Source of the DNA: Verrucomicrobiaceae bacterium
GTDB lineage: Bacteria > Verrucomicrobiota > Verrucomicrobiia > Verrucomicrobiales > Verrucomicrobiaceae
Assembly (NCBI GenBank): GCA_947458455.1
Contig: CANGYJ010000002.1
Coordinates: 496,001-560,000, forward strand
Reading direction: 5' to 3'
Length of the DNA stretch: 64,000 nucleotides
In this document: piece after piece, positions 1 through 64,000 of the stretch
Numbering within the stretch: position 1 is the stretch's first letter
Layout of the letters: each line of letters starts with the position of its first letter
Notes under the pieces: model-generated
Told to the model about the DNA's origin: nothing
Databases searched by the model: none
The model's input: only the letters and a program-made list of their open reading frames with translations
Position numbers and translations under genes: made by a program

Positions 1-1910
1 CGGAAGCTCATCTCACTCACCTGCGAGAAGGTGGGATGCGCCAGCGAGCCGCCGGGCTCGATCTCGGCATGCTGATCGGCAAAAGTGACCTGCTGCTTCG
101 TGCCGCGGATGGCGCGCCAACCTTTGTCCTTGAAGCCGGAGGCGTTCAGCGGCTCGCCGGAGAAATGCACGGCGTGAAGTTCCTCGGGCTTGAAGGAGGT
201 GGTGGCGCAGAGGGGTGATTCGATGTCGAGGCGCTGCTCATCCATCGAGCGAAGCTTGCCGGGAAGGATGTCGCCGTTTTTGAGGTAAAAGAGCGCTTTG
301 GCACGCGAAGCGACCTCGCTGAAGCCGGTGCGGGTGATCTCCAGATCCTTCGTTGGCAGCACGGACACCGATTTGGAGGCTCCAATCGGCTTCCAGCGCG
401 GCATCGGGCCGCCATCGGCCTGCATCGTGCCGTGGAGCGTTTTGCCACCGACGGTCAATTTCCCAAACTGAGCCAGCGGCGGCATCTTTGGCGTGCCTTC
501 TGGTGGTGACACACGAAGCTCGATGCGCATCGCCCCCTTCAATTGGAAGGTCACGGGCTTCGCGGCAAAGGCGGTGCGCAGTTCCACGCGGCCATCGGTC
601 ATCGAAACGAGATCGCCACGCACCCACATGCCATCGGTGTAGCTCAGCGCGATCTGTGGCGAGATGAACCAGTTGCCGCTGAGGTTGTCCTCCGCCTGAT
701 GGGCGGCGGCGAGCTGGCTCCACGGCAGCGAAGTCTCGCGAGCGCCAGCTTTGACGGTGAAGGTCTCCGCGTCTGCCTTCACGATGCGGCCTTTGAGCAC
801 GCGACCATCCATCAGCTCGACCCGCGGCACGACGTCGGTGATCTCCGCTGGCAGCTTGCCATCCCACTCGCGCAGCAGCAGTTCATCGAGGGTGAGGTCC
901 TGGCCTTTGTTTTTGAGGGTGAGGCCGGGAAAGAGCGGGATCTCCGTCTTCGGCGTGGCCGGGCGGGCATTGGCCATCTTCATCTGCACCAGCCCGGCGA
1001 TGGCGCCGATGAGGCCGCCGACCTGTGGCGCTGGATTTTCGACCTTTTCGGGCTTTTCGGCCTCGCTGGATACCACCGGCGGCATTTTCGTCTCCGCGAG
1101 TTTTTTGCCTGAACCATCGAACAGCGAACACAGGCCCGATTTCCGGTCCCAGAAGAGGCCGAGCGTCACGCTGCGCTGGTCATCGGCCAGCGTGTTGAGC
1201 ACATGAAACTCGCGACCTTGCAGCACGATCTCGTTGTCCCAGGTCTCGATCACGCAGCGCTGCTTTTCTTCGGAGGCGAGCTCGAGTTTGAAGTCCGGCC
1301 GCGCCTGCGAGCGCAGGCGAAGGCGCAGCTCCACCCGTTCCGGCAGCTTCATCTCGACCCGTGCGGCATGATTCCAGCCGATCTGGCTGATGTAACCGCC
1401 CGGCACATGACGCCAGAGGTGCTGCTTGTTCTCGTTTTCCGGCTTCCACCCGTTTCGCCCGCCGGGGCCCGCCAACAGAATGCCGCTGCCATTCAGGCGC
1501 TGCACACTGGTCACCGCGCTGCGTGCCACCGCCACCGTGCCGAACCGCGCCGCTTTCACCGTCACGTTCTTTGCATCGAAGCCGGTGATCGTGCCAAACA
1601 GCCGCGAGCCATCATCCAGGCGGATGCTGAGCGGCTCCTGGGTGATCTCGTCCTTGCTCCAGTCCTTGTTCGCGTCCGGCTTGAGATCGATCGAGCGCAG
1701 CACCTCGAGCCGCAGCTCCAACGGCTCGCCAAAGCGCGGCGGATCCACCCGCCACACGAGCTCCTTTTCCGTGCCGCTGACGATGCCACCTCCGACCACC
1801 TCGCCGTTTTTCCATTCCAGTTCGGATGCTGGCAACGACGTCGCGATGAACCCGCCCAGGAAGAGAAGCGGATTCATGTGGAGAGCCAGACGAGGCACGC
1901 GGGTGAGCAT
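1..1910 (-). CDS. Exported protein with Sm-like repeats (partial, 3' end missing)
   Basis: The reading frame is open without a stop from an ATG at 1910 (or 1877) to the left edge, about 636 codons, so the C-terminus lies outside the window. The N-terminus has a hydrophobic signal-peptide-like stretch ending near SLPAS. Three similar blocks of about 45 residues are visible near residues 93, 360 and 539, each with the pattern L-x-D/N-G-x-x-L-x-G-x-I/L followed by alternating beta-type residues (for example RLDDGSRLFG, LMDGRVLKG, LKNGDILPG). This resembles small Sm-like beta barrels common in exported PVC proteins. The middle, about residues 130-250, reads like a concanavalin/LamG-type beta sandwich. 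I do not know its function; a cell-envelope role is inferred. The 1910 start adds ten residues before the ATG at 1877; neither has a strong ribosome-binding site. Confidence 0.75.
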   Translation of the reverse strand, partial: MLTRVPRLALHMNPLLFLGGFIATSLPASELEWKNGEVVGGGIVSGTEKELVWRVDPPRFGEPLELRLEVLRSIDLKPDANKDWSKDEITQEPLSIRLDDGSRLFGTITGFDAKNVTVKAARFGTVAVARSAVTSVQRLNGSGILLAGPGGRNGWKPENENKQHLWRHVPGGYISQIGWNHAARVEMKLPERVELRLRLRSQARPDFKLELASEEKQRCVIETWDNEIVLQGREFHVLNTLADDQRSVTLGLFWDRKSGLCSLFDGSGKKLAETKMPPVVSSEAEKPEKVENPAPQVGGLIGAIAGLVQMKMANARPATPKTEIPLFPGLTLKNKGQDLTLDELLLREWDGKLPAEITDVVPRVELMDGRVLKGRIVKADAETFTVKAGARETSLPWSQLAAAHQAEDNLSGNWFISPQIALSYTDGMWVRGDLVSMTDGRVELRTAFAAKPVTFQLKGAMRIELRVSPPEGTPKMPPLAQFGKLTVGGKTLHGTMQADGGPMPRWKPIGASKSVSVLPTKDLEITRTGFSEVASRAKALFYLKNGDILPGKLRSMDEQRLDIESPLCATTSFKPEELHAVHFSGEPLNASGFKDKGWRAIRGTKQQVTFADQHAEIEPGGSLAHPTFSQVSEMSF

Positions 1911-2171
1911 CCCCGATGAAAAGGCCCCAGCCCGCAAAACGCACGTCAAATTTTCGGGTCAGCGCGGAAGTTCGTGCGGGTGCCTTGCCGGGAAGTGGGG
2001 CGTTTTGCTCATCGAGCAGGGATGGCTGAAGGCCTGTGAAGTTTTTCAATGTGAGGATCGGCCAAGGAAGAGGGTGCTTAGTTCGCCCTTGTGCAGCAAT
2101 TGGTGGTCAATGCCGACAGCCAACCCCGGAGTTGTCTGTGGTGCCCTTGTTCGGTTCTGTTTCTTTCATCT

Positions 2172-2897
2172 CTATTGATAAACGCGGCGCTTAAAAGCGC
2201 GCACATCTTCGCCTGTGAGTTCGAACCACTCGCTATTCCGAATACGTCTCGCGGCGAATCGCTTGTGCCAATAACCTTCGATTCCGTTCGGGTCGTCTGT
2301 TGCTATCGTATGAATCTGATGTGTCTCATCAGGTAATTCGATACTCACCTTGCGAAACCTTCTCGTGGGAGAATTGGTGAATCCGATCTTATACCTCTTT
2401 CCGTAGCGCAGCATATAGACATAGCCTGAGATTCGCTCGGAATTGCTTGGCTCGTGCACTTCTTCCTCTTTGTGCTTTGCCTGATACTCTGATGCCCATA
2501 GGGCAACTTTCTCGAAATTTGGCATCCTCTGACAGTGGGGTATGAGCATGCTGGCAATCTCCAATTTCGATCCCAGGCGCCCGAATGTTTTGTCACTCGG
2601 GAAACCGGGGTCACTTTGGGTCCTCAAACGCAGATCAGCCCCAGTCGGCAAGTGACCCAGCTCCTCCGCAAGCCTAGCGTAGTGGTCGAGTAACACTGAA
2701 TCGCTATACGCTTCTGTAAGCCGATTTGGCGCAAAACCAGTGTCGGCCAAAGCGTCGTTCCAACGTGCCCAATGAACACCGCACCAATCTGAATAATTGA
2801 TTCCTGCTTCTTTCTGTAGCTTGCGCCATCCCGGAGCGGCTCCACTGCTATTGGCGGCAAGACGCTGAATCTCGGAAATGATATGGGATTTTTTCAT
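2172..2897 (-). CDS. GIY-YIG nuclease family protein (T5orf172/Mug113-like)
   Basis: A 241-residue protein. The C-terminal part (about 155-235) has the GIY-YIG core: GYVYMLRYG, then YKIGFTNSPTRRF, and later E-x-x-W-H-K-R-F and SEWFELT, as in the T5orf172/Mug113 branch. The N-terminal 130 residues contain two stretches (for example LGHLPTGADLR and FPSDKTFGRLGS) that look like the short DNA-binding repeats found beside homing-type nucleases. This suggests a stand-alone DNA endonuclease or DNA-binding protein; the natural target is unknown. It is visibly richer in A/T than its neighbours and stands alone between an unrelated exported protein and a 588-bp gene-free region, so recent acquisition is likely. 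There is no sign of an intron or phage structural genes around it. Confidence 0.75.
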   Translation of the reverse strand: MKKSHIISEIQRLAANSSGAAPGWRKLQKEAGINYSDWCGVHWARWNDALADTGFAPNRLTEAYSDSVLLDHYARLAEELGHLPTGADLRLRTQSDPGFPSDKTFGRLGSKLEIASMLIPHCQRMPNFEKVALWASEYQAKHKEEEVHEPSNSERISGYVYMLRYGKRYKIGFTNSPTRRFRKVSIELPDETHQIHTIATDDPNGIEGYWHKRFAARRIRNSEWFELTGEDVRAFKRRVYQ

Positions 2898-3485
2898 TCT
2901 TCGCCCAACGTTGTTTAATCACAATAAACCGCGTCCGAATCATCTCCGCCCACGGTTTCTTCAAGGCCCATCCAGCCAAGCGAAGGTCGGACGAGCGGCG
3001 TGAGTGTCCGAGGAGTGCGGGAGAAGTCAAGGCGGGTGGGAAGGTCCCGGTCTGCAAAAGGCACATGAAATGTTCCGGTTGTTGGGCTGCGGACTGCCCT
3101 GCTTCGCGGGAGAAACGATGAACCCGGAATCGACCGAAGAATGGGGGACAGGAGAATGGCTTTTCATTCTTTTGTCCCCATTCTCCTGTCGAAATGGCTC
3201 ACCTCGCCTTTCTCACGCCTGCCACGCTGCACCTGCCTCGTGTTTGCCGCCGAGGAGCGGAGGGGCAGAGGGCGCCGAGAGGAAACCCGAAGCACCTGAA
3301 CGCCGCTGGGCTGGATGGGGGCATGAAGTGTGACTTCCAAGACACCCTCCCAGAGAAGACAAAATCATGATATTACCCGGCCTTGTTTTTCTCTTTGACC
3401 TGTGAGGTTAGTCGGGAGGCTCTGGCCCCACCGACGGGGCAGGAATGCCCCGGATACGACTCAGCAGCCTTGCTGGCACCATTCC
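2898..3485. other. Gene-free region of 588 bp with one palindromic repeat
   Basis: No frame here resembles a protein. It separates the stop of the metalloprotease gene from the start of the GIY-YIG gene, both on the minus strand. The only structure I see is the inverted repeat at 3139-3190 and a short GC hairpin near 3434-3450 (GGGGC/GCCCC) without a following T-tract. The GIY-YIG promoter must lie in the left part; I cannot assign its boxes with confidence. Confidence 0.5.
3139..3190. repeat. Intergenic inverted word repeat
   Basis: GACAGGAGAATGG at 3147-3159 is perfectly inverted as CCATTCTCCTGTC at 3178-3190. The arms are built from reiterated words of the type GAATGGGGGACA and ATTCTTTTGTCCCC. 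The type matches the other word hairpins in this window (39771, 41982, 54259). Confidence 0.75.
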
Positions 3486-6400
3486 CTAGAGCTGCTCGAT
3501 CACCAGGCGCATGAAGTAACGTGGCTGCGAGGTCTGCGAATCGGGCACGCCGACCTCAGTGGGCACTTTACCGCCGCTGGCAGCGCCGGTGGTGACTTGA
3601 GTCGTGCCACCGGCGGACCAACTCCAGGCTCCGGTGCCGCTTTTGCGGGCGATTTCACTCCAGGTGCCGCCGGTGAGGCTGGAGTTGCCTTGGATGATGT
3701 AGCGCACATCGGCTGGCGCGGGCTGTGGGAGGTCGAGATGCAGCCTGGTGCGGCCGGTTTGCTCCACGGCCCGGCCCATGGAGCCATTCGGCGTGCCGGG
3801 GGCGAGGCCCAGCGCATACTCCGCGAAGTTGTTGAGGCCATCGCCATCAGGATCGCGGTCCGCGAGGGCGGGAATGCCGCCGCTCGGATAGTTCGAGGAC
3901 TGCCACGCGGCGAACCCGCTGGCCCCCGTGAGCGTGGCACTCTGCCAGATGCTACCCGCCGCACCGACGGTGATGAAGGTGCTGTTGAAGAAGACGGCGG
4001 CACTGCGGTCCGCCGTCGTCGGGGCCGGATAGGAGAACCAGTCGGTGCCGTTGAGCGAGAGGAGGTCGATGTCGGCGTCGGAAGCACTTCGATTGATGCC
4101 TGAGGCCAGGTAAACTCCGCCGCCGTAGGCGAGGCCGGGCGTGTCCTCGCTGTCCGTGCGGGTGGTGGTGAAGGAAGCCCCGCTGTTGGTGGAGACACGC
4201 AGCTTGGAATACCAGCCGCTGCTGACAAAGCGATCATTGAGCCAGGCGGACTTGCGCAGATCCTGCCAGCTCGCCACGCCCGCGCCGGCGGATTGATTGA
4301 TCCAGGTCAGGCCGTCGGTGGAGGTGAAGACCTTCGTGGTGCCGTTGCTGCCGGTGTAACCGGTGAGCAGGAAGAGGCTGCCGTTCCAGGCGAGGCCCTC
4401 GAACGTCTCGTTCGTGGTCACTCCCGGGATCGCTACCGCAGACCAGCTGGTTCTGTTGGTGGAGCGGATGACATTGCCATCATTGCCTGCTGCCAGGTAA
4501 ACGCCGCCGCCATGGGCGATGGCATAGAGCTCCTTGCCGGTAAAGTAGCGCTGCGTCCAGGTCGCGCCATCCGGCGAGGTCTTTACCAGGCCGCGCCAGG
4601 CACCGTTGTTGCCTTGGCCTGCGGCGAGGAACTGAGTGCCATCATGAGTGACGGCGTACATTTGCTCATTCAGTCCAAACTCGCCCGTCGTCCATGAGGT
4701 GCCGTTGGCGGACCATGCCCAGGGACCTTGGAACGTCGTATCGTAAAGGGTCCCCACCGCCACCACCCGGCCACCGCCCGCGGCGACGTCTTTCAAATCA
4801 CCCACCGTCGTGGACACGGAGCGGTTCGTGAACGTCCTCGCGGGATCGGTGAGGGAAATGGTGTGGTTCAGGATGGCCAGACCGCCACGTCCATCGCTAA
4901 CCCGCAGCGTGACGTTGGGAGATCCGCCGAAGCTGAAGGTGGGCGCGATCTCGAAACCATCCAGGATTTCGGTCGTGGAGCCGAGATCCCACGCGTAGGT
5001 CAGCGCACCGCCATCGCTGTCCGTGGCATGGGCGGCAAGATGCACCGGCTGCCGGACATTCGCCGAGGCGGGTGCGGTGGTGAAACTGGCATTCGGCGTG
5101 GCATTCGAGGGATAGAAGGAACCGCTGCGGCGTGTCACGCCGCCGTCCTCAACGGTGAGGAAGCGTCCGTCACCCCACGCGAGCGCGTGCGCGTTCACCA
5201 CGCTGGTGTTGCCGCTGGCACGCACCCAGCGCTGGCCGTCCACGGAGACGAGCAGCGCATTCGAGGTGCCCGGCTCATCCATGGCGCGGGCGGTGCAGAG
5301 GAGGGCGCCGTCTTCCGCTGCGGCCATGAGGAAGGTGCTCCAACGAGTGCCGGGAGGCAGGGCCGCTTCCGTCCAGGTCACCCCCTGATTGGTGGAAAAA
5401 CGCACTCCCCCATACCAGCCGATGGCATAGAGCTGGCCGGAGGCGCGTAGGAGCTGATACACATCAAAACCGATCGACGGGCGCTCCGTCCACGAGGCCG
5501 CATCGGGCGAGGTCCAGATCACCTCGCCATTTCCACTGGTCGGATGCAAGGCGGCGGCGACCCACGAGCTACCACTCCAAGCTAGGTGGCGGAAGTCAGG
5601 GGCGCTTGCGAGGGTGGTCACGCTCCAGCTTTTGCCATCTGCGGAGGTCAAGACCGTGCCGTCATCACCGACGGCCACGAATGTGCCGCCACCAAACGCC
5701 ACCGATCGCACATACGGCACGCCATTGGGGAAAACGGCCTGATTCCAGCGGCGTCCATCGAGGGACCAGGTGATCTGCGCGGCGGCCGGTACGCTATCCC
5801 TCCTGCCCGCAGCCACAAAAACGCCGGCACCGTAGGCCAGCTTCGGCCGGTCGATATCCGGTGGGTCGCCCACGTTGCTCCACGTCACGCCGTCCCAGCT
5901 CAGGAAGATAGTGCCAAAGTATTCCGCGCTCACGAAGCGGCCCTTGGCATACACCATCTGCTCCAGATACTCGCTGCTACCCACACTGCCGGTCGTCCAG
6001 GTATCGAGCGGATCGGTCACGGTCACGGCTTTGGAAAGCGGGAGCGTGCCGCCCTTCATATCACTGACGGTGAGATTCAGCGTGTAGCTGCCGCCGACGG
6101 TCCACGTCTGCGCGATGCCGGAGGAGTTGTCCGGCACGCTGCCATCGCCAGTGCCCCAAGAGTAGGCCAGCGTGTCGCCATTCGCATCGCTGGCGGAGAC
6201 GGAGTAGAGATTGCTCGTGCGGGCGGGCACCGTGGCGAGGCCGCTAATCGCACCCGCAGTGGGCGCGGCATTGCCGGGGAAAGGACCGAAATTCACCCGC
6301 ACATCGAGCCAGGCATTGTCACCACTACCGCCGAGGGCCAGCGGCGTGATGAAGGCATTCGACGAGGCATCCGCCAAGGTGCGGCCGAGCGGAATGGGGG

Positions 6401-8240
6401 CATCGGATTTGACACCGCTCGTGCCTGGCGTGGTATCGACGAGCCAGCCGCGTGACTGACCGGGCCGCTGCCACACCAGGTAAGCGCCTTTTTCGAGGAA
6501 CGGGAGGCCCTCATAGAGCGGGCGGTAGCCCAGCCACAGATACTCCTCGCTGCCGGAGACGGCGCTGCGGGTGAGGCGCACGCCGCGTGGCGTGCCGGTG
6601 GTGAAGCGGCTATCGATGCGATGCACGCGATACGTCGCCGAGCCGCTGGCGGTGGCGTCGCTCCACTCGCTGGAGGTCAGCCAGTTCAGCTTCGCCTTGG
6701 CCTGCGCATGGAAGTGGCCTTTTGGCACCCCGCCGTCGCCCATGATGTCGTAGTCGTCGCCATACTCGACATTCGATCCGGTGCCGAAGATGCTGCCATC
6801 GCTGGTCTGCCAGAAGCCGGAGTGGCCGATGCCATAGTTGTGGCCAAACTCATGGGTAAATGTGTTGCGGCTGATCGAGTCCTGCATCCACAGGTTGCCC
6901 CCACCGGCCAGGCCTGCGTAGGTCACACCGCCGCTGGAAAGGCCCAGGCCGCCAAACAGCACGCCCACGATGTCATAGGAGCCCAGACCGCCGCCGTCGC
7001 CGTTGCCGGTGTTGCTTACCGGACCGATGTTGATGGACGCGTCACCGCCGCTGCGGGTGTTGCGGAAGGTGTTTCGCGCATCGCGGAGCAGTTCGCTGTT
7101 CCGGCTGGCACCGCCATTCACATAGTAGGAGGAGGTCTGCGGCATGCGGTAGAGGTTCTGGCTCGCGCCCGCGATGATCCACGTCTTGCCGTAGGACATG
7201 TCGCGGATCTGATCAGAAACCACGCCGTTCATCACATTCGCCGTGGTGACCTGCGAGTAGGAGAGGCCCTGGAGATCACTGAAGTCCACCCGGATCAAGA
7301 AGACGTTCTTGGGATTCTCCGTCCACGCGTCCGCCTGCATCTGCTCGGCGGCCTGAGCACCCGAAAGATCAAAACCACCGCTGCTGCCATCGGCGGCCTT
7401 GGCTTGATACAGCACATCGGAGCCGGCATTCGGCCCCGGAAGATCGTCGAGCTTCGCAAGAGCCTCGTTGAGCTGCGTGAGCTCCGCCTCGTTCGCGAAG
7501 TGATACAGGCGACCACCTCCAAGGGCCACCACCGGAGCCACCGCGAGCGATTCACCGCTGAGGAAGCTCTTCGCGGCATCCTTCTGCCCCATCGGGAAAA
7601 GCCGCTGCGCCGTGGCGACCTCCGCCGCGTCGAGCCTTCTCAAGGCCAGGTCATGCATCGCCGCCGCGCCATCGAGCGTGATGCCTTGCACCGGGATCGA
7701 GTGCTTGCTCATCACTCCCGTGCGACGCCCAAACGTGAAGGCTTCGAAGCGGCCATCCTCCAGATTGAGCGCGGCAATGTGGTCCGCCATGCCCGCCGGA
7801 GCGCCGCAAACCGGATAGTATTCATACGCCGCCGCCGCGCTGAACGGCTTCTCCACCATCCCGCGAAGCTCCTGCGGCATCCTTTCATACTCGTGCAGCT
7901 TCAGCGACTCCTTCAACGCCTGCTCCGGGTCCTCCCGAATCAACCGCGCCATCCTTCCCCGACGCTGCGTCAGCACCGCCCGACCTTCCGGCAGCATCGC
8001 TGCCCTCTTCGACTCATTGGCCGTCTGGAAAACCCCAAACCAAGTCCGAAACGTTTTTTCAGCCTTTAAATCATCCACCACTGCCGGAGCCTGTTTTTCG
8101 CTCAAAGTCGTCACTCGGGTCAATTCGGTCACTCCAGTTCTTTTTCGCTCCCGAGACACCTCCCATCCAATCATCCCCGCGAGCAGGAGCAGCGGCCAAA
8201 CAACAGCAACAAGGCGAAAGCGGCGTGAGTGAGGTTTCAT
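3486..8240 (-). CDS. Very large exported metzincin-type metalloprotease (M11/gametolysin-like) with PKD and propeller repeats
   Basis: 1584 residues from the ATG at 8240; a longer frame from 8279 would add 13 residues, but this start directly precedes a basic-then-hydrophobic signal segment (LVAVVWPLLLLAGMIGW). The zinc motif HEFGHNYGIGH (about residues 463-473) is a full HExxHxxGxxH metzincin signature, and the following YGDDYDIMGDGG supplies a Met-turn, closest in style to the M11 gametolysin family. Downstream are two PKD-like domains (AAPTAGAISG and ATPNASFTTA regions), each followed by a run of WTxxx/AYGxGxFVAxG repeats that suggest sialidase/kelch-like propellers. Near the C-terminus, DPDGDGLNNFAEYALG is a calcium-type thrombospondin-3/dockerin-like motif common in verrucomicrobial secreted proteins. 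It probably acts outside the cytoplasm on proteins or glycoproteins; the substrate is unknown. Confidence 0.85.
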   Translation of the reverse strand: MKPHSRRFRLVAVVWPLLLLAGMIGWEVSRERKRTGVTELTRVTTLSEKQAPAVVDDLKAEKTFRTWFGVFQTANESKRAAMLPEGRAVLTQRRGRMARLIREDPEQALKESLKLHEYERMPQELRGMVEKPFSAAAAYEYYPVCGAPAGMADHIAALNLEDGRFEAFTFGRRTGVMSKHSIPVQGITLDGAAAMHDLALRRLDAAEVATAQRLFPMGQKDAAKSFLSGESLAVAPVVALGGGRLYHFANEAELTQLNEALAKLDDLPGPNAGSDVLYQAKAADGSSGGFDLSGAQAAEQMQADAWTENPKNVFLIRVDFSDLQGLSYSQVTTANVMNGVVSDQIRDMSYGKTWIIAGASQNLYRMPQTSSYYVNGGASRNSELLRDARNTFRNTRSGGDASINIGPVSNTGNGDGGGLGSYDIVGVLFGGLGLSSGGVTYAGLAGGGNLWMQDSISRNTFTHEFGHNYGIGHSGFWQTSDGSIFGTGSNVEYGDDYDIMGDGGVPKGHFHAQAKAKLNWLTSSEWSDATASGSATYRVHRIDSRFTTGTPRGVRLTRSAVSGSEEYLWLGYRPLYEGLPFLEKGAYLVWQRPGQSRGWLVDTTPGTSGVKSDAPIPLGRTLADASSNAFITPLALGGSGDNAWLDVRVNFGPFPGNAAPTAGAISGLATVPARTSNLYSVSASDANGDTLAYSWGTGDGSVPDNSSGIAQTWTVGGSYTLNLTVSDMKGGTLPLSKAVTVTDPLDTWTTGSVGSSEYLEQMVYAKGRFVSAEYFGTIFLSWDGVTWSNVGDPPDIDRPKLAYGAGVFVAAGRRDSVPAAAQITWSLDGRRWNQAVFPNGVPYVRSVAFGGGTFVAVGDDGTVLTSADGKSWSVTTLASAPDFRHLAWSGSSWVAAALHPTSGNGEVIWTSPDAASWTERPSIGFDVYQLLRASGQLYAIGWYGGVRFSTNQGVTWTEAALPPGTRWSTFLMAAAEDGALLCTARAMDEPGTSNALLVSVDGQRWVRASGNTSVVNAHALAWGDGRFLTVEDGGVTRRSGSFYPSNATPNASFTTAPASANVRQPVHLAAHATDSDGGALTYAWDLGSTTEILDGFEIAPTFSFGGSPNVTLRVSDGRGGLAILNHTISLTDPARTFTNRSVSTTVGDLKDVAAGGGRVVAVGTLYDTTFQGPWAWSANGTSWTTGEFGLNEQMYAVTHDGTQFLAAGQGNNGAWRGLVKTSPDGATWTQRYFTGKELYAIAHGGGVYLAAGNDGNVIRSTNRTSWSAVAIPGVTTNETFEGLAWNGSLFLLTGYTGSNGTTKVFTSTDGLTWINQSAGAGVASWQDLRKSAWLNDRFVSSGWYSKLRVSTNSGASFTTTRTDSEDTPGLAYGGGVYLASGINRSASDADIDLLSLNGTDWFSYPAPTTADRSAAVFFNSTFITVGAAGSIWQSATLTGASGFAAWQSSNYPSGGIPALADRDPDGDGLNNFAEYALGLAPGTPNGSMGRAVEQTGRTRLHLDLPQPAPADVRYIIQGNSSLTGGTWSEIARKSGTGAWSWSAGGTTQVTTGAASGGKVPTEVGVPDSQTSQPRYFMRLVIEQL

Positions 8241-8347
8241 AGGCACCGCGGATTGTCGTCGCAAACCTCGTTTACGCACAAGCTGGAAAATGGGAACTTC
8301 AGTTCACCGGCTGCTTGCCTGCCGTTCAGCAATCCATACTTTGATCC

Positions 8348-8587
8348 ATGACGATTACCCTTGATCGAGTTCTGGAGGACGCGCTCTGCCTTACCGGCGA
8401 TAGCAGGATCGTGCTCGTGGAGCGCCTGCTGGAGAGCGTGCCCGAAGATCCTTCCATCTTTGAGGCACAGATGGCGGCCGCTGTCGGCAGGGCTGACGAG
8501 TTGGAGTCCGGGGCGGTCCAGGGTATCCCGGGAGAGGAGGGTCTCCGTCGTGTTCGTGAGTCCATCCTCAAGCGATCGCAGTCATGA
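8348..8587 (+). CDS. Putative addiction module component (antitoxin)
   Basis: 79 residues with the shape of the TIGR02574 'putative addiction module component' family: an N-terminal helix with ALCLTGDSRIVLVERLLESV (small domain with L-P/G-x-x-x-R-x-x-L-x-E-x-L-L-x-S), followed by acidic residues and a basic C-terminal helix. It is the expected antitoxin for the toxin encoded immediately downstream; its stop overlaps the toxin ATG by four bases (ATGA at 8584-8587), which implies translational coupling. It faces away from the metalloprotease gene across about 107 bp, where promoters for both must lie. Autorepression of the pair is expected from the family but cannot be shown here. Confidence 0.85.
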   Translation: MTITLDRVLEDALCLTGDSRIVLVERLLESVPEDPSIFEAQMAAAVGRADELESGAVQGIPGEEGLRRVRESILKRSQS

Positions 8588-8880
8588 CCTTCGAGTTTCA
8601 CCCCGATGCTCTCGAAGAATATGAGGAGGCGGCTGCCTGGTATGAAGAGAGACGATACCGCCTGGGTGTGGAGTTCACTGAGGCCGTGGAAGCCGTGGTG
8701 GCAGCGATTCTAAAGAGCCCAGACAGCTACCAACCCGTGAAGGGCGGAGTCCGCATCTTTCGGCTCAAACGCTTCCCCTATTCTATCTTCTACCGCTACA
8801 ACGAAGCAGGCCAGCATGTTCGCATCGTCGCCATCATGCACCACAAACGACGGCCTGATTCTTGGCGTGACAGGCTTTGA
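8584..8880 (+). CDS. RelE/ParE superfamily toxin
   Basis: 98 residues. It starts with FEFHPDALEEYEEAAAWYE, the typical ParE N-terminus (F-h-P-x-A-x-x-E-x-x-x-a-x-x-Y), continues with RIFRLKRFPYSIFYRY (the central beta hairpin) and ends with VAIMHHKRRPDSWRDR, the R-x-P-x-x-W-x-x-R tail shared by ParE toxins paired with addiction-module antitoxins. Known relatives inhibit gyrase (ParE) or cleave mRNA (RelE); the tail favours the ParE group. The start codon overlaps the antitoxin stop. The gene ends 24 bp before the convergent cyclase-fold gene. No disruption is visible, so the toxin is probably functional. Confidence 0.88.
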   Translation: MTFEFHPDALEEYEEAAAWYEERRYRLGVEFTEAVEAVVAAILKSPDSYQPVKGGVRIFRLKRFPYSIFYRYNEAGQHVRIVAIMHHKRRPDSWRDRL

Positions 8881-8904
8881 TCGTTTTTCACTTCACGGGG
8901 CAGC

Positions 8905-9978
8905 TCACCTCTCGTAAATCGGTAGGAAGCGGTAGTTCAAAGCCACGGCGAGCAGGGACATGCCCGTCTGGTAAGCATCGCCGAAGCCGCCGTCTTCGCC
9001 TTGGGACTCGGACAGGCTGCGGACGGTGGCGATGTTCCATTTCACCCAGGCATCGTAATCCCCCTGGAAGAGCGATTGAGCCATGTAGTAGCGGAAGTAC
9101 TCTTTGTAGTGGCCCTCCTGGTGCTCCAGCCGCGTGTTGATGTGCTCCAGCGTGGCCTTGTACTCGGGAGTATCCTTCTTCTTGGCCACCGCAGCCACGA
9201 GCGTGGCGATGGCGCTGCGGTTCATCGATTCGCCCATGCCGCCAAAACCACCGCTGTAAGCCACGCTGCCATCTTTGCTGGTGCTGCGGCGCATGTATTC
9301 GAGCGCGGCCTCGATCACCTCGTCACTCACCTCCATGCCGGCATTCCGCGCCGCGAGCAGGCCCATGAGCATCGCGCCGGTGACGGAGGTATCCGCATCG
9401 CGAGCCTCCGGCGAGTAGCGCCAGCCACCCCAGCGATTGTTTTTCTGCGAGGTGCCGCTCAGCCGGATGGCGAGATCGAGCGCCTGCGAGATCGTGCGCA
9501 CGGGCTTTTCACCCTCCCACAGCAGCGCCTCATCCACCGCGCCATAGGCCTCCGACAGCGCCAGCATGGCAAAACCATGGTGATACATGCTGTGCGGGAA
9601 ATAACCGGACTCCTGCTGCGACTTCAAAATGGCCCGCACACTGCGGCGGATGTTTCGCGCATACTTTCCGAAGTTCGGATCATCTCCGCTGGCGAGAAAC
9701 GCCATCACGCAGATGCCGTTCACACCCGGTCCGTCATTGCCGCCCTGCCAGCTTCCCTCGTCATTCTGCTTCGAGGCCAGCCAGGAGAGGCCGCGCTCGT
9801 AGATCGTCTCGACCTCGTGTGGAATCGCGCCGCCGAAGCGAAGGTCCGCTGCATTCGCGGTGAATGACGAAATCAGAATGAGGAATGCCGAAAGAAGCCC
9901 GAAACCCGAATGTCGAAGCTTCCGGCACTCGTCATTCGTCCTTCGCCATTCGTCCTTCCTGCCAAGGGTCGTTCTCAT
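8905..9978 (-). CDS. Exported prenyltransferase/squalene-oxidase-repeat protein
   Basis: 357 residues. After a basic N-region and a hydrophobic core (LLSAFLILISSFTANA, likely cleavage before ADL), repeated alpha/alpha-toroid elements follow: GLSWLASKQNDEGSW, FPHSMYHHGFAMLALSEAYG, GGWRYSPEARDADTSVTGA and GGFGDAYQTGMSLLAVAL. These are the QW-like repeats of the prenyltransferase and squalene oxidase fold. The acidic DxDD catalytic motif of squalene-hopene cyclases is not evident, so enzyme activity on terpenes is doubtful; in PVC bacteria such proteins are usually exported and of unknown role. It is the third gene of a coupled operon: its ATG overlaps the previous stop (ATGA, 9975-9978). The signal peptide is encoded by an intergenic-type repeat (see 9861-9978). 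Confidence 0.8.
   Translation of the reverse strand: MRTTLGRKDEWRRTNDECRKLRHSGFGLLSAFLILISSFTANAADLRFGGAIPHEVETIYERGLSWLASKQNDEGSWQGGNDGPGVNGICVMAFLASGDDPNFGKYARNIRRSVRAILKSQQESGYFPHSMYHHGFAMLALSEAYGAVDEALLWEGEKPVRTISQALDLAIRLSGTSQKNNRWGGWRYSPEARDADTSVTGAMLMGLLAARNAGMEVSDEVIEAALEYMRRSTSKDGSVAYSGGFGGMGESMNRSAIATLVAAVAKKKDTPEYKATLEHINTRLEHQEGHYKEYFRYYMAQSLFQGDYDAWVKWNIATVRSLSESQGEDGGFGDAYQTGMSLLAVALNYRFLPIYER
9861..9978. repeat. GAATG/CATTC word repeat forming the 5' end of the cyclase-fold gene
   Basis: The stretch holds reiterated GAATGACGAA, GAATGAGGAATGCCG and, in the other arm, CATTCGTCCTTCGCCATTCG, arranged as an imperfect inverted repeat centred near 9917 (CGAAGCTTCC). On the minus strand the whole element lies inside the coding sequence and specifies the N-region and hydrophobic core of the signal peptide. 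Confidence 0.75.
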
Positions 9979-12362
9979 TCGTCAAAAACGCCCGCGCCTC
10001 CTTCCGCGTTCTTGTCCTGCTCCAGGCGCTGCTTGTGATAGCTCTCGATGCCTTCCCAGTATTGCAGGGCGTCGGAAAGATCGCGTTCCTGGACGAGCTT
10101 CCATTGGCGTTCGGTGAGGGCGGATTTCAAATCGGCCTCCTTCACGCCAGCGAGAGGAAGCAGGGCGTAGTAGTATTGCAGATGCCAGGAGTGGTTCATG
10201 TAGCGCTCGATGTCCGGCAGGTAGTCATCGAGCACCGTGGAAACGAGCTGATGCACTTTTTTGACCTGCTCCGGCGTGAGGCGGCGGCGGCGGTCGAGCT
10301 CGTTCACGCTCATCGTGGCCATCGCGGCGGTGCGGTAATCTTTGCGGGCATCGAGCACCTTCTTCCAGGCGGCTTGCTCGCTCTCGGAAAGCAGCGTGGT
10401 GATGGTCTCACGCCAGCGATCCTGTGTCTGCGGGCCTTTGCTTTGCGTGTTGTAAGTGGAGCGGGCGAGGTTCGCGAGCGTGGCCTTCACCGTGGCGGAC
10501 GTGGCACGCTCGACCGAGTTCCGCACCCAGCTTTCTACCTGTGTGCGCCATTCCTCCATCGAAGCTTCCACCGCGCCTTTGGCGGCGGTGGTGAGGCGTT
10601 TCACTTTGTCCTCAGGCAGGCTGAGCACGCGTTTCGCATCGTCCACCTTGGCCAGCATGACCTCAAGCAGGCGTTTCCGCTCGTTGACGCCGAGCTGATG
10701 AAGGTGGCGCGAGATTTCCCATTCGATGTCAGGCTTTTCCTCCTCGGGATCGATCTCGCTGGAGGTCACGGTGATGCCGCCGCTGCGGCTGTTGTTTGGC
10801 ACCGTGCTCACGAGTGTCTTCCACTGCTTCATCTGCACGTCATCCAGGATCGTCGTGAGCTGCTTCTCCTCCACCTTCGTGGCGGCGTTGCAAAGCTGGT
10901 AGGCTTGGTAGCTCCAGTACTCCTGCGATTCATCCCGCAGCAGCGGCTCCATCAGCGGGCGCAGCAGGGGCTCCAGGTCGGCACGCTGCTTCACGCTGAG
11001 GGCGAGCGTCTTGTCCATCTCCACCAAGGTGGCCGCGGCGAGGGCACCACTCATGCGTGTCTTCCGCTGGGCAAGGCCCTCCTGCATATTCCGAAGCTCG
11101 TCCTCGCTGAAGAGCTTCTTCAAGCCCTCCGCCCACACTTTTTGCTTGGGCGGCTGATCTTCATCCGTCACGCCAAAGTAGTAGTTCTTGCGTGATTTAC
11201 GGTCCGCCGTGGACCAGCCCTGGATGGTCTTGATCCACTGCTTCTTCGCCGCCGCGATGCTCGCGGTCACCGCCTGCATTCCAAGGGCTTCGAGCTGTTT
11301 TTTGCGCTCATCATCGAGATTCAGGCCGCTCACATAGCTGTCCACCTCGCGACCGATGAGCTCCTCCATCTGCATCTGCGCCTGCGCCTCGCTCGGCTTG
11401 AGCGAATCGACCAGATCCGCCTCTTCTTTGGCCTTCTGCTCCGCCACGAGCTGCTGCCACTGCTTCACCGGTTCCGCACCGAGGAGGCTCGTGATGACCT
11501 CCGCCCATTTCTTTTCGATATCCGTGCCCTTCGGTCGCACAAAACGTGTGGCGAAGCTATTGCCCTGACCCATCGCCACGAGACGCTGCTCTTCTGGCAG
11601 TGACGAGAGCAAATCCAAACCCGCGACCAACTCGGAGGCCACATGCTCATCGACGAGCTTCTTCGCGGCGTTGAAGAGTTCGTCCACCTTCGGCTGCTCG
11701 AGTTTCAATTCCTTTCTCAAGCTCTCGATGAGCAGGCGAAGCTCCTCATCCATCGGCACGCGACCCGTGCTGGCCCAGCGTTCGAGGAAGGACTGCATCT
11801 CTTCCTTCACCTCCGCCCGCTGCTTCGCCCGGATGGCGATGGCTTTTTCGCCGCGCTCAGCGCCGAGATGCTTCTTCACGAGTTCCTGCCACGCCGGCGA
11901 GAGGTCCGGCAAGGTCCAGCCCTCGACCGTGAGGCGCTTCTCCGCCTGATCCATTTTCCACTGGGCGATGCGCCGCGCTGCGGAGGCATCATCCGTGTAG
12001 CTGACGATGTAAAAACGCAGCGATTCGATGTAGCGCGGCCGCCACGCCTTGATCGCCGCTTCGATCAAAGGCTCCGCGTCCTTCAAAAGCGCCGCCTTTT
12101 CCGCCGGCGTGATCTTCACCTCCTGCTCCGCCAGCTCCAGCACCCATTCCAACTGCCGCGTGAGCTGCTCCTTCTTTCCCGCAAAGCCATCCTCCGCCAG
12201 CTTCTCCAGCGCCTTCTCCGAATCCGGCCCGAGGGATTTCTTGGACTCCGCCCGCGTGTTGAAGGGCGCGGCGTGAATGCCGAATGCCGAATGCAGAATG
12301 CAGAATGCGGCTGCCAGCATGCGCCAGCGGCCATTCGTCATTCGCCATTCGCCATTCCTCAT
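9975..12362 (-). CDS. Large exported helical protein, unknown function
   Basis: 795 residues. A signal peptide is visible (MLAAAFCILHSAFGIHA before APF); translation may start at 12362, or at the in-frame ATG at 12320 immediately before the hydrophobic core. The mature protein is almost entirely helical, charged and rich in Lys/Glu. It carries many blocks of the type L-x-x-E/D-Q-x-x-x-L/W (LTPEQVKKVHQLV, LSVKQRADLEPLL, LDDERKKQLEAL, LLSESEQAAWKKVL, LTERQWKLVQ), reminiscent of the LTxxQ repeats of CpxP/Spy periplasmic proteins. I recognise no enzyme motif. It is the second gene of an operon with four-base stop/start overlaps on both sides, so it probably works with the DUF4175-like membrane protein in the envelope (inference). 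Confidence 0.75.
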   Translation of the reverse strand: MRNGEWRMTNGRWRMLAAAFCILHSAFGIHAAPFNTRAESKKSLGPDSEKALEKLAEDGFAGKKEQLTRQLEWVLELAEQEVKITPAEKAALLKDAEPLIEAAIKAWRPRYIESLRFYIVSYTDDASAARRIAQWKMDQAEKRLTVEGWTLPDLSPAWQELVKKHLGAERGEKAIAIRAKQRAEVKEEMQSFLERWASTGRVPMDEELRLLIESLRKELKLEQPKVDELFNAAKKLVDEHVASELVAGLDLLSSLPEEQRLVAMGQGNSFATRFVRPKGTDIEKKWAEVITSLLGAEPVKQWQQLVAEQKAKEEADLVDSLKPSEAQAQMQMEELIGREVDSYVSGLNLDDERKKQLEALGMQAVTASIAAAKKQWIKTIQGWSTADRKSRKNYYFGVTDEDQPPKQKVWAEGLKKLFSEDELRNMQEGLAQRKTRMSGALAAATLVEMDKTLALSVKQRADLEPLLRPLMEPLLRDESQEYWSYQAYQLCNAATKVEEKQLTTILDDVQMKQWKTLVSTVPNNSRSGGITVTSSEIDPEEEKPDIEWEISRHLHQLGVNERKRLLEVMLAKVDDAKRVLSLPEDKVKRLTTAAKGAVEASMEEWRTQVESWVRNSVERATSATVKATLANLARSTYNTQSKGPQTQDRWRETITTLLSESEQAAWKKVLDARKDYRTAAMATMSVNELDRRRRLTPEQVKKVHQLVSTVLDDYLPDIERYMNHSWHLQYYYALLPLAGVKEADLKSALTERQWKLVQERDLSDALQYWEGIESYHKQRLEQDKNAEGGAGVFDE

Positions 12363-12366
12363 TTCG
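12275..12366. repeat. GAATGC/CATTCG word repeat forming the 5' end of the helical protein gene
   Basis: The left arm 12275-12308 has five GAATGC-type units in a row; the right arm from 12332 has four CATTCG-type units. The arms are mutually complementary and enclose about 23 bp. Read on the minus strand the element encodes the first 33 or so residues, including the hydrophobic signal-peptide core. Confidence 0.8.
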
Positions 12367-15300
12367 TTTCCTCCAGCTTGTTGAAGTAAGCATCCAGGCC
12401 GGTCTTGAATTCCTCTGGCAGCTCGCGGCCAGCCTTGCCCGTGGCCTGGCCGACGGGGCGGGCATCGACATTCGTGGCGGCATCGCCGCCTTCGCCGAGA
12501 TCCGCCAAGGCAGCGAGACCCGTCGAGGCGGCGCTGCCACCGCCGCTGGGATTGCTGCCGCCACCGCCGCCGCCTTTGGGATTGGGGCGCTTGGCTTGGA
12601 GGAGGAGTTCGATGGCTTCCGTCTCGGCCGCGATGGCGGGAGCGCCGGTTTCGGGCTTGTCGAGAAGGCTGCCGGCCTCATCCATCACCTGCATGACGGC
12701 ATCGAGCAGCTTCAGCTCCTTGCCGAACTTCTCGTTGGCCGAAGGCAGGTGCAAAATGTCATCGAAAGCGCCGCGCACATTCAGGCGGATGCCGAACTGC
12801 TTGGAGGCGAGGTCGTTGGATTGCTTCGCGTAAACCATCGTATCGAGCGCGGGCTTCGCGTTCTCGGCCTCGCGGGTCTCATCGCGCAGCTTCATCTCAT
12901 CGCGCAGGGCTTTCATCACTTTGAGGACGATCTCCGGCGGCAGGCTGTCTGAGCTGCACGAGCTGCAGGCCTTGCACTCGCTGGCGGCCACCATCTCCTC
13001 CGCCCAGCGGTCGAGCGTATCCGCCCAGAATTCCGCGCCGGCCATGCTGCTGCCGCTGAGATTCACCGCCGCCTGATCGCCGAGCGTGTGCAGCGCCTTC
13101 ACGACCTGCGTTTCCTTCATCTGGCCGATGACGGTCTTGAAATGCATCTCCGGCTTGCGGGCATAGTAGGCTTCGAGATCGCTCTGGATGACACGCACGG
13201 TCTCGCTCTGCCCTTTTTCATGCTCGGCGATGCTCGCGGCTTCTTTGACGGGCTGTTTTTCCAAACCGAAGGCACTGAGCGTCTTCGTGTTCAAATCCTT
13301 CGCGGCGACCAATTGATCGCGTGAGGCTTTTTTGAGCCGCTTCACGAAGGTGCTGGCCTCCAAACTCGCCAAAACGGCGGCGAGCTCGTCCGAGACCTTC
13401 GCGAACTCCGCGAGCAGCAATTCCTGCTCCTCGATGGCCTCATCCATTTTCTGCTGCACGGGTGTTTGCGGCTGCTCCTCGGCTTTTTTGCCTTCTTTCG
13501 GTGCTGCGGCGGCCATCTGCGTCGTCGGCAATTTCAGCGTGCTGGGCTTTGGCGGTGCCGGTTTGGCATTCGGATCGTTTTTGGCTTCAGCAGGCTTGCT
13601 CATCGAAGCTTCACGATCCGTGAGGCTGGGCATGTTGGGCTTCTTGGGGGCTTCGTTCGCGGGTTGTGGAGTGGAGGGTTTTTGACTTTGTTGACCCGAT
13701 TGACCGGATTGACTGGGCTGGCTTTTTGCTCCGGCGCTTTGTTTGAGCAAATCCGCGACGCTCGGCATTTTCTTGGATGCGATGTCCTGGAGTGATTTGA
13801 GCATCGTGGCCCACGATTCGAGGCGTTGGGCATCAAACTCGTCATTGCGGGTGGCTTGCTCGACGAGGCTGCGGCCGCTTTGATTGAGCGCTCCGAGTCG
13901 TGCGGCATTCGCGGTCTCGGAACTGGCTTGCTGGGCGATCTTGCGACGGTTCTCGGGTCGGTCGAGCTCGGCGGCATTCATCTGGCGAAGCTCGCGATTC
14001 GTGGCGTGGAGCTGCTGCTCGCGTTCGTAGGTCTCGCGGGCGGATTCGAGCCACTTGCCGAACTGTTCGGTGAGCCACAGGGCATGATCGGTCTTGTTGA
14101 GAATCTGAAGCTGGAAAGAGCTGGAGTAGGCGCGTTTACGGCCTGGCAGGTAATCTTCGGCCCAGGCACGAATTTCGAGCGTTTGTGGTGCCACGCCATC
14201 GCGGATGGCGGAGAAGGTGACCTTGGCGTTGAGGGTCTTTTTCTCCGGTTCACCGGCGGCGGCGATCTTGTCGCCCTTCGTCGAATCATCATTCACGCTG
14301 CGCCATTCAAGGCCGACGCGTTGAATGCCGAAGTCATCCTGCGCATCGACTTCAAAGGCGAGGACTTCCGTGTCCAAAACGACCTGCTCCGGCGATTCGC
14401 GACGCGCGGCCAGCCTCGGTGCTTCGTCTTCCACGGCTTGCAGACGCAGCACGAGCGGCTCGCGAGGCTCCAGACCCTCGCGATCCTTCCACGTCATGGT
14501 TTTTTCCGCGTCAGCGGCGAGTTCGCTGAAGGTGGTGGTCATCTTGTCGCCAGAAACGGACTGCGTTTGGCCATCAAGCGTGGCGCTGGCCAGTTCGCGG
14601 CTCGCGGTGGCCTCGATGGAGGCCAAAGCGCCTTTCAGCACGCTCACGGAACCGCCGCGCACCTCGATCACCGGCTGCGTTTGGTATTTCAGATACGCGG
14701 GCAGCTTTGTGCAAATGGCGAGCGTCGTGAGCTCTGGACGCGCCCGTGGCAGCACGGCGATTTCTTCACGCACATCACCGAGCGAGAGCTTCAACGCCGT
14801 ATCATTCTTCTGCGGCGGCAGCGCCAGCACATACGCGCCGTCTTTGAGCGTGCTCTGAATGATCGGCTGGCCTTCGATGCTGGCCTTCGCGACCTGCGGT
14901 GACCATTGAGTGCCTTTGTCGAGCTTCACCGTGAGCTTCACCGGCTCCGCCAGCGGCACGACGAGCTTTTTGGGCAGCGCTTCAATGCGGGCAAAGGTGA
15001 AGCGCTCGATGTTCTTCCAGGGCATCGCCCAGCGCTGCGCGGCATTCCACGCGGCCTCCGGCACACCCAAGGCTGCCGCGAGGGTGAGCAATGCTGCACC
15101 AGCCAGCGCCCAAGCCCAGCGTGCATGCCGTGCCTCGGGGACGGCATGCGTGAAATCCTTGTCCTTCACGGCCTCCGCCGCCTGCGCCATGGCCGCCTGC
15201 ACCAGCCGCTCGCTGCGACTGGCGTCCTCATGCCGTGAAAGCTCCACGATGCCGAGCAATTGATCCCCGAGCCGGGGAAAGGTGCGCTTCAACAGCCGCG

Positions 15301-15568
15301 CGGCATCTTCCAACTGCCGCTGCCGCCACACCCAGCGATGCCATTTGAGCGGCAAACCGAGCCCCAGCACCGCCGAACCACCAAGCATGAGCGTCCAGCG
15401 CATCCACGAGGGCGTTTCCATCACGCGATCCAAAACAAAGAGCACCAGCCATGAGCCGAGCAAGCCCACCAGGCCGGCGAGGATGCCCTCCAAAACCTTC
15501 ACTACCCAAACGCGGCGGCGAAAGTCCGCGAGCTTGGACTCCAGGATCGGAGGAAGGGCCGTTTTCAT
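12359..15568 (-). CDS. DUF4175-like large membrane protein
   Basis: 1069 residues. Two hydrophobic segments near residues 25-50 and 58-75 (ILAGLVGLLGSWLVLFVLD, LMLGGSAVLGLGL) and a third near 150-170 anchor the protein. A long exported region with beta-sandwich stretches follows (DDFGIQRVGLEWRS is characteristic of the DUF4175 family of PVC bacteria and proteobacteria). The C-terminal half is low in complexity, rich in Pro/Lys/Ala and coiled, then contains ECKACSSCSSD, a CxxCxxC cluster that could bind metal or form disulfides. It is the first gene of the operon and is coupled by ATGA to the helical protein gene. Such proteins often sit beside MoxR/BatA-type genes; none are visible here. Function unknown, probably an envelope scaffold. 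Confidence 0.75.
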   Translation of the reverse strand: MKTALPPILESKLADFRRRVWVVKVLEGILAGLVGLLGSWLVLFVLDRVMETPSWMRWTLMLGGSAVLGLGLPLKWHRWVWRQRQLEDAARLLKRTFPRLGDQLLGIVELSRHEDASRSERLVQAAMAQAAEAVKDKDFTHAVPEARHARWAWALAGAALLTLAAALGVPEAAWNAAQRWAMPWKNIERFTFARIEALPKKLVVPLAEPVKLTVKLDKGTQWSPQVAKASIEGQPIIQSTLKDGAYVLALPPQKNDTALKLSLGDVREEIAVLPRARPELTTLAICTKLPAYLKYQTQPVIEVRGGSVSVLKGALASIEATASRELASATLDGQTQSVSGDKMTTTFSELAADAEKTMTWKDREGLEPREPLVLRLQAVEDEAPRLAARRESPEQVVLDTEVLAFEVDAQDDFGIQRVGLEWRSVNDDSTKGDKIAAAGEPEKKTLNAKVTFSAIRDGVAPQTLEIRAWAEDYLPGRKRAYSSSFQLQILNKTDHALWLTEQFGKWLESARETYEREQQLHATNRELRQMNAAELDRPENRRKIAQQASSETANAARLGALNQSGRSLVEQATRNDEFDAQRLESWATMLKSLQDIASKKMPSVADLLKQSAGAKSQPSQSGQSGQQSQKPSTPQPANEAPKKPNMPSLTDREASMSKPAEAKNDPNAKPAPPKPSTLKLPTTQMAAAAPKEGKKAEEQPQTPVQQKMDEAIEEQELLLAEFAKVSDELAAVLASLEASTFVKRLKKASRDQLVAAKDLNTKTLSAFGLEKQPVKEAASIAEHEKGQSETVRVIQSDLEAYYARKPEMHFKTVIGQMKETQVVKALHTLGDQAAVNLSGSSMAGAEFWADTLDRWAEEMVAASECKACSSCSSDSLPPEIVLKVMKALRDEMKLRDETREAENAKPALDTMVYAKQSNDLASKQFGIRLNVRGAFDDILHLPSANEKFGKELKLLDAVMQVMDEAGSLLDKPETGAPAIAAETEAIELLLQAKRPNPKGGGGGGSNPSGGGSAASTGLAALADLGEGGDAATNVDARPVGQATGKAGRELPEEFKTGLDAYFNKLEETK

Positions 15569-15652
15569 GGGCGGAATTGTGCGCGGAGAAGCACGCGGGT
15601 GCCAGAGATAAAATTGGGCGTCTTGCTTACCGAGGCGGTTGACGGCCTTGGG

Positions 15653-16288
15653 TCAAGGCAGCTCGGTGATTTGATCATGGATGCTGACCCACACGCGGTC
15701 GGCGGGTTCGCGGCGGATGAGTCGGAGGCCGGTGAAATTGCCGAAAGCGGGCAGGACGAGGGCACCGCGACGCTGCCAAAAGCAGGGGAGCTTCACTTTG
15801 CGCTGCCTTGCCGGGCCAAAAGAGACGCCGGGATGCAGGTGGCCGCACAGCGTCGGCTCCACAGGATCGTTCGGTGGAAAATGACGCACACGCCAAGGGC
15901 CGATGAGAGCGCCTTCTTCGAGGATTTCGGCACCGGGAAGCCATTCGGACCAGGGCACATGCCGGTCGTGATTGCCGGGCACGATGAGCCAGGGCACCTC
16001 GCGGCGAAGGTGGGCGAGTTTTTCCACGACCAGCCGCGTGCCGGGGGATTTCGCGTGAAACACATCCCCGAGCACGACGAGGCTCTTCGCCTTCGTTTTG
16101 GCGATCAAATCGGCCAAACGAATCAAAATGCGCTCATCGGGGCCTTCCGGCAAAGGGAGGCCGGCGTCACGAAAGACCGCCGTTTTGCCCAAATGAAGGT
16201 CGCTGACGAAAAGGAAGCCGCGTGCCGCATCGAAGGCGGCTCCTTCGGGGAGAAGGTGCAGATCGTTTTGGCCGAAAGTGATCGTCAT
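15653..16288 (-). CDS. pdeM: Ligase-associated DNA damage response endonuclease PdeM
   Basis: 211 residues from the ATG at 16288, chosen because it overlaps the helicase stop by four bases and begins the conserved domain; the frame extends upstream only as non-conserved sequence. All calcineurin-type metal motifs are visible: FVSDLHLGK (D-x-H), VVLGDVFHAK (GD), VPGNHDRH (GNHD) and LCGHLHPG (GHxH). The family pairs with Lhr-type helicases in a bacterial DNA repair system that normally also includes an ATP-dependent DNA ligase and an exonuclease. The neighbouring helicase gene supports this assignment; the ligase and exonuclease genes are absent from the window. Confidence 0.88.
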   Translation of the reverse strand: MTITFGQNDLHLLPEGAAFDAARGFLFVSDLHLGKTAVFRDAGLPLPEGPDERILIRLADLIAKTKAKSLVVLGDVFHAKSPGTRLVVEKLAHLRREVPWLIVPGNHDRHVPWSEWLPGAEILEEGALIGPWRVRHFPPNDPVEPTLCGHLHPGVSFGPARQRKVKLPCFWQRRGALVLPAFGNFTGLRLIRREPADRVWVSIHDQITELP

Positions 16289-18729
16289 GGCTTCGCGGCG
16301 GCGGTTTCGAGTTCTTGCAGCATCCTCGCGAGCACTTCGGCAGGATCGTCTTTTCCGACGGCGTGGGAGATGCGGTCCGCCCACAGCGGAAAGGCGAGCG
16401 GCGTGAGGCGGGGGCATTCACGCAGGATGAGCTGGCGGTTTTGCAGGCGGCGCAGGGTATCGGCGAGGCGGTGGAAGTCCATCTGGCGCTCCAACACCTC
16501 GCTTTGCGATTGGGCGAGGAGTAGATTGCCAGGGTCGTATTGGGAGAAGACATCCCACAGCAGGCCGCTGCTGGTTTGCAGGCTCTTCAAAGTGGGTGGT
16601 GAGCCGGGCGTGCCGCTGAGGATGAGGCCAGCCACTCTCGCGATCTCGCGAAAATGATGCCGGCCCAGCTCTGCCGCGTTCACAGAGGCTAGCACGTCGG
16701 CCAGGAGGTCATCCGGGGAGAGCAGTTCACGCCAGCGGGCCTCATCGCATTCAAAGGGTGTATTGCTAAAAAGCTCCACGCCGTAGTCATTCGGCGTGAC
16801 GCGGAGGGAGAGCGGCCTCTCGCGGCCCAGACGATAGCCGATGAGCGTGCCAAGGGCACCATTGACGAGCCTTCCAGCAAAGGGATAAACATACGCGTGA
16901 TGCCCATCACGAGTGACGGTGGTTTCGATGAGCAGCTCATCGGGATTCGGCACGATGGACCACTTCGTCTGGATGGCGAGGATGGGGGCTACTTTACGCA
17001 TCTCCGGCGTGTCATCACGCTCGCCCGCACGGTAGCGGCGTAGCTTTTCCGCCACGGCGGCGCTCAGTTCGGAGGACAGCGGGCTTTTCCCGCCCTGCCA
17101 GCTCGGAATCTCGCCCCGCGCCTGCTTTTTCGTGGGGACCTGCACCGTCGCCACGAGTGCATGCACGCGGACGAGTTCCCACATGCGGCCCCCAAACACA
17201 AAGCACTTCCCCGGCCGAATGCCCGCAATGAACCACTCCTCCACACTGCCGAGGCGGCGGCTATTCTTCAACCGCAGGGAGACCGAGGCGGAGGCCACGA
17301 TGGTGCCGATGCTGAGGCGATGGATGCGAGCCATCTTGGGATCGGTGAGACGGAGCAGACCGTTTTCATCGAGGTGGAGCTTTTGATATTGCGGGTAGGC
17401 CTTCAAGACGCCGCCGGTGGTCACAAAGGTGAGCGTCCACTGCCATTCCTCGTCGGTGAGCTGCGAGAAGGCATGCGTGCCACGCACCTCGGCGAGCATT
17501 TCCTCCGCCCGAAAGCCGCCGCCGAGGCCGATGGTGATGAGATGCTGCGCGAGGAGATCGAGCGGCTTCAAAACAGGCCGTCGCTGCTCAATGCGCCGCG
17601 CCAGCATGGCCTCACGGGCGGCGGAGAATTCGATGATCTCCAGTGCATTCGTGGGCACGCCGAGCACGCGGCTGGTCTCGCCGGGACGATGGCCGCTGCG
17701 GCCCGCACGCTGCAAAAGCCGCGCAATCCCCTTCGGGCTGCCCACCTGAATGACCTGTTCCACGGGGGAGAAATCCACGCCGAGATCGAGCGAGGAGGTG
17801 CAGACGACGCACTTCACCGTACCCTCCCGCAGCCGCTGCTCCACGATCTCCCGCTCCTCACGATCAATGCTGCTGTGATGCATGGCGAGCTGCCCGCTCC
17901 AGTCCGGCCGCGCCTCGAGCAGCTCTTGAAACCAGATTTCCGTCTGCGCCCGCGTGTTGGTGAAGAGGAGCGTCGTCGTGACGGCCTGGATGCGCTCCAC
18001 CACGGTCTTCACCAGCTTGATGCCGAGGTGACCGCTCCATGGAAAGGTCTCCACCTCCTGCGGCATCAGCGTCTCCACATCAATGCGCTTGCGATCCTGA
18101 CCATGAATGAGCACGCCGTCTGGCGCAGCACGGCCGAGCAGCACGCGTTGTGCCTCATCGAGATTCCCAATCGTGGCCGAAAGGCCCCACACGCGGAGTT
18201 GGGGGTTCAGTGACCGCAAGCGAGCAAGGCAGAGCTCCGTCTGCACGCCGCGCTTCGATCCCAGCAGCTCATGCCATTCATCCACGATGACGGCACGGAG
18301 ACCGCTGAGGTTGGCTTTTTGCGCTTCATCGGTCAAAAGCAGCGAAAGACTCTCTGGCGTGGTGACCAGCGCAAACGGCGGCTTGGTCTTCTGCCTTGCC
18401 CGCACACTGCTCGAGGTATCTCCGGTGCGTGCCTCCACCTTTTGCGTGCCATCGACGACCTCCTGCAAGCTGCGCACGGTATCCGCCGCCAATGCCCGCA
18501 GCGGCGTGATCCAGAGCACTCGCAGGCCGCTCTCCTCTCCGTGCGCCATCACCGGCCCTAACCAAGCGGCCAGCGTCTTGCCCAAGCCCGTCGGTGCATG
18601 GATCAAACCGCTCTTTCCTGCCGCGTAGGCCTGCCAGACCTCTTTTTGAAACGGCAGCGGCTTCCATCCACGCTGCTCAAACCAGTGCCGCAGCACCGGG
18701 GTGAGTTTGACAGGACGCTGGGCGGGCAT
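16285..18729 (-). CDS. Ligase-associated DEXH box helicase (Lhr family)
   Basis: 814 residues, the usual length for the bacterial ligase-associated Lhr helicase. Motifs in order: Q-motif region WKPLPFQKEVWQAY, Walker A APTGLGKT, DEWHELLGSKRG (DExH), GLSATIG (SAT), then in the second RecA domain SSLDLGVDFSPVEQVIQVGSP and QRAGRSGHR (motif VI), followed by the Lhr-specific winged-helix/beta-barrel region and DUF4145-like core. It unwinds DNA or RNA:DNA duplexes with 3'-5' polarity in characterised relatives. It is directly coupled to pdeM. The start at 18729 is in frame with MPAQRPVKLTPVLRHWFEQRGW, the normal N-terminus. Confidence 0.9.
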   Translation of the reverse strand: MPAQRPVKLTPVLRHWFEQRGWKPLPFQKEVWQAYAAGKSGLIHAPTGLGKTLAAWLGPVMAHGEESGLRVLWITPLRALAADTVRSLQEVVDGTQKVEARTGDTSSSVRARQKTKPPFALVTTPESLSLLLTDEAQKANLSGLRAVIVDEWHELLGSKRGVQTELCLARLRSLNPQLRVWGLSATIGNLDEAQRVLLGRAAPDGVLIHGQDRKRIDVETLMPQEVETFPWSGHLGIKLVKTVVERIQAVTTTLLFTNTRAQTEIWFQELLEARPDWSGQLAMHHSSIDREEREIVEQRLREGTVKCVVCTSSLDLGVDFSPVEQVIQVGSPKGIARLLQRAGRSGHRPGETSRVLGVPTNALEIIEFSAAREAMLARRIEQRRPVLKPLDLLAQHLITIGLGGGFRAEEMLAEVRGTHAFSQLTDEEWQWTLTFVTTGGVLKAYPQYQKLHLDENGLLRLTDPKMARIHRLSIGTIVASASVSLRLKNSRRLGSVEEWFIAGIRPGKCFVFGGRMWELVRVHALVATVQVPTKKQARGEIPSWQGGKSPLSSELSAAVAEKLRRYRAGERDDTPEMRKVAPILAIQTKWSIVPNPDELLIETTVTRDGHHAYVYPFAGRLVNGALGTLIGYRLGRERPLSLRVTPNDYGVELFSNTPFECDEARWRELLSPDDLLADVLASVNAAELGRHHFREIARVAGLILSGTPGSPPTLKSLQTSSGLLWDVFSQYDPGNLLLAQSQSEVLERQMDFHRLADTLRRLQNRQLILRECPRLTPLAFPLWADRISHAVGKDDPAEVLARMLQELETAAAKP

Positions 18730-18765
18730 GGGCTGCGTTTTTCAGTCCACCATGCACGACAGAGG

Positions 18766-19923
18766 TCAGCGGAAGAACTTTTTGGCCTTCTCGAAGAAGG
18801 ACTCCTCCATGGGCGAGGTGGTCTCGCCGAGGGATTTGGCATAGTCTTCGAGCTTTGTCCGCTGTTCGGCGCTGAGCTTCGTGGGGACGGCGATCTGGAC
18901 GTGGACGTAGAGATCGCCGTGGTGATCGGAGCCGAGGGTTTTCATGCCTTTGCCGCGAAGGCGGAAGGTGGTGCCGTTTTGGGTGCCCGCGGGCACTTTG
19001 ACGGTGGCCTTCGCTCCCATGGTGGGGACGATGATTTCGCCACCGAGGGCGGCGGAGGTGAAGGAGAGCGGCATCTGGCAGTGAAGGTCATCGCCTTCAC
19101 GCTCGAAAATCTCATGCTGCTTCACCTGGATGACGACATAAAGATCGCCCGAGGGGCCGTTCTTGAGGCCGGCATTGCCATTGCCGCTGGAGCGAAGGCG
19201 GGAGCCGTCCTCAATGCCAGCAGGGATGTTGATGCGGACGCGGGCGGATTCTTTGCCCATGCCGGTGCCACGGCAGTCGCGGCAGGGATCGGTGACGGTC
19301 TCGCCTGCGCCGTGGCAATCCGGGCAGGCCTGCTGGACCTGGAAGATGCCGCGTGACATGATGACCTGGCCGACGCCGCCGCAGGTGCGGCAGGATTTTT
19401 TACCGGAGCCGCTGCTGGAGCCGGAACCCCGGCAGGTTTTGCAACCGACCTGACGTTCGTAATCGATCTCTCGTTGAGCGCCATGAGCGGCTTCTTCGAG
19501 GGAAATTTCGAGGCCGTAGCGGAGATCGGCTCCGCGTTGAGGCCCATCGGCACGACGGGAGCGGCCACCGCCGCCGCCACCAAAGAAGGTTTCAAAAATG
19601 CCGCCGCCACCACCGCCGCCGCCGAAGACTTCGTTGAAGATGTCGAAGGGATTGTGGAAGCCGCCACCACCACCTGCGGGGCCGCCCATGCCACCGGCGA
19701 AGGCAGCGTGACCGTAGCGGTCGTAGGCGGCGCGTTTGTCGGCATCGTTGAGGATGTCGTAGGCTTCGCTGACCTCTTTGAATTTGTCTTCAGCGGTCTT
19801 ATCACCCGGATTTTTGTCCGGGTGAAACTTCACGGCGAGTTTGCGGTAGGCTTTTTTGAGGTCGTCCGGCGTGGCGTCACGCGAGACGCCGAGGACTTCG
19901 TAGTAGTCGCGTTTGTCGGCCAT
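18766..19923 (-). CDS. dnaJ: Chaperone protein DnaJ
   Basis: 385 residues with the complete type I layout: J domain with HPD at residues 34-36, a glycine-rich linker with long glycine runs (about 75-125), the zinc domain with four CxxCxGxG-type repeats ([32 protein letters not shown]), and the C-terminal substrate-binding domains. It stimulates DnaK ATPase and delivers unfolded proteins. It lies 36 bp downstream of grpE on the same strand, so the two are likely co-transcribed; dnaK is not in the window. No CIRCE-like operator is visible. Confidence 0.96.
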
Positions 19924-19929
19924 GATGGG

Positions 19930-19961
19930 GATTGGAAATTAGAGATTGGAGATTTGAAATC
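19930..19961. repeat. Short GATTGGAAATT-type word repeat between grpE and dnaJ
   Basis: The grpE-dnaJ spacer consists almost wholly of reiterated GATT-GGAAATTAGAGATT-GGAGATTTG words with a weak inverted arrangement (GATTGGAAATT against GATTTGAAATC). Its AT-rich composition contrasts with both genes, and it touches the grpE stop codon. Confidence 0.5.
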
Positions 19962-20544
19962 ACGCCACAGGACCGGCGACGATGACGCTGGTGGGGCGGA
20001 GGAGGCGGTCTTTGAGCCTGAAGCCACGGCGGGTGACGCGAAGGATGGTGCCTTCAGCGTGCTCAGCGGTTGCCTCGGTGGAGACGGCGTCGTGGAGATT
20101 CGGATCAAAGGCTTTGCCGAGGGACTCGACCTCAGTGACGCCCATGTCACGGAGGAAATCGGCGATCTGGCGCTGGACCATGCTCATGCCCATGAAGATC
20201 ATGGACTTCTCGGATTCGGCGCGGGCGGCTTCGAGGCCCATTTCGAAATTGTCCATGATGGGCAGGAGGGCACGGAGAAGATCGGTATTGGCGTAAGCGC
20301 GGGTTTCCTGGGCCTCGCGGGCGCTGCGCTTGCGGAAGTTGTCGAGCTCGGCCTGGGAGCGGTAGGCGAGATCTTTCCATTTATCGACCTCAGCGGTGAG
20401 GAGGGCGATGGGGTCCTGCGGAGCCTCGGGGGCGGTTTCGGGAGACATTTCGGTGGCAGGAGAGGCTTCAGCAGGGTTTGGGTCGGCTGGAGCGTGGAAT
20501 TCAGAAGGGGGCTGGGTCGCGGAATCGGGACTCTGCTCGGTCAT
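19960..20544 (-). CDS. grpE: Nucleotide exchange factor GrpE
   Basis: 194 residues. A disordered acidic N-terminus rich in Pro/Glu/Ala (about 1-45) is followed by the coiled-coil with KWKDLAYRSQAELDNFRKRSAREAQE in two overlapping signature blocks and the C-terminal beta domain with GVTEVESLGKAFDPNLHDAV, the strongly conserved G-x-x-F-D-P-x-x-H-x-A-V motif. GrpE releases ADP from DnaK. The C-terminus GFRLKDRLLRPTSVIVA is canonical. It is upstream of dnaJ on the same strand, an order seen in many bacteria. The region upstream (20545-20577) is short and includes a G-run. Confidence 0.95.
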   Translation of the reverse strand: MTEQSPDSATQPPSEFHAPADPNPAEASPATEMSPETAPEAPQDPIALLTAEVDKWKDLAYRSQAELDNFRKRSAREAQETRAYANTDLLRALLPIMDNFEMGLEAARAESEKSMIFMGMSMVQRQIADFLRDMGVTEVESLGKAFDPNLHDAVSTEATAEHAEGTILRVTRRGFRLKDRLLRPTSVIVAGPVA

Positions 20545-20577
20545 GGCGGCTTTTTTTGGGGGGGGTGGGGGGCGCGA

Positions 20578-22002
20578 CTATGTCGTCTTCTGCAGGGCAA
20601 TCAAGGTGATGTCATCGTGGGAACGTTTACCGCCGGTGAAAGTGGTGACTTCTTCGAGGATGCCAGCGATGATGGTGCGGGGAGCGGCACTGGCGAGGCG
20701 GGCGAGACGGGCGAGGGCGTTTTGGACGCGTTCATCGCCAAATTCCTCGCCCTGAGCATTTTCGGCCTCGTTGACGCCATCGGTGTAAAGGAGGAGGAAA
20801 TCGCCGCGCTGCATATCGAAGGCGGTGTCCTTGGTGACGCGCTCGAAAACAGAGCCGGTATCAATGCCGACGCCGAGGCCGGGCGGGTGGATGGCCTCGA
20901 TTTTGCCGGTGGCGGCCCGCCAAAGGAGAGCGGCATTGTGCCCGGCACGAGCGAGGGTGACGGAGCTGGTGCCGGGACGCAGCGTGAGGTAGGTCATGGT
21001 GATGAACATGTCCTCCTTGATGTCTGGGGCGATGGCGCGGTTCACGACGCCGAGGGCGGCGCTAGGGCTAGCACCTCCCGGAGCAGCGGAACGAAGCAGC
21101 GAGCGGCACATGACGGTGATGAGAGCGGCTGGCATGCCTTTGCCGGAGACATCGGCAATGACGGCTCCAAAACGGCCATCCGGCAGCGGCATGAAGTCGA
21201 AGTAATCGCCACTGAGGCGGCGAGCGGGGATGTTTTTGCCCGCGATGGAGAAGCCTTCGAGCTGGGGATCGCGATCGGGGAGAAGGATTTTTTGGATTTC
21301 GCCGGCGGTATCGATCTCTCGCTGATCGGCCCGGGCACGAGCGGCCTCCTGCTGGGCAAGGGCATTGGCGAGGGCGACAGCGGACTGCTCGGCAATGGAG
21401 GAGAAGACCTCGAAGTCGTTCGCGTTGAAGCGGCGAGCTTCTTTCGACACGGTGAGGACGAGCAGCCCGAGGCGGCGTGAGCCAAAGCTGAGCGGGCCGA
21501 CGAGAGCGGTGGTGCCATCACTGGAATCGAGATCGGCGACGAGTTCGCTTTTCTGCGCGGAGAAAATGCGGCCGAGGGTGCCCTCCACGGGAGAAATATC
21601 CGCCCGGCGGAAGAAACTGAGCACGGCACCGGGATTCTCCATGGCCTGCAGATTCACATGCTCCGGCACGGTGTGAAGATGGGCACAAAACTCACTGAAA
21701 TGACGCGGAACGAGGCGCTTGGTGGGAACATCAAAGGTGTAAATGGCCCCACCGGTACTTTGGGTGACACGCATGGCACCCTCGACGATGAGGCGGTGCA
21801 TGTTGAGCTGCTGATCCTCCCGCCAGATGGCCTCCCCCAGCTCGTGGAGAAAGCCGAAAAGACGGCGCTCCTCGGCGACGATGGCCTCCTCCTCGGCACG
21901 GAGATCCGTAAGCTGGCGCTTTTGACTACGCGAGAGGCGGCCGAGGTAAAAAACCGCCGCCGCCATGAGCAGCACGAGAAAGATGAGAAGGAAGGTGGTC
22001 AT
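20578..22002 (-). CDS. Membrane-anchored GAF-SpoIIE type serine phosphatase (RsbU-like)
   Basis: 474 residues from the ATG at 22002; the frame continues upstream only into non-conserved sequence. A single N-terminal transmembrane helix (TFLLIFLVLLMAAAVFYLG) is followed by a short coiled linker, a GAF domain (about 60-215) and a PP2C-type SpoIIE domain (about 235-474). The metal-binding motifs SGDYFDF, IADVSGKGMPAAL, YTDGVNEAEN and SHDDITLIAL are complete. Such enzymes dephosphorylate STAS anti-sigma antagonists in partner-switching systems. The STAS gene lies 40 bp upstream on the same strand, which makes it the probable substrate. No HPK-like anti-sigma kinase gene is nearby. Confidence 0.9.
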   Translation of the reverse strand: MTTFLLIFLVLLMAAAVFYLGRLSRSQKRQLTDLRAEEEAIVAEERRLFGFLHELGEAIWREDQQLNMHRLIVEGAMRVTQSTGGAIYTFDVPTKRLVPRHFSEFCAHLHTVPEHVNLQAMENPGAVLSFFRRADISPVEGTLGRIFSAQKSELVADLDSSDGTTALVGPLSFGSRRLGLLVLTVSKEARRFNANDFEVFSSIAEQSAVALANALAQQEAARARADQREIDTAGEIQKILLPDRDPQLEGFSIAGKNIPARRLSGDYFDFMPLPDGRFGAVIADVSGKGMPAALITVMCRSLLRSAAPGGASPSAALGVVNRAIAPDIKEDMFITMTYLTLRPGTSSVTLARAGHNAALLWRAATGKIEAIHPPGLGVGIDTGSVFERVTKDTAFDMQRGDFLLLYTDGVNEAENAQGEEFGDERVQNALARLARLASAAPRTIIAGILEEVTTFTGGKRSHDDITLIALQKTT

Positions 22003-22042
22003 GGGGCGTGCGGCGCGGCCCGGCACCTCCGGGCAGGCGCCA

Positions 22043-22606
22043 TCAAGCAGGCACGGGAGCGGAATCTGCGGTTTGTGCCTGGAGCTCCTTTTCAAGGAAC
22101 TCGATGACATCGTGGAAGCGGACTTCATTCTCCGCGTTGATGCCGGAAAGGGTCTTGTGAGCATCGAGGATGTGCATCGTCTGCACTTCCTTTTGGCAGG
22201 GCTGGGCGTCCGCGCATTGCTGAAGGGCGGCGCAGGCAAGTTCACGCTCGGCAGCCCACATTTTGCCGTCGATGTCGAGGCTGAGGATGTTATCGAGGCC
22301 CAGGCTGGTGAGGAGCTGCACGTTGCGCTGGTTGGCGTTCACCACGCTGAGGCCTTCATCTTCGAGCGTTGCCGACGTGGCGGTCTTCACACTGAGGGCA
22401 GCCCCTGTTAGCATGCCGAGAAAGGTGGAATCCATCATAGGGCAGCGGTCGAGATCGACGACGAGCCTGCGTACACCGCGTGCCAGGATGCCCTGAAAGG
22501 CTGTCTTGGCCTGCAGGCTGTTTTGGAAGGTGCCTTTGCCTTCCACGCGCATCCAAAACACACGGCCAATCATGCCGACGAGGATGCGAGAAGCGGGGGT
22601 ATTCAT
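22043..22606 (-). CDS. STAS domain protein (anti-sigma factor antagonist)
   Basis: 187 residues from the ATG at 22606 (MNTPASRILVGMIGRVFWM). The STAS fold is visible in residues 5-110: an RVEGKGTFQNS strand/loop, RRLVVDLDRCPMMDSTFLGM with the conserved D-S-T where the phosphorylatable serine lies, and VVNANQRNVQLLTSLGLD. A C-terminal extension of about 75 residues carries several cysteines (ELACAALQQC, QPCQKEV) and is helical. It is probably switched by phosphorylation and reset by the phosphatase encoded just downstream. The target anti-sigma factor is not in the window. Confidence 0.87.
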   Translation of the reverse strand: MNTPASRILVGMIGRVFWMRVEGKGTFQNSLQAKTAFQGILARGVRRLVVDLDRCPMMDSTFLGMLTGAALSVKTATSATLEDEGLSVVNANQRNVQLLTSLGLDNILSLDIDGKMWAAERELACAALQQCADAQPCQKEVQTMHILDAHKTLSGINAENEVRFHDVIEFLEKELQAQTADSAPVPA

Positions 22607-22640
22607 GTATGCGATGTCGGAGTTCCGGGCGTGAGCAGGA

Positions 22641-23135
22641 TTAATTCCAGAGGTAGGATTGCTGGCTGACGAGCTCCTCTTTGTCACGCAGTAGGGTGAC
22701 CTTCCACATCGTAATGCGGCCGTTGTTGCGATACTCGGGACCATTAACCTCGAAACGAGAGAGGTTGGAGCGATCGATGTCGTCCACGACTTGTTCCTGC
22801 GAAAAGTCCCTGAGGCCGGTCTTTGCCAAGCGGTATTGAAAGCGCACCGTGACGGGGCTGGTGCGGTCATCGACCTTCCAAGAGAAAGCATAGTAGTGGC
22901 CGAAGCGGTCATTGATCTCCTGAGCGGTGATGGCGCCGTAGAAGATGTGCTCGCGCTCAAAGCTCAGGGTGCGCTGCTGGGCCTGGCCGAGGTCACCGGG
23001 CTGAAGGTGGAAGTATTTCACCTTGGTGATCTTGCCGCCAGGGCCGGTCACCGAAGAGGAACAGGCACCGAGCGTCAACGCCGCTAGAACAGCTAAGGTG
23101 AGTCGAAAAAAAGCGGGGAAAGACGCCGGAGTCAT
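22641..23135 (-). CDS. Small lipoprotein, unknown function
   Basis: 164 residues with a clear lipoprotein signal: basic start, hydrophobic LTLAVLAALTLGAC and a lipobox L-G-A-C followed by SSSVTGPGG. The mature part contains beta-type segments (KVKYFHLQPGD, EHIFYGAITAQEINDRFGHYYAFSWKVDD, PVTVRFQYRLA) and reads as a compact globular domain. I do not recognise a family. It precedes the STAS-phosphatase pair with 34 bp between, so it may belong to the same transcript and be linked to envelope signalling; this is inference from position only. Confidence 0.75.
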   Translation of the reverse strand: MTPASFPAFFRLTLAVLAALTLGACSSSVTGPGGKITKVKYFHLQPGDLGQAQQRTLSFEREHIFYGAITAQEINDRFGHYYAFSWKVDDRTSPVTVRFQYRLAKTGLRDFSQEQVVDDIDRSNLSRFEVNGPEYRNNGRITMWKVTLLRDKEELVSQQSYLWN

Positions 23136-23216
23136 GAGGCCGCATATATTGAAGCGATGCGCTCACTGTCAACGCCGCCTTCACATGAGCTTCAAAGCCA
23201 TTTTGCGAAGGAAAAC

Positions 23217-24104
23217 TCAGTGCAAGCGCACCGGCTGCGGCCTCTGATACACGATGGCATCCATCGCCGCCTCCAAATCGAGGCCTCCAAGCACCGGTTC
23301 GAGGTCTGGATGACGGGCCGCTTCCTCCACCTGCTTGAGCTGCATCAGCCCCGCGAAATCCTGCCGCTCGATCAGCTTTCGCACATTCGGATCGGTGCCG
23401 AGCTCCACGATGCGCGGATGGTTCAGCGCCACGGCTGTCTTCGGATTCTGCGCCGCGAGCCGTTCCCACATCGTGCCTTCCGGCCACAAAATGAGCAGGC
23501 GAGAAAGGTTCGCGGTGGCTTTCAGGTCATAAGGATCAAATTTTTGCGCCACGGCACCGAGAAAGCTGTTGTCCAGCTTCTGGCTGAGACTCGTCCAGAT
23601 GGAGCGGGCTTGCGTTTGCACGTCCACGCCCTTTTTCGCCACCTCCGCGGCGCTTTCCATGCCATCGATGCTACCGAGCAACCGCAGCGCCATCGTGGCC
23701 ACCCACATCAGGAAGCCGGAGGGCAAAGCGCTCAGCAGCACGCCCTTCCAGCCATTGAGACCACCGAGCAGATTGATAAAGCCAAAGGCCGTCATCAAGT
23801 ACACACCGGCTTTGCACAGCAAGTAGGTGAGAAGACCCGCCGCAGCCGAAAGGAAAAGCAGCCGGTCCGTGCTCATGCCCGTGGCGGAGGCACCGAAGAT
23901 CTCCATCCGATGCCGGAAGACATACCAGCTCACGCCCACGGATGCCGCCAACGTAAACATCCCCACGAGCTGACGCACCACGCCGCGTGAAAAGGCCAGC
24001 CCGGCGGCGAAGGCAATGAAGCCCACACCACCGGCGGTGACCCAAAGGCTGGGAGGCACCTTTTGGAGAGTCTCGATGACTTCGCTGGGATTGGGAAGAG
24101 GCAC
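23217..24104 (-). CDS. CvpA-like inner membrane protein
   Basis: 295 residues starting at a GTG (24104). Hydrophobic segments near residues 18-38, 46-62, 80-105 and 115-140 (for example VTAGGVGFIAFAAGLAF, LSAAAGLLTYLLCKAGVYL, GVLLSALPSGFLMWVATMAL) give about four helices; one contains a GGLNGWKGVLL turn of the kind found in CvpA/colicin V production family proteins. The C-terminal 150 residues are soluble, helical and end with VYQRPQPVRLH. The usual role of the family is poorly defined (envelope or cytokinesis). Assignment to CvpA is tentative. It is followed by the small lipoprotein gene at 81 bp. Confidence 0.6.
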   Translation of the reverse strand: MPLPNPSEVIETLQKVPPSLWVTAGGVGFIAFAAGLAFSRGVVRQLVGMFTLAASVGVSWYVFRHRMEIFGASATGMSTDRLLFLSAAAGLLTYLLCKAGVYLMTAFGFINLLGGLNGWKGVLLSALPSGFLMWVATMALRLLGSIDGMESAAEVAKKGVDVQTQARSIWTSLSQKLDNSFLGAVAQKFDPYDLKATANLSRLLILWPEGTMWERLAAQNPKTAVALNHPRIVELGTDPNVRKLIERQDFAGLMQLKQVEEAARHPDLEPVLGGLDLEAAMDAIVYQRPQPVRLH

Positions 24105-24246
24105 GACGAGCTTAACTTAACACATATTAAGCATCTTTGCCAAGCCAGACCTTTCGCCACGAGACATGAACAGAACAAGAACCCGGGCCGCACGAGGCGG
24201 TCACGGGGCGTTGAAAAGGTCTCAAATAGATGGGCGAAGACGCGGC

Positions 24247-24537
24247 TTACGCCACCTTCTTGTGATACTGCTGCTGATAGACGCTGTCGTTAAGCTTCAG
24301 CTTCGAGCGGGCGGCATCCACAGCGGTGGGAGCGCCTTCGCAGTGGAAATTGATGAAGGTGCCGGCTTCGACGTGGCGCGGGTTGAAGGGGAACTTGCGT
24401 TTTCCGAGGTTGTCGATCTGCGTGATCTTCAGGCCAGCGGCTTCGAGATCTTTGCTGACAGTGCTGACGAGCTGCTCGACAGACTCTTCTTTGCCTTTCG
24501 TATCGAGGACGATGAGGGCTTCATATTGGCGTTTCAT
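24247..24537 (-). CDS. rpsF: 30S ribosomal protein S6
   Basis: 96 residues, the usual length. The start MKRQYEALIVLDTKGKEE, the middle LGKRKFPFNPRHVEAGTFI (the strand with the basic K/R pair) and the absence of the long acidic tail fit bacterial S6. It is the last gene of the prs-rplY-pth-rpsF run, 21 bp behind pth. The usual downstream partners ssb, rpsR and rplI are not present; 142 bp without features follow. Confidence 0.95.
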   Translation of the reverse strand: MKRQYEALIVLDTKGKEESVEQLVSTVSKDLEAAGLKITQIDNLGKRKFPFNPRHVEAGTFINFHCEGAPTAVDAARSKLKLNDSVYQQQYHKKVA

Positions 24538-24558
24538 GTTCTTGGGTGTGGTTTGGGG

Positions 24559-25179
24559 TTAAATCGCGTGTTGCTGCTGATTGAAAACGTTCATCGCCTG
24601 CTCGAGGCCTCGTTGCAAGGTCATCGACACGGCGTCAGCCGCACGCTGGATGATGTCCTGGAGCGCGGGCTGCTCATCGGGGCGGAATTTACCGAGCACA
24701 TGGCCCACCATGCGTTCGCCAGTGGGGCGGCCCTCTTGCGGGGCGATGCCCACTTTGAGGCGGGGGAAATCCTGCGTGCCCAGATGGCTGATGAGCGAGC
24801 GGAGACCATTGTGGCCTGCGGCGCTGCCATTGCTGCGAAAGCGCAGGCGGCCAAGCGAGAGATCCACATCGTCATAAACGATGAGTGTGCGTGCGGCCGG
24901 AGCTTTGAAAAAATGTCCCACCGCCTGCACGGAGCGGCCGCTGTCATTCATGAAGGTCAGCGGCTTCAAAAGGTGCCCACCATCGAATTTCGCGAGCAAG
25001 CCACTCCAACGCTTTTCCTCACGGAAAGTGGTTTTGAGGCGTTTGGCGAGTTCGTCCAGCACCATAAATCCGACGTTGTGACGTGTGTCGCGGTAGGTTT
25101 CTCCGGGGTTGCCGAGTCCGACGATGAGCAGGGGCGGGAGGTTTAGGCCACGGCCCGTGCTATCGACAGTCTCGGCCAC
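24559..25179 (-). CDS. pth: Peptidyl-tRNA hydrolase
   Basis: 206 residues from a GTG at 25179. It has the signature IVGLGNPGETYRDTRHNVGF with the catalytic His, KPLTFMNDSG with the substrate Asn, IVYDDVDLSLG with the catalytic Asp, and GSAAGHNGLRS. It releases tRNA from peptidyl-tRNA that has dropped off ribosomes. It sits 19 bp behind rplY and 21 bp before rpsF on the same strand, an order common in bacteria. The first 15 residues before LPPLLIVGLGN are not conserved, so the start could be a little further in. Confidence 0.96.
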   Translation of the reverse strand: MAETVDSTGRGLNLPPLLIVGLGNPGETYRDTRHNVGFMVLDELAKRLKTTFREEKRWSGLLAKFDGGHLLKPLTFMNDSGRSVQAVGHFFKAPAARTLIVYDDVDLSLGRLRFRSNGSAAGHNGLRSLISHLGTQDFPRLKVGIAPQEGRPTGERMVGHVLGKFRPDEQPALQDIIQRAADAVSMTLQRGLEQAMNVFNQQQHAI

Positions 25180-25198
25180 ATCTCAGGGAGGTGCGGGT

Positions 25199-25876
25199 TT
25201 ACTTCTTGGCCGGGGCGGCAGCAGATTTGGCAGCAGCTGCGCCAGCAGCAGGCTTGGCGGCACCGGCAGCAGGAGCTGCGGCAGCAGCGGCCTTAGGCTC
25301 AGGCTCAGCTTCGACCTTCGGCTCGCTGCAGTGCACGACGACGACGTCGGCGGCGAGGCGGGTGCGTACACCTTCAGGAAGCTTGATTTCGCCAACGTGG
25401 ATGGACTCGTTGAGCTGGAGGGCCGTCACATCAATCGAGATGGACTCAGGCAGATCCTTCGGAAGGCAGCGCACTTCCAGATCGTGATGGATGACTTCCA
25501 CCAGACCACCGAATTTGATGCCAGCAGCCTCACCGGTGGTGACAACTGGCACGTGAGCGTGAATTTCTTCGTCATGAGCCACCGCGTGGAAATCGATGTG
25601 GAGGATGCCGCCTTTGAGGTAATCATGCTGCACTTCCTGCACGAGGGCGAGTTGGTCAGCGGCACCTCCGGCGATCTTCAAAGAGACGAGGATATTGTCC
25701 GAGGCGGAGTTTTCGAGGAGCTTCGAGAAGGTCTTCGCATGCACCTGAAGCTGTGCAGGAGCGGTCTTGCGGCCATAAAGAGCAGCGGGGACGTTACCAG
25801 CCTTGCGCAGGCGGTTGACGGCGCGATAACCGGCGGCAGTGCGGGGTTCGGCGTTGAGATCGAGAATTTTGGCCAT
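25199..25876 (-). CDS. rplY: 50S ribosomal protein L25/general stress protein Ctc
   Basis: 225 residues, the long CTC-type form: an L25 domain (about 1-95, with NRLRKAGNVPAALYGRK) that binds 5S rRNA, then the TL5 C-terminal beta domain, and finally a tail of about 45 residues of Ala/Pro/Lys repeats (AAAAAPAAGAAKPAAGAA). The tail is of low complexity and probably disordered. It lies between prs and pth on the same strand, the usual arrangement, with 54 bp to prs. Confidence 0.95.
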   Translation of the reverse strand: MAKILDLNAEPRTAAGYRAVNRLRKAGNVPAALYGRKTAPAQLQVHAKTFSKLLENSASDNILVSLKIAGGAADQLALVQEVQHDYLKGGILHIDFHAVAHDEEIHAHVPVVTTGEAAGIKFGGLVEVIHHDLEVRCLPKDLPESISIDVTALQLNESIHVGEIKLPEGVRTRLAADVVVVHCSEPKVEAEPEPKAAAAAAPAAGAAKPAAGAAAAKSAAAPAKK

Positions 25877-25930
25877 AACTGAAGTCTCCGGGGTGGTGGG
25901 TTCTGGAAAAAGGGCGCGGAGACTACCCGC

Positions 25931-26872
25931 CTAGCCCCGGATGTCAAACAGCGATGTCACGGACTCGTTCCCGTGGATGCGCCGAATGGCGTCCGCCAGC
26001 AGCGGAGCGATATCCAAAGCGGTCACCTTTTCCCCCGTGGCCTGCGGTGTGGAATTCGTCGCCAGCAGCTCCTCAATCGGTGATGCGGCGATGCGGGCGC
26101 GGCCTTTTTCTCCCAGCACACCGTGGGTCACACCGGCATAAATTCGCTTCGCGCCGTGCTCCAGGAGCAGCTTTGCGGCCGCAGTGAGGGTGCCGGCGGT
26201 TTCGGTGAGATCATCCACGAGCAGTACATTCTTGCCCTTCACGTCACCGATCACGCTGTGCGCCTCCACTTCCTCGGCGCTGACCCGGTTTTTCGCCACG
26301 ATGGCCATCGGAGCCTTCAGCGCCTTCGCAAAAGCATGCGTCATTTTAATCCCACCCACGTCGGGGGAGACGACCACGAGGTCCTGGTCAATGCCACGCT
26401 CGCGAATGGCCTTCATCAGCACCGGCGCGGCGTAGAGATGATCCACAGGAATATCAAAAAAGCCCTGAATCTGACCCGCGTGCAGATCGACGGTGAGCAC
26501 TCGGTTCACACCCGCGGCCACGAGAAGGTTGGCGACCAATTTGGCCGTGATCGGCACCCGTGGGCGGTCTTTGCGATCCTGACGAGCGTAGCCGAAGAAG
26601 GGCAAAACGGCCGTGATACGGGCGGCACTGGCACGACGCACGGCGTCCACCATGATGAGAAGCTCCATCAGATTCTGATTCGTCGGCGGGCAGGTGGGCT
26701 GAACGATGAAAATATCACTGCCGCGGATGTTCTCGTGGATTTGGACAAACGTCTCACCGTCCGGGAAGGTCGTCAGTTCAGCGGCGCAGAGCTCGGTGCC
26801 GAGGTTTTGGGCGATCAGGCGTGCGAGCGTGGGGTGCGCGGAGCCACTGAGAATCTTCAGGCTTTCAATCAT
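25931..26872 (-). CDS. prs: Ribose-phosphate pyrophosphokinase
   Basis: 313 residues, normal length. Visible motifs are LKILSGSAHPTLARLIAQ at the start, FPDGETFVQI, the flexible ATP loop FFGYARQDRKDRPR, VVVSPDVGGIKMTHAFA and the PRPP-binding LLVDDLTETAGTL. It makes PRPP from ribose 5-phosphate and ATP for nucleotide, histidine and NAD synthesis. It is the first gene of the prs-rplY-pth-rpsF set. The product is used by pyrE elsewhere in this window. Confidence 0.97.
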   Translation of the reverse strand: MIESLKILSGSAHPTLARLIAQNLGTELCAAELTTFPDGETFVQIHENIRGSDIFIVQPTCPPTNQNLMELLIMVDAVRRASAARITAVLPFFGYARQDRKDRPRVPITAKLVANLLVAAGVNRVLTVDLHAGQIQGFFDIPVDHLYAAPVLMKAIRERGIDQDLVVVSPDVGGIKMTHAFAKALKAPMAIVAKNRVSAEEVEAHSVIGDVKGKNVLLVDDLTETAGTLTAAAKLLLEHGAKRIYAGVTHGVLGEKGRARIAASPIEELLATNSTPQATGEKVTALDIAPLLADAIRRIHGNESVTSLFDIRG

Positions 26873-26939
26873 GGGGCGGCGAGTTAGACGAGTCCGTCAC
26901 ATAAATCAACCTGCCCGGCTCGAAGGCCTGATTTTTGCC

Positions 26940-27428
26940 TCAGTCCAGCCATTCCATCGCATGGGATAGCATCGTGTCGTCATCAAAAGTGAAACGCCCG
27001 ATGAAGCGCCTCCGCCCAATTACAAGCGCCTCCAGCCAGAAACGGTCATCCGCCCACATCTCCTCCAGTGGCAGCGCCGTCAGCGGCGTCCAGAGCGGAA
27101 TCGCCTCGTCCGTCTCGATGGCCGAGCCTTCGTGGGCTGTGGCCAGAAAAACATCCACATAAAGGCTCAGCCCGTCCACAAACTGGAACCACAGCTCCCC
27201 GTGCTTCACTGGCGAGATCGCTGTCACGCCCAACTCTTCCTGCGTCTCGCGGATGGCGCACTGCTTAGAGGTCTCACCCGGATCGATCTTGCCACCAGGC
27301 CCATTGATCTTGCCCGCGCCCAGCCCGCGCTTCTTGCGAATGAGCAGCACCTCGCCCCGCGCCTCGTCGATGATGAACATCAGCGTCGCCAGCATCGAGG
27401 GCTTCCAGGTTTTCCAATCAACAGTCAT
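26940..27428 (-). CDS. MTH1-like NUDIX hydrolase (8-oxo-dGTP diphosphatase type)
   Basis: 162 residues with a full Nudix box, GPGGKIDPGETSKQCAIRE followed by TQEELGVTA (GX5EX7REUXEEXGU). The flanks resemble the MTH1/NUDT1 branch rather than short MutT: KRGLGAGKINGPGGK before the box, GELWFQFVDGLSLYVDVFLA in the middle and EEMWADDRFWLEAL near the end. The likely role is removing oxidised purine nucleotides. It is divergent from the urea-transporter-like gene across 178 bp and 67 bp downstream of it is prs on the same strand; whether they share a transcript is unclear. Confidence 0.88.
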   Translation of the reverse strand: MTVDWKTWKPSMLATLMFIIDEARGEVLLIRKKRGLGAGKINGPGGKIDPGETSKQCAIRETQEELGVTAISPVKHGELWFQFVDGLSLYVDVFLATAHEGSAIETDEAIPLWTPLTALPLEEMWADDRFWLEALVIGRRRFIGRFTFDDDTMLSHAMEWLD

Positions 27429-27606
27429 GCGAGGCTACGCATGCCGCAGTCAGGCCGGGAAGCAAAGATAAACACCAATTCATCTTCAGCCCGGCCATCC
27501 TGTAAACCCACGCGGTTTGTATGCGGGTAGCCATGAGCCACCTCCCTTCTTCTACCCTTTCTCGCCCGAGCGGGCGCATGGTTTCGGCTTCGATGCCTCC
27601 CATCGC

Positions 27607-29103
27607 ATGAAAACGCTCTTCCATGATGTCCTGCGTGGCTTCGGCCAGATGCTCGTGTCCAACAATCGCGACACAGGTCTCTGCGTGCTCATCGGGCTGA
27701 TCCTTTTTTCGCCGCAAGCGGCACTGCTGGCTCTGCTAGGCGCTGGCGTGATGTCGTGGACGGCCAGGAGGCTGACAAAAGAGGAAGCGATTTTGAAGAC
27801 GGGACTCCTCAGCCTCAACGGAGCCTTGCTCGGCCTCGTGTGGATCCACTTTCCGCAGATGCTGCTTTGGGCGCAAATCACCGCGACGGTCCTCGGATCA
27901 GTGCTCATGGCGAAGGTCTTCCTGCCGGTGGCAGAGCGAATGCATCAAAAACGCTCGCCCTATGTGCTTTTCAGTCTGCCTTATGTGGCCGCCGCTTGGG
28001 TGGCGATTTTGACGCTGATGGCGGCGGGCGTGCATGACGCGGAGCTCACGCGAGGCTGGCGGGCACTTCTCGCGAACGATCTCGACAAGGCCGAGCGGCA
28101 CTTTTTGCAGACCGAAGTGCATACCGATGAGGCCGAAGCCTCCCGCTGCGCAGGGCTTGGCTGGAGTTTGTTTCGTCGCGGCGATCAAATCGGGGCGCAG
28201 CAGGCCTTTTCACGCGTGCTCACGCTCGAAACCGGCGTGGCCGATGCCTACGACGGTCTCGGCTGGAGTCGTTTTCGCGAAAACCGCATCGAGGATGCCG
28301 AGATGGCGTTTCGCCGTGCGGTGGCGCTCGACGGCTTTTTTGCCGATTCGTGGGCTGGACTGGGCTGGTGTGCTTTGGCGGAGCAAAAGCCCGAGCAAGC
28401 CCGTCGGCACTTCACGATGGCGGTTTTGTGTGCGCCGCTGTTTGCGGATGCTTGGCGGGGTCTCGCGATGACTTTGGCCGATGGCGAGGCCAAGCAGTCG
28501 GCGATGGCCGTGAGCGGCTTTTTGAGCGGTGAACTCTCGCTTTCGGCGCAATTCACCTCGTCACGCGTGCTGCTGTGCTGGCTGTGGTTGTTCATCGGCA
28601 TCGTGTGGCATTCACGCACGAGCGCGGGGATGGCGCTGATGGCTGTGTCGATGTGCCTGGTGGGCTCGCGATGGCTTCCCGGCTTCGCCGATGCCTCGCT
28701 GGCGATGAATCTGGTGGCGATGTTTGTGGCGCTGGGTGGTCATTATCTCCGCCTGAATGCTCGCAGCCTGCTCTGGATGCTTTTGCTCGCCTGTGCGATG
28801 GCCTGGGCGCATCCGTGTCTGAGCGATCAACTGGTGAAAACCGGACTGCTGCCGCTTTGCTTGCCATTCAATACGGCGCTGCTTTTGAGCCTCGCACTCA
28901 TGCGCCGGGATCGTGTGCCCATCGAATGGGCTTCGTGCTCGCCAGCGGAGATTCGTATTTTGTTTGCCCAGAAGGACGCCGCTGAGGTTTGCTGGGTAAA
29001 ATTGCGGAAATCAGATGCGGAGAAAAGCTCCGTGCATCGGCCCGTGGCCTGCTCATCATGGCAGCCCAGCCATGACCTCCGCCCCTCGACCCGGAACGCT
29101 TGA
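27607..29103 (+). CDS. Urea-transporter-like protein split by a TPR domain
   Basis: 498 residues from the ATG at 27607 (MKTLFHDVLRGFGQMLVSNN). Residues 1-140 match the first half of the urea transporter fold: VLRGFGQ near the start, GLLSLNGALLGL and YVLFSLPYVAAAWVAIL (the PF-x-x-x-x-W element). Residues about 146-290 are soluble and carry TPR units (AGLGWSLFRRGDQIGAQQAF, GLGWSRFRENRIEDAEMAF, GLGWCALAEQKPEQARRHF). From about 320 the sequence is again membranous, and NLVAMFVALGGHYLRLNAR to LPLCLPFNTALLLSLALM parallels the second half of the same fold. The C-terminal 55 residues overlap the next gene. Urea transport is an inference; no urease gene is in the window. Confidence 0.65.
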   Translation: MKTLFHDVLRGFGQMLVSNNRDTGLCVLIGLILFSPQAALLALLGAGVMSWTARRLTKEEAILKTGLLSLNGALLGLVWIHFPQMLLWAQITATVLGSVLMAKVFLPVAERMHQKRSPYVLFSLPYVAAAWVAILTLMAAGVHDAELTRGWRALLANDLDKAERHFLQTEVHTDEAEASRCAGLGWSLFRRGDQIGAQQAFSRVLTLETGVADAYDGLGWSRFRENRIEDAEMAFRRAVALDGFFADSWAGLGWCALAEQKPEQARRHFTMAVLCAPLFADAWRGLAMTLADGEAKQSAMAVSGFLSGELSLSAQFTSSRVLLCWLWLFIGIVWHSRTSAGMALMAVSMCLVGSRWLPGFADASLAMNLVAMFVALGGHYLRLNARSLLWMLLLACAMAWAHPCLSDQLVKTGLLPLCLPFNTALLLSLALMRRDRVPIEWASCSPAEIRILFAQKDAAEVCWVKLRKSDAEKSSVHRPVACSSWQPSHDLRPSTRNA

Positions 29104-30487
29104 AAAAGCGCTCAAAATCAACCTTTCGAAGCAGATCTACGGCACCTTCGCGGAGATCGGGGCCGGCCAGGAGATCGCGAACTGGTTCTTCCGCGCCGGT
29201 GGAGCCTCCGGCACCGTCGCCAAGACGATGAGCGCCTATGACATGGTGATCAGCGATGAGATCTATGGCAAGGCCACGCGCTACGTCTCCCGCCAGCGCA
29301 TGTGCTCGATGATGGAGCACGAGTATCCGATGCTCATCCAACGCCTCGCGGGCAAGCGTGGCGAGACGACGAGCTTCTTCACCATGGCGGACACGATCCG
29401 CGCCCGCGCCTACAGCGATACGAATCAAGAATGCCACGGCTGGATCGGCCTGCGTTTTCAAAGCGAGCCCGGTGCACCGAGCAATGACATCCAGCTGCAT
29501 GTGCGCCTGTTTGACGATGCGAACTCCCGCCAGTCGGAAGCCGTGGGCATTCTCGGCGTGAATTTGCTCTACGCTGCCTTCCACTTCCGCGATTCGATCG
29601 ACGAATTCCTCGCCAGCCTGCTCGATGGCCTCACGCGGAAACGCGTGGAGATCGACATGATCGACTTCAGCGGCCCCGCCTTTTCCTCGCTGGACTATCA
29701 AGACCGCCTCGTGGCGCTGAAACTCGTGCGTCTCGGCCTTGCCGACGCCGCCTTGTTCGGTGCGAATGGGGAAATCTGGCAGGCTAGCGATGTGCTTTAT
29801 AAGAGGCCCGTCTTCCTCAAACGCGGCAGCTTTGATCCGATCACCAATTTGAACCTCGACATGATCGCCCGTGGTCAGGCCGCCTTCCTCGCCGATTTCG
29901 GCGACCAGGCCCGCGACAACGTGGAGATCCTCGAACTGACGATGCATAACCTGCTCGCCTCCGGCTGCGAGGTGCCTGACAGCGAGTTTTTGGCCCGTGC
30001 GGACGTGCTCCAGGCCCTGGGTAAAAACGTGCTCATCTCGAAGTATCCCGAGTTCCACCGCGTGAGCGCCTTCCTCGCCCGCCACACGCAGATGCCCATC
30101 GCCATCGTGCTGGGCCAGCCGCTCTTCCAGGAGCTCTTCAACGAACGCTGGTGCGCCGACCTCGAAGGCGGCCTGCTGGAGTCCTTTGGCCGTCTCTTCA
30201 AAAATCAGGTCCGCGCCTATGTCTATCCCATGGGCGATCCGATGACCGGCAAGGTGCTCGGGGCCGATGACGCGAAGCTCAGCCCCGAGAAGCGCCATCT
30301 TTTGCGCTATCTGCTGGATACGAACAGCGTTCGCCCGCTGGAGGATCCGCATGCGGACTACATCTTCCACACCAGCGCCGAAGTCCGCCAAATGATCGAG
30401 GCTGGCGATGAACGCTGGCGTTCCCTCGTGCCGGACATCGTGCTCCGTCAGGGGCCCTGGAAAGAGCTGGCGAGACCGGCGATGTGA
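29072..30487 (+). CDS. Conserved protein of unknown function next to sulfite reductase
   Basis: 471 residues from the ATG at 29072, which overlaps the previous gene by 32 bp in another frame. Highly ordered sequence with conserved-looking blocks: IYGTFAEIGAGQEIANWFFR, TMSAYDMVISDEIYGKATR, ECHGWIGLRFQSEPGAPSND and GILGVNLLYAAFH. There is no signal peptide and only scattered hydrophobic stretches, so it should be cytoplasmic. I recognise the type as a widespread bacterial family but know no established activity, and a transporter or receptor role does not fit its soluble character. The sulfite reductase gene follows at 91 bp on the same strand, which hints at a metabolic link. Confidence 0.8.
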   Translation: MTSAPRPGTLEKALKINLSKQIYGTFAEIGAGQEIANWFFRAGGASGTVAKTMSAYDMVISDEIYGKATRYVSRQRMCSMMEHEYPMLIQRLAGKRGETTSFFTMADTIRARAYSDTNQECHGWIGLRFQSEPGAPSNDIQLHVRLFDDANSRQSEAVGILGVNLLYAAFHFRDSIDEFLASLLDGLTRKRVEIDMIDFSGPAFSSLDYQDRLVALKLVRLGLADAALFGANGEIWQASDVLYKRPVFLKRGSFDPITNLNLDMIARGQAAFLADFGDQARDNVEILELTMHNLLASGCEVPDSEFLARADVLQALGKNVLISKYPEFHRVSAFLARHTQMPIAIVLGQPLFQELFNERWCADLEGGLLESFGRLFKNQVRAYVYPMGDPMTGKVLGADDAKLSPEKRHLLRYLLDTNSVRPLEDPHADYIFHTSAEVRQMIEAGDERWRSLVPDIVLRQGPWKELARPAM

Positions 30488-30578
30488 CGCGGGAAGGCAT
30501 TCGATGCCCCCTCTCCTTGCTTTCACCTCAAACTGAGGCACTCTGGCGGCCCTCAAAACCTGCCAAACCCTCTTTTTT

Positions 30579-32375
30579 ATGTCCAAAGCCTCCGTCGAAG
30601 ACATCAAGCTCGCCTCCGTCGGCCTCCGTGGCCAGCTCGCCGAGCTTTTCGCTGATACCAGCACCCCCAGCATCCCGGAGGACAGCAATATCCTCATGAA
30701 GCACCACGGCTCCTACCAGCAGGATGACCGCGATCTGCGTGCCCAGCTTTCCAAGGAGAAGAAGGAAAAGGCCTGGAGCTTCATGATCCGCAGCAAAATG
30801 CCCGGCGGCCGCATCACCGCTGAGCAGTGGATGATCCACGACGCTCTTTGCACCAAGGCGATGGGCAACATGCGCCTCACCAACCGCCAGGGCATCCAGC
30901 TCCACGGCGTGCTCAAAGGCGGCGTGAAGGAAGTCATCAGCAACGTCTGCCACAGCGGCCTCTCGACGATGGGCGCCTGCGGCGACGTCGTGCGCAATAC
31001 CATGGGTCCTGCCGCGCCAATCAAGGACGCCGTGCATGCCGACACGCAAAAGCTCACCGAAGAGATCAGCCAGCGCTTCCTCTGGCGCTCCACCGCTTAT
31101 GCCGATATCTGGCTCGATGGCGAAAAGATCGACCCGAACTGGATTCAAGATCCTGAGGTCAATCCAGCCGTCCGCGAGCAAACGAAGGCTCCCGAAGGCG
31201 ACGATCCCATCTACGGCAAAGTGTATCTCCCGCGTAAATTCAAGATCGGCGTCGCCATCGCTCCGATCAATGACTCGGACATCTACTCCCAAGATGTGGG
31301 CCTCGTGCCGCACGTCGTGAATGGCGAGGTCGAAGGCTACACCATCACCGTCGGCGGCGGCTTTGGCATGAGCCACGGCCAGCTCACCACACGCCCCTTC
31401 CTCGGCCAGCCGCTGCTTTATGCGCAGCGTGCGAACGTCGTCGATGCCATCGAAGCCGTCGTCACCACCCAGCGTGACCACGGCAACCGCACCGAGCGCA
31501 AAAACGCCCGCCTGAAATACACCGTGCAGACCATGGGCCTCGACGGCTTCCGCGCCGAAGTCGTGCGCCGCCTTCCCGGCATCACCACCGAATCGCCGAA
31601 GCCGCTCAGCTTTGACAGCGTCGAAGACAACATGGGCTGGCATGAGCAGGGCGACGGCAAGCTCTACTGCTGCGTTTACATCAACATGGGCCGCGTCGTC
31701 GATCGTGAAAACGGTCCGCAGTATCGCACCTGCTTTGCCGAGATCGCCACGGCGCTGAAGCTGCCCTTCATCGTCACGGCTAACACGAACCTCATCATCG
31801 CGGATGTCGCCCCCGAGCAAAAAGCCGCCGTCGATGCCATCCTCGCCAAACACGGCGTCGTGCATGCCAATGAGGCTGGATTCACCCGCGCCCGCAAAGT
31901 CGCCCACGCCTGCGTCGCCCTGCCGACCTGCGGTTTGAGCCTCAGCGAATCCGAACGCGCCCTCCCCGGCATCCTCGACAAGATCGATCCGATCCTCAAG
32001 GAACTCGGCCTCGAAGACGAACCCATCCTCTTCCGCATGACCGGCTGCCCGAACGGCTGCGGCCGTCCCTACAACGCCGATTTCGGCTTCGTGGGTCGTG
32101 CGCCGAACAAATACGCCATGTTCGTCGGTGGCAGCATCCGTGGCAACGCCCTCGCCGGCCTCGAATTCAAGTCCGTCCTCGGCGATGACATTCCGGGCAA
32201 AGTACGAGCCTTCCTCGAAGCCTTCAAAGCCGAGCGCCAGCCCGGCGAGATCTTCGCTGATTGGTTCGCCCGCACCCGCACCAAAGGTGCCGAGCCCACG
32301 CCCGAGCAATTCCACATCGAACTCGCCGAACGCGCCGCCAAGCTCGCCGGTGAAAAGGTGGAAGCGGCGGGGTGA
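30579..32375 (+). CDS. Sulfite reductase haemoprotein (CysI/Sir type)
   Basis: 598 residues. Two nitrite/sulfite reductase ferredoxin-like half-domains and two 4Fe-4S/sirohaem domains are recognisable. LTNRQGIQLHGV (sirohaem contacts) and TGACGDVVRNTMG-like RNTMGPAAP lie in the first half. The cluster ligands are ACVALPTCG (C-x5-C) and RMTGCPNGCGRP (C-x3-C), in the order and spacing of CysI-type enzymes (GCGRPYNADFGFVG follows). It reduces sulfite to sulfide with six electrons, from ferredoxin or a CysJ-like partner; neither is encoded here. Sulfite is favoured over nitrite by overall similarity to CysI. Confidence 0.87.
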   Translation: MSKASVEDIKLASVGLRGQLAELFADTSTPSIPEDSNILMKHHGSYQQDDRDLRAQLSKEKKEKAWSFMIRSKMPGGRITAEQWMIHDALCTKAMGNMRLTNRQGIQLHGVLKGGVKEVISNVCHSGLSTMGACGDVVRNTMGPAAPIKDAVHADTQKLTEEISQRFLWRSTAYADIWLDGEKIDPNWIQDPEVNPAVREQTKAPEGDDPIYGKVYLPRKFKIGVAIAPINDSDIYSQDVGLVPHVVNGEVEGYTITVGGGFGMSHGQLTTRPFLGQPLLYAQRANVVDAIEAVVTTQRDHGNRTERKNARLKYTVQTMGLDGFRAEVVRRLPGITTESPKPLSFDSVEDNMGWHEQGDGKLYCCVYINMGRVVDRENGPQYRTCFAEIATALKLPFIVTANTNLIIADVAPEQKAAVDAILAKHGVVHANEAGFTRARKVAHACVALPTCGLSLSESERALPGILDKIDPILKELGLEDEPILFRMTGCPNGCGRPYNADFGFVGRAPNKYAMFVGGSIRGNALAGLEFKSVLGDDIPGKVRAFLEAFKAERQPGEIFADWFARTRTKGAEPTPEQFHIELAERAAKLAGEKVEAAG

Positions 32376-32426
32376 GGTATCCCCCTTAAGCACCACGAGC
32401 ATTCGGGAGCACCGAGTATCGCGTGA

Positions 32427-32577
32427 GCGTCGTGGAGTGCGGTGGGAAGCGTCAGCGCCACACCGCTTTCGTCTGCCGGACGGTTCGCTGAGGCCTGAGA
32501 GCATGTTAGCTGCGCTCGACGGCGGTGTCGTCGATGCAAGGTGCCCCTTGCATCTTTGCCACCGCACTCCACGACGC
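32427..32577. mobile_element. MITE-like palindromic element, 151 bp
   Basis: Perfect 19-bp inverted ends: GCGTCGTGGAGTGCGGTGG at 32427-32445 and its complement at 32559-32577. Inside is a second hairpin, GATGCAAGG at 32533-32541 with CCTTGCATC at 32546-32554. There is no coding capacity. From memory, similar GTCGTGGAGTGCGGTGG elements recur in verrucomicrobial genomes, which fits a non-autonomous mobile or REP-like family; that part is recalled, not shown here. Confidence 0.7.
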
Positions 32578-32606
32578 TGGCGCGAATTTCTCTACCCCAA
32601 CAAAAC

Positions 32607-32774
32607 ATGGACACGTCCAAGATGAACACGTCAGATGAAGTGCGGGAAGTCATGGATAGCGTCTGGCTAGCCGAGGTTGAGCGGCGAGATGCGGAGATGG
32701 AGGCCGATCCATTCGTGGGGCCGGATTTTGACGCAGTCATCCAAAGCATCCGTCAAAAAAGACCCGTGACATGA
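32607..32774 (+). CDS. Short addiction-module-like protein, probably a truncated antitoxin
   Basis: 55 residues from the ATG at 32607. The segment VWLAEVERRDAEMEADP followed by FDAVIQSIRQKRP matches the C-terminal half of 'putative addiction module component' antitoxins (W-x-x-E-x-x-R-R-x-x-x-x-x-x-G/D), but the N-terminal L-P-x-x-E-R half is missing. The MITE-like element ends 30 bp upstream and may have removed it. The stop overlaps the ATG of the glyoxalase-fold gene (ATGA, 32771-32774), and no toxin follows, so it is either a relic or a small coupled leader gene. Confidence 0.45.
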   Translation: MDTSKMNTSDEVREVMDSVWLAEVERRDAEMEADPFVGPDFDAVIQSIRQKRPVT

Positions 32775-33130
32775 CCACTCCACTCTTCCAACCCGGCGAC
32801 AACATCGCCATGAAAGTGCCTGCGGCCGAGTTTGAGGCCGTGGTTGCGTTTTATGAGCAGATGCTGTGTTTCCGTGTGGTGAGCCGCGAGGCCGAAACCG
32901 TGCGTTTCGACTACGGCGGCGGCAAACACCTCTGGATTGACCGTGTCGAGGGTATCGCCAAATCCGAAGTGTGGCTCGAAGTCCGCACCAAGGACATCGC
33001 CGCAGCGGCTGATCGGCTCAAAGCGGCCCACATCACCCGCTGTGATGAAATCGAGCCGCTACCCGATGGCATGGCCGCGTTCTGGATCAAAAATCCGGCC
33101 GGCGTGGTGCATCTGGTGACCGAGGAGTAA
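32771..33130 (+). CDS. Glyoxalase/VOC superfamily protein
   Basis: 119 residues, a single VOC module: KVPAAEFEAVVAFYEQMLCF at the start (the beta-alpha unit with V-x-F-Y-x-x-x-L-G/C), then VWLEVRTKDIAAAADRLKAA and FWIKNPAGVVHLVTEE at the end (the N-P-x-G/A-x-x-x-x-L motif). Such proteins bind a metal between paired modules and include lyases, dioxygenases and resistance proteins; the substrate cannot be read from the sequence. Its start is coupled to the short antitoxin-like frame. Confidence 0.82.
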   Translation: MTTPLFQPGDNIAMKVPAAEFEAVVAFYEQMLCFRVVSREAETVRFDYGGGKHLWIDRVEGIAKSEVWLEVRTKDIAAAADRLKAAHITRCDEIEPLPDGMAAFWIKNPAGVVHLVTEE

Positions 33131-33194
33131 TTGATTGCCGCGCGGCTTTTGTCCGTTACCTTGAGCTCATGTCCGCCGTCGCCACCATGCCCGC

Positions 33195-33961
33195 ATGGAG
33201 TCCTCCGATCCAACCTCCGCCCGCTTTGAAGAAGGTAGTCTCCAACAAAGACTCCTCCAAAGTAGTCGAGTCGATCTCCTCCGAGCCGCCTACGATGGGC
33301 TTCGACGAGCTGTGGGGCATGGTCGAGAAGAACATGGGCGCACCTTTGATTCAGACGAACTTGGGCGGCAAGTAGCCGCGCTTCGCGAATGGGCGGCGGA
33401 GGCTGATTTTCTGATTTCAGAGCAGAATCTGCCCCGGATCGTCAAAGGGGGCCGGGAACACGATTTGGTGCAGTCACGCGAATACCTCGACCGCATCGTC
33501 AAAGTCACCATCGGGCCGGAATTCGGCTTTTACGCCGCCTGTTTGCCGAAATCGCGGTATCGCGATATTTGCCACTGGTTCACGACGGTGGGGGGAACGC
33601 CGCTGCAATACCTTCGGCGGCTTTTGCTGCTGAATGAGCTTTTCTCCCGCGCTGCCACACGCGGCTGGCGGGCTTCATCGCGACGGAAAAGCGGCTGCAT
33701 GCCGTCACAGCCCAGCTCATCGCCCAAGGGCGGCCCGCGAGTCTCGCTGAAATCAGTGCCTAGATGCTCGCAAACGGCTTTCGTTTCATCAGCGCCTGGA
33801 CGTTGTTCCGCCCAGAAGATGGCGTGGCGCTTTTTGATGGGCTGGAGAAGAACGTCATGCGCTGTGACGACGGCGAGATCGTGCCTTTCGATGTCATCCC
33901 GATCCGCTGCGAGGGCATCTTCCTGGAGATGATGCATGCCGCCGCCGAACGGATGCTCTGA
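33195..33961 (+). pseudogene. Broken gene resembling kinases found in polyvalent proteins
   Basis: The first part (33195 to about 33660) is open and reads well: AALREWAAEADFLISEQNL, then SREYLDRIVKVTIGPEFGFY and TPLQYLRRLLLLNELF. Near 33665 the sense passes to another frame (LAGFIATEKRLHAVTAQLIA, ASLAEISA), which is interrupted by a TAG at 33761-33763 and then continues as MLANGFRFISAWTLF and KNVMRCDDGEIVPFDVIPI. The joined product resembles the serine/threonine/tyrosine kinase domain known from phage-type polyvalent proteins (an EYLDR-I-K start and an N-x-x-R-x-x-x-G-x-x-V-P-x-D end). One frameshift and one stop make it a pseudogene, unless they are sequencing errors. Confidence 0.65.
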
Positions 33962-33970
33962 ACAGGCGCA

Positions 33971-34002
33971 AAAAAACCGCCGGATCGGTCTGATCCGGCG
34001 GT
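33971..34002 (-). terminator. Rho-independent terminator of the Gfo/Idh/MocA gene
   Basis: A perfect 10-bp GC-rich stem CCGCCGGATC/GATCCGGCGG with a five-base loop, followed on the minus strand by seven T residues (A-run at 33971-33977). It begins 18 bp beyond the stop codon of the minus-strand oxidoreductase gene. Confidence 0.9.
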
Positions 34003-34020
34003 GGTGAAGGGCGATGAGGC

Positions 34021-35451
34021 TTACGCGCCGAACTTGATCAGCGGGAACGGATTCGCCTGGGGTTCCATGGCGTATTCGCGGTCCTTGAATTGGCCGGCTT
34101 TCGGGAAGGGGTAATTGCCATCCTTGTCGGCGACGATGGGCGGCGGACCGTCCATGGTGAGGTTTTCCACGCCGGGGGAGAACTCGAAGGGGCTGTTGAT
34201 ATAGTCTTCGTAGGTGATGCGCTGCCCGGTGTGAGCGGCCCAGCGGCCCATGGCGGTGGTGACGCTCGATTTGATGCCACGCTCGACTTCGTTGTATTCC
34301 TTGTCGTCGCTGATGGCCTTCACGAGGTCTTCCCACTCGAGATCGTAGGGGTTTCCTTCTGGCTGCTTGCCGCGCCAGAGGAGGTTTTCACGCTTGGTGA
34401 AGTCCTGCCCGCTGAAGGACATCGCTTTCGAGGGGAAGTGGCCGGCGGTGGAGACGATGGCGCAGCCTTTGGTGCCATGCACCTGGGTGGCGAACTGCGT
34501 GTGGACATTCAACGCCGTGCGGCCTTCGAGGAAGAGCTTCGCGCCGTCTTTGAAGGTGTACTCGCAGGAGTAGTGGTCGAAGTTCTGGTCCACGTTGTCG
34601 CCGCGATCTGTGCGGCCGCCGCTGGCCTGCACCTCGACCGGCCAGTCGTTCTTCATCCAGCAGGCTTCGTCGATGTTGTGGATGTTGAAGTCGCTGAAAC
34701 CACCGCCGGAGGCCCAAAGGAAGCTATGGAAGTTTTTGATCTGCCAGAGCAGCTCGTTCGGATGCGCTTTCGGGTCACGGCGCGGGGTGAAGACGCTGCC
34801 GATGATGCCCTGCATGCGGTAGGCACGCAGCATGAAGAGATCGCCGATCTCACCGCCCTGGATGCGCTCGAAGAGCTCGCCACGCACGCGGCAGTGGCGG
34901 CACATGAGACCGACACCGACCTTCAGGTTCTTCTTTTTGGCCTCTTCGTTCAAAGCGAGCAAGCGACGGGCGGTGGGGCCGTCTGTGCAGATCGGCTTTT
35001 CCATGAAAACGTTCACGCCCTTGTCGATGGCATATTTGTAATGCACCCAGCGGAAGGCCACCGGCGTGGTGAAGATGGCCACGTCACCTTTGCGCAGGCT
35101 GTCGATGGCATGCTTGTAGGCATCAAAGCCGATGAATTTCGCGTCTTCGGACACCGACATGCGGTCCGGGTGCTTCTTCGTGAGGTTTTCAAAGCTGCCG
35201 TCGAGGCGTTCCTTCGAGACATCCGCCATCGCCACGAGGCGCGGCATGCGCTGCTTCACCGTCATGGCATTGCTGGCTGCTCCCGTGCCGCGACCACCGC
35301 AACCGATGAGCGCCGCCTTGATCTCATCACTGCCCGCCGCATGCACATACGGGAGGGAGATGCCGGAGAGCACGGAAAGGCCAGCGGTGGCCTTGGTGGC
35401 GGTTTTCAAAAAGTCACGACGGGAGGCGTTTTCGAGGATGGATGAGTTCAT
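34021..35451 (-). CDS. Tat-exported Gfo/Idh/MocA family oxidoreductase
   Basis: 476 residues. The N-terminus has a twin-arginine signal (ASRRDFLKTATKATAGLSVL, cleavage after VHAA), followed by the Rossmann motif AALIGCGGRGTGAASNA, the domain-typical EKPICTDGPTARRL (E-K-P-x) and a C-terminal alpha/beta domain with FHSFLWASGGGFSDFNIHNIDE, in which the H-N-I-D block supplies catalytic residues. These periplasmic enzymes use a bound NAD(P) to oxidise or rearrange sugars and inositols; PVC bacteria have many. The substrate is unknown. It stands alone, with a strong terminator behind it. Confidence 0.88.
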   Translation of the reverse strand: MNSSILENASRRDFLKTATKATAGLSVLSGISLPYVHAAGSDEIKAALIGCGGRGTGAASNAMTVKQRMPRLVAMADVSKERLDGSFENLTKKHPDRMSVSEDAKFIGFDAYKHAIDSLRKGDVAIFTTPVAFRWVHYKYAIDKGVNVFMEKPICTDGPTARRLLALNEEAKKKNLKVGVGLMCRHCRVRGELFERIQGGEIGDLFMLRAYRMQGIIGSVFTPRRDPKAHPNELLWQIKNFHSFLWASGGGFSDFNIHNIDEACWMKNDWPVEVQASGGRTDRGDNVDQNFDHYSCEYTFKDGAKLFLEGRTALNVHTQFATQVHGTKGCAIVSTAGHFPSKAMSFSGQDFTKRENLLWRGKQPEGNPYDLEWEDLVKAISDDKEYNEVERGIKSSVTTAMGRWAAHTGQRITYEDYINSPFEFSPGVENLTMDGPPPIVADKDGNYPFPKAGQFKDREYAMEPQANPFPLIKFGA

Positions 35452-35505
35452 GGGCTGGAATTAACGGAATGGGAGACGCGGAGTTTACGCAGGATGAAGC
35501 CGAGC

Positions 35506-35625
35506 GGTCAAGGATTCGTCAAAACGGTCAAGCGGTGGTCAAAAGGCCGCATGAGCGGCCCACGCACAAAAAACGCGGACCGTTTCCGGTCCGCGCCTTT
35601 CTTGACTCTTGGACGATGCTTGACC
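35506..35625. repeat. GGTCAAG word repeat surrounding the ilvC terminator
   Basis: GGTCAAG occurs at 35506-35512 and 35526-35532 and, with one change, at 35537-35543. The inverted word CTTGACC lies at 35619-35625 and CTTGAC at 35601-35606. The copies face each other across the ilvC terminator hairpin, so the whole spacer is an imperfect palindrome. Confidence 0.5.
35568..35595 (-). terminator. Rho-independent terminator of ilvC
   Basis: A nine-base-pair stem CGCGGACCG/CGGTCCGCG at 35574-35595 with a TTTC loop, followed on the minus strand by six T residues (A-run 35568-35573). It lies 45 bp after the ilvC stop. A second, weaker hairpin GGCCGC/GCGGCC with four T residues follows at 35541-35560. 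Confidence 0.88.
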
Positions 35626-35639
35626 GTCTGGACGCTCTC

Positions 35640-36668
35640 TTACGAGTAGCTGGCCTGCTGGCCTTTGATGTCGCGCTTCTTGATCCAGGGCATCAGGCTG
35701 CGGAGGCGGGCACCGGTCTTCTCGATCGGGTGTTTCTCGCCTGCTTTGAGCAGCTTGTTGAAGTTCTTGTAGCCGGTTTCGGTCTCTTTGATCCATTCCT
35801 TGGCGAACTTGCCGGTCTGGATGTCTTTGAGAGCGGCTTTCATGCGCTTCTTGACGGACTTGTCGATGATCTTCGGACCGACTTTGACGTCGCCCCACTT
35901 GGCGGTCTCCGAGATGGAGAAACGCATGCCGGCGATGCCGGACTCGTTCATGAGATCGACGATGAGCTTCAATTCGTGCAAGCACTCGAAGTAGGCCATC
36001 TCAGGGCTGTAGCCAGCCTCGGTGAGCACTTCAAAGCCGGCCTGGACGAGGGCGCTAGCGCCGCCGCAAAGCACGGTCTGCTCGCCGAAGAGGTCGGTTT
36101 CAGTTTCTTCCTTGAAGGTGGTTTCGAGCACGCCGCCACGGGTGCCGCCGATGCCGTGCGCCCAGGCGAGAGCGATCTTCTTGGCCTGCTTGTCCGCGTT
36201 CTGATAGATAGCGATGAGGGCAGGGACGCCTTTGCCTTCGGTGTACTGACGGCGGACGATGTGGCCAGGGCCTTTCGGGGCCACCATGATCACGTTCACG
36301 TCCTTCGGCGGGACGACGGTCTTGTAGAGAATGGCGAAGCCGTGGGAGAAGAGGAGCGTTTTGCCCTTGGTGAGGTAGGGGGCGATGTCCTTCTTGTACA
36401 CGCCGCCGATCTTGGTGTCCGGCACGGCGACGAAGATCACGTCGGCGGCCTTCACGGCCTCGGCGGTGTCCATGACCTTCAGGCCCTTTTCCTGGGCCAC
36501 TTCGCGGCTCTTGGAGCCTGGGTAGAGGCCGATGATGACTTTGACGCCGCTCTCTTTGAGGTTCAGGGCGTGGGCGTGGCCTTGGGAGCCGAAGCCGATG
36601 ACGGCGCAAGTCTTGCCTTTAAGGGGGGCGAGGCTCGCGTCTTTTTCAGTGTAGATTTTGGCGGGCAT
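35640..36668 (-). CDS. ilvC: Ketol-acid reductoisomerase
   Basis: 342 residues from the ATG at 36668 ([20 protein letters not shown]), the class I (short) form; the frame upstream is not conserved. The NADP-binding motif [34 protein letters not shown] and the C-terminal metal-binding block [16 protein letters not shown] with [13 protein letters not shown] are all present. It converts acetolactate or acetohydroxybutyrate to the dihydroxy acids in valine, leucine and isoleucine synthesis. It is monocistronic, with its own terminator, and diverges from the haem-binding dehydrogenase gene across 183 bp. Confidence 0.96.
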
Positions 36669-36851
36669 GAGTGTGGTCTGGTTTAAGGGGCGGCGATACT
36701 GGTTCATAGCCCCCGAGGGGTCAACCGGCTTTTTCCCAGCCCTCCGAGGCGCACAAAGCAGTTCTGTGCCTTTCGATAGCGGCATATTCCTCCCACCTTC
36801 ATCCCGCGAGAGAGGGGGTAATACACCCTACACAGCCTGCGTTTTGAAAGC

Positions 36852-39770
36852 ATGCGTCCGTTCCTATTGTCGAGTCTTCTAGGCCTTCCGTGGCTTTCCC
36901 TCGTGGCCTTGGATCTCCCTTCCACACCGCCCGTAGAGCCAAAGAACGCCGAGAAGACCTTCCACGTCCTCGACGGCTTTGAGATGCAGCTCATCGCCGC
37001 CGAGCCGCTCGTCACCGATCCCGTCGCCATCACCTACGATGCCGATGGCCGCGCCTACGTGTGCGAGATGAACGATTACCCCTACACCGACAAGGCCGCG
37101 CACAAGCCCAGTCAGGAAAACCCCACGGATGCCCACATCGGCAAAGTGCGCCTGCTCATCGACACCGATGGCGACGGCACCTTCGACAAGGCCACCGTCT
37201 TCGCCGAGGGCCTCTCCTGGCCCACCGGGGCCGCGTGCTGGAAAGGCGGCCTCTTTGTCACCGCCACGCCCGACGTTTGGTATCTCAAAGACACGAATGA
37301 CGACGGCGTGGCCGATGTGCGGCAAAAGGTCTTCACCGGCTTCAAAAAGCTCAACGTGCAGGCCGTCATGAACAACCCCATCTGGGGCCTCGACCACCGC
37401 ATCTACATCGCCGGTGGCAGCAACGGCGGCGAAATCCAGCGCGTGCCCGGCAGCGAGAGCGTCATGCCGCTATCGAAGGACTTCAAACCGCTGCCCATCA
37501 AGCGAAACGACTTCTCCTTCGACCCCAGCACCGGCGATGTGCGCCTCGAAAGCGGCGGCGCACGCTTTGGCAACACCTTCGATGATTGGGGCAACCGCTT
37601 CCTCTGCAACATCCGCAATCCCTGCCAGCACGTCGTCCTGCCGTATCGCTACCTCGCGCGGAATCCCTACCTCGTCGTCCCCAGCGCCCTGAACGACTGC
37701 GCCGAGGCCGGCGACCAGCTCCCCGTCTGGCGCACCAGCCCCGCCGAGCCCTGGCGCGAGTTCCGCGCGAAGCGTTGGGTGCAGGAAGGCAGCCACCTGC
37801 CAAAAAGCGAACTCGTCGGTGCCGGTGTCGTCACTTCATCGAGCGGCATCACCGTCTATCGCGGCGATGCGTATCCGAAAGAGTATCGCGACTTCGCCTT
37901 CGTCGCCGACGTGGCCGGGAATCTCTTCTACCGCATGAAGCTCGTCCCCGACGGTGTCACCTTCAAAGCCGTGCAGGTCGATGGAAACAAGAACTTCTGC
38001 ACCAGCGACGACCTCTGGTTCCGCCCCGTGAATTTCGTCAACGCCCCCGACGGCTGCCTCCACATCTGCGACATGTATCGCGAAGTCATCGAGCACCCCT
38101 GGAGCATCCCCGACGACATCCACACCGCCGTCGATCTTCTCCGCGGCCGCGACAAAGGCCGTATCTGGCGTTTAGCGCCGAAGAGTGGTGCAGCCGTCCC
38201 GGCTGCTTCATCACAGGCCAGAGGCCTGCACCACACTCCCAAACTCAGCCTCGCGAGCACCACCGACCTCGTCGCCCTCCTCGACCACCCGAACGCTTGG
38301 CACCGCGAAACCGCCCAGCGCTTGCTGTTTGAGCAGGGCCGGCCTGCTAAAAGAGAAACGCCACAACCATTGCTCCAAGATGCTTTTCAACTCGTCGAAA
38401 AGGCCAAAAAACTGCCTGCGCCCGAAACCTTGGCGTTGATGAGCAAGGCCAGCCATGATCCGTGGTTGGGCGCAGCAGTGCTGAGCATGGACCCAGCGCA
38501 TTTGCTGGAGGTTTGCCATCGCGTGATCAAATCGGACCTTGTGGAGGGTCAGCATTGGAACCCCGATTTTTTGCGTCGCCTGGCTTCCATGACCCTCGCA
38601 GCTTCAAAAACGAAAGAGGAAGCAGCCAAACGACTGTCCTTCTTGCTGGCACCGGAAGTGATCAGTATCCCGCTCCTCTCATCCGACGACAAAGGATTGT
38701 ATGTACAAGAGCACAAGCTGCCGCTTTGGTTTCGGTATGGAGATCACCTCATTATGGGCATGCAGGATGGATTGAGGCCCATGGGGCTTCATTTCGGCGA
38801 GACGACTCACCGGGTGGAATTTGAATACATGGCTCAACAACGCCTGAGATTGTTTCGCACTGGCGCGGTCCATAAAGACCGGCTCGAAACGGAACTGCAA
38901 CTCCTCGCCGCCTTGGTGCCAGCCGATCGAATGATGGAAGCCCTCCAACCAATGTTGTCTCCCTGGCGAGAGCTTTTGGAGCAAGAGACAGCTTTAAAGG
39001 TGCTCGCATCCTTGATCAGCGAAAAAGTGGGAGAGTGGATCGTCGAGGCATTGCCAGGTCTGACTCCCGTGGTTCGTGAACAAGCGGTCACCGCCCTCCT
39101 CTCGCGCACGGACCGCATCGCGAAGCTGCTGGATGCCATCGAGGCGAAGAAGATCACGCCCGCGCAGCTCAGCGTCGCCGCGAAGGCGACGCTGGGGCGG
39201 CAGAAGACCCCTGCGCTGGCGGAACGCATCGCGAAGCTCATCGGCGATGGGTCGTCGGCGAACCGGAAGGAGGTCATCGAGAGGTATCTCACGGCGATGC
39301 TGGGAAGTGATGCAGGCACTCCTGCCCGCAATGAGAGCGTGGTTGCGGGCAAGAGTGCCCGCATCACCGGAGACGCCACTCGCGGCTCCAAAATCTACGA
39401 AACGGCCTGCATGGTCTGCCACAAGTTCGCGGACAAGGGCAACGACGTCGGTCCGCACCTCGGCACGATCAAGGCGTGGACGGCCGAGCAGCTCGTCACG
39501 AACATCCTCGACCCGAATCGCGAGGTCTCGCCGAACTTCGCGCTCTACCTCGTCGAAACGAACGACGGTCGTACCCTCAGCGGCCTCATCGCCAGCGAGA
39601 CGGCGGGCAATCTCACCCTCAAACGCGCCGATGGCGGCACGGACACCGTCCTGCGTAGCGAGATCAAATCCCTCACCAGCCCCGGCATCTCCCTCATGCC
39701 CGAAGGTCTCGAAGCCGCGATCACCCCGCAGCAGATGGCGGATCTCATCGCGTACTTGAAAGCGGAGTAG
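36852..39770 (+). CDS. PVC-type haem-binding dehydrogenase-like exported protein
   Basis: 972 residues with a signal peptide (PFLLSSLLGLPWLSLVA). The first 450 residues form the propeller of the 'membrane-bound dehydrogenase' type (TIGR02604-like): FHVLDGFEMQLIAAEPLVTD, YVCEMNDYPY, RLLIDTDGDGTFDKATVFA, VWYLKDTNDDGVAD, ending with RGRDKGRIWRLAP. A HEAT-like helical region follows, then a C-terminal cytochrome c domain (TIGR02603-like) with CMVCH at residues 853-857 and NREVSPNFALY. It is probably a periplasmic sugar or alcohol dehydrogenase-like protein that passes electrons to haem c. Two palindromic repeats lie inside the coding sequence at domain borders (38185-38234 and 39309-39365), both in frame. 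Confidence 0.88.
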   Translation: MRPFLLSSLLGLPWLSLVALDLPSTPPVEPKNAEKTFHVLDGFEMQLIAAEPLVTDPVAITYDADGRAYVCEMNDYPYTDKAAHKPSQENPTDAHIGKVRLLIDTDGDGTFDKATVFAEGLSWPTGAACWKGGLFVTATPDVWYLKDTNDDGVADVRQKVFTGFKKLNVQAVMNNPIWGLDHRIYIAGGSNGGEIQRVPGSESVMPLSKDFKPLPIKRNDFSFDPSTGDVRLESGGARFGNTFDDWGNRFLCNIRNPCQHVVLPYRYLARNPYLVVPSALNDCAEAGDQLPVWRTSPAEPWREFRAKRWVQEGSHLPKSELVGAGVVTSSSGITVYRGDAYPKEYRDFAFVADVAGNLFYRMKLVPDGVTFKAVQVDGNKNFCTSDDLWFRPVNFVNAPDGCLHICDMYREVIEHPWSIPDDIHTAVDLLRGRDKGRIWRLAPKSGAAVPAASSQARGLHHTPKLSLASTTDLVALLDHPNAWHRETAQRLLFEQGRPAKRETPQPLLQDAFQLVEKAKKLPAPETLALMSKASHDPWLGAAVLSMDPAHLLEVCHRVIKSDLVEGQHWNPDFLRRLASMTLAASKTKEEAAKRLSFLLAPEVISIPLLSSDDKGLYVQEHKLPLWFRYGDHLIMGMQDGLRPMGLHFGETTHRVEFEYMAQQRLRLFRTGAVHKDRLETELQLLAALVPADRMMEALQPMLSPWRELLEQETALKVLASLISEKVGEWIVEALPGLTPVVREQAVTALLSRTDRIAKLLDAIEAKKITPAQLSVAAKATLGRQKTPALAERIAKLIGDGSSANRKEVIERYLTAMLGSDAGTPARNESVVAGKSARITGDATRGSKIYETACMVCHKFADKGNDVGPHLGTIKAWTAEQLVTNILDPNREVSPNFALYLVETNDGRTLSGLIASETAGNLTLKRADGGTDTVLRSEIKSLTSPGISLMPEGLEAAITPQQMADLIAYLKAE
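38185..38234. repeat. In-frame palindromic repeat inside the haem-binding dehydrogenase gene
   Basis: GTGGTGCAG at 38185-38193 is inverted as CTGCACCAC at 38226-38234. Inside are two nested hairpins, CAGCCG/CGGCTG and AGGCC/GGCCT. It encodes SGAAVPAASSQARGLHH, a stretch unlike the surrounding conserved sequence, immediately after the propeller domain. Confidence 0.7.
39309..39365. repeat. Second in-frame palindromic repeat in the same gene
   Basis: Two 23-bp arms (39309-39331 and 39343-39365) are inverted copies with two mismatches and an 11-bp loop; words are GATGCRGGCACTC and TGCCCGCAA. It encodes DAGTPARNESVVAGKSARI, just before the cytochrome c domain. Length is compatible with in-frame insertion. 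Confidence 0.75.
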
Positions 39771-39834
39771 TGGAGTGTTGGAGCAATGGAGTGTTGATTG
39801 GCTCTGAACATCACTCCATCACTCCACGACTCCA
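39771..39834. repeat. TGGAGTG word hairpin between dehydrogenase and LolA-like genes
   Basis: A 23-bp arm at 39771-39793 built from TGGAGTG words is inverted at 39812-39834 with a few mismatches. It starts at the base after the dehydrogenase stop codon. It has no T-run and may act as a processing or weak termination hairpin. Confidence 0.7.
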
Positions 39835-39852
39835 ATACCCCGCCTCACCCGC

Positions 39853-40461
39853 ATGATCCGCCTCGTCCTCTCGCTCTGCCTTCTCACGCTTTCCTGCGCG
39901 GCGCAGGGACTGCCGCCGGTCTTTGAAAAGTGGGCGGCGGACCAGAAGACGGTGGGAAACATCCACGTTACCTTTCAGCAGGTGCGCACCACGCCGGCGC
40001 TGAAGGAGCCGATGAAATCCGAAGGCCGCTTTTGGAAGATGCAGGACGGCCGCTTCCGCTGGGAGCTGGGCAGCCCGCCGAGCACGATCATGATCTTCAA
40101 CGGCGAAAAAGCCCTCCTCCAGGAAGGTAAGGACGCCGCGTGGCAGGAGCTGAACCCCGACGACCGCCGCGCCCGCTCCTGGATCAAGTTTCTCAGTGGT
40201 CGGGAGATGGCCACCGCCTCGCTCACGGCCAATTTCAGCGTCAAAGTCACTCAGCAGGAGGCCAAGTTTGCCACGATCACACTCGTTCCAAAGCCGCTGC
40301 TGGTGAAAAAGCATCTGCGGCAGATCGACATGCAGATCGAGCCCGGCGGCAAACGCATGTACCTCCTCCGCATCATCCAAGGAGATGGCTCCACCCTTTC
40401 GATGACCTTTGGCGAGCCCAAGCCAGCGAAGGCCTCCCTTGAGCTGTTTTTGGCGAAGTAA
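39853..40461 (+). CDS. LolA-like outer membrane lipoprotein carrier protein
   Basis: 202 residues with a signal peptide (RLVLSLCLLTLSCAAQG). The mature part has the LolA/LolB fold pattern: VGNIHVTFQQVRTTPALKEP, a GRFWKMQDGRFRWELGSPP strand set (W-x-x-P-x-x-x-R-W-E in classical LolA), FNGEKALLQEG, and a late LVPKPLLVKKHLRQIDMQIE region. In Gram-negative bacteria LolA carries lipoproteins through the periplasm. It is one of several LolA-like paralogues usually found in such genomes, so a specialised role is possible. It is 82 bp behind the dehydrogenase gene, separated by a word hairpin. Confidence 0.8.
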   Translation: MIRLVLSLCLLTLSCAAQGLPPVFEKWAADQKTVGNIHVTFQQVRTTPALKEPMKSEGRFWKMQDGRFRWELGSPPSTIMIFNGEKALLQEGKDAAWQELNPDDRRARSWIKFLSGREMATASLTANFSVKVTQQEAKFATITLVPKPLLVKKHLRQIDMQIEPGGKRMYLLRIIQGDGSTLSMTFGEPKPAKASLELFLAK

Positions 40462-40527
40462 GCCCCCGCTCCGCCGCTAGACAATCCACGGCGCTAGCGT
40501 TAATCCTCGCCCGCACTTCAACCATCC

Positions 40528-41244
40528 ATGAAACCGCTCCATACCTTCGCCGCCCTCCTCGCCCTCACTTTCACCGCCGCCGCTGGCGAGGTGGAAATCT
40601 TCAACGGCAAAGACCTCACCGGCTGGGAAGGCAACAAAGACCTCTGGAGCGTGAAGGACGGCACCATCACCGGCATCACCCCGCCTGACCCCGCCGATCC
40701 GACAAAGGGCATCATCAAGCACAACACCTTCCTCGTCTGGAAAGGCGGCAAAGTGGCCGATTTCGAACTCTCCTTCCAATACCGCATTGAGAAGGGAAAC
40801 TCCGGCGTGCAGTATCGCAGCAAGGAACTCGACCCCGGAGCCTTCGGCCCCATCATCAGCGGCTATCAGGCCGATTTCGAAGCGGGCGACAAATACAGCG
40901 GCATCCTCTATGAAGAGCGTGGTCGCGGCATCCTGGCCCTTCGCGGTGAGAAAAACACCATCAAACCCGGTGCCGATGCCAAGAAGCCCACCGTCGAGAA
41001 AAACGGCACCGTGGGTGACAACGTCGCCATCCAGGCCGCCATCAAAAAGGAAGACTGGAACGAGTATCGCATCGTCGCCAAGGGCAACCATGTGCAGCAC
41101 TTCATCAACGGCATGCAGACCATCGACGTAACCGATGAAGATGCCGCAAATGCGCCCAAGGAAGGCCTGCTGGCCCTCCAGATCCATCAGGGCCCACCGA
41201 TGGTGGTTCAGTTCAAGAACTTCAAACTCGTCGAAACCAAGTAA
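40528..41244 (+). CDS. Exported DUF1080 (3-keto-disaccharide hydrolase domain) protein
   Basis: 238 residues with a signal peptide (FAALLALTFTAAAGEV). The single domain has the DUF1080 pattern: EIFNGKDLTGWEGNKDLWSV, then FELSFQYRIEKGNSGVQYRS (the N-S-G-V/I-x-x-R strand), GYQADFEAGDKYSGILYEE, EDWNEYRIVAKGNHVQHFIN and LLALQIHQGPPMVVQFKNF. The fold is a concanavalin-like sandwich; some members cleave 3-keto-glycosides. This fits with a neighbouring dehydrogenase and with the Gfo/Idh/MocA enzyme upstream, since both families take part in keto-sugar breakdown, but the link is inferred. Confidence 0.9.
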   Translation: MKPLHTFAALLALTFTAAAGEVEIFNGKDLTGWEGNKDLWSVKDGTITGITPPDPADPTKGIIKHNTFLVWKGGKVADFELSFQYRIEKGNSGVQYRSKELDPGAFGPIISGYQADFEAGDKYSGILYEERGRGILALRGEKNTIKPGADAKKPTVEKNGTVGDNVAIQAAIKKEDWNEYRIVAKGNHVQHFINGMQTIDVTDEDAANAPKEGLLALQIHQGPPMVVQFKNFKLVETK

Positions 41245-41258
41245 TCCTCTGCCCTGCC

Positions 41259-41966
41259 ATGCGTCTCCGGCTTCTCCTCGCTCTCCTCGCGGTCTCCATC
41301 ACCTCCGCCGTCGCCGATACGGAATACATCGTCGTCAGCGGCGGTCCGGCGGTGCGGACTTTTGAGGACCTGCGGAAGCCACAGGAGCAGCACGACCGCT
41401 GGTGGGGAAATTTCATCCGCACTGCCCGCGTGCGTATGCAGGAGATTCACAAGACCGCCCCGGCTGGCACGCACATCACCTGGCTGGTGTATCGCGATGG
41501 TTATGTCCGCCGAGGCGCCTCCGAGCGCCAGCCACTCACGCAGAACGTGGAATCCGTGCCCAAGGCCTACCCCTTCATCAAGCTGGTGTGGTTTCGCAGC
41601 ACGGATGAACTCATCCGCTACATCAATGGCGGCATGAGCCGCTGGAGCACCAAAATCTCCGGCTTCGAGTACTTCGGCCACTCGAACAAATTCAGCTTCA
41701 TGTTCGATTACAGCTCGGATGTGTATGCGAACTCCGTCTGCTGGCTCCACCAGGAGGATCTCGGGCGTATCAGCGGCAGCGCCTTCGCTAAAAACGCCTA
41801 CTGCAAGAGCTGGGGCTGCCACACCGCCGAGAGCATGAGCCGCGAGTGGAAACGCCGCACGGGCGTGTGGATGATCGGCGCTCAAGGCAAGACGGACTAC
41901 AGCTACATGCACGAGCGGAACTGGCAGGTGGGACTCTCGTTGGGGTCACGGTGGGTGAACCGGTGA
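41259..41966 (+). CDS. Exported protein with paired His/Cys motif, unknown function
   Basis: 235 residues, starting 15 bp after the DUF1080 stop, so the two are probably co-transcribed. A signal peptide is clear (LRLLLALLAVSITSAVA). The mature part has an alpha/beta look: EYIVVSGGPAVRTFEDLRKP, ITWLVYRDGYVRRG, YPFIKLVWFRSTDELIRYIN, then FEYFGHSNKFSFMF with His141 and AYCKSWGCHTAESMSREWKR with Cys187, ending in VWMIGAQGKTDYS. A buried strand-His and strand-Cys in this order recalls caspase-fold hydrolases, but the usual residues around them (H-G, D/A-C) are absent. I know no family for it. Confidence 0.75.
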   Translation: MRLRLLLALLAVSITSAVADTEYIVVSGGPAVRTFEDLRKPQEQHDRWWGNFIRTARVRMQEIHKTAPAGTHITWLVYRDGYVRRGASERQPLTQNVESVPKAYPFIKLVWFRSTDELIRYINGGMSRWSTKISGFEYFGHSNKFSFMFDYSSDVYANSVCWLHQEDLGRISGSAFAKNAYCKSWGCHTAESMSREWKRRTGVWMIGAQGKTDYSYMHERNWQVGLSLGSRWVNR

Positions 41967-41981
41967 GTTAGAGCGGCAGCA

Positions 41982-42077
41982 GATTGAGGATTGCTGAATG
42001 TCGATTGCTGATTGTTGAGGTGTAATCCACCGCGAAGCGTTGGCACTTCAACAATCAGCCATCCTTGTTCATCAATC
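41982..42077. repeat. GATTGCTGATTG word hairpin between convergent genes
   Basis: TGCTGATTGTTGAGGTG at 42006-42022 is inverted with two mismatches at 42044-42060, with further GATTG/CAATC words on both sides and a 21-bp loop. It fills the 128-bp space between two convergent genes and may terminate both. Confidence 0.7.
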
Positions 42078-42094
42078 CATCAGGCAGGCAAAAC

Positions 42095-42931
42095 TTACAC
42101 TTCCCCCGCCGCCACCGCACGGATGAGGTAGCCGCTATCGCCTTTCTTTTCCAGTTTCACCAGGTCATGCGCCTGCACGGCCTCCAGCAAGGTGCTAAAG
42201 CTGCGGAAGCCATAAAAGCGCTCCTCGAACTGTGGCTGAAGGCGGCGGATGGCCTGCTTCACATGACTGGCCCACACGGCGTCTTTATCTCCGCGAGCGA
42301 GGAGAGCATCGATGGTCTCCATCACGAGGCGGATGGCCTCCTCAGGATCGCCAGCGGGCTTTTCAGCCTGCTTTTTGTCATTCGGGGCTGGTTTGACGGC
42401 GGGAGCGGCAGCCTGCTTGGCCTGCGTCACGCGGGCTTTCACATTCTCCTCCTCGCGCTCGAGATCGTCGTAGAAGATGAACTCATCGCAGTTGCCGATG
42501 AAAAGGCTGCTCGTGCTCTGCTTCACGCCCACGCCGATGACGGTCTTGTTATTCTCCCGCAGCTTGCTCACCAGCGGCGAGAAGTCGGAATCACCGCTCA
42601 CGATGGCAAAGGTATCGACGTGACCCTTCATGTAGCAGAGGTCGAGCGCGTCCACGACCATGCGGATGTCTGCGGAGTTTTTGCCGCTCTTACTCACATG
42701 CGGAATGTCGATCATCTCAAAGGCCGCCTCGTGCATCGTGGCCTTGAAGCCCTTATAGCGTTCCCAGTCGCAGTAGGCCTTTTTCACCACGACGCTGCCC
42801 TTGAGCAGCAGGCGGTCGAGCACCTTCGTCATGTTAAAACGGTCGTACTTGGCCTCGCGGGCACCGATGGCCAGGTTTTCGAAATCGCAGAAGACGGCGA
42901 TGATGTGAGGACGGTCGCTCGGAGTAGCCAT
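42095..42931 (-). CDS. NYN domain ribonuclease-like protein with C-terminal LOTUS/OST-HTH domain
   Basis: 278 residues. The N-terminal NYN (LabA/DUF88-type PIN-like) domain shows its acidic residues in IIAVFCDFENLAIGA, KNSADIRMVVDALDLCY and TFAIVSGDSDFSPLV, followed by VIGVGVKQSTSSLFIGNCD. A charged linker of about 45 residues (KQAAAPAVKPAPNDKKQA) leads to a C-terminal OST-HTH/LOTUS module (VWASHVKQAIRRLQPQFEE, YGFRSFSTLLEAV). The combination suggests an RNA-binding nuclease acting on structured RNA. It is divergent from the DNA polymerase delta gene. Confidence 0.9.
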   Translation of the reverse strand: MATPSDRPHIIAVFCDFENLAIGAREAKYDRFNMTKVLDRLLLKGSVVVKKAYCDWERYKGFKATMHEAAFEMIDIPHVSKSGKNSADIRMVVDALDLCYMKGHVDTFAIVSGDSDFSPLVSKLRENNKTVIGVGVKQSTSSLFIGNCDEFIFYDDLEREEENVKARVTQAKQAAAPAVKPAPNDKKQAEKPAGDPEEAIRLVMETIDALLARGDKDAVWASHVKQAIRRLQPQFEERFYGFRSFSTLLEAVQAHDLVKLEKKGDSGYLIRAVAAGEV

Positions 42932-43040
42932 GCGGGATGCCTACGCCCGCCGCCCGGATTGTGCGAGCGGCAAAAACGTGCCCGGAGCATGGCTTGCCGA
43001 GTCGCTGAATCTCGCCAAGCATGCCGCCCGCCACTCCCGC

Positions 43041-44168
43041 ATGCCTCCACCGAAAAAAGCCAGCCCCACCGCCGCGATCCATGTCTTCATGGGCAGCGAC
43101 GAGGCACGCGTGAAGGAGGCCGCCCTGCTCACCGTGCGCCAGCTCACCCCACCGGACGCGGGTGATTTCTCCAACGACATCATCGACGGCACTGCCGACA
43201 ACTCCGAGCATGCCGGAACCATCTGCTCGAATGTGTGCATGGCGCTGCAAACGCTGCCCTTCTTTGGCGGCACGAAGGTGGTGTGGCTCAAATACGCCAA
43301 CTTCCTCGGCGATACGCAAACCGGCCGTTCGCAGGCCGCCGTGGATGGATTCGAGCGCATCCTCAATGTCGTCGAGTCAGGTCTCGGCAGCGATGTGAAA
43401 TTCGTCATCAGCACCAGCGGCATCGACAAGCGTCGCAATACCTTCAAACGCATCTCCAAGCTCGCGAACATCGATGTCTTCGACAAGCCTGACACCTCGC
43501 GGGCAGGCTGGGAAGGTCCCGTGCTCGCCATGGCCACGCAGCGGGCGAGGGACCTCGGCATCACCTTTGAATCCGGCGCCCTCGAATTGCTCGTGCAGAT
43601 GGCTGGCGACGACACCCGCCAGCTCGAGAACGAACTCATCAAGATCGATCTCTACCTCGGTGAGCGCCGCCGCGCCGGGCTGAAGACCGTACAAACGCTC
43701 GTCTCGATGAGCCGTGCGGGCGTGCTGTGGGATCTCGGCAATGCCATCGGCAAGCGTGACATCCAGCGAGCACTCGACCTGCTCGGCACGCTCATGTATC
43801 AGGGCCAGAACGCCATCGGCCTGCTGCTCGCTGCCATCGTGCCCCGCGTGCGCAGCCTCCTTCTTATCAAGGACCTCGGCAGCCGCTACAAGCTGAACAA
43901 ATTCAACTACAACGGCTTCTGCGCCTCGCTCGACGGCCTGCCGTCCTCCGCCACCGCTCACCTGCCACGCAAAAAAGACGGCACCGGCTTCAATGCCTAC
44001 CCGATGTTTCTCGCTTTGCCTGAAACAGGAAATTTCACGCTCGAAGAACTCCACGCGGCCTTCAAAGCCTGCCTCGATGCGAATGTGAAGCTCGTCACCT
44101 CCTCGCTCGATTCCAAGCTCGTGCTCGAACGCCTGCTCATCGGCATCCTCGCCCGCAAGCCGCGTTGA
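43041..44168 (+). CDS. holA: DNA polymerase III subunit delta
   Basis: 375 residues from the ATG at 43041 (MPPPKKASPTAAIHVFMGSD). The layout is that of HolA: an ATPase-like domain I starting with HVFMGSDEARVKEAALL, TLPFFGGTKVVWLKYANFL, an RNTFKRISKL region, then LLVQMAGDDTRQLENELIK (the conserved G-x-D-x-x-x-L-x-x-E-L-x-K motif) and DIQRALDLLGTLMYQGQNAI. It is the clamp-opening subunit of the clamp loader. The non-conserved extension to 42930 overlaps the divergent gene and is rejected. Confidence 0.92.
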   Translation: MPPPKKASPTAAIHVFMGSDEARVKEAALLTVRQLTPPDAGDFSNDIIDGTADNSEHAGTICSNVCMALQTLPFFGGTKVVWLKYANFLGDTQTGRSQAAVDGFERILNVVESGLGSDVKFVISTSGIDKRRNTFKRISKLANIDVFDKPDTSRAGWEGPVLAMATQRARDLGITFESGALELLVQMAGDDTRQLENELIKIDLYLGERRRAGLKTVQTLVSMSRAGVLWDLGNAIGKRDIQRALDLLGTLMYQGQNAIGLLLAAIVPRVRSLLLIKDLGSRYKLNKFNYNGFCASLDGLPSSATAHLPRKKDGTGFNAYPMFLALPETGNFTLEELHAAFKACLDANVKLVTSSLDSKLVLERLLIGILARKPR

Positions 44169-44252
44169 GGACGAGGTTATTCAGCCGGTTGATGCGAGGA
44201 ATGTGAAATTCAATTCGCCTCACCTTCTAGCCTCGGCTTCCATCCGGCCTTC

Positions 44253-44835
44253 ATGAACGCCGCTCACCATCGCTGGCTCCACGATCAACTCCCGCAATGG
44301 GAACGCGACGGCCTCCTCACCGCCGAAAACGCTACGTCACTACGCCAGCGGCATCCCTTTGATGATTCGCAGCCCGGCGTGGCCCAGCTCGTCATGGGAG
44401 CACTCGAGGCGCTGCTCATCGGCACCGGCCTCATCGCCATCATCGGTTACAACTGGGATGACTTCACCCGGCCTGTTCGCCTTCCACGCCATCCGCACCA
44501 GCCGTTGGGCCGTGCTCGCCGTGACCTCGATCATCCTCACGCCGCTCTTCGGACTCATTTTTGGCTCCTCGGCGGCCATCGCTGTGCCCTGGCTCATGAC
44601 GCTGCATCTGCTCGTACTTGGCATCACGCTCATCGTGCTGGAGTTTAGCGGCCGTCGTGGTGCTCCGCGACTCGGCGCCGCGCTGCTTTGCGTGCTGCTC
44701 ATTGCCCGCATGTTCGAGAGCGAGCTCTCGCTCCTCGCCAAAGGACTCGCCTTCATCGTCATCGGCGTGGCCTTCCTCGCCTTCAACATCGCCATGGGCC
44801 GCCTGAAGACCCGCCTCGCCCCTATAAAGACATGA
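44253..44835 (+). pseudogene. Decayed DUF2157 membrane protein gene (internal deletion and frameshift)
   Basis: The N-terminus (WLHDQLPQWERDGLLTAENA, then GALEALLIGTGLIAIIGYNW) is typical of DUF2157 proteins, which normally run to some 350-450 residues with many helices. At about 44465 the sense moves to the +1 frame and continues with RWAVLAVTSIILTPLFGLI and SLLAKGLAFIVIGVAFLAF, the end of the family. Only about 190 residues remain, so most of the central membrane region is gone and the frame is broken. The partner gene GDYXXLXY follows with an ATGA overlap, showing that the original operon structure has been kept. Confidence 0.7.
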
Positions 44836-45398
44836 AATCGCTCGCGCTCATCCTCTTTGCCCTCGTCTCGCTGGCCCAGTGGGCCGCGCCGCTTTCGCAG
44901 ATCTTCAAATACGAACGCACGCTGACCAACGGCACGCTCATCCGCCTCAAATGCACCGCCCCCGATCCCTACGATCTCCTGCGTGGCCACTACCTCGCCG
45001 TGCGCCCCGATCAGAAGGAGGCCCCCATCGCCAAAGACTCGAAACTGCTCGAAGGCCAGTGCGCCTGCGCCACCCTGCAAACCGCCGCCGCCGACGGCCT
45101 CATCACACTCCGTGAGATCCACGCCCAGCCGCCCACCTCCGGTGACTACGTTCGCGTCACCTACAACTGGGAATCGGCCGGCAAAGCGAATGTCACCTGG
45201 CCCTTCGACCGCTTCTACCTCAACGAAGCCCTCGCCCCCGAGGCGGACAAATGGTTCGCCGAATCCATCCGCGACGCCAAAGGCATCATCGCCGAAGTCC
45301 GCGTCCACCAAGGACTCGCCGTCCTCGAAAATCTCACCTTCGACGGCAAATCCCTCCGCGATATCCTGAAGGAATGCGCGAAGCCTGCCACCCCGTGA
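44832..45398 (+). CDS. GDYXXLXY domain protein (DUF2157 partner)
   Basis: 188 residues from the ATG at 44832. A signal or anchor segment (SLALILFALVSLAQWAAPLS) is followed by two copies of the family signature in slightly altered form: YDLLRGHYLAVR and SGDYVRVTYNW. FYLNEALAPEADKWF and GIIAEVRVHQGLAVLENLTF complete the typical pattern. These small exported proteins occur directly downstream of DUF2157 genes and presumably work with them in the membrane. Since the DUF2157 gene here is broken, this gene may be without a partner. Confidence 0.82.
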   Translation: MKSLALILFALVSLAQWAAPLSQIFKYERTLTNGTLIRLKCTAPDPYDLLRGHYLAVRPDQKEAPIAKDSKLLEGQCACATLQTAAADGLITLREIHAQPPTSGDYVRVTYNWESAGKANVTWPFDRFYLNEALAPEADKWFAESIRDAKGIIAEVRVHQGLAVLENLTFDGKSLRDILKECAKPATP

Positions 45399-45548
45399 TC
45401 GGCTCGGCGGCGTTTGTCGTGATACCGGAGTCGCGAGGCAGGAAAGCAGCAGATTGGTGAAGTATAAGTCAAGTTGTTGGTCAAGCATGAGGCCCGTCGG
45501 CCGCTTGATGGCCTATGACGCCTTCCTGCAGTTTAATGACAGTTTATC

Positions 45549-45566
45549 GACGTTTTCATGACGGGC
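45549..45566 (+). repeat. Left copy of 18-bp direct repeat flanking the Fic gene
   Basis: GACGTTTTCATGACGGGC. The matching copy is at 46587-46604 with one difference (C for A at position 13). The left copy ends 16 bp before the fic stop codon. Confidence 0.7.
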
Positions 45567-45582
45567 CTTCGGCCGCCGGAGA

Positions 45583-46542
45583 TCATGCAAAGCGATACTT
45601 CGCGGTGGCTTTGTCGCCTTCGCGGGTGACTTGGCGATTTGAGACGGCTTCCTGGAGATCGCGGCTAGCGGTGGCGGGGGAGAGGCCGGGGAAGTGGTGG
45701 AGGTAGTCTTTGCGGGTGAAGGTGGTTTTGCCGAAGTGATGACGGGCGGCTTCGAGTCGTGAGGTGGAGCTCATGCGCGGCTGACGCGGCGTGATGACGT
45801 GCTTGAGGGCCTCCAGGGTGAGTTCGAGGGCGAATTCGATGAAAGCGGTGGAGTGTCCGGCTTTGTCGCACTGTCCGAGGACGGCGTAGTAATCGGCCTG
45901 GCGGTCGCGGATGGCGGATTCGACGGGCACTTGGGTAAAGAGGGGATGATGACGCTGGAGGATGAGGCTGTGCCAGAGGCGGCCCATGCGTCCGTTTCCG
46001 TCTTCAAAGGGATGGATGAACTCCATTTCGTAATGGCACACGGCCGCGCGGATGGGCGCGGGCACCTCGGCATCGGTGCGCACCCAGGTGAGGAGCGATT
46101 CCATCAGACCGGGCACTCGCGCGGCGGGCGGGGCGATGTGGGCGATTTGATTGCCTTTGGCGATGCCGACACCCTTGCTGCGCCAGGCTCCGGGTTGCTT
46201 CACGAGCCCGGCCATCATGATCTTGTGCGCGGCGAGCAGGTGCTTGGCGGTGCCGGGATGCCATCGGAGCAGCTTTTCGTAGCAGGTAATGGCATTGCGC
46301 ACCTCGCGAAGGTCGCGCTCGGGCGCGGCGACACGTTTGCCCTCAAGCACGGCGGTCACCTGTTCTTCGGTGAGGGTGTTGCCTTCGATCTGGAGGCTTG
46401 CCTGGATGGTGCGCACGCGCAGCGAGCGTCGCAGCATCGGGCTCGCCGGAGCCCTCAAAGCGCCCTCATGACGCCCGATGCGCCTCTCGATTTCCGAGAG
46501 TAGCCGAGCTGAGCGTGGGGTGACTTCAAAAGGCGGTCGCAT
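45583..46542 (-). CDS. Fic family protein (class II, N-terminal inhibitory helix)
   Basis: 319 residues. An N-terminal helix carries the autoinhibitory motif SLQIEGN ((S/T)xxxE(G/N)), placing it in class II. The catalytic Fic loop HPFEDGNGRMGR is complete. LEAARHHFGKTTFTRKDYLHHFPGLSPATASRDL near the C-terminus, in two parts, is a winged-helix-like DNA-binding domain that is common in this group. Fic enzymes transfer AMP (or other groups) to Ser/Thr/Tyr of target proteins. The gene is followed by a convergent GDYXXLXY gene and is bracketed by an 18-bp direct repeat, so it may be a mobile cassette. Confidence 0.93.
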   Translation of the reverse strand: MRPPFEVTPRSARLLSEIERRIGRHEGALRAPASPMLRRSLRVRTIQASLQIEGNTLTEEQVTAVLEGKRVAAPERDLREVRNAITCYEKLLRWHPGTAKHLLAAHKIMMAGLVKQPGAWRSKGVGIAKGNQIAHIAPPAARVPGLMESLLTWVRTDAEVPAPIRAAVCHYEMEFIHPFEDGNGRMGRLWHSLILQRHHPLFTQVPVESAIRDRQADYYAVLGQCDKAGHSTAFIEFALELTLEALKHVITPRQPRMSSTSRLEAARHHFGKTTFTRKDYLHHFPGLSPATASRDLQEAVSNRQVTREGDKATAKYRFA

Positions 46543-46586
46543 GCCGTGATAGTATCAAATGAGACTAGCGGGGCAAACCCGTTCAT

Positions 46587-46604
46587 GACGTTTTCATGCC
46601 GGGC
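46587..46604 (+). repeat. Right copy of 18-bp direct repeat flanking the Fic gene
   Basis: GACGTTTTCATGCCGGGC, one mismatch from the copy at 45549-45566; it starts 44 bp upstream of the fic ATG and ends 27 bp before the next gene's stop. Confidence 0.7.
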
Positions 46605-46631
46605 GCTGCCTGGTGCCTCACGAGTGCGCCT

Positions 46632-46886
46632 TTACCGGTCCGCACGGGCGATCTCGAGGACCTTCACCTGCCGATCAGCGAAGTCTTCCCAATAGGTGAT
46701 GGCATAATCGCCGACAATGCTGACATGCAGTGGCCGACCACTGGACTCCCGCTCCTCGTAGTCGGCCCAATGGGAGGGAAAGTCTTGGATCTGACGCAGC
46801 CGCTGATGAATGAGCCGCTGAACTGGCTTTTTGAGGCTGGCGAGCACATCAAGCGCCTCGTAGTCGATGAGCAGGCGGTAATTCAT
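46632..46886 (-). CDS. RelE/ParE-like toxin
   Basis: 84 residues. The pattern is that of small RelE/ParE toxins: YRLLIDYEALDVLASLKKPV at the start, a helical hairpin, then GRPLHVSIVGDYAITYWEDF and KVLEIARADR at the end (the strand with V-x-x-I). The C-terminal I-x-x-A-x-x-R is close to the RelE group. It overlaps the upstream antitoxin-like gene by ATGA (46883-46886). The target is unknown; mRNA cleavage is the family norm. Confidence 0.82.
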   Translation of the reverse strand: MNYRLLIDYEALDVLASLKKPVQRLIHQRLRQIQDFPSHWADYEERESSGRPLHVSIVGDYAITYWEDFADRQVKVLEIARADR

Positions 46887-47086
46887 GCATCCGCGAGGCC
46901 AAGGCGTCCTTCAGCCTCTTCCAAGGTCACCCAACGGGAGGGATCAGGGTCGTCGAGCTTGGCCCCCAGCTTTTCGAGCGTGCCTTGCTCGCGCTGATGA
47001 CGCAGCGTCACCAGAAAAGCCTGGAAGCGCCTGACTTGTTCGTCAGGCCATGCGGCGACTTCGCGGGTGAGAGCTTCGAAAGACAT
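46883..47086 (-). CDS. Antitoxin partner of the RelE/ParE-like toxin
   Basis: 67 residues from the ATG at 47086 (MSFEALTREVAAWPDEQVRR); the longer frame to 47158 has no conserved look. The protein is helical and acidic toward the end (DDPDPSRWVTLEEAEGRLGL), as in many small antitoxins that combine an N-terminal dimerisation/DNA-binding part and a C-terminal toxin-binding helix. It is upstream of the toxin and coupled to it by a four-base overlap. The family is not clear to me; the call rests mainly on gene order. Confidence 0.65.
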   Translation of the reverse strand: MSFEALTREVAAWPDEQVRRFQAFLVTLRHQREQGTLEKLGAKLDDPDPSRWVTLEEAEGRLGLADA

Positions 47087-47194
47087 GCGGAAGAAATAAC
47101 CGGTCACCCGGAGGCTGGCAATCTCGAACTCATCACAGCTGCTTCTAGTGACGTCCAAGACCGAGCTCGCTGGTTGGGTCTCTCTTTCAGAGCA

Positions 47195-47767
47195 TCATAT
47201 CCCCATCTGCTCATCCAATTCACATATGGCTTTGGCGAGTTTCTCTTCACGACCCATGATCAAATCCATTCCTTCTTGGCTGATGTTGTGTTTGACTGTC
47301 GCACGCGCGAGGTTTCGGGAATTAGCAGACTCAAGTTGGCTGCTGAGCCCATTTATCCTTGATGCGAGGACCTGCATTTTGATCTGCTTGGACAAGGCTT
47401 TTGCAGCCTCTTCGTTAGCGCTGGCCATTCTTTCAAACTCTTCACGACTTAGGCGAAGCTCCTCACGTTGAAGCTCTAGCTGCTCGCGTTGCAGTTTGAT
47501 CTCGTTCCGAGTGAGCTCGAGTTCTTCATTTTGCTTGTTCATCGCTTCACGTTGAAGCTGTAATTCACGACTTTGAAGCACAACGGCTGTCACTACGCCC
47601 GCTAATGCCAACCCTGAGAACAATGCGTTGATGCCGCCGAACAAATCTCCGATTTGGCCTTGCTCTACCTTTTGCGGAGTGATTTTTTCCACGGCTGCCC
47701 ACCAAGCAAACCATGCCAGGACGATGACCAGTCCAACGGGGATAAAGATTTTGATGAAGGCGTTCAT
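47195..47767 (-). CDS. Membrane protein with long coiled coil
   Basis: 190 residues from the ATG at 47767 (the alternative at 47797 is a TTG). Two transmembrane helices (FIPVGLVIVLAWFAWWAAV and ALFSGLALAGVVTAVVL) are followed by a heptad-rich coiled coil of about 60 residues with repeats of the type L-x-L-x-R-E-E/Q (QREQLELQREELRLSREEF). The pattern GDLFGGINALFSGLALAGVV before REL-x-LQRE is widespread among bacterial membrane proteins found beside defence and toxin genes. No enzymatic motif is visible. It lies upstream of the toxin-antitoxin pair on the same strand. Confidence 0.75.
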   Translation of the reverse strand: MNAFIKIFIPVGLVIVLAWFAWWAAVEKITPQKVEQGQIGDLFGGINALFSGLALAGVVTAVVLQSRELQLQREAMNKQNEELELTRNEIKLQREQLELQREELRLSREEFERMASANEEAAKALSKQIKMQVLASRINGLSSQLESANSRNLARATVKHNISQEGMDLIMGREEKLAKAICELDEQMGI

Positions 47768-47800
47768 GATGGCTGCAAAACCGTGGGTGACGATCAAAAC

Positions 47801-47840
47801 AAAAGGTGGTTCGCGAAGCTAACCGCGAACCACCAGTTTT
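47801..47840 (-). terminator. Terminator hairpin behind icd
   Basis: An 11-bp perfect stem GGTGGTTCGCG (47805-47815)/CGCGAACCACC (47824-47834) with an 8-base loop. A-run before and T-run after the stem (AAAA at 47801-47804; GTTTTT after 47835) allow termination in either direction; the minus-strand use would serve upstream transcripts and the plus strand any read-through. It lies between the icd stop (47864) and the coiled-coil gene start. Confidence 0.8.
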
Positions 47841-47863
47841 TCAGTATAGAGTTCAGAGTTGGC

Positions 47864-50479
<2,616 letters not shown>

Positions 50480-51202
50480 CTACCACACGCCGAGTTTTTC
50501 GAGCTGTTTCGTGGCCGCACCGGCCCAGTCGCGATTTGCGGCGGGGCTAGCAGGGCTGGGATGCAGGATGCGGCCGGTTTTGAAGCCACCACGCAGGTTT
50601 TCGACCGCACGCACGGCGCAGGCCTCGGCATACGCACCGACGCCAATAACCCACTCGGGCTGCAAGGCGGTGATGACGGCCTGCAAATGAGCATCACAGG
50701 GTTCGTTGAGCGCGGCGGCCTCGGCGGCGGGGAGTTTATCAGGCGTGAAGTTTTTGCCGCCGGCCTCGATGAAGACGAGCGGGCAGTAATTGGCCACAAA
50801 GTGCTCGCGGAAGAAATGCTCGGGCGGGCCGAATTTGGCCGCGAAATGGCCCCAGAGCCGTCTGCCGCTGACTTCGGACTGCGGGCAGTCAAAGCCGAGC
50901 ACGGGGCGTTTGAGATGCTCACGAGGCGGTTTGCCCACGGGTTCGTGGATTTTCATCCAGTCACGCACGGCGGCGATCTCGCCAAAGGGCACGCCGGTCT
51001 GCGTCATGCCAAAGGGGCCGGGATTCATGCCGACAAAGACGACTTTTTTGCGGCCGCTGCCAAAGCGAGAGAGGTAGGCGGTGTGCGGGGCCCAGGCGTA
51101 ATCGAGCGGTTGATACACATAATCGACCGGCGGGGCGAATTTCAGCGGGCGCAGGGCCTCGCGGAGGGTTTCGGCGGCCTGGATGAGCGGGTGGGCGGGC
51201 AT
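50480..51202 (-). CDS. SMUG1-type single-strand-selective uracil-DNA glycosylase
   Basis: 240 residues from the ATG at 51202. The SMUG1 fingerprints are complete: VVFVGMNPGPFGMTQTGVPF (catalytic/uracil pocket motif G-M-N-P-G-P-F-G-M-x-Q-T-G-V-P-F-G), VGKPPREHLKRPVLGFDC, NYCPLVFIEAGGKNFTPDKL, VIGVGAYAEACAV and the DNA-intercalating RILHPSPASPAANRDW loop. It removes uracil and oxidised pyrimidines from DNA. Bacterial SMUG1 homologues are patchily distributed. It diverges from the LptF/LptG gene across 93 bp. Confidence 0.93.
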   Translation of the reverse strand: MPAHPLIQAAETLREALRPLKFAPPVDYVYQPLDYAWAPHTAYLSRFGSGRKKVVFVGMNPGPFGMTQTGVPFGEIAAVRDWMKIHEPVGKPPREHLKRPVLGFDCPQSEVSGRRLWGHFAAKFGPPEHFFREHFVANYCPLVFIEAGGKNFTPDKLPAAEAAALNEPCDAHLQAVITALQPEWVIGVGAYAEACAVRAVENLRGGFKTGRILHPSPASPAANRDWAGAATKQLEKLGVW

Positions 51203-51295
51203 GCCGGAGCCTCTGGCTCGGGCGGTGGGGGCCGTCAACCGGGGCCACGAGCCTTGACGCATCCCGGCGCATGGCCGAAGTGGCGGTTTCACGGC

Positions 51296-53029
51296 ATGAA
51301 ATGGCTTCAAAGCGCACGAGCCGCGTGGCAGCGGGTGATTCACCTTCCTTATCTGGGAAGAGGGTCCTTCGTGCTCGCTCTGGGCCTGCTGATGGTGGCG
51401 ATCTCGCAGGACTGGCATCGCACGCATCCCGATGAGGATGTGGACGAGGCCATCGAAATGGCTGCCCGCTCCGGCCAGCCGGTGCCTTATGGCATCGAGC
51501 GCCTGGCCCGCATCCTGCCCTATTTCAATTTATGGATTTCCATCGGCTCCGCCGTGCTGCTGCTGGTGGTCTGGCGTCGGTGGAACCAACCGAAGCGCCT
51601 GCAATTCCCCATCACCGTGGCGGCCTTTTCCATCGCCGGATGGGCCATCGTCAGCGAGCTGGTCGATTACATCGCGCATGCGCAGATGACGGAGATGGGT
51701 GAGCCGCCAGTGCCGGCCGCGTTTTACTTCAAGCAGGTGCTGCTGGCCATCGCGGTGCTCTCGATGCCGCTGGCGCTGCGCTATTATTTGAAGTGCGGGA
51801 TCTTGGAGAGATACACGCTGCGTTCCTTCCTCCAGCCGCTGGTGTTTTGCTTCGTCTCCTTCACCTCGCTGTGGATCATCGCGGACCTGCTGGACAACCT
51901 TAAAGACTTCCAGGAGGCGCATTCGAAGCTCGCAGACGTGCTCGGCTTTTACGCCGGACTGCTGCCCTACATCTATGTGACGATCATCCCGGTGGCGCTG
52001 CTTCTGGCCACGCTCTACTCGCTCACGAAGATGAGCCGGGCGAACGAGCTCATTTCCCTGCTCGGCACGGGTCAAAGCCTCGCCCGTGTGCTGCGGCCCA
52101 TCTTTCTCGCCACGATCTACACGGCGTTTTTGAGCATGGTGGCGAATTACTACTGGGCGCCGCGAGCGGAAAAAAATCGCAAGGCCATCGTCCGTGCTCT
52201 CACGGAGAACTCGCCGGATTCCATCATGGCGGACTCGATCATGTTTCGGAATCCTCAGAGCCGCCGCACCTGGTATGTGGGCACCTTCCCCGTCTCCCTG
52301 CGTGGCGGGAATCAGCGCATGCGCGGCGTGCAGATGCGTGAGGAAGCCGCGAATGGCAGCCCCTCGCGCACCATTCTGGCTGGCTCGGCCACCTGGACGC
52401 CGCGCGGTGGCTGGCGCTTCTTTGATGGCAACGAGGTGCTCTACCAAGAGGGCAATCCCGTCGGCACGCCGCCCTTCTCGCCAGACAACCAGGGGCAGTT
52501 CGTCCTCGAAGCGCCGCAGATCGAGGAGACACCGTGGAGCCTCGTCAGCTATGCGCTGAAGGCGGATTTCATGGGCGTGCCGGAGATTTTATCCTACCTC
52601 AAAGCGCATCCGGAGGCTGCGGACGATAAGCTGGCACCTTTCCGCACGCATCTGTGGCATCGCTTTGCCCTATCGTGGCAGGCGCTGGCCGTGGTGCTCT
52701 TTGCCGTGCCGCTCGGCGTGGCCTATTCGCGACGAGGCGCGGTCGGCGGCATCGCGGGCAGCATCTTTGTGTTCTTCGTGTTCATGTTCGTGAACAACCT
52801 CTTCCTCAATCTCGGCAAAGGCGGCCATCTGCCCGGCTGGTTCACCGTTTGGATGCCTCACTTGCTCTTTGGTAGCCTGGGCCTAATCCTTTTCTATTTC
52901 CGCTCCAACAACCGGGACCTGCCCAAGCTCCGCCTGCTGCCCAAGAAGCGCAAAACCGCGCCCATCGCCCGCCCTCGCAATCGCGACGGGGGCAACTTCG
53001 ACTTGAAACCCCCTGTGTCGACTTCATAA
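51296..53029 (+). CDS. LptF/LptG family permease with N-terminal membrane extension
   Basis: 577 residues from the ATG at 51296. From about residue 167 the sequence is a YjgP/YjgQ-type permease: ILERYTLRSFLQPLVFCFVS (the L-x-R-Y-x-x-R-x-F start), YVTIIPVALLLATLYSLTKM, SRANELISLLGTGQSLARVL, then a periplasmic jellyroll and the final helices with FALSWQALAVVLFAVPLGV. Ahead of it lies an unusual 166-residue extension with about four hydrophobic helices (near 24-36, 77-93, 104-120 and 146-164). The protein should form part of the lipopolysaccharide transport complex; its partner and LptB are not in the window. Confidence 0.85.
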   Translation: MKWLQSARAAWQRVIHLPYLGRGSFVLALGLLMVAISQDWHRTHPDEDVDEAIEMAARSGQPVPYGIERLARILPYFNLWISIGSAVLLLVVWRRWNQPKRLQFPITVAAFSIAGWAIVSELVDYIAHAQMTEMGEPPVPAAFYFKQVLLAIAVLSMPLALRYYLKCGILERYTLRSFLQPLVFCFVSFTSLWIIADLLDNLKDFQEAHSKLADVLGFYAGLLPYIYVTIIPVALLLATLYSLTKMSRANELISLLGTGQSLARVLRPIFLATIYTAFLSMVANYYWAPRAEKNRKAIVRALTENSPDSIMADSIMFRNPQSRRTWYVGTFPVSLRGGNQRMRGVQMREEAANGSPSRTILAGSATWTPRGGWRFFDGNEVLYQEGNPVGTPPFSPDNQGQFVLEAPQIEETPWSLVSYALKADFMGVPEILSYLKAHPEAADDKLAPFRTHLWHRFALSWQALAVVLFAVPLGVAYSRRGAVGGIAGSIFVFFVFMFVNNLFLNLGKGGHLPGWFTVWMPHLLFGSLGLILFYFRSNNRDLPKLRLLPKKRKTAPIARPRNRDGGNFDLKPPVSTS

Positions 53030-53041
53030 CCAAGCCCTCCG

Positions 53042-53698
53042 ATGCAACAGAACTGGCATATCCGCAGCCGAGCCCATGCCTGCGCCGTCACCGAGCGACT
53101 CTTCGAGGACGGCGAGGTCTTCCACACCGCCATCTACTTCGATCCGGCCCTCAACGAGTATGCTCGCCGCGACATCTGCGCCGAGGCCTGGCCCGCTGAG
53201 AAGGAAGTTCGCAAGCCCATCGCCGCCTGGCGCACGCTTTACCAAAAGGTGGAGCCGGATGCGAAGCCGGAGATCGCTTCCAAAGCGAGTGCCCAGGAGC
53301 TGCTGCAGCGCTTCATCGAGGAGGGTGATCCCAAGACCGAGGACGCCCGCTACATCCTCGCCCTCATGCTGGAGCGGAAACGCCAGCTCACCCAGACCGC
53401 CGAAAAGGAGATCGATGGGAACAAGATGCTCTTTTACGAAAATAAGAAGACCGGCGAGATCTTTATCGTGCGTGATCCCGAGCTGAAGCTCGATGAACTC
53501 GTGCAGATGCAGGAGGAAGTGGCTACGATCCTGGCCTTCGGCGGCCCTGCGGCCGATGCGGCAAAGGCTGTCGGCGTCACGCTGACCGTCGATGGCGTTG
53601 TTCCTGCTGAAACGTCCGATTGGACCGATCCGTCCCATCAAACTGAACCCTCCTCCAACCCCGAACCCACCCCCACCGACGATGTCCCTGCAAGCTGA
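53042..53698 (+). CDS. Conserved hypothetical protein
   Basis: 218 residues, 13 bp behind the LptF/LptG-like gene and overlapping pyrE by 17 bp, so all three are probably co-transcribed. The N-terminal 60 residues look conserved (WHIRSRAHACAVTERLFEDG, EYARRDICAEAWP, with Cys14 and Cys46 as a possible metal pair). The middle is helical (EDARYILALMLERKRQLTQ, GNKMLFYENKKTGEIFIVRD), and the last 30 residues are Pro/Ser/Thr-rich and disordered. Neither signal peptide nor membrane segment is present. I do not recognise a function. Confidence 0.78.
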   Translation: MQQNWHIRSRAHACAVTERLFEDGEVFHTAIYFDPALNEYARRDICAEAWPAEKEVRKPIAAWRTLYQKVEPDAKPEIASKASAQELLQRFIEEGDPKTEDARYILALMLERKRQLTQTAEKEIDGNKMLFYENKKTGEIFIVRDPELKLDELVQMQEEVATILAFGGPAADAAKAVGVTLTVDGVVPAETSDWTDPSHQTEPSSNPEPTPTDDVPAS

Positions 53699-54251
53699 CC
53701 GCCAAGAACTCCGCACGATCCTCAAAGCCAAGTCCGTCAAAACCGGCAAATTCACCCTCGCCTCCGGCAAGGAGAGTGATTTGTATGTCGATTGCCGCGT
53801 CACCACGCTCGATTCACGCGGCGCGGTGCTCGTCGGCCGCGTGCTGCATGATCTGCTGCGCCGGGAAGAAGCGAAGCGCGGCCTCAGCATCGGCTCGCTC
53901 GGTGGTCTCACGATGGGCGCGGACCCGATCACGCTCGCTGTGGCGATGAGCTCCAGCATGGCGGGCGATGCGAAGCCCGTGCAGGCCTTTGTCGTGCGCA
54001 AGGAGGCCAAAGGCCACGGCCGCGGCAAGCGCATCGAAGGCAATTTCACGCCCGATCAGCCCATCGTCGTCGTCGATGATGTCATCACCACCGGTGACTC
54101 CACCTTGAAGGCCATCCAGGCCATCGAGGAAGAAGGCGGAAAGGTCGCTTTCGCCCTCATCCTCGTCGATCGCCAGGAAGGCGGCCGCGAGAATATCGAA
54201 AGCAAAGGGTATCCCGTCGTCGCGGCCTTCACGCGGCCGGAACTGGTGTGA
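53682..54251 (+). CDS. pyrE: Orotate phosphoribosyltransferase
   Basis: 189 residues from the ATG at 53682, inside the end of the preceding gene. Motifs are TGKFTLASGKESDLYVDCR at the start, GSLGGLTMGADPITLAVAM, QAFVVRKEAKGHGRGKRIEG (the catalytic K-x-x-K/G-H-G loop) and IVVVDDVITTGDSTLKAI, the PRPP-binding signature. It forms OMP from orotate and PRPP in pyrimidine synthesis. The longer frame upstream to 53592 is part of the neighbouring gene and lacks conservation. Confidence 0.95.
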   Translation: MSLQADRQELRTILKAKSVKTGKFTLASGKESDLYVDCRVTTLDSRGAVLVGRVLHDLLRREEAKRGLSIGSLGGLTMGADPITLAVAMSSSMAGDAKPVQAFVVRKEAKGHGRGKRIEGNFTPDQPIVVVDDVITTGDSTLKAIQAIEEEGGKVAFALILVDRQEGGRENIESKGYPVVAAFTRPELV

Positions 54252-54258
54252 TGGGAAT

Positions 54259-54330
54259 GGCCGTAAAAGAACGTAAAGAGCGCAAAAGAACAGAATCAGA
54301 GTTTTGCGATCTCTGCGCTCTTTTGCGGCT
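54259..54330. repeat. CGTAAAAGAACG/CTCTGCGCTCTTTTGCGG word hairpin
   Basis: Two 30-bp arms (54259-54288 and 54301-54330) are imperfect inverted copies (about 23 of 30 positions by eye) made of words like AAAGAGCGCAAAAG and its complement CTTTTGCGCTC. The element fills the space between pyrE and the glycerophosphodiesterase gene. Confidence 0.7.
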
Positions 54331-54345
54331 ATCTCCCTTTCTGAC

Positions 54346-55086
54346 ATGAAACCTCTGCTTTTTCTCCTTCTCGCCATGAACGCCGCTGCGGTCGAAATCA
54401 TCGCTCATCGCGGCTTTTCGGCGAAGGCACCGGAAAACACGATTGAGGCCTTCGAACTGGCTTGGAAGAGCGGCGCGGATGCCTGCGAACTCGACATTCA
54501 TCTCACGGCGGATGGTGAAGTGGTCGTCATTCACGACAAAGACACGAAACGCACCTTCCCCGGCGAGAACAAGGTCATCGCCGCGTCGAAGCTCGCGGAG
54601 CTTTCAGGTCTTCCGACGCTCGCAGAGGCTCTCGCGACGATGCCAGCGGAACGTGGACGCTTCGTCATCGAGATCAAAACCGGCGCGGAGATTGTCCCGG
54701 CCCTGGTGAAGGTGCTGGAGCCGCTCCAGCCGCGAGCTAAGCAGCTCGTCATCATCAGCTTTCAGCGGGATTCCTGCATCGCTGCGAAGAAGGCGCTGCC
54801 ATGGATTCCCGTGCTCCAACTCTCCGGCAGCAAGGACAAGAAGACCAAGCAACCTATCGATCTCACCGAGGTCATTGCCAAAGCCAAAGCCGATGGACTC
54901 GACGGCCTCGATCTCGGTGCCGATTGGGCTTGGAGCGAGGCCATGGTGGCCCAAATCCATGCCGCAGGCCTCACCGCCGTCGTTTACACGATCAACAAGC
55001 CTGCGGATATCGCCCGCTATGCCAAACTCGGCCTCGATGGCATCACCACGGATGATCCGGTGATGGCGAAGAAGGTGCTGGAGTAG
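54346..55086 (+). CDS. Exported glycerophosphodiester phosphodiesterase
   Basis: 246 residues from the ATG at 54346. A signal peptide (KPLLFLLLAMNAAAVEI) precedes the GDPD barrel with its catalytic motif IIAHRGFSAKAPENTIEAF (H-R-G...E-N-T), ACELDIHLTADGEVVVIHD (E-x-D...H-D), RFVIEIKTGAE and QLVIISFQRDS. It hydrolyses glycerophosphodiesters to glycerol 3-phosphate and an alcohol. The signal peptide suggests a periplasmic site. A word hairpin separates it from pyrE. Confidence 0.92.
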   Translation: MKPLLFLLLAMNAAAVEIIAHRGFSAKAPENTIEAFELAWKSGADACELDIHLTADGEVVVIHDKDTKRTFPGENKVIAASKLAELSGLPTLAEALATMPAERGRFVIEIKTGAEIVPALVKVLEPLQPRAKQLVIISFQRDSCIAAKKALPWIPVLQLSGSKDKKTKQPIDLTEVIAKAKADGLDGLDLGADWAWSEAMVAQIHAAGLTAVVYTINKPADIARYAKLGLDGITTDDPVMAKKVLE

Positions 55087-55096
55087 GCGGTAAGGC

Positions 55097-55771
55097 TCAA
55101 CTCTTCTTGAACACGAGGCAGCCAGCCATCATGTCGTGCAGGCACTGCTTGCGCTCCGTCCAGGCACACATCATGAAGCCGATGCAAAGGGTGAAGGCTG
55201 AAACGATCTGCCCGAAGTAGCGGCCGGTGGCGCGGGCGAAGGAGATGCGGTTGCCGTTCAAATCCGTCACCACAATGCCGAGCGCCATTTTGCCGAAGGT
55301 GGCCTGATTTGATGAGCTTTCCATGAAGGCGTAGTAAAGCCAGGTGGCCACCATGCCAAGCACCATGGCGAGCACTGTGGCGACAGTCTGCATCTCTTGC
55401 GACTGCACGGATACCGAGGCAATTCCGACGACGAACCCCAAAACCATGCCCACGATGTTCATGAGGATCTGGTCGATAAAATGAGCGACGAATCTCAACC
55501 AGAAGCCGGGCTGCTCTCCTAGCCTAGGTTTGCCACCATCGACGAGCACATTCGAAGACGGTGCCGCGTAGGGATTGATGCTGGCGGCGGCGGAAGGCGG
55601 CGGAGCGAAGACAGGGGAGCGGAATTTCGATCCGAGCGGCTGCCACTCGGCCATGCCATCGGTCCAGCAGAGATCGCCAGCGGAAAGCTCACCTGTGGCG
55701 AGGCGGCCGGTGATTTCTTCTTCGGACATCTGCCCGAGCTGGGCTCCATTTTTGGCGACGTGGTAATTCAT
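55097..55771 (-). CDS. GYF_2-RDD membrane protein
   Basis: 224 residues. The N-terminal 50 residues form a GYF_2-type domain (YHVAKNGAQLGQMSEEEITG, LCWTDGMAEWQPL). A Pro/Ala linker leads to an RDD domain: GFWLRFVAHFIDQILMNIVG (R-x-x-A-x-x-I-D), then NQATFGKMALGIVVTDLNG (G-K-x-x-x-G-I/L-x-V) and RKQCLHDMMAGCLVF (L-H-D-x-x-A-G-T/C-x-V). Three to four helices are visible. The two-domain form is common in verrucomicrobia; the role is unknown, perhaps transport or membrane protein interaction. It is convergent with the glycerophosphodiesterase gene. Confidence 0.9.
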   Translation of the reverse strand: MNYHVAKNGAQLGQMSEEEITGRLATGELSAGDLCWTDGMAEWQPLGSKFRSPVFAPPPSAAASINPYAAPSSNVLVDGGKPRLGEQPGFWLRFVAHFIDQILMNIVGMVLGFVVGIASVSVQSQEMQTVATVLAMVLGMVATWLYYAFMESSSNQATFGKMALGIVVTDLNGNRISFARATGRYFGQIVSAFTLCIGFMMCAWTERKQCLHDMMAGCLVFKKS

Positions 55772-55827
55772 GGCGCGGCGCTTTTACAGAAAAGACTCGC
55801 AGGCAGCAATCAGAAAACCTTGGATAC

Positions 55828-55861
55828 AAAAAATCCGGCGGACCTGAGCGGTCCGCCGGAT
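55828..55861 (-). terminator. Rho-independent terminator of the tgt-yajC-secDF operon
   Basis: A perfect 12-bp stem ATCCGGCGGACC/GGTCCGCCGGAT (55833-55844 and 55850-55861) with a five-base loop, followed on the minus strand by six T residues (A-run 55828-55833). It starts 26 bp after the secDF stop. Confidence 0.92.
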
Positions 55862-55887
55862 GAGGGATAGATACTGTCGAGTGGCTG

Positions 55888-58329
55888 TTAGACCTTCGCA
55901 CCAGCGGCCTGAGCGGCGGCGATGGCCTGCTCGGCCCGCATCGCCTCGATCTGAGCATCGAGCACCTGGCGCTTGAGGCTGGTGCCGGTCTTCTTCGCAT
56001 ACCAGAGCACCAGCGGGGAGGCGATGAAGATGGAGGAGTAGGTGCCGAGCAGCACGCCGATGGTGATCGGCATGGCAAACTCGAGCATGGCCGGATTGCC
56101 AAGGAAGAGCAGCACGATCATCGGGGCGAGGGCGGTGGGGCCGGTGAGGAGCGTGCGGGAGAGCGTCTTGCAGATGGCCTCGTTCATCGTGTCACGCAGG
56201 GAGCCGCCGCTGCCGCGATGGATTTCCTCACGGATACGGTCAAACACCACGATGGTGTCGTTGATCGAGTAACCGGCGATGGTGAGCAAGGCACCGACGT
56301 GGATGATGCTCAGCTCCTGGCCGAAAAGCACGCAGAGGCCGGGCACCATGAGCACGTCATGGAAGAGGGCGACGCTGGCACCGAGGGCGAAGGCGAACTC
56401 GAAGCGGAACATGAGGTAAACGAAGATGGCCACGAGGGCGAGCGCCATGGCCCAGAGGGAGGAAACCATGGCTTCATCCCCGATGACCGCTCCGACGGTG
56501 GCGATGCTGGTACCCGTGATGGTGCCATCCTTCCACTTGCCTTTGACGGCGTTCTCAATGACCGCGCCGCTGAGCTCTTCGCAGCGAATGGAGATGTTCG
56601 TGGCTCCGGTGGCGGGATCAGCCTTGCGCTGGAGGTAGTAGGTGCCGATTTCAGCGCCCTGCGGGCTTTCTTGGGTGACGGGCTGCCTGAGAGGCTTGAT
56701 GAGAGCGTCGAATTCGGTGTCGGCGATGGCCTTGCCGGGAGCGAGGACGACGTCCACACGGCCACCACCGCGGAAGTCGATGCCGAGGCCGGCTTTGCCT
56801 TTCACCCCGAGGGTGGCGAAGGAAATGGCGGTGACGACGAGCGAGGCGATGATGAAGGTGGGAGCCTTACCGAGGATATCGAAGACCTTGTCTGGGATGA
56901 TGCGGGTGGTGTGGATCGTGTGGAGGATGTTCTTGTCCACCACCCACATAAAGATCACGCGGGTGACGATGAGGGCACCGACCATCGAGGAGAGTAGACC
57001 AATCATCAGCGTGACGGCGAAACCCTTCACGAGGCCGCCGGAGATGGCGAAGAGGATGACGGCGGAGATGAGCGTGGTGATGTTCGAGTCGGCAATGGCA
57101 GAGAAAGCCTTCTCGTAAGCAGCCTCAAGAGCGCCGGCGAGGGTCTTGCCGGCTTCCATTTCTTCTCGCAGGCGTTCGTAGATGAGCACGTTCGCATCCA
57201 CGGCCATGCCGATGGTGAGTACGAGACCGGCGATACCGGGCATGGTGAGGGTGAACTGGAACAGCGCCAGCGCGCCGAAGAGGATGCACATGTTCACCAC
57301 GAGGCCGATGATGGCGACGAGACCAGCGAGGCGGTAGATGAAGACCATGAACAGCGTGGTGAGCGCGAGAGCGGCGATGCCGACCCACTTGCCTTGGTCG
57401 ATGGACGACTGGCCGTAAGCGGAGGACACGGTGCTCTCGGACTGGATGCGCATCGGGTTTTCGAGCGGGTTGTTCAGCAAGGTGGAAAGCGTGAAGGCTT
57501 CCTCCTGGTCGAAGTCGCCGGTGATGCTGGCATTGCCGTTGTATTTCTTCTCGCGAAGCACCGGAGCGGAAATCACCACGCCGTCCACGATGATGGCCAT
57601 GCGGCGGCCTTGATTAACCTCGGCCGTGGCGTCGAAGAGCTTCGTGCCTTCGCTGTTCATCTTGAGCAGCACGGTCCAGCCTTCGGCATCGAAGGTGGCT
57701 CCGGCACGATCGACGTGTTTGCCTTCAAACTCGGCGCGGCGCTTCACCACAAGGTCTGGCTGGGGGATTTCCTTGCCCATCTTGTCCTTGCGGGGCTTCT
57801 GGGGAAGAAGCTCGAAGGAAGGATCCCGCACACCGCTGGCCTTGTTGGCCTTCAGCTCGTCTTCCTTCTGCTGGTAGCCGGAATCAGAGTGTGTCATGCG
57901 GAACTCAAGATGAGCCACCTGCTGGATCTTTTTGCGGATGCCGTCGATTTCCTCGGGCTTCACGCCGGGCATCTGGATGACGATGCGGGTTTCACCCTGC
58001 GGTTGCATGGTGAGATCCTTGTTGCCGCCTTCGTTGAGGCGCTTTTCGAGGATTCCGATGGCCTGCTGGACGGAAACGGAGGTCACCGGCTTGGCGGTGC
58101 CGTCATCGGATTTGCCAGGCTGGAGCTCGACGATGAACTCGCTGCCGCCTTGAAGGTCGATTCCCAGCGGGATGCCGACGCTCTTGATGGTGAGCAGGGA
58201 GGAGGCCGCCGTGAGGGCGATGAGCAGCGTGCCGACGAGGCGCTTGGTCTTGTGGACGGCGGTGCCGACATAGATCAGCAGCATCAGCATCAGGGTGGCT
58301 CCGATAAGGAAGGTAGCGTAGGCGTTCAT
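55888..58329 (-). CDS. secDF: Fused protein translocase subunit SecDF
   Basis: 813 residues with SecD and SecF joined in one chain, as in several bacterial groups. The SecD half has IPLGIDLQGGSEFIVELQPG, a periplasmic P1 domain, and MVFIYRLAGLVAIIGLVVNM followed by the LTIGMAVDANVLIYERLREE signature. The SecF half has GIDFRGGGRVDVVL and ALLTIAGYSINDTIVVFDRI. Twelve helices are expected. It uses the proton gradient to complete preprotein translocation. yajC lies immediately upstream (39 bp) and tgt before that, a classical order. A perfect terminator follows. Confidence 0.95.
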   Translation of the reverse strand: MNAYATFLIGATLMLMLLIYVGTAVHKTKRLVGTLLIALTAASSLLTIKSVGIPLGIDLQGGSEFIVELQPGKSDDGTAKPVTSVSVQQAIGILEKRLNEGGNKDLTMQPQGETRIVIQMPGVKPEEIDGIRKKIQQVAHLEFRMTHSDSGYQQKEDELKANKASGVRDPSFELLPQKPRKDKMGKEIPQPDLVVKRRAEFEGKHVDRAGATFDAEGWTVLLKMNSEGTKLFDATAEVNQGRRMAIIVDGVVISAPVLREKKYNGNASITGDFDQEEAFTLSTLLNNPLENPMRIQSESTVSSAYGQSSIDQGKWVGIAALALTTLFMVFIYRLAGLVAIIGLVVNMCILFGALALFQFTLTMPGIAGLVLTIGMAVDANVLIYERLREEMEAGKTLAGALEAAYEKAFSAIADSNITTLISAVILFAISGGLVKGFAVTLMIGLLSSMVGALIVTRVIFMWVVDKNILHTIHTTRIIPDKVFDILGKAPTFIIASLVVTAISFATLGVKGKAGLGIDFRGGGRVDVVLAPGKAIADTEFDALIKPLRQPVTQESPQGAEIGTYYLQRKADPATGATNISIRCEELSGAVIENAVKGKWKDGTITGTSIATVGAVIGDEAMVSSLWAMALALVAIFVYLMFRFEFAFALGASVALFHDVLMVPGLCVLFGQELSIIHVGALLTIAGYSINDTIVVFDRIREEIHRGSGGSLRDTMNEAICKTLSRTLLTGPTALAPMIVLLFLGNPAMLEFAMPITIGVLLGTYSSIFIASPLVLWYAKKTGTSLKRQVLDAQIEAMRAEQAIAAAQAAGAKV

Positions 58330-58368
58330 GGTTGGGGAAAGCTAAAAAGGGAACTGGAGAGGCCAGGG

Positions 58369-59924
<1,556 letters not shown>

Positions 59925-60755
59925 CTACTTCACCGTGTAACGCAGCACCTTCGCCAGCGTGGCACGCATGTCTTTGCGATCGACGATCATATCGACGAGG
60001 CCGTGCTGGAGCATGAATTCGGCGGTCTGGAAGCCGGGAGGGAGATCGGCGTGGGTGGTTTCCTTCACCACACGGGGACCAGCAAAGCCGATCATGCATT
60101 TCGGCTCGGCGATGATGAGGTCGCCGAGGGTGGCGAAGCTGGCGGTGACGCCGCCGGTGGTCGGATGGGTGAGGACGGAGATGTAAGGCAGGCGTGCCTC
60201 GGCATGGCGGGCGAGCGCACCGCTCGTTTTGGCCATCTGCATGAGGCTGAGGATACCCTCATGCATACGGGCGCCGCCGGAGGCGGAAAAGACGATGACG
60301 GGCTTTCGCTCGGCGGTGGCCACTTCGATGGCGCGGGTGATTTTTTCACCCACCACGCTGCCCATGGAGGCTCCGAGGAAGCGGAAATCCATGACCGCGA
60401 GCAGGACGGGGATCGTCTCGATCTGGGCCCGTCCGGTCACGACGGCTTCGCCGAGGCCGGTTTTCTGCTGATAAGCCTTCACCTTGTCGAGGTAGCCTTT
60501 GAAGCCGAGGGCGTTCACGCTGTCGAGCTTGGCATCCATCTCCTGAAAGCTGCCTTCGTCCACGAGGCTTGCCAAGCGTTCGCCGCTGCTGATGGTGAAA
60601 TGGTAGCCGCAGTGGTTACAGACACGGAGGTTCTTGGTGAGGGCGTCCTCGAAGAGGCTCTCGTTGCATGAGGGGCATTTGGTCCAAAGGCCCTCAGGCA
60701 TGTCCTTCTTCTTCTCGCCGAGTTCATCGACGCTGCGTTTTTTGAAAAATCCCAT
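59925..60755 (-). CDS. accD: Acetyl-CoA carboxylase carboxyltransferase subunit beta
   Basis: 276 residues. The N-terminal zinc ribbon is complete (TKCPSCNESLFED and VCNHCGYHF), followed by the crotonase-fold carboxyltransferase domain with VVTGRAQIETIPVLLAVMDF, SASGGARMHEGILSLMQM, LTHPTTGGVTASFATLGD and IGFAGPRVVKET. It transfers carboxyl from biotin to acetyl-CoA in fatty acid synthesis. accA, accB and accC are not in the window. The next gene downstream, tgt, is on the same strand at 69 bp. Confidence 0.97.
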   Translation of the reverse strand: MGFFKKRSVDELGEKKKDMPEGLWTKCPSCNESLFEDALTKNLRVCNHCGYHFTISSGERLASLVDEGSFQEMDAKLDSVNALGFKGYLDKVKAYQQKTGLGEAVVTGRAQIETIPVLLAVMDFRFLGASMGSVVGEKITRAIEVATAERKPVIVFSASGGARMHEGILSLMQMAKTSGALARHAEARLPYISVLTHPTTGGVTASFATLGDLIIAEPKCMIGFAGPRVVKETTHADLPPGFQTAEFMLQHGLVDMIVDRKDMRATLAKVLRYTVK

Positions 60756-60909
60756 GGTGTTGTGTGTGGCGTTCAGTGGCTTCCGACGGTGGCAGACCAG
60801 ACCTGAGCGGCTCTCCCCGAAATGGCACTCGCGGGATCAACAAAGCGGGGTAAACCGCCCTGCCAGCACACAGGACCGGACCAGCCTGAGCCGGACGCGG
60901 ACGGCGATG

Positions 60910-61728
60910 CTAGCCGCGTGCCACGGTGATGACCACCACTTTTTCGGCCCCACCGTCTTTCTTGAGCACGCGGGCACATTCGCTGGTGGTGCTGCCGGTG
61001 GTCAAAACATCGTCCACGAGGAGGATTTTCCGCCCATGAAGGTCCGGCGGCCAGGGCAGATACCACTGCCACCAACGCGGTGGGCGCAGGCGGAAGGCCC
61101 CACGGAGATTTTCCTGCCGCTGGCGGCGGTTGAGGTTGGCCTGCTTCACGGTGGGCAGGATGCGCTCCAGCGCCTGGGCGGCCGGGATGCCGGTGAACTG
61201 CCCCAGCCGCACACAGAGCTCCCAGCTCTGATTGAATTCGCGGTCGGATTCCCGCTCGGGATGCAGCGGCACGGGCACGAGAAGCCATTCGTTGAGTTTT
61301 TCGGCCCGCAGCCGCTCCTCGTCGAGCACCCGGCGCAGGAGGACGGCGAGGGAAGCCCGCAAATGCAGCCTGCGGCCATATTTGAAGCGGTGAATCAGCT
61401 CCCGCACCGGCCCACGGGCGGTGCAGGAAGCCACCGCGAAGTCGAACTCCAGCTTTTGGCCCTCGCAGTTCGAGCAGCGGAAGGCGTTCGTGAAGGCCCC
61501 GTCATACATTTCACCGCATTTCGAGCAATACGGCGGCACCTGCGGCTCGATGGCTTTCAGACAGGCTTGGCAGAGCCAATTCACCTCCTCATGCCGTTCC
61601 GCCAGACGCTCCAGCGGCTCCGTGCAGGCCACGCACACCGGCGGAAAGACCAGCTCCTCCGCCGCCCGCATCAGCGGCCTCACCAGCCGCCACAGGGCAG
61701 AATGGGGTGGCGGGCCGGGGTAGGACAT
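60910..61728 (-). CDS. ComF family phosphoribosyltransferase-like protein
   Basis: 272 residues, slightly longer than most ComF proteins. The N-terminal zinc region has the usual cysteine pairs (CVACTEPL, CQACLKA, YCSKCGEMYD, RCSNCEG). The PRTase domain includes RELIHRFKYGRRLHLRASLA, WLLVPVPLHPERESDREFNQ, RRQRQENLRGAFRL and the PRPP loop ILLVDDVLTTGSTTSECAR. ComF is linked to DNA uptake in competent bacteria, but the biochemical activity is unsettled. It is upstream of accD by about 154 bp without visible features. Confidence 0.92.
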   Translation of the reverse strand: MSYPGPPPHSALWRLVRPLMRAAEELVFPPVCVACTEPLERLAERHEEVNWLCQACLKAIEPQVPPYCSKCGEMYDGAFTNAFRCSNCEGQKLEFDFAVASCTARGPVRELIHRFKYGRRLHLRASLAVLLRRVLDEERLRAEKLNEWLLVPVPLHPERESDREFNQSWELCVRLGQFTGIPAAQALERILPTVKQANLNRRQRQENLRGAFRLRPPRWWQWYLPWPPDLHGRKILLVDDVLTTGSTTSECARVLKKDGGAEKVVVITVARG

Positions 61729-61737
61729 GACTAAAAA

Positions 61738-62433
61738 TTATTCATAGCGATAGCCCGCCCCATGCACGGTGCGGATGACGCGAGGCTGCGAAGGGTCTTT
61801 TTCGACTCGTTTGCGGAGCTGCGAGATGTGCTGATCGAGGGCACGGCTTTCGGGGAAATAATCGACGCCCCAAACCTCGTCGGCGAGGGTGTTGCGGTCC
61901 ACCACCTTGCCACGGCGATCAAAAAGCAGGCGCAGGACTTTCACGTCACGCGGGGAGAGCTGGATCTCCAACTCGCCGCGGTAGGCACGGAGTTCATCCG
62001 GCACGATGCGGAGGTCATCCATGGTGAAGACCTCATCCCCTTTCGTGGTGACGCTGGTGCTCACGCGGGTGGCGGTGCGGCGCAGGATGGCGCGGATTCG
62101 GGCGATGATCTCCTTCACGCCGAAGGGCTTTGTCATGTAGTCATCGGCACCGAGTTCGAGGCCGAGCACCGTGTCGATTTCCTCGGCTTTGGCGGTGAGA
62201 AAGAGGATCGGCACCTTTTCGTCCTGCTTGCGGATCTGTTTGCAGACCTCGTAGCCGTTGAGGCCAGGCATCATGACATCAAGGCAGACGAAATCGGGGT
62301 TTTCGACGCGGAAGAAATCCACGGCTTGAAGCCCGTCAGCGGCGGCCACGACTTGGAAGCCCTCCATGGTGAGCACTTCGCGGAGGGCCTCGCGGGTGTG
62401 TTCGTCGTCTTCGGCGATGAGGATCTTGGTCAT
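61738..62433 (-). CDS. OmpR/PhoB-type response regulator
   Basis: 231 residues. The receiver domain has the acidic pair in ILIAEDDEHTREAL, the phospho-acceptor Asp in DFVCLDVMMPGLNGYEVC, the conserved Thr in ILFLTAKAEE and Lys in DDYMTKPFGVKE. The C-terminal winged helix is the OmpR type: LSPRDVKVLRLLFDRRGKVV, LADEVWGVDYFPESRALDQH and VIRTVHGAGYRYE. It should be phosphorylated by the kinase encoded upstream, with which it overlaps by ATGA (62430-62433). Targets are unknown. Confidence 0.94.
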   Translation of the reverse strand: MTKILIAEDDEHTREALREVLTMEGFQVVAAADGLQAVDFFRVENPDFVCLDVMMPGLNGYEVCKQIRKQDEKVPILFLTAKAEEIDTVLGLELGADDYMTKPFGVKEIIARIRAILRRTATRVSTSVTTKGDEVFTMDDLRIVPDELRAYRGELEIQLSPRDVKVLRLLFDRRGKVVDRNTLADEVWGVDYFPESRALDQHISQLRKRVEKDPSQPRVIRTVHGAGYRYE

Positions 62434-64000
62434 GATGGTGGGGTGGAGGGTTGAATGGGAAGGGTGAGAATGAAACGTGCTCCTTCACGATACTGCGGGC
62501 AGACGACGAGCTTACCGCCATGCAATTGTGCCAGTTCGCGGGAGATGGTCAATCCAATGCCTGTGCCGCTGACGCCTTCGTTCAGGTCGCTGCGGAGGCG
62601 TTCAAAGGGCTCGAAGACGGCTTTGCGCTTGCCCGATGGAATGCCGGGGCCGCGATCTTCGACGATGAGGCGGGCCACGCTGCCTTCCACCTCCGTGCGC
62701 AGGCCCACATGGCGGCCCGCGAGGCCATATTTCTCGACGTTGGAGAGCAGATTCCCGAGGATTTGCGAGATGGCATCCGCATCGGCATGAAGGACAGGCG
62801 GCCCGTGCAGATCGAGGTGAATCTCGAAACCCTTTGCCTCCAGCATCGGCTTCCAAAACTCGATGGCACGCGTGGCGATGTCGTCGATCGAGACAGGTTT
62901 GGGCGAGATGGTGAGCTTATCCCGCTGCTGGCGGGCGTAATTGAGCACGTTTTGGATGAGCCGGTCGAGGCGGGAGGTCTCGGTTTCCACCACGGAGAGC
63001 TGGCGTTTCATCGTCGCATCGCCGGAGGATTCGGCGCGGTGCGATGCCATCTCCGCATAGAGGCGAATGTTCGTGAGCGGCGTCTTCAGCTCGTGGGAGA
63101 TTTGATTCACAAAGGTCACCCGCTGCTGCGCCACGCTCAACTCGCGGGCGCTTTCGTGGAAATAAAGCCAGGCCAGCACGATGATCAGCATCACGCCGGA
63201 GCCCATGCCCAGCATGATGGGGAAAAGGTAGGGCTTTGGGAATTCCTCATCGGCGGAGGAGTAGGCCAGCTCCCACTGGCTGAGAGGCTCCGAACAGGCC
63301 CGGTGAGCCGCCGGAGGCCGCTCGGAGCCCTCCAGTCGCTTGCCCCACTGGTGCAGCGGCACCCCGCGAAGGCTGGCGAGCATCATCCGCCCCGGTGGCA
63401 CCTCCCGTCCTGGGTGCGGCAGGCGGGCAAATAGGCCCTGCATGAGCCGGTGGGTATCCAGCAGCAGCCCGCACAAACTGCCGTCCGGGAATTTTTTCCA
63501 ATAGATGAAGGTCTGCTCCGCCACATGCCAGCCGCTGACGGCGCGGGGAGTCGAGGATGGCGTGGTGATTTCGTGGATGTGATAGCCGCCGAGCTTCTGA
63601 AACGTCTGCCAGGGGGCTTTTCGGCGTTCTGTGCTGGAGCTGGCGATGAAAGTGGGAGAAATCCGCTGAAACGGAGGCCCGCCACGCGGATCCGCCACGA
63701 TCGTTTCCGGGCTAGGGCCGAAGGAGCGTGCCCGGCTCTTGAGTTCCGCCATCAGTTCCATTGGCTCCAGCCCGCCTGGCGGATCGAAGGCATTTTTACC
63801 GGGCAGCTCGCTGAGCTTCCCGCTGGCATCCAGGGACCAGACCCGGGCCGTCCACGGGTGCTGGATGAGCCCACTACATGCGGTCGCGGCACTGGCCGCA
63901 CCCGCAGAGATCGCGTCGAGTTCATCCGTGAGTTGCCGCAGGTCGTGGACGAGCTGGTGATCCGCCGAGGAGAGACGTTCGGCCAGGATCGCCTGCATGG
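62430..64000 (-). CDS. Sensor histidine kinase (5' end beyond the window)
   Basis: At least 522 residues; the frame is open to the right edge, and the ATG at 63998 is probably internal because no signal or first membrane helix precedes the long sensor region. A transmembrane helix (PYLFPIMLGMGSGVMLIIVL) at about residue 260 is followed by the dimerisation domain with FVNQISHELKTPLTNIRLYA (phospho-accepting His), the N-box ILGNLLSNVEKY, VEDRGPGIPSGKRKAVFEPF (G1/F) and GVSGTGIGLTISRELA (G2). It pairs with the response regulator directly downstream. The sensor domain is not recognisable, so the stimulus is unknown. Confidence 0.9.
   Translation of the reverse strand, partial: MQAILAERLSSADHQLVHDLRQLTDELDAISAGAASAATACSGLIQHPWTARVWSLDASGKLSELPGKNAFDPPGGLEPMELMAELKSRARSFGPSPETIVADPRGGPPFQRISPTFIASSSTERRKAPWQTFQKLGGYHIHEITTPSSTPRAVSGWHVAEQTFIYWKKFPDGSLCGLLLDTHRLMQGLFARLPHPGREVPPGRMMLASLRGVPLHQWGKRLEGSERPPAAHRACSEPLSQWELAYSSADEEFPKPYLFPIMLGMGSGVMLIIVLAWLYFHESARELSVAQQRVTFVNQISHELKTPLTNIRLYAEMASHRAESSGDATMKRQLSVVETETSRLDRLIQNVLNYARQQRDKLTISPKPVSIDDIATRAIEFWKPMLEAKGFEIHLDLHGPPVLHADADAISQILGNLLSNVEKYGLAGRHVGLRTEVEGSVARLIVEDRGPGIPSGKRKAVFEPFERLRSDLNEGVSGTGIGLTISRELAQLHGGKLVVCPQYREGARFILTLPIQPSTPPS

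Follow-up and report, generated by a model that had tools for sequence, protein, structure and literature searches.

The gene at 9975-12362 (minus strand), which encodes a helical protein of 795 residues and unknown function, has a repeat at its start, and the question it raises is where its N-terminus came from. The origin of signal peptides, which evolve fast, can rarely be seen. A preliminary description of this locus had proposed that a mobile or expanding word repeat was recruited as a secretion signal, possibly creating the original signal or replacing it. We have analysed the gene within a 64-kb stretch of DNA (the window) and among its relatives, and we consider it likely that a dispersed palindromic element made of 7-bp words was recruited as the Sec signal peptide of this protein, with export and cleavage both being inferences.

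A palindrome of 7-bp words at the start of gene 9975-12362

The array at 12275-12366 lies inside the gene, directly after its Shine-Dalgarno sequence and ATG, and the translation reads MRNGEWRMTNGRWRMLAAAFCILHSAFGIHA|APF. On the minus strand, positions 12357-12275 hold four GAATGNN words followed, after a loop of 24 bases, by five NNCATTC words (the letters from 12362 onward are ATGAGGAATGGCGAATGGCGAATGACGAATGG...CCGCATTCTGCATTCTGCATTCGGCATTCGGCATTC). Both sets of words follow one another in exact 7-bp steps, with GAATG on the plus strand at 12275, 12282, 12289, 12296 and 12303, and CATTC on the plus strand at 12332, 12339, 12346 and 12353. In the direction of the gene (minus strand), the first arm (12332-12357; four GAATG words) codes for the charged start RNGEWRMTN, the loop between the arms (12308-12331) for approximately GRWRMLAAA, and the second arm (12275-12307; five CATTC words) for AFCILHSAFGI(H), which is most of the hydrophobic core. 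Complementary GAATGC and CATTCG arms spanning the first codons had been described from the sequence alone, and they held up except that the unit is 7 bp (GAATGNN/NNCATTC) and not 6; the minus-strand reading A-F-C-I-L-H-S-A-F-G-I-H also held, and corresponds to codons 19-30. Adjacent pairs of words begin at eight positions in the window, seven in the 12275-12366 element and one at 9876, where 0.2 are expected (first-order Markov simulation; maximum of 2 in 20 runs). Folded as minus-strand RNA, the array forms one long hairpin (-43.3 kcal/mol, z -3.2), and 2 of 200 shuffles fold as well.

The ATG of the gene overlaps the stop codon of the upstream gene (12359-15568, minus strand; 1069 aa) in the form ATGA, and the Shine-Dalgarno GGAGG (12370-12374, minus strand) lies 7 bases before the ATG, inside the end of that upstream gene. 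The position of the array is shown, as is the conservation of the start that precedes it: of the 20 other homologues from the same genus, 18 have GGAGG no more than 18 bases ahead of the start (it is missing in those of genomes G029 and G016), and ATGA is present at the start in all seven homologues displayed; the G029 gene is without the usual upstream gene end. The next in-frame ATG, GTG or TTG after the array is codon 71. There is also an ATG at codon 15, and a start there still uses the CATTC arm as core. That the array is translated is likely on this indirect evidence (the GGAGG, the ATGA, and no further start until codon 71).

On the basis of hydropathy, a structural model and inspection, codons 1-31 (12270-12362, minus strand) are inferred to encode a Sec-type signal peptide with probable cleavage at GIHA|AP. 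The Sec layout was defined by a positive n-region, an h-region of at least 8 hydrophobic residues and small residues near -3/-1, and it is met by the n-region MRNGEWRMTNGRWR, the h-region MLAAAFCILHSAFGI and HA|AP, with I at -3 and A at -1; the site was placed by eye inspection alone, and cleavage after A31, like export itself, is inferred only. The best 11-residue hydropathy window starts at residue 15 (KD 1.88), hydropathy being a crude stand-in for signal-peptide prediction. The AlphaFold2 model is helical (mean pLDDT 81, pTM 0.60), and residues 1-32, with pLDDT below 50 and a predicted helix at 11-27, fall outside its confident part. The 795-residue protein has no Pfam family over cut-off, and a fold search with the model gave no PDB match at E<=0.001.

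The array belongs to a dispersed family of elements

A search for three consecutive words in the source genome (G000) gave 81 matches, against 0 with the reversed pattern as control, and these fall in 47 elements, 36 of which are intergenic; this dispersal is shown. Many elements have the inverted ends ATGACGAAACCAGAATG in common (78 matches with up to 2 mismatches, 0 in the control), and in ten elements measured the paired ends lie 89-141 bp apart. Among 54 distinct ends in the loci studied, 42 are intergenic, 9 at gene ends and 3 near gene starts. The conserved ends GACGAAACCA/TGGTTTCGTC are absent from the 12275-12366 copy, which consists of inner heptads only. Three-word matches were present in 34/39 genomes of a genus sample and 30/145 of a phylum sample, and of 42 elements with two arms, 41 have the GAATG arm ahead of the CATTC arm.

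With its many copies, mostly intergenic, and its conserved inverted ends, the family matches MITE-type dispersed palindromic elements in these features. The mode of transposition is inferred; no obvious target-site duplication was seen in the flanks inspected, by eye and not systematically. The criteria for REP with RAYT (GTAG/CGTC type) are not met, as length and build differ and no element lies beside the Y1_Tnp genes in the 11 stretches taken around them. A RAYT/IS200 partner was rejected: GAATG/CATTC arms were absent from 11 stretches around Y1_Tnp matches (12 such matches in G000), and two of the stretches hold other 7-bp periodic sequence. Several of these 12 matches to Y1_Tnp, an IS200-type transposase family, lie in open frames of 240-390 aa.

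We also note one-armed tandem arrays outside called genes at L076 (2612-2665; 8 words), L090 (2642-2744; 15 words) and L104 (2584-2658; 11 words, near a contig end), which are likely to reflect slippage of the same words. Elsewhere in the window, at 39760-39850, a palindrome of longer words (GGAGTGTTGGAGC.../CATCACTCCATCACTCCA) lies just upstream of the gene at 39853-40461 (plus strand), whose start reads MIRLVLSLCLLTLSCA; autocorrelation gives a period of 8 at 39808-39850.

The positions of 135 elements from G000, G029 and G013 were classified with a home-made gene finder: 109 are intergenic and 26 lie in coding sequence, where 18 occupy the first 60 codons, 6 are mid-gene and 2 at the C-end. 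The first 60 codons represent 16% of coding sequence, as estimated from the window (p 1e-9, or 1e-7 without two doubtful starts). These 18 cases require 60% of the element to be within the called gene; a looser first classification, which also admitted arrays shortly before a start if the frame was open, placed 45/135 at gene starts. From G013, 31 regions were used, drawn from 100 of the 186 matches, the omissions being mainly arrays near contig ends; from G029, 100 of the 105 matches were considered, and one site among them (C60:915) was left out. A period scan of 813 kb (DUF6288 loci and the window), not aimed at arrays, returned eight regions of period 7 (four N-terminal, three intergenic, one mid-gene), one of period 8 and none for periods 5, 10 and 11, and it adds little because all four N-terminal regions sit in the same three-gene cluster.

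The array-type N-terminus is restricted to one lineage

A protein search over 56 genomes returned homologues of the 795-residue protein in 29, 21 of them in the genus, and the N-termini of all 21 were read. In 17 congeners the signal peptide is short and of the ordinary type (MIKLMLLAIVLTGSGGAQAQ and similar; lag-7 autocorrelation 0.20-0.37, KD 2.37-3.23). Long, 7-bp-periodic signal peptides occur in G000, G029, G016 and G014 (best lag-7 values 0.80, 0.77, 0.66 and 0.51), and these four genomes form a single clade in the tree (support 98/98). The array N-terminus is absent from the 17 congeners outside the clade and from order-level homologues with visible N-termini. Best-window KD values in the clade are 1.88 (G000), 2.09 (G029), 3.05 (G016) and 1.57 (G014), such that the array core of 9975-12362 is weaker than the 17 ordinary cores and that of G014 is weaker than those of the other clade members.

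A fifth member, L139, was found in the record of G068 (N-terminus MRHDEWRMTNGGWRTLAAAFVILHSALAIHAAPF). Over 35 codons, G000, G068, G029 and G014 can be aligned without gaps, with 9, 7, 4 and 0 words, respectively: G029 has the second arm only, G014 provides a word-free gapless counterpart, and ILHxA is kept across the series while the words vanish. We regard this series as the likely outcome of one recruitment followed by decay of the words. The order, gain and then decay, is inferred, and gain in place of decay is not strictly excluded. In the proposed mechanism, once the takeover has occurred the signal would persist as protein sequence as its DNA words decay. The N-terminus of G016 is 7-bp periodic with a different word type (by eye). 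We also note that G016 (L042 / L068) has a tandem second copy of the 795-aa gene, diverged to 35% identity and on a long branch.

Turnover at the two genes that follow

The neighbour gene (8905-9978, minus strand; Pfam DUF6288 over cut-off) has a repeat-derived N-terminus, MRTTLGRKDEWRRTNDECRKLRHSGFGLLSAFLILISSFTANAAD, and a second element inside its start (9862-9951, minus strand), in which one conserved end, present with 1 mismatch, reads FLILISSF. Its 24 genus orthologues are 70-92% identical, and their N-termini vary between species groups. Assigning word types by eye, we found at least three GAATG/CATTC words in the orthologues of G015, G028, G062, G013, G031, G032, G012 and G001, as in G000; peptides of the GCGAANN/TTCGCNN type (ALCPSPFALRA) in those of G011, G058, G008, G004 and G026; a TCAGTGC/GCACTGA type in G068; a mixed type in G029; and ordinary N-termini in others. 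Several of the GAATG-type N-termini form one group in the tree and probably share a single event. Among 50 orthologues read (out of 80 loci returned, from 261 relatives found), the lag-7 score exceeds 0.62 in 10, compared to 0/50 for lags 8 and 5 (Fisher p 0.001). The GCGAANN word family is itself dispersed in G011 (22 matches, 0 in the control), with 1 match in G000 and 1 in G068.

The gene following the DUF6288 gene was checked at 20 loci and matched at 18, in 13 of which it begins with MNAK or MNAR and continues into an ordinary signal peptide. At L151 it begins MNAKRTLIAFALSSVLGHAAELHW, with its ATG overlapping the DUF6288 end. At L155 (84.8% identity to L151 over the matched region), a palindromic element that has both conserved ends, with up to 2 mismatches, is situated ~25 bases past the DUF6288 stop; translation from the old ATG would now end after ten codons, and the open frame leading into the mature part can begin in a GAATGAC word of the element, reading ...GIHSSFVILISSLIVLFCSSLSAAELHW (both by eye). 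This pair with and without the insertion is shown. A separate array is present at the same gene in L153 (MTNPTPATN...LHSSFAIRHSSIFTTFVLLLS), and L152 has a possible decayed array. Thus, for each of three consecutive genes, the N-terminus is repeat-derived in certain species and ordinary in the rest, and this lineage specificity is likewise shown.

We can now return to the claims of the preliminary description. Recruitment of a repeat as a secretion signal is supported, with export inferred only. The two outcomes it predicted, a conserved mature part with a lineage-specific N-terminus among homologues and dispersal of the hairpin in the genome, were both obtained, and neither of those that would have refuted it, the same N-terminus in distant homologues or a lack of other copies, appeared. 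Replacement of an original signal is most direct at the second gene downstream (L151 vs L155) and is inferred from the tree for 9975-12362, and mobility is supported by the conserved inverted ends and the L155 insertion, with no mobilising enzyme identified. The 9862-9951 copy had not been mentioned.

As a side observation, a full element at L335 (1500-1740) lies directly upstream of a gene of 408 aa, another case outside the 18; in the open frame MPFVIRASSLIRHSPFWFRHSAASLALILSTALSAAA the element forms the n-region and later sequence the core (by eye).

Arrays at other gene starts

An 11-residue window with KD>=1.8 occurs within the first 65 residues in 16/18 array starts compared to 41% of 460 array-free genes (p 3.5e-5), and within the first 50 residues in 15/18 compared to 38.5% (p 1.3e-4); a first comparison had scanned 65 residues in the cases and 50 in the background, and the figures given are from equal windows. 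The share of the best window that the array provides differs from gene to gene. In both window genes the array itself makes the hydrophobic core, supplying all 11 residues, as it does in three or four of the 18 overall (the window genes, L221 and also L100, whose KD within the first 50 residues is only 1.29). It supplies 8 residues in L040, L297 and L248, 2-5 in seven cases (sulfatases, the esterase L084, and L261) and none in four (two prepilins, L242 and L259). Because of this variation, outside the window the array often completes a core and is not its sole maker; in the sulfatases it mostly completes the end of the core.

Ten array-start proteins were scanned against Pfam, giving four sulfatases, a SASA esterase, a cytochrome c, a PSCyt1/WD40 protein, an N_methyl prepilin, a sensor kinase and one protein without a family. 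In all there are five distinct sulfatases, mutually 26-40% identical and one with a 91% orthologue, two sulfatases (L325 and L235) being recognised by BLAST only; L325 is another array-start case outside the 18. Cores resembling SSF.I..SSF are shared by these five distinct sulfatases, which points either to repeated recruitment or to exchange of DNA between the genes. The genes behind L081 and L095 look cytosolic, as judged by eye, and there the element is upstream of the start. In G000, G029 and G013, arrays also occur in the pre-cleavage part of prepilin-like leaders (RRGFTLIE, SGFTLVE, QRGSALIAVFW), at L100 2504-2624, L220 1983-2767, L100 4712-4813, L250 and L286; only L100 2504 was Pfam-scanned (N_methyl).

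Why inverted 7-bp words suit signal peptides

In a perfect array of 7-bp words, each of the three frames yields one and the same cyclic heptapeptide. NNCATTC is free of stops whichever of the 16 linkers it has, and mean KD ranges from -0.14 to 1.63 in the peptides tested (ILHSAFC, IPHSSFL, IRHSSFV and others), whereas GAATGNN yields polar, charged peptides and an ATG, and 8/16 of its linkers give a stop in some frame. Since the arms are inverted, either strand reads a polar GAATG arm and then a non-polar CATTC arm. Because the words read alike in each frame, NNCATTC is free of stops and the arms are inverted, an insertion at the start of a secreted gene can take over or complete its signal peptide. 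In the case of 9975-12362, the proposed mechanism is that 12275-12366, a copy of the dispersed element with inner heptads only, would have come to lie in frame after the start codon and ahead of the mature part of a helical protein that is probably exported, its GAATG arm coding for the charged n-region and its CATTC arm for most of the hydrophobic core.

Arg-coding linkers at the critical phase are found in 4/14 cases compared to 268/390 in other elements (p 0.003), a drop that is not significant relative to other phases of the same genes (13/28, p 0.33). The orthologous pairs window/L040 and L088/L235 are counted both here and in the 18. Two of the four Arg cases are prepilin leaders and the other two (L248, L259) are doubtful starts; without these four the count is 0/10, post hoc. 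Loss of histidine in the core was dropped as proof of selection because ILVSSF/ILISSF is the conserved end of the element (TGGTTTCGTC) and not a set of mutated CATTC words.

A bolder reading is that inverted 7-bp-word arrays are strand-independent and largely frame-independent signal-peptide modules, and that in the genus more than one word family repeatedly overwrites or completes the signal peptides of the same genes. The families in question are GAATGNN/NNCATTC and GCGAANN/NNTTCGC, both dispersed, and the TCAGTGC/GCACTGA type, seen in one gene. Taking the two parts jointly, we would not lean either way, and we hold this reading less firmly because in the sulfatases and the esterase no more than part of the core comes from the array.

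Alternative explanations

The rival that survives best, and is still unlikely, is an origin in situ, in which an ordinary signal peptide was made repetitive by local 7-bp slippage without any insertion. In its favour, the 12275-12366 copy is without the conserved ends GACGAAACCA found in other elements, the array-free G014 orthologue aligns gaplessly, and the existence of one-armed tandem arrays of 8, 11 and 15 words indicates that slippage probably occurs. However, both inverted arms are present in the usual order, and slippage alone makes no inverted second arm; in addition, an inserted element at the second gene downstream carries both conserved ends.

An annotation artefact, in which the element would be in the 5' untranslated region with translation starting downstream, appears very improbable. 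Downstream starts have been suggested for many REPs at ORF starts (PMC3733652), the elements at L081 and L095 stand just before a start codon, and there is a possible start codon soon after the array in L243, L084 and L221. Against this, the array-bearing frame of 9975-12362 is preceded by GGAGG and ATGA and its next start is codon 71, and three of the four Pfam-scanned sulfatases (L080, L088 and L266) have no start codon between the array and the start of the domain at residue 22.

A neutral passenger, that is, an N-terminal extension that is translated in a protein that is not exported, or to which the array adds nothing, could be entertained in that the 795-residue protein has no known function and several other genes have the array only partly in the core or outside it, but it is very unlikely given that the 17 ordinary-type homologues are hydrophobic at the same N-terminal place, that ILHxA is retained in G014 despite the loss of words, and that array starts are mostly on genes with hydrophobic N-termini.

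Relationship to known elements and implications

Recruitment of a dispersed element as a signal peptide, the reading we prefer, is a kind of event with a precedent: in Yersinia, an RU-2 element is part of the predicted signal peptide of YPO1552 (Delihas 2007, PMC2759123; review PMC2229807), whose homologues in other genera have unrelated signal peptides (PMC2759123, PMC2229807). Among the enterobacterial repeat fusions (RU-1/RU-2/RU-3), the case concerns a 168-bp element and mainly one signal-peptide gene, whereas the arrays described here for a Prosthecobacter-like bacterium are built of 7-bp words, affect many genes, belong to more than one word family and have turned over repeatedly at the same loci. 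Rickettsia palindromic elements (RPE) are likewise palindromes that are tolerated in frame in protein genes (PMC2229807), although they are reported in 19 reading frames of varied protein genes (PMC2229807) and 18 of the 26 coding copies of the 7-bp elements lie in the first 60 codons. GTAG- and CGTC-tagged REPs are also dispersed short palindromes, some at ORF starts (PMC3733652), but they are tagged stem-loops of 20-40 bp, compared to palindromes of 89-141 bp (ten measured) here; no transposase has been found beside CGTC elements, and the same survey doubts the translation of many ORF-start palindromes (PMC3733652). The TAACTGA heptanucleotide repeats of Beggiatoaceae and cyanobacteria resemble our elements in their 7-bp words, and their open strand encodes the repeating peptide LSVISYQ (PMC4679880), but they are direct repeats with almost no inverted ones (PMC4679880), and the term 'signal peptide' is absent from the main text of that paper. 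In the open-licence literature searched, no paper, judged by its title or the opening of its abstract, treats 7-bp word palindromes as signal peptides, and the 7-bp-word architecture, the number of genes and the repeated overwriting were not encountered there.

Here a dispersed repeat that can still be recognised is the raw material of a signal peptide, and living relatives show the likely steps: an intergenic element, insertion at a gene start, takeover, and loss of words with part of the core kept. For odd N-termini of the type MTNDEWRM...RHSSFVILSSF, this offers an alternative to annotation error, and it provides a simple reason why a palindrome of 7-bp words would be preadapted as a signal peptide. 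If the bolder reading were true, repeat insertion would join point mutation as a source of turnover in signal peptides.
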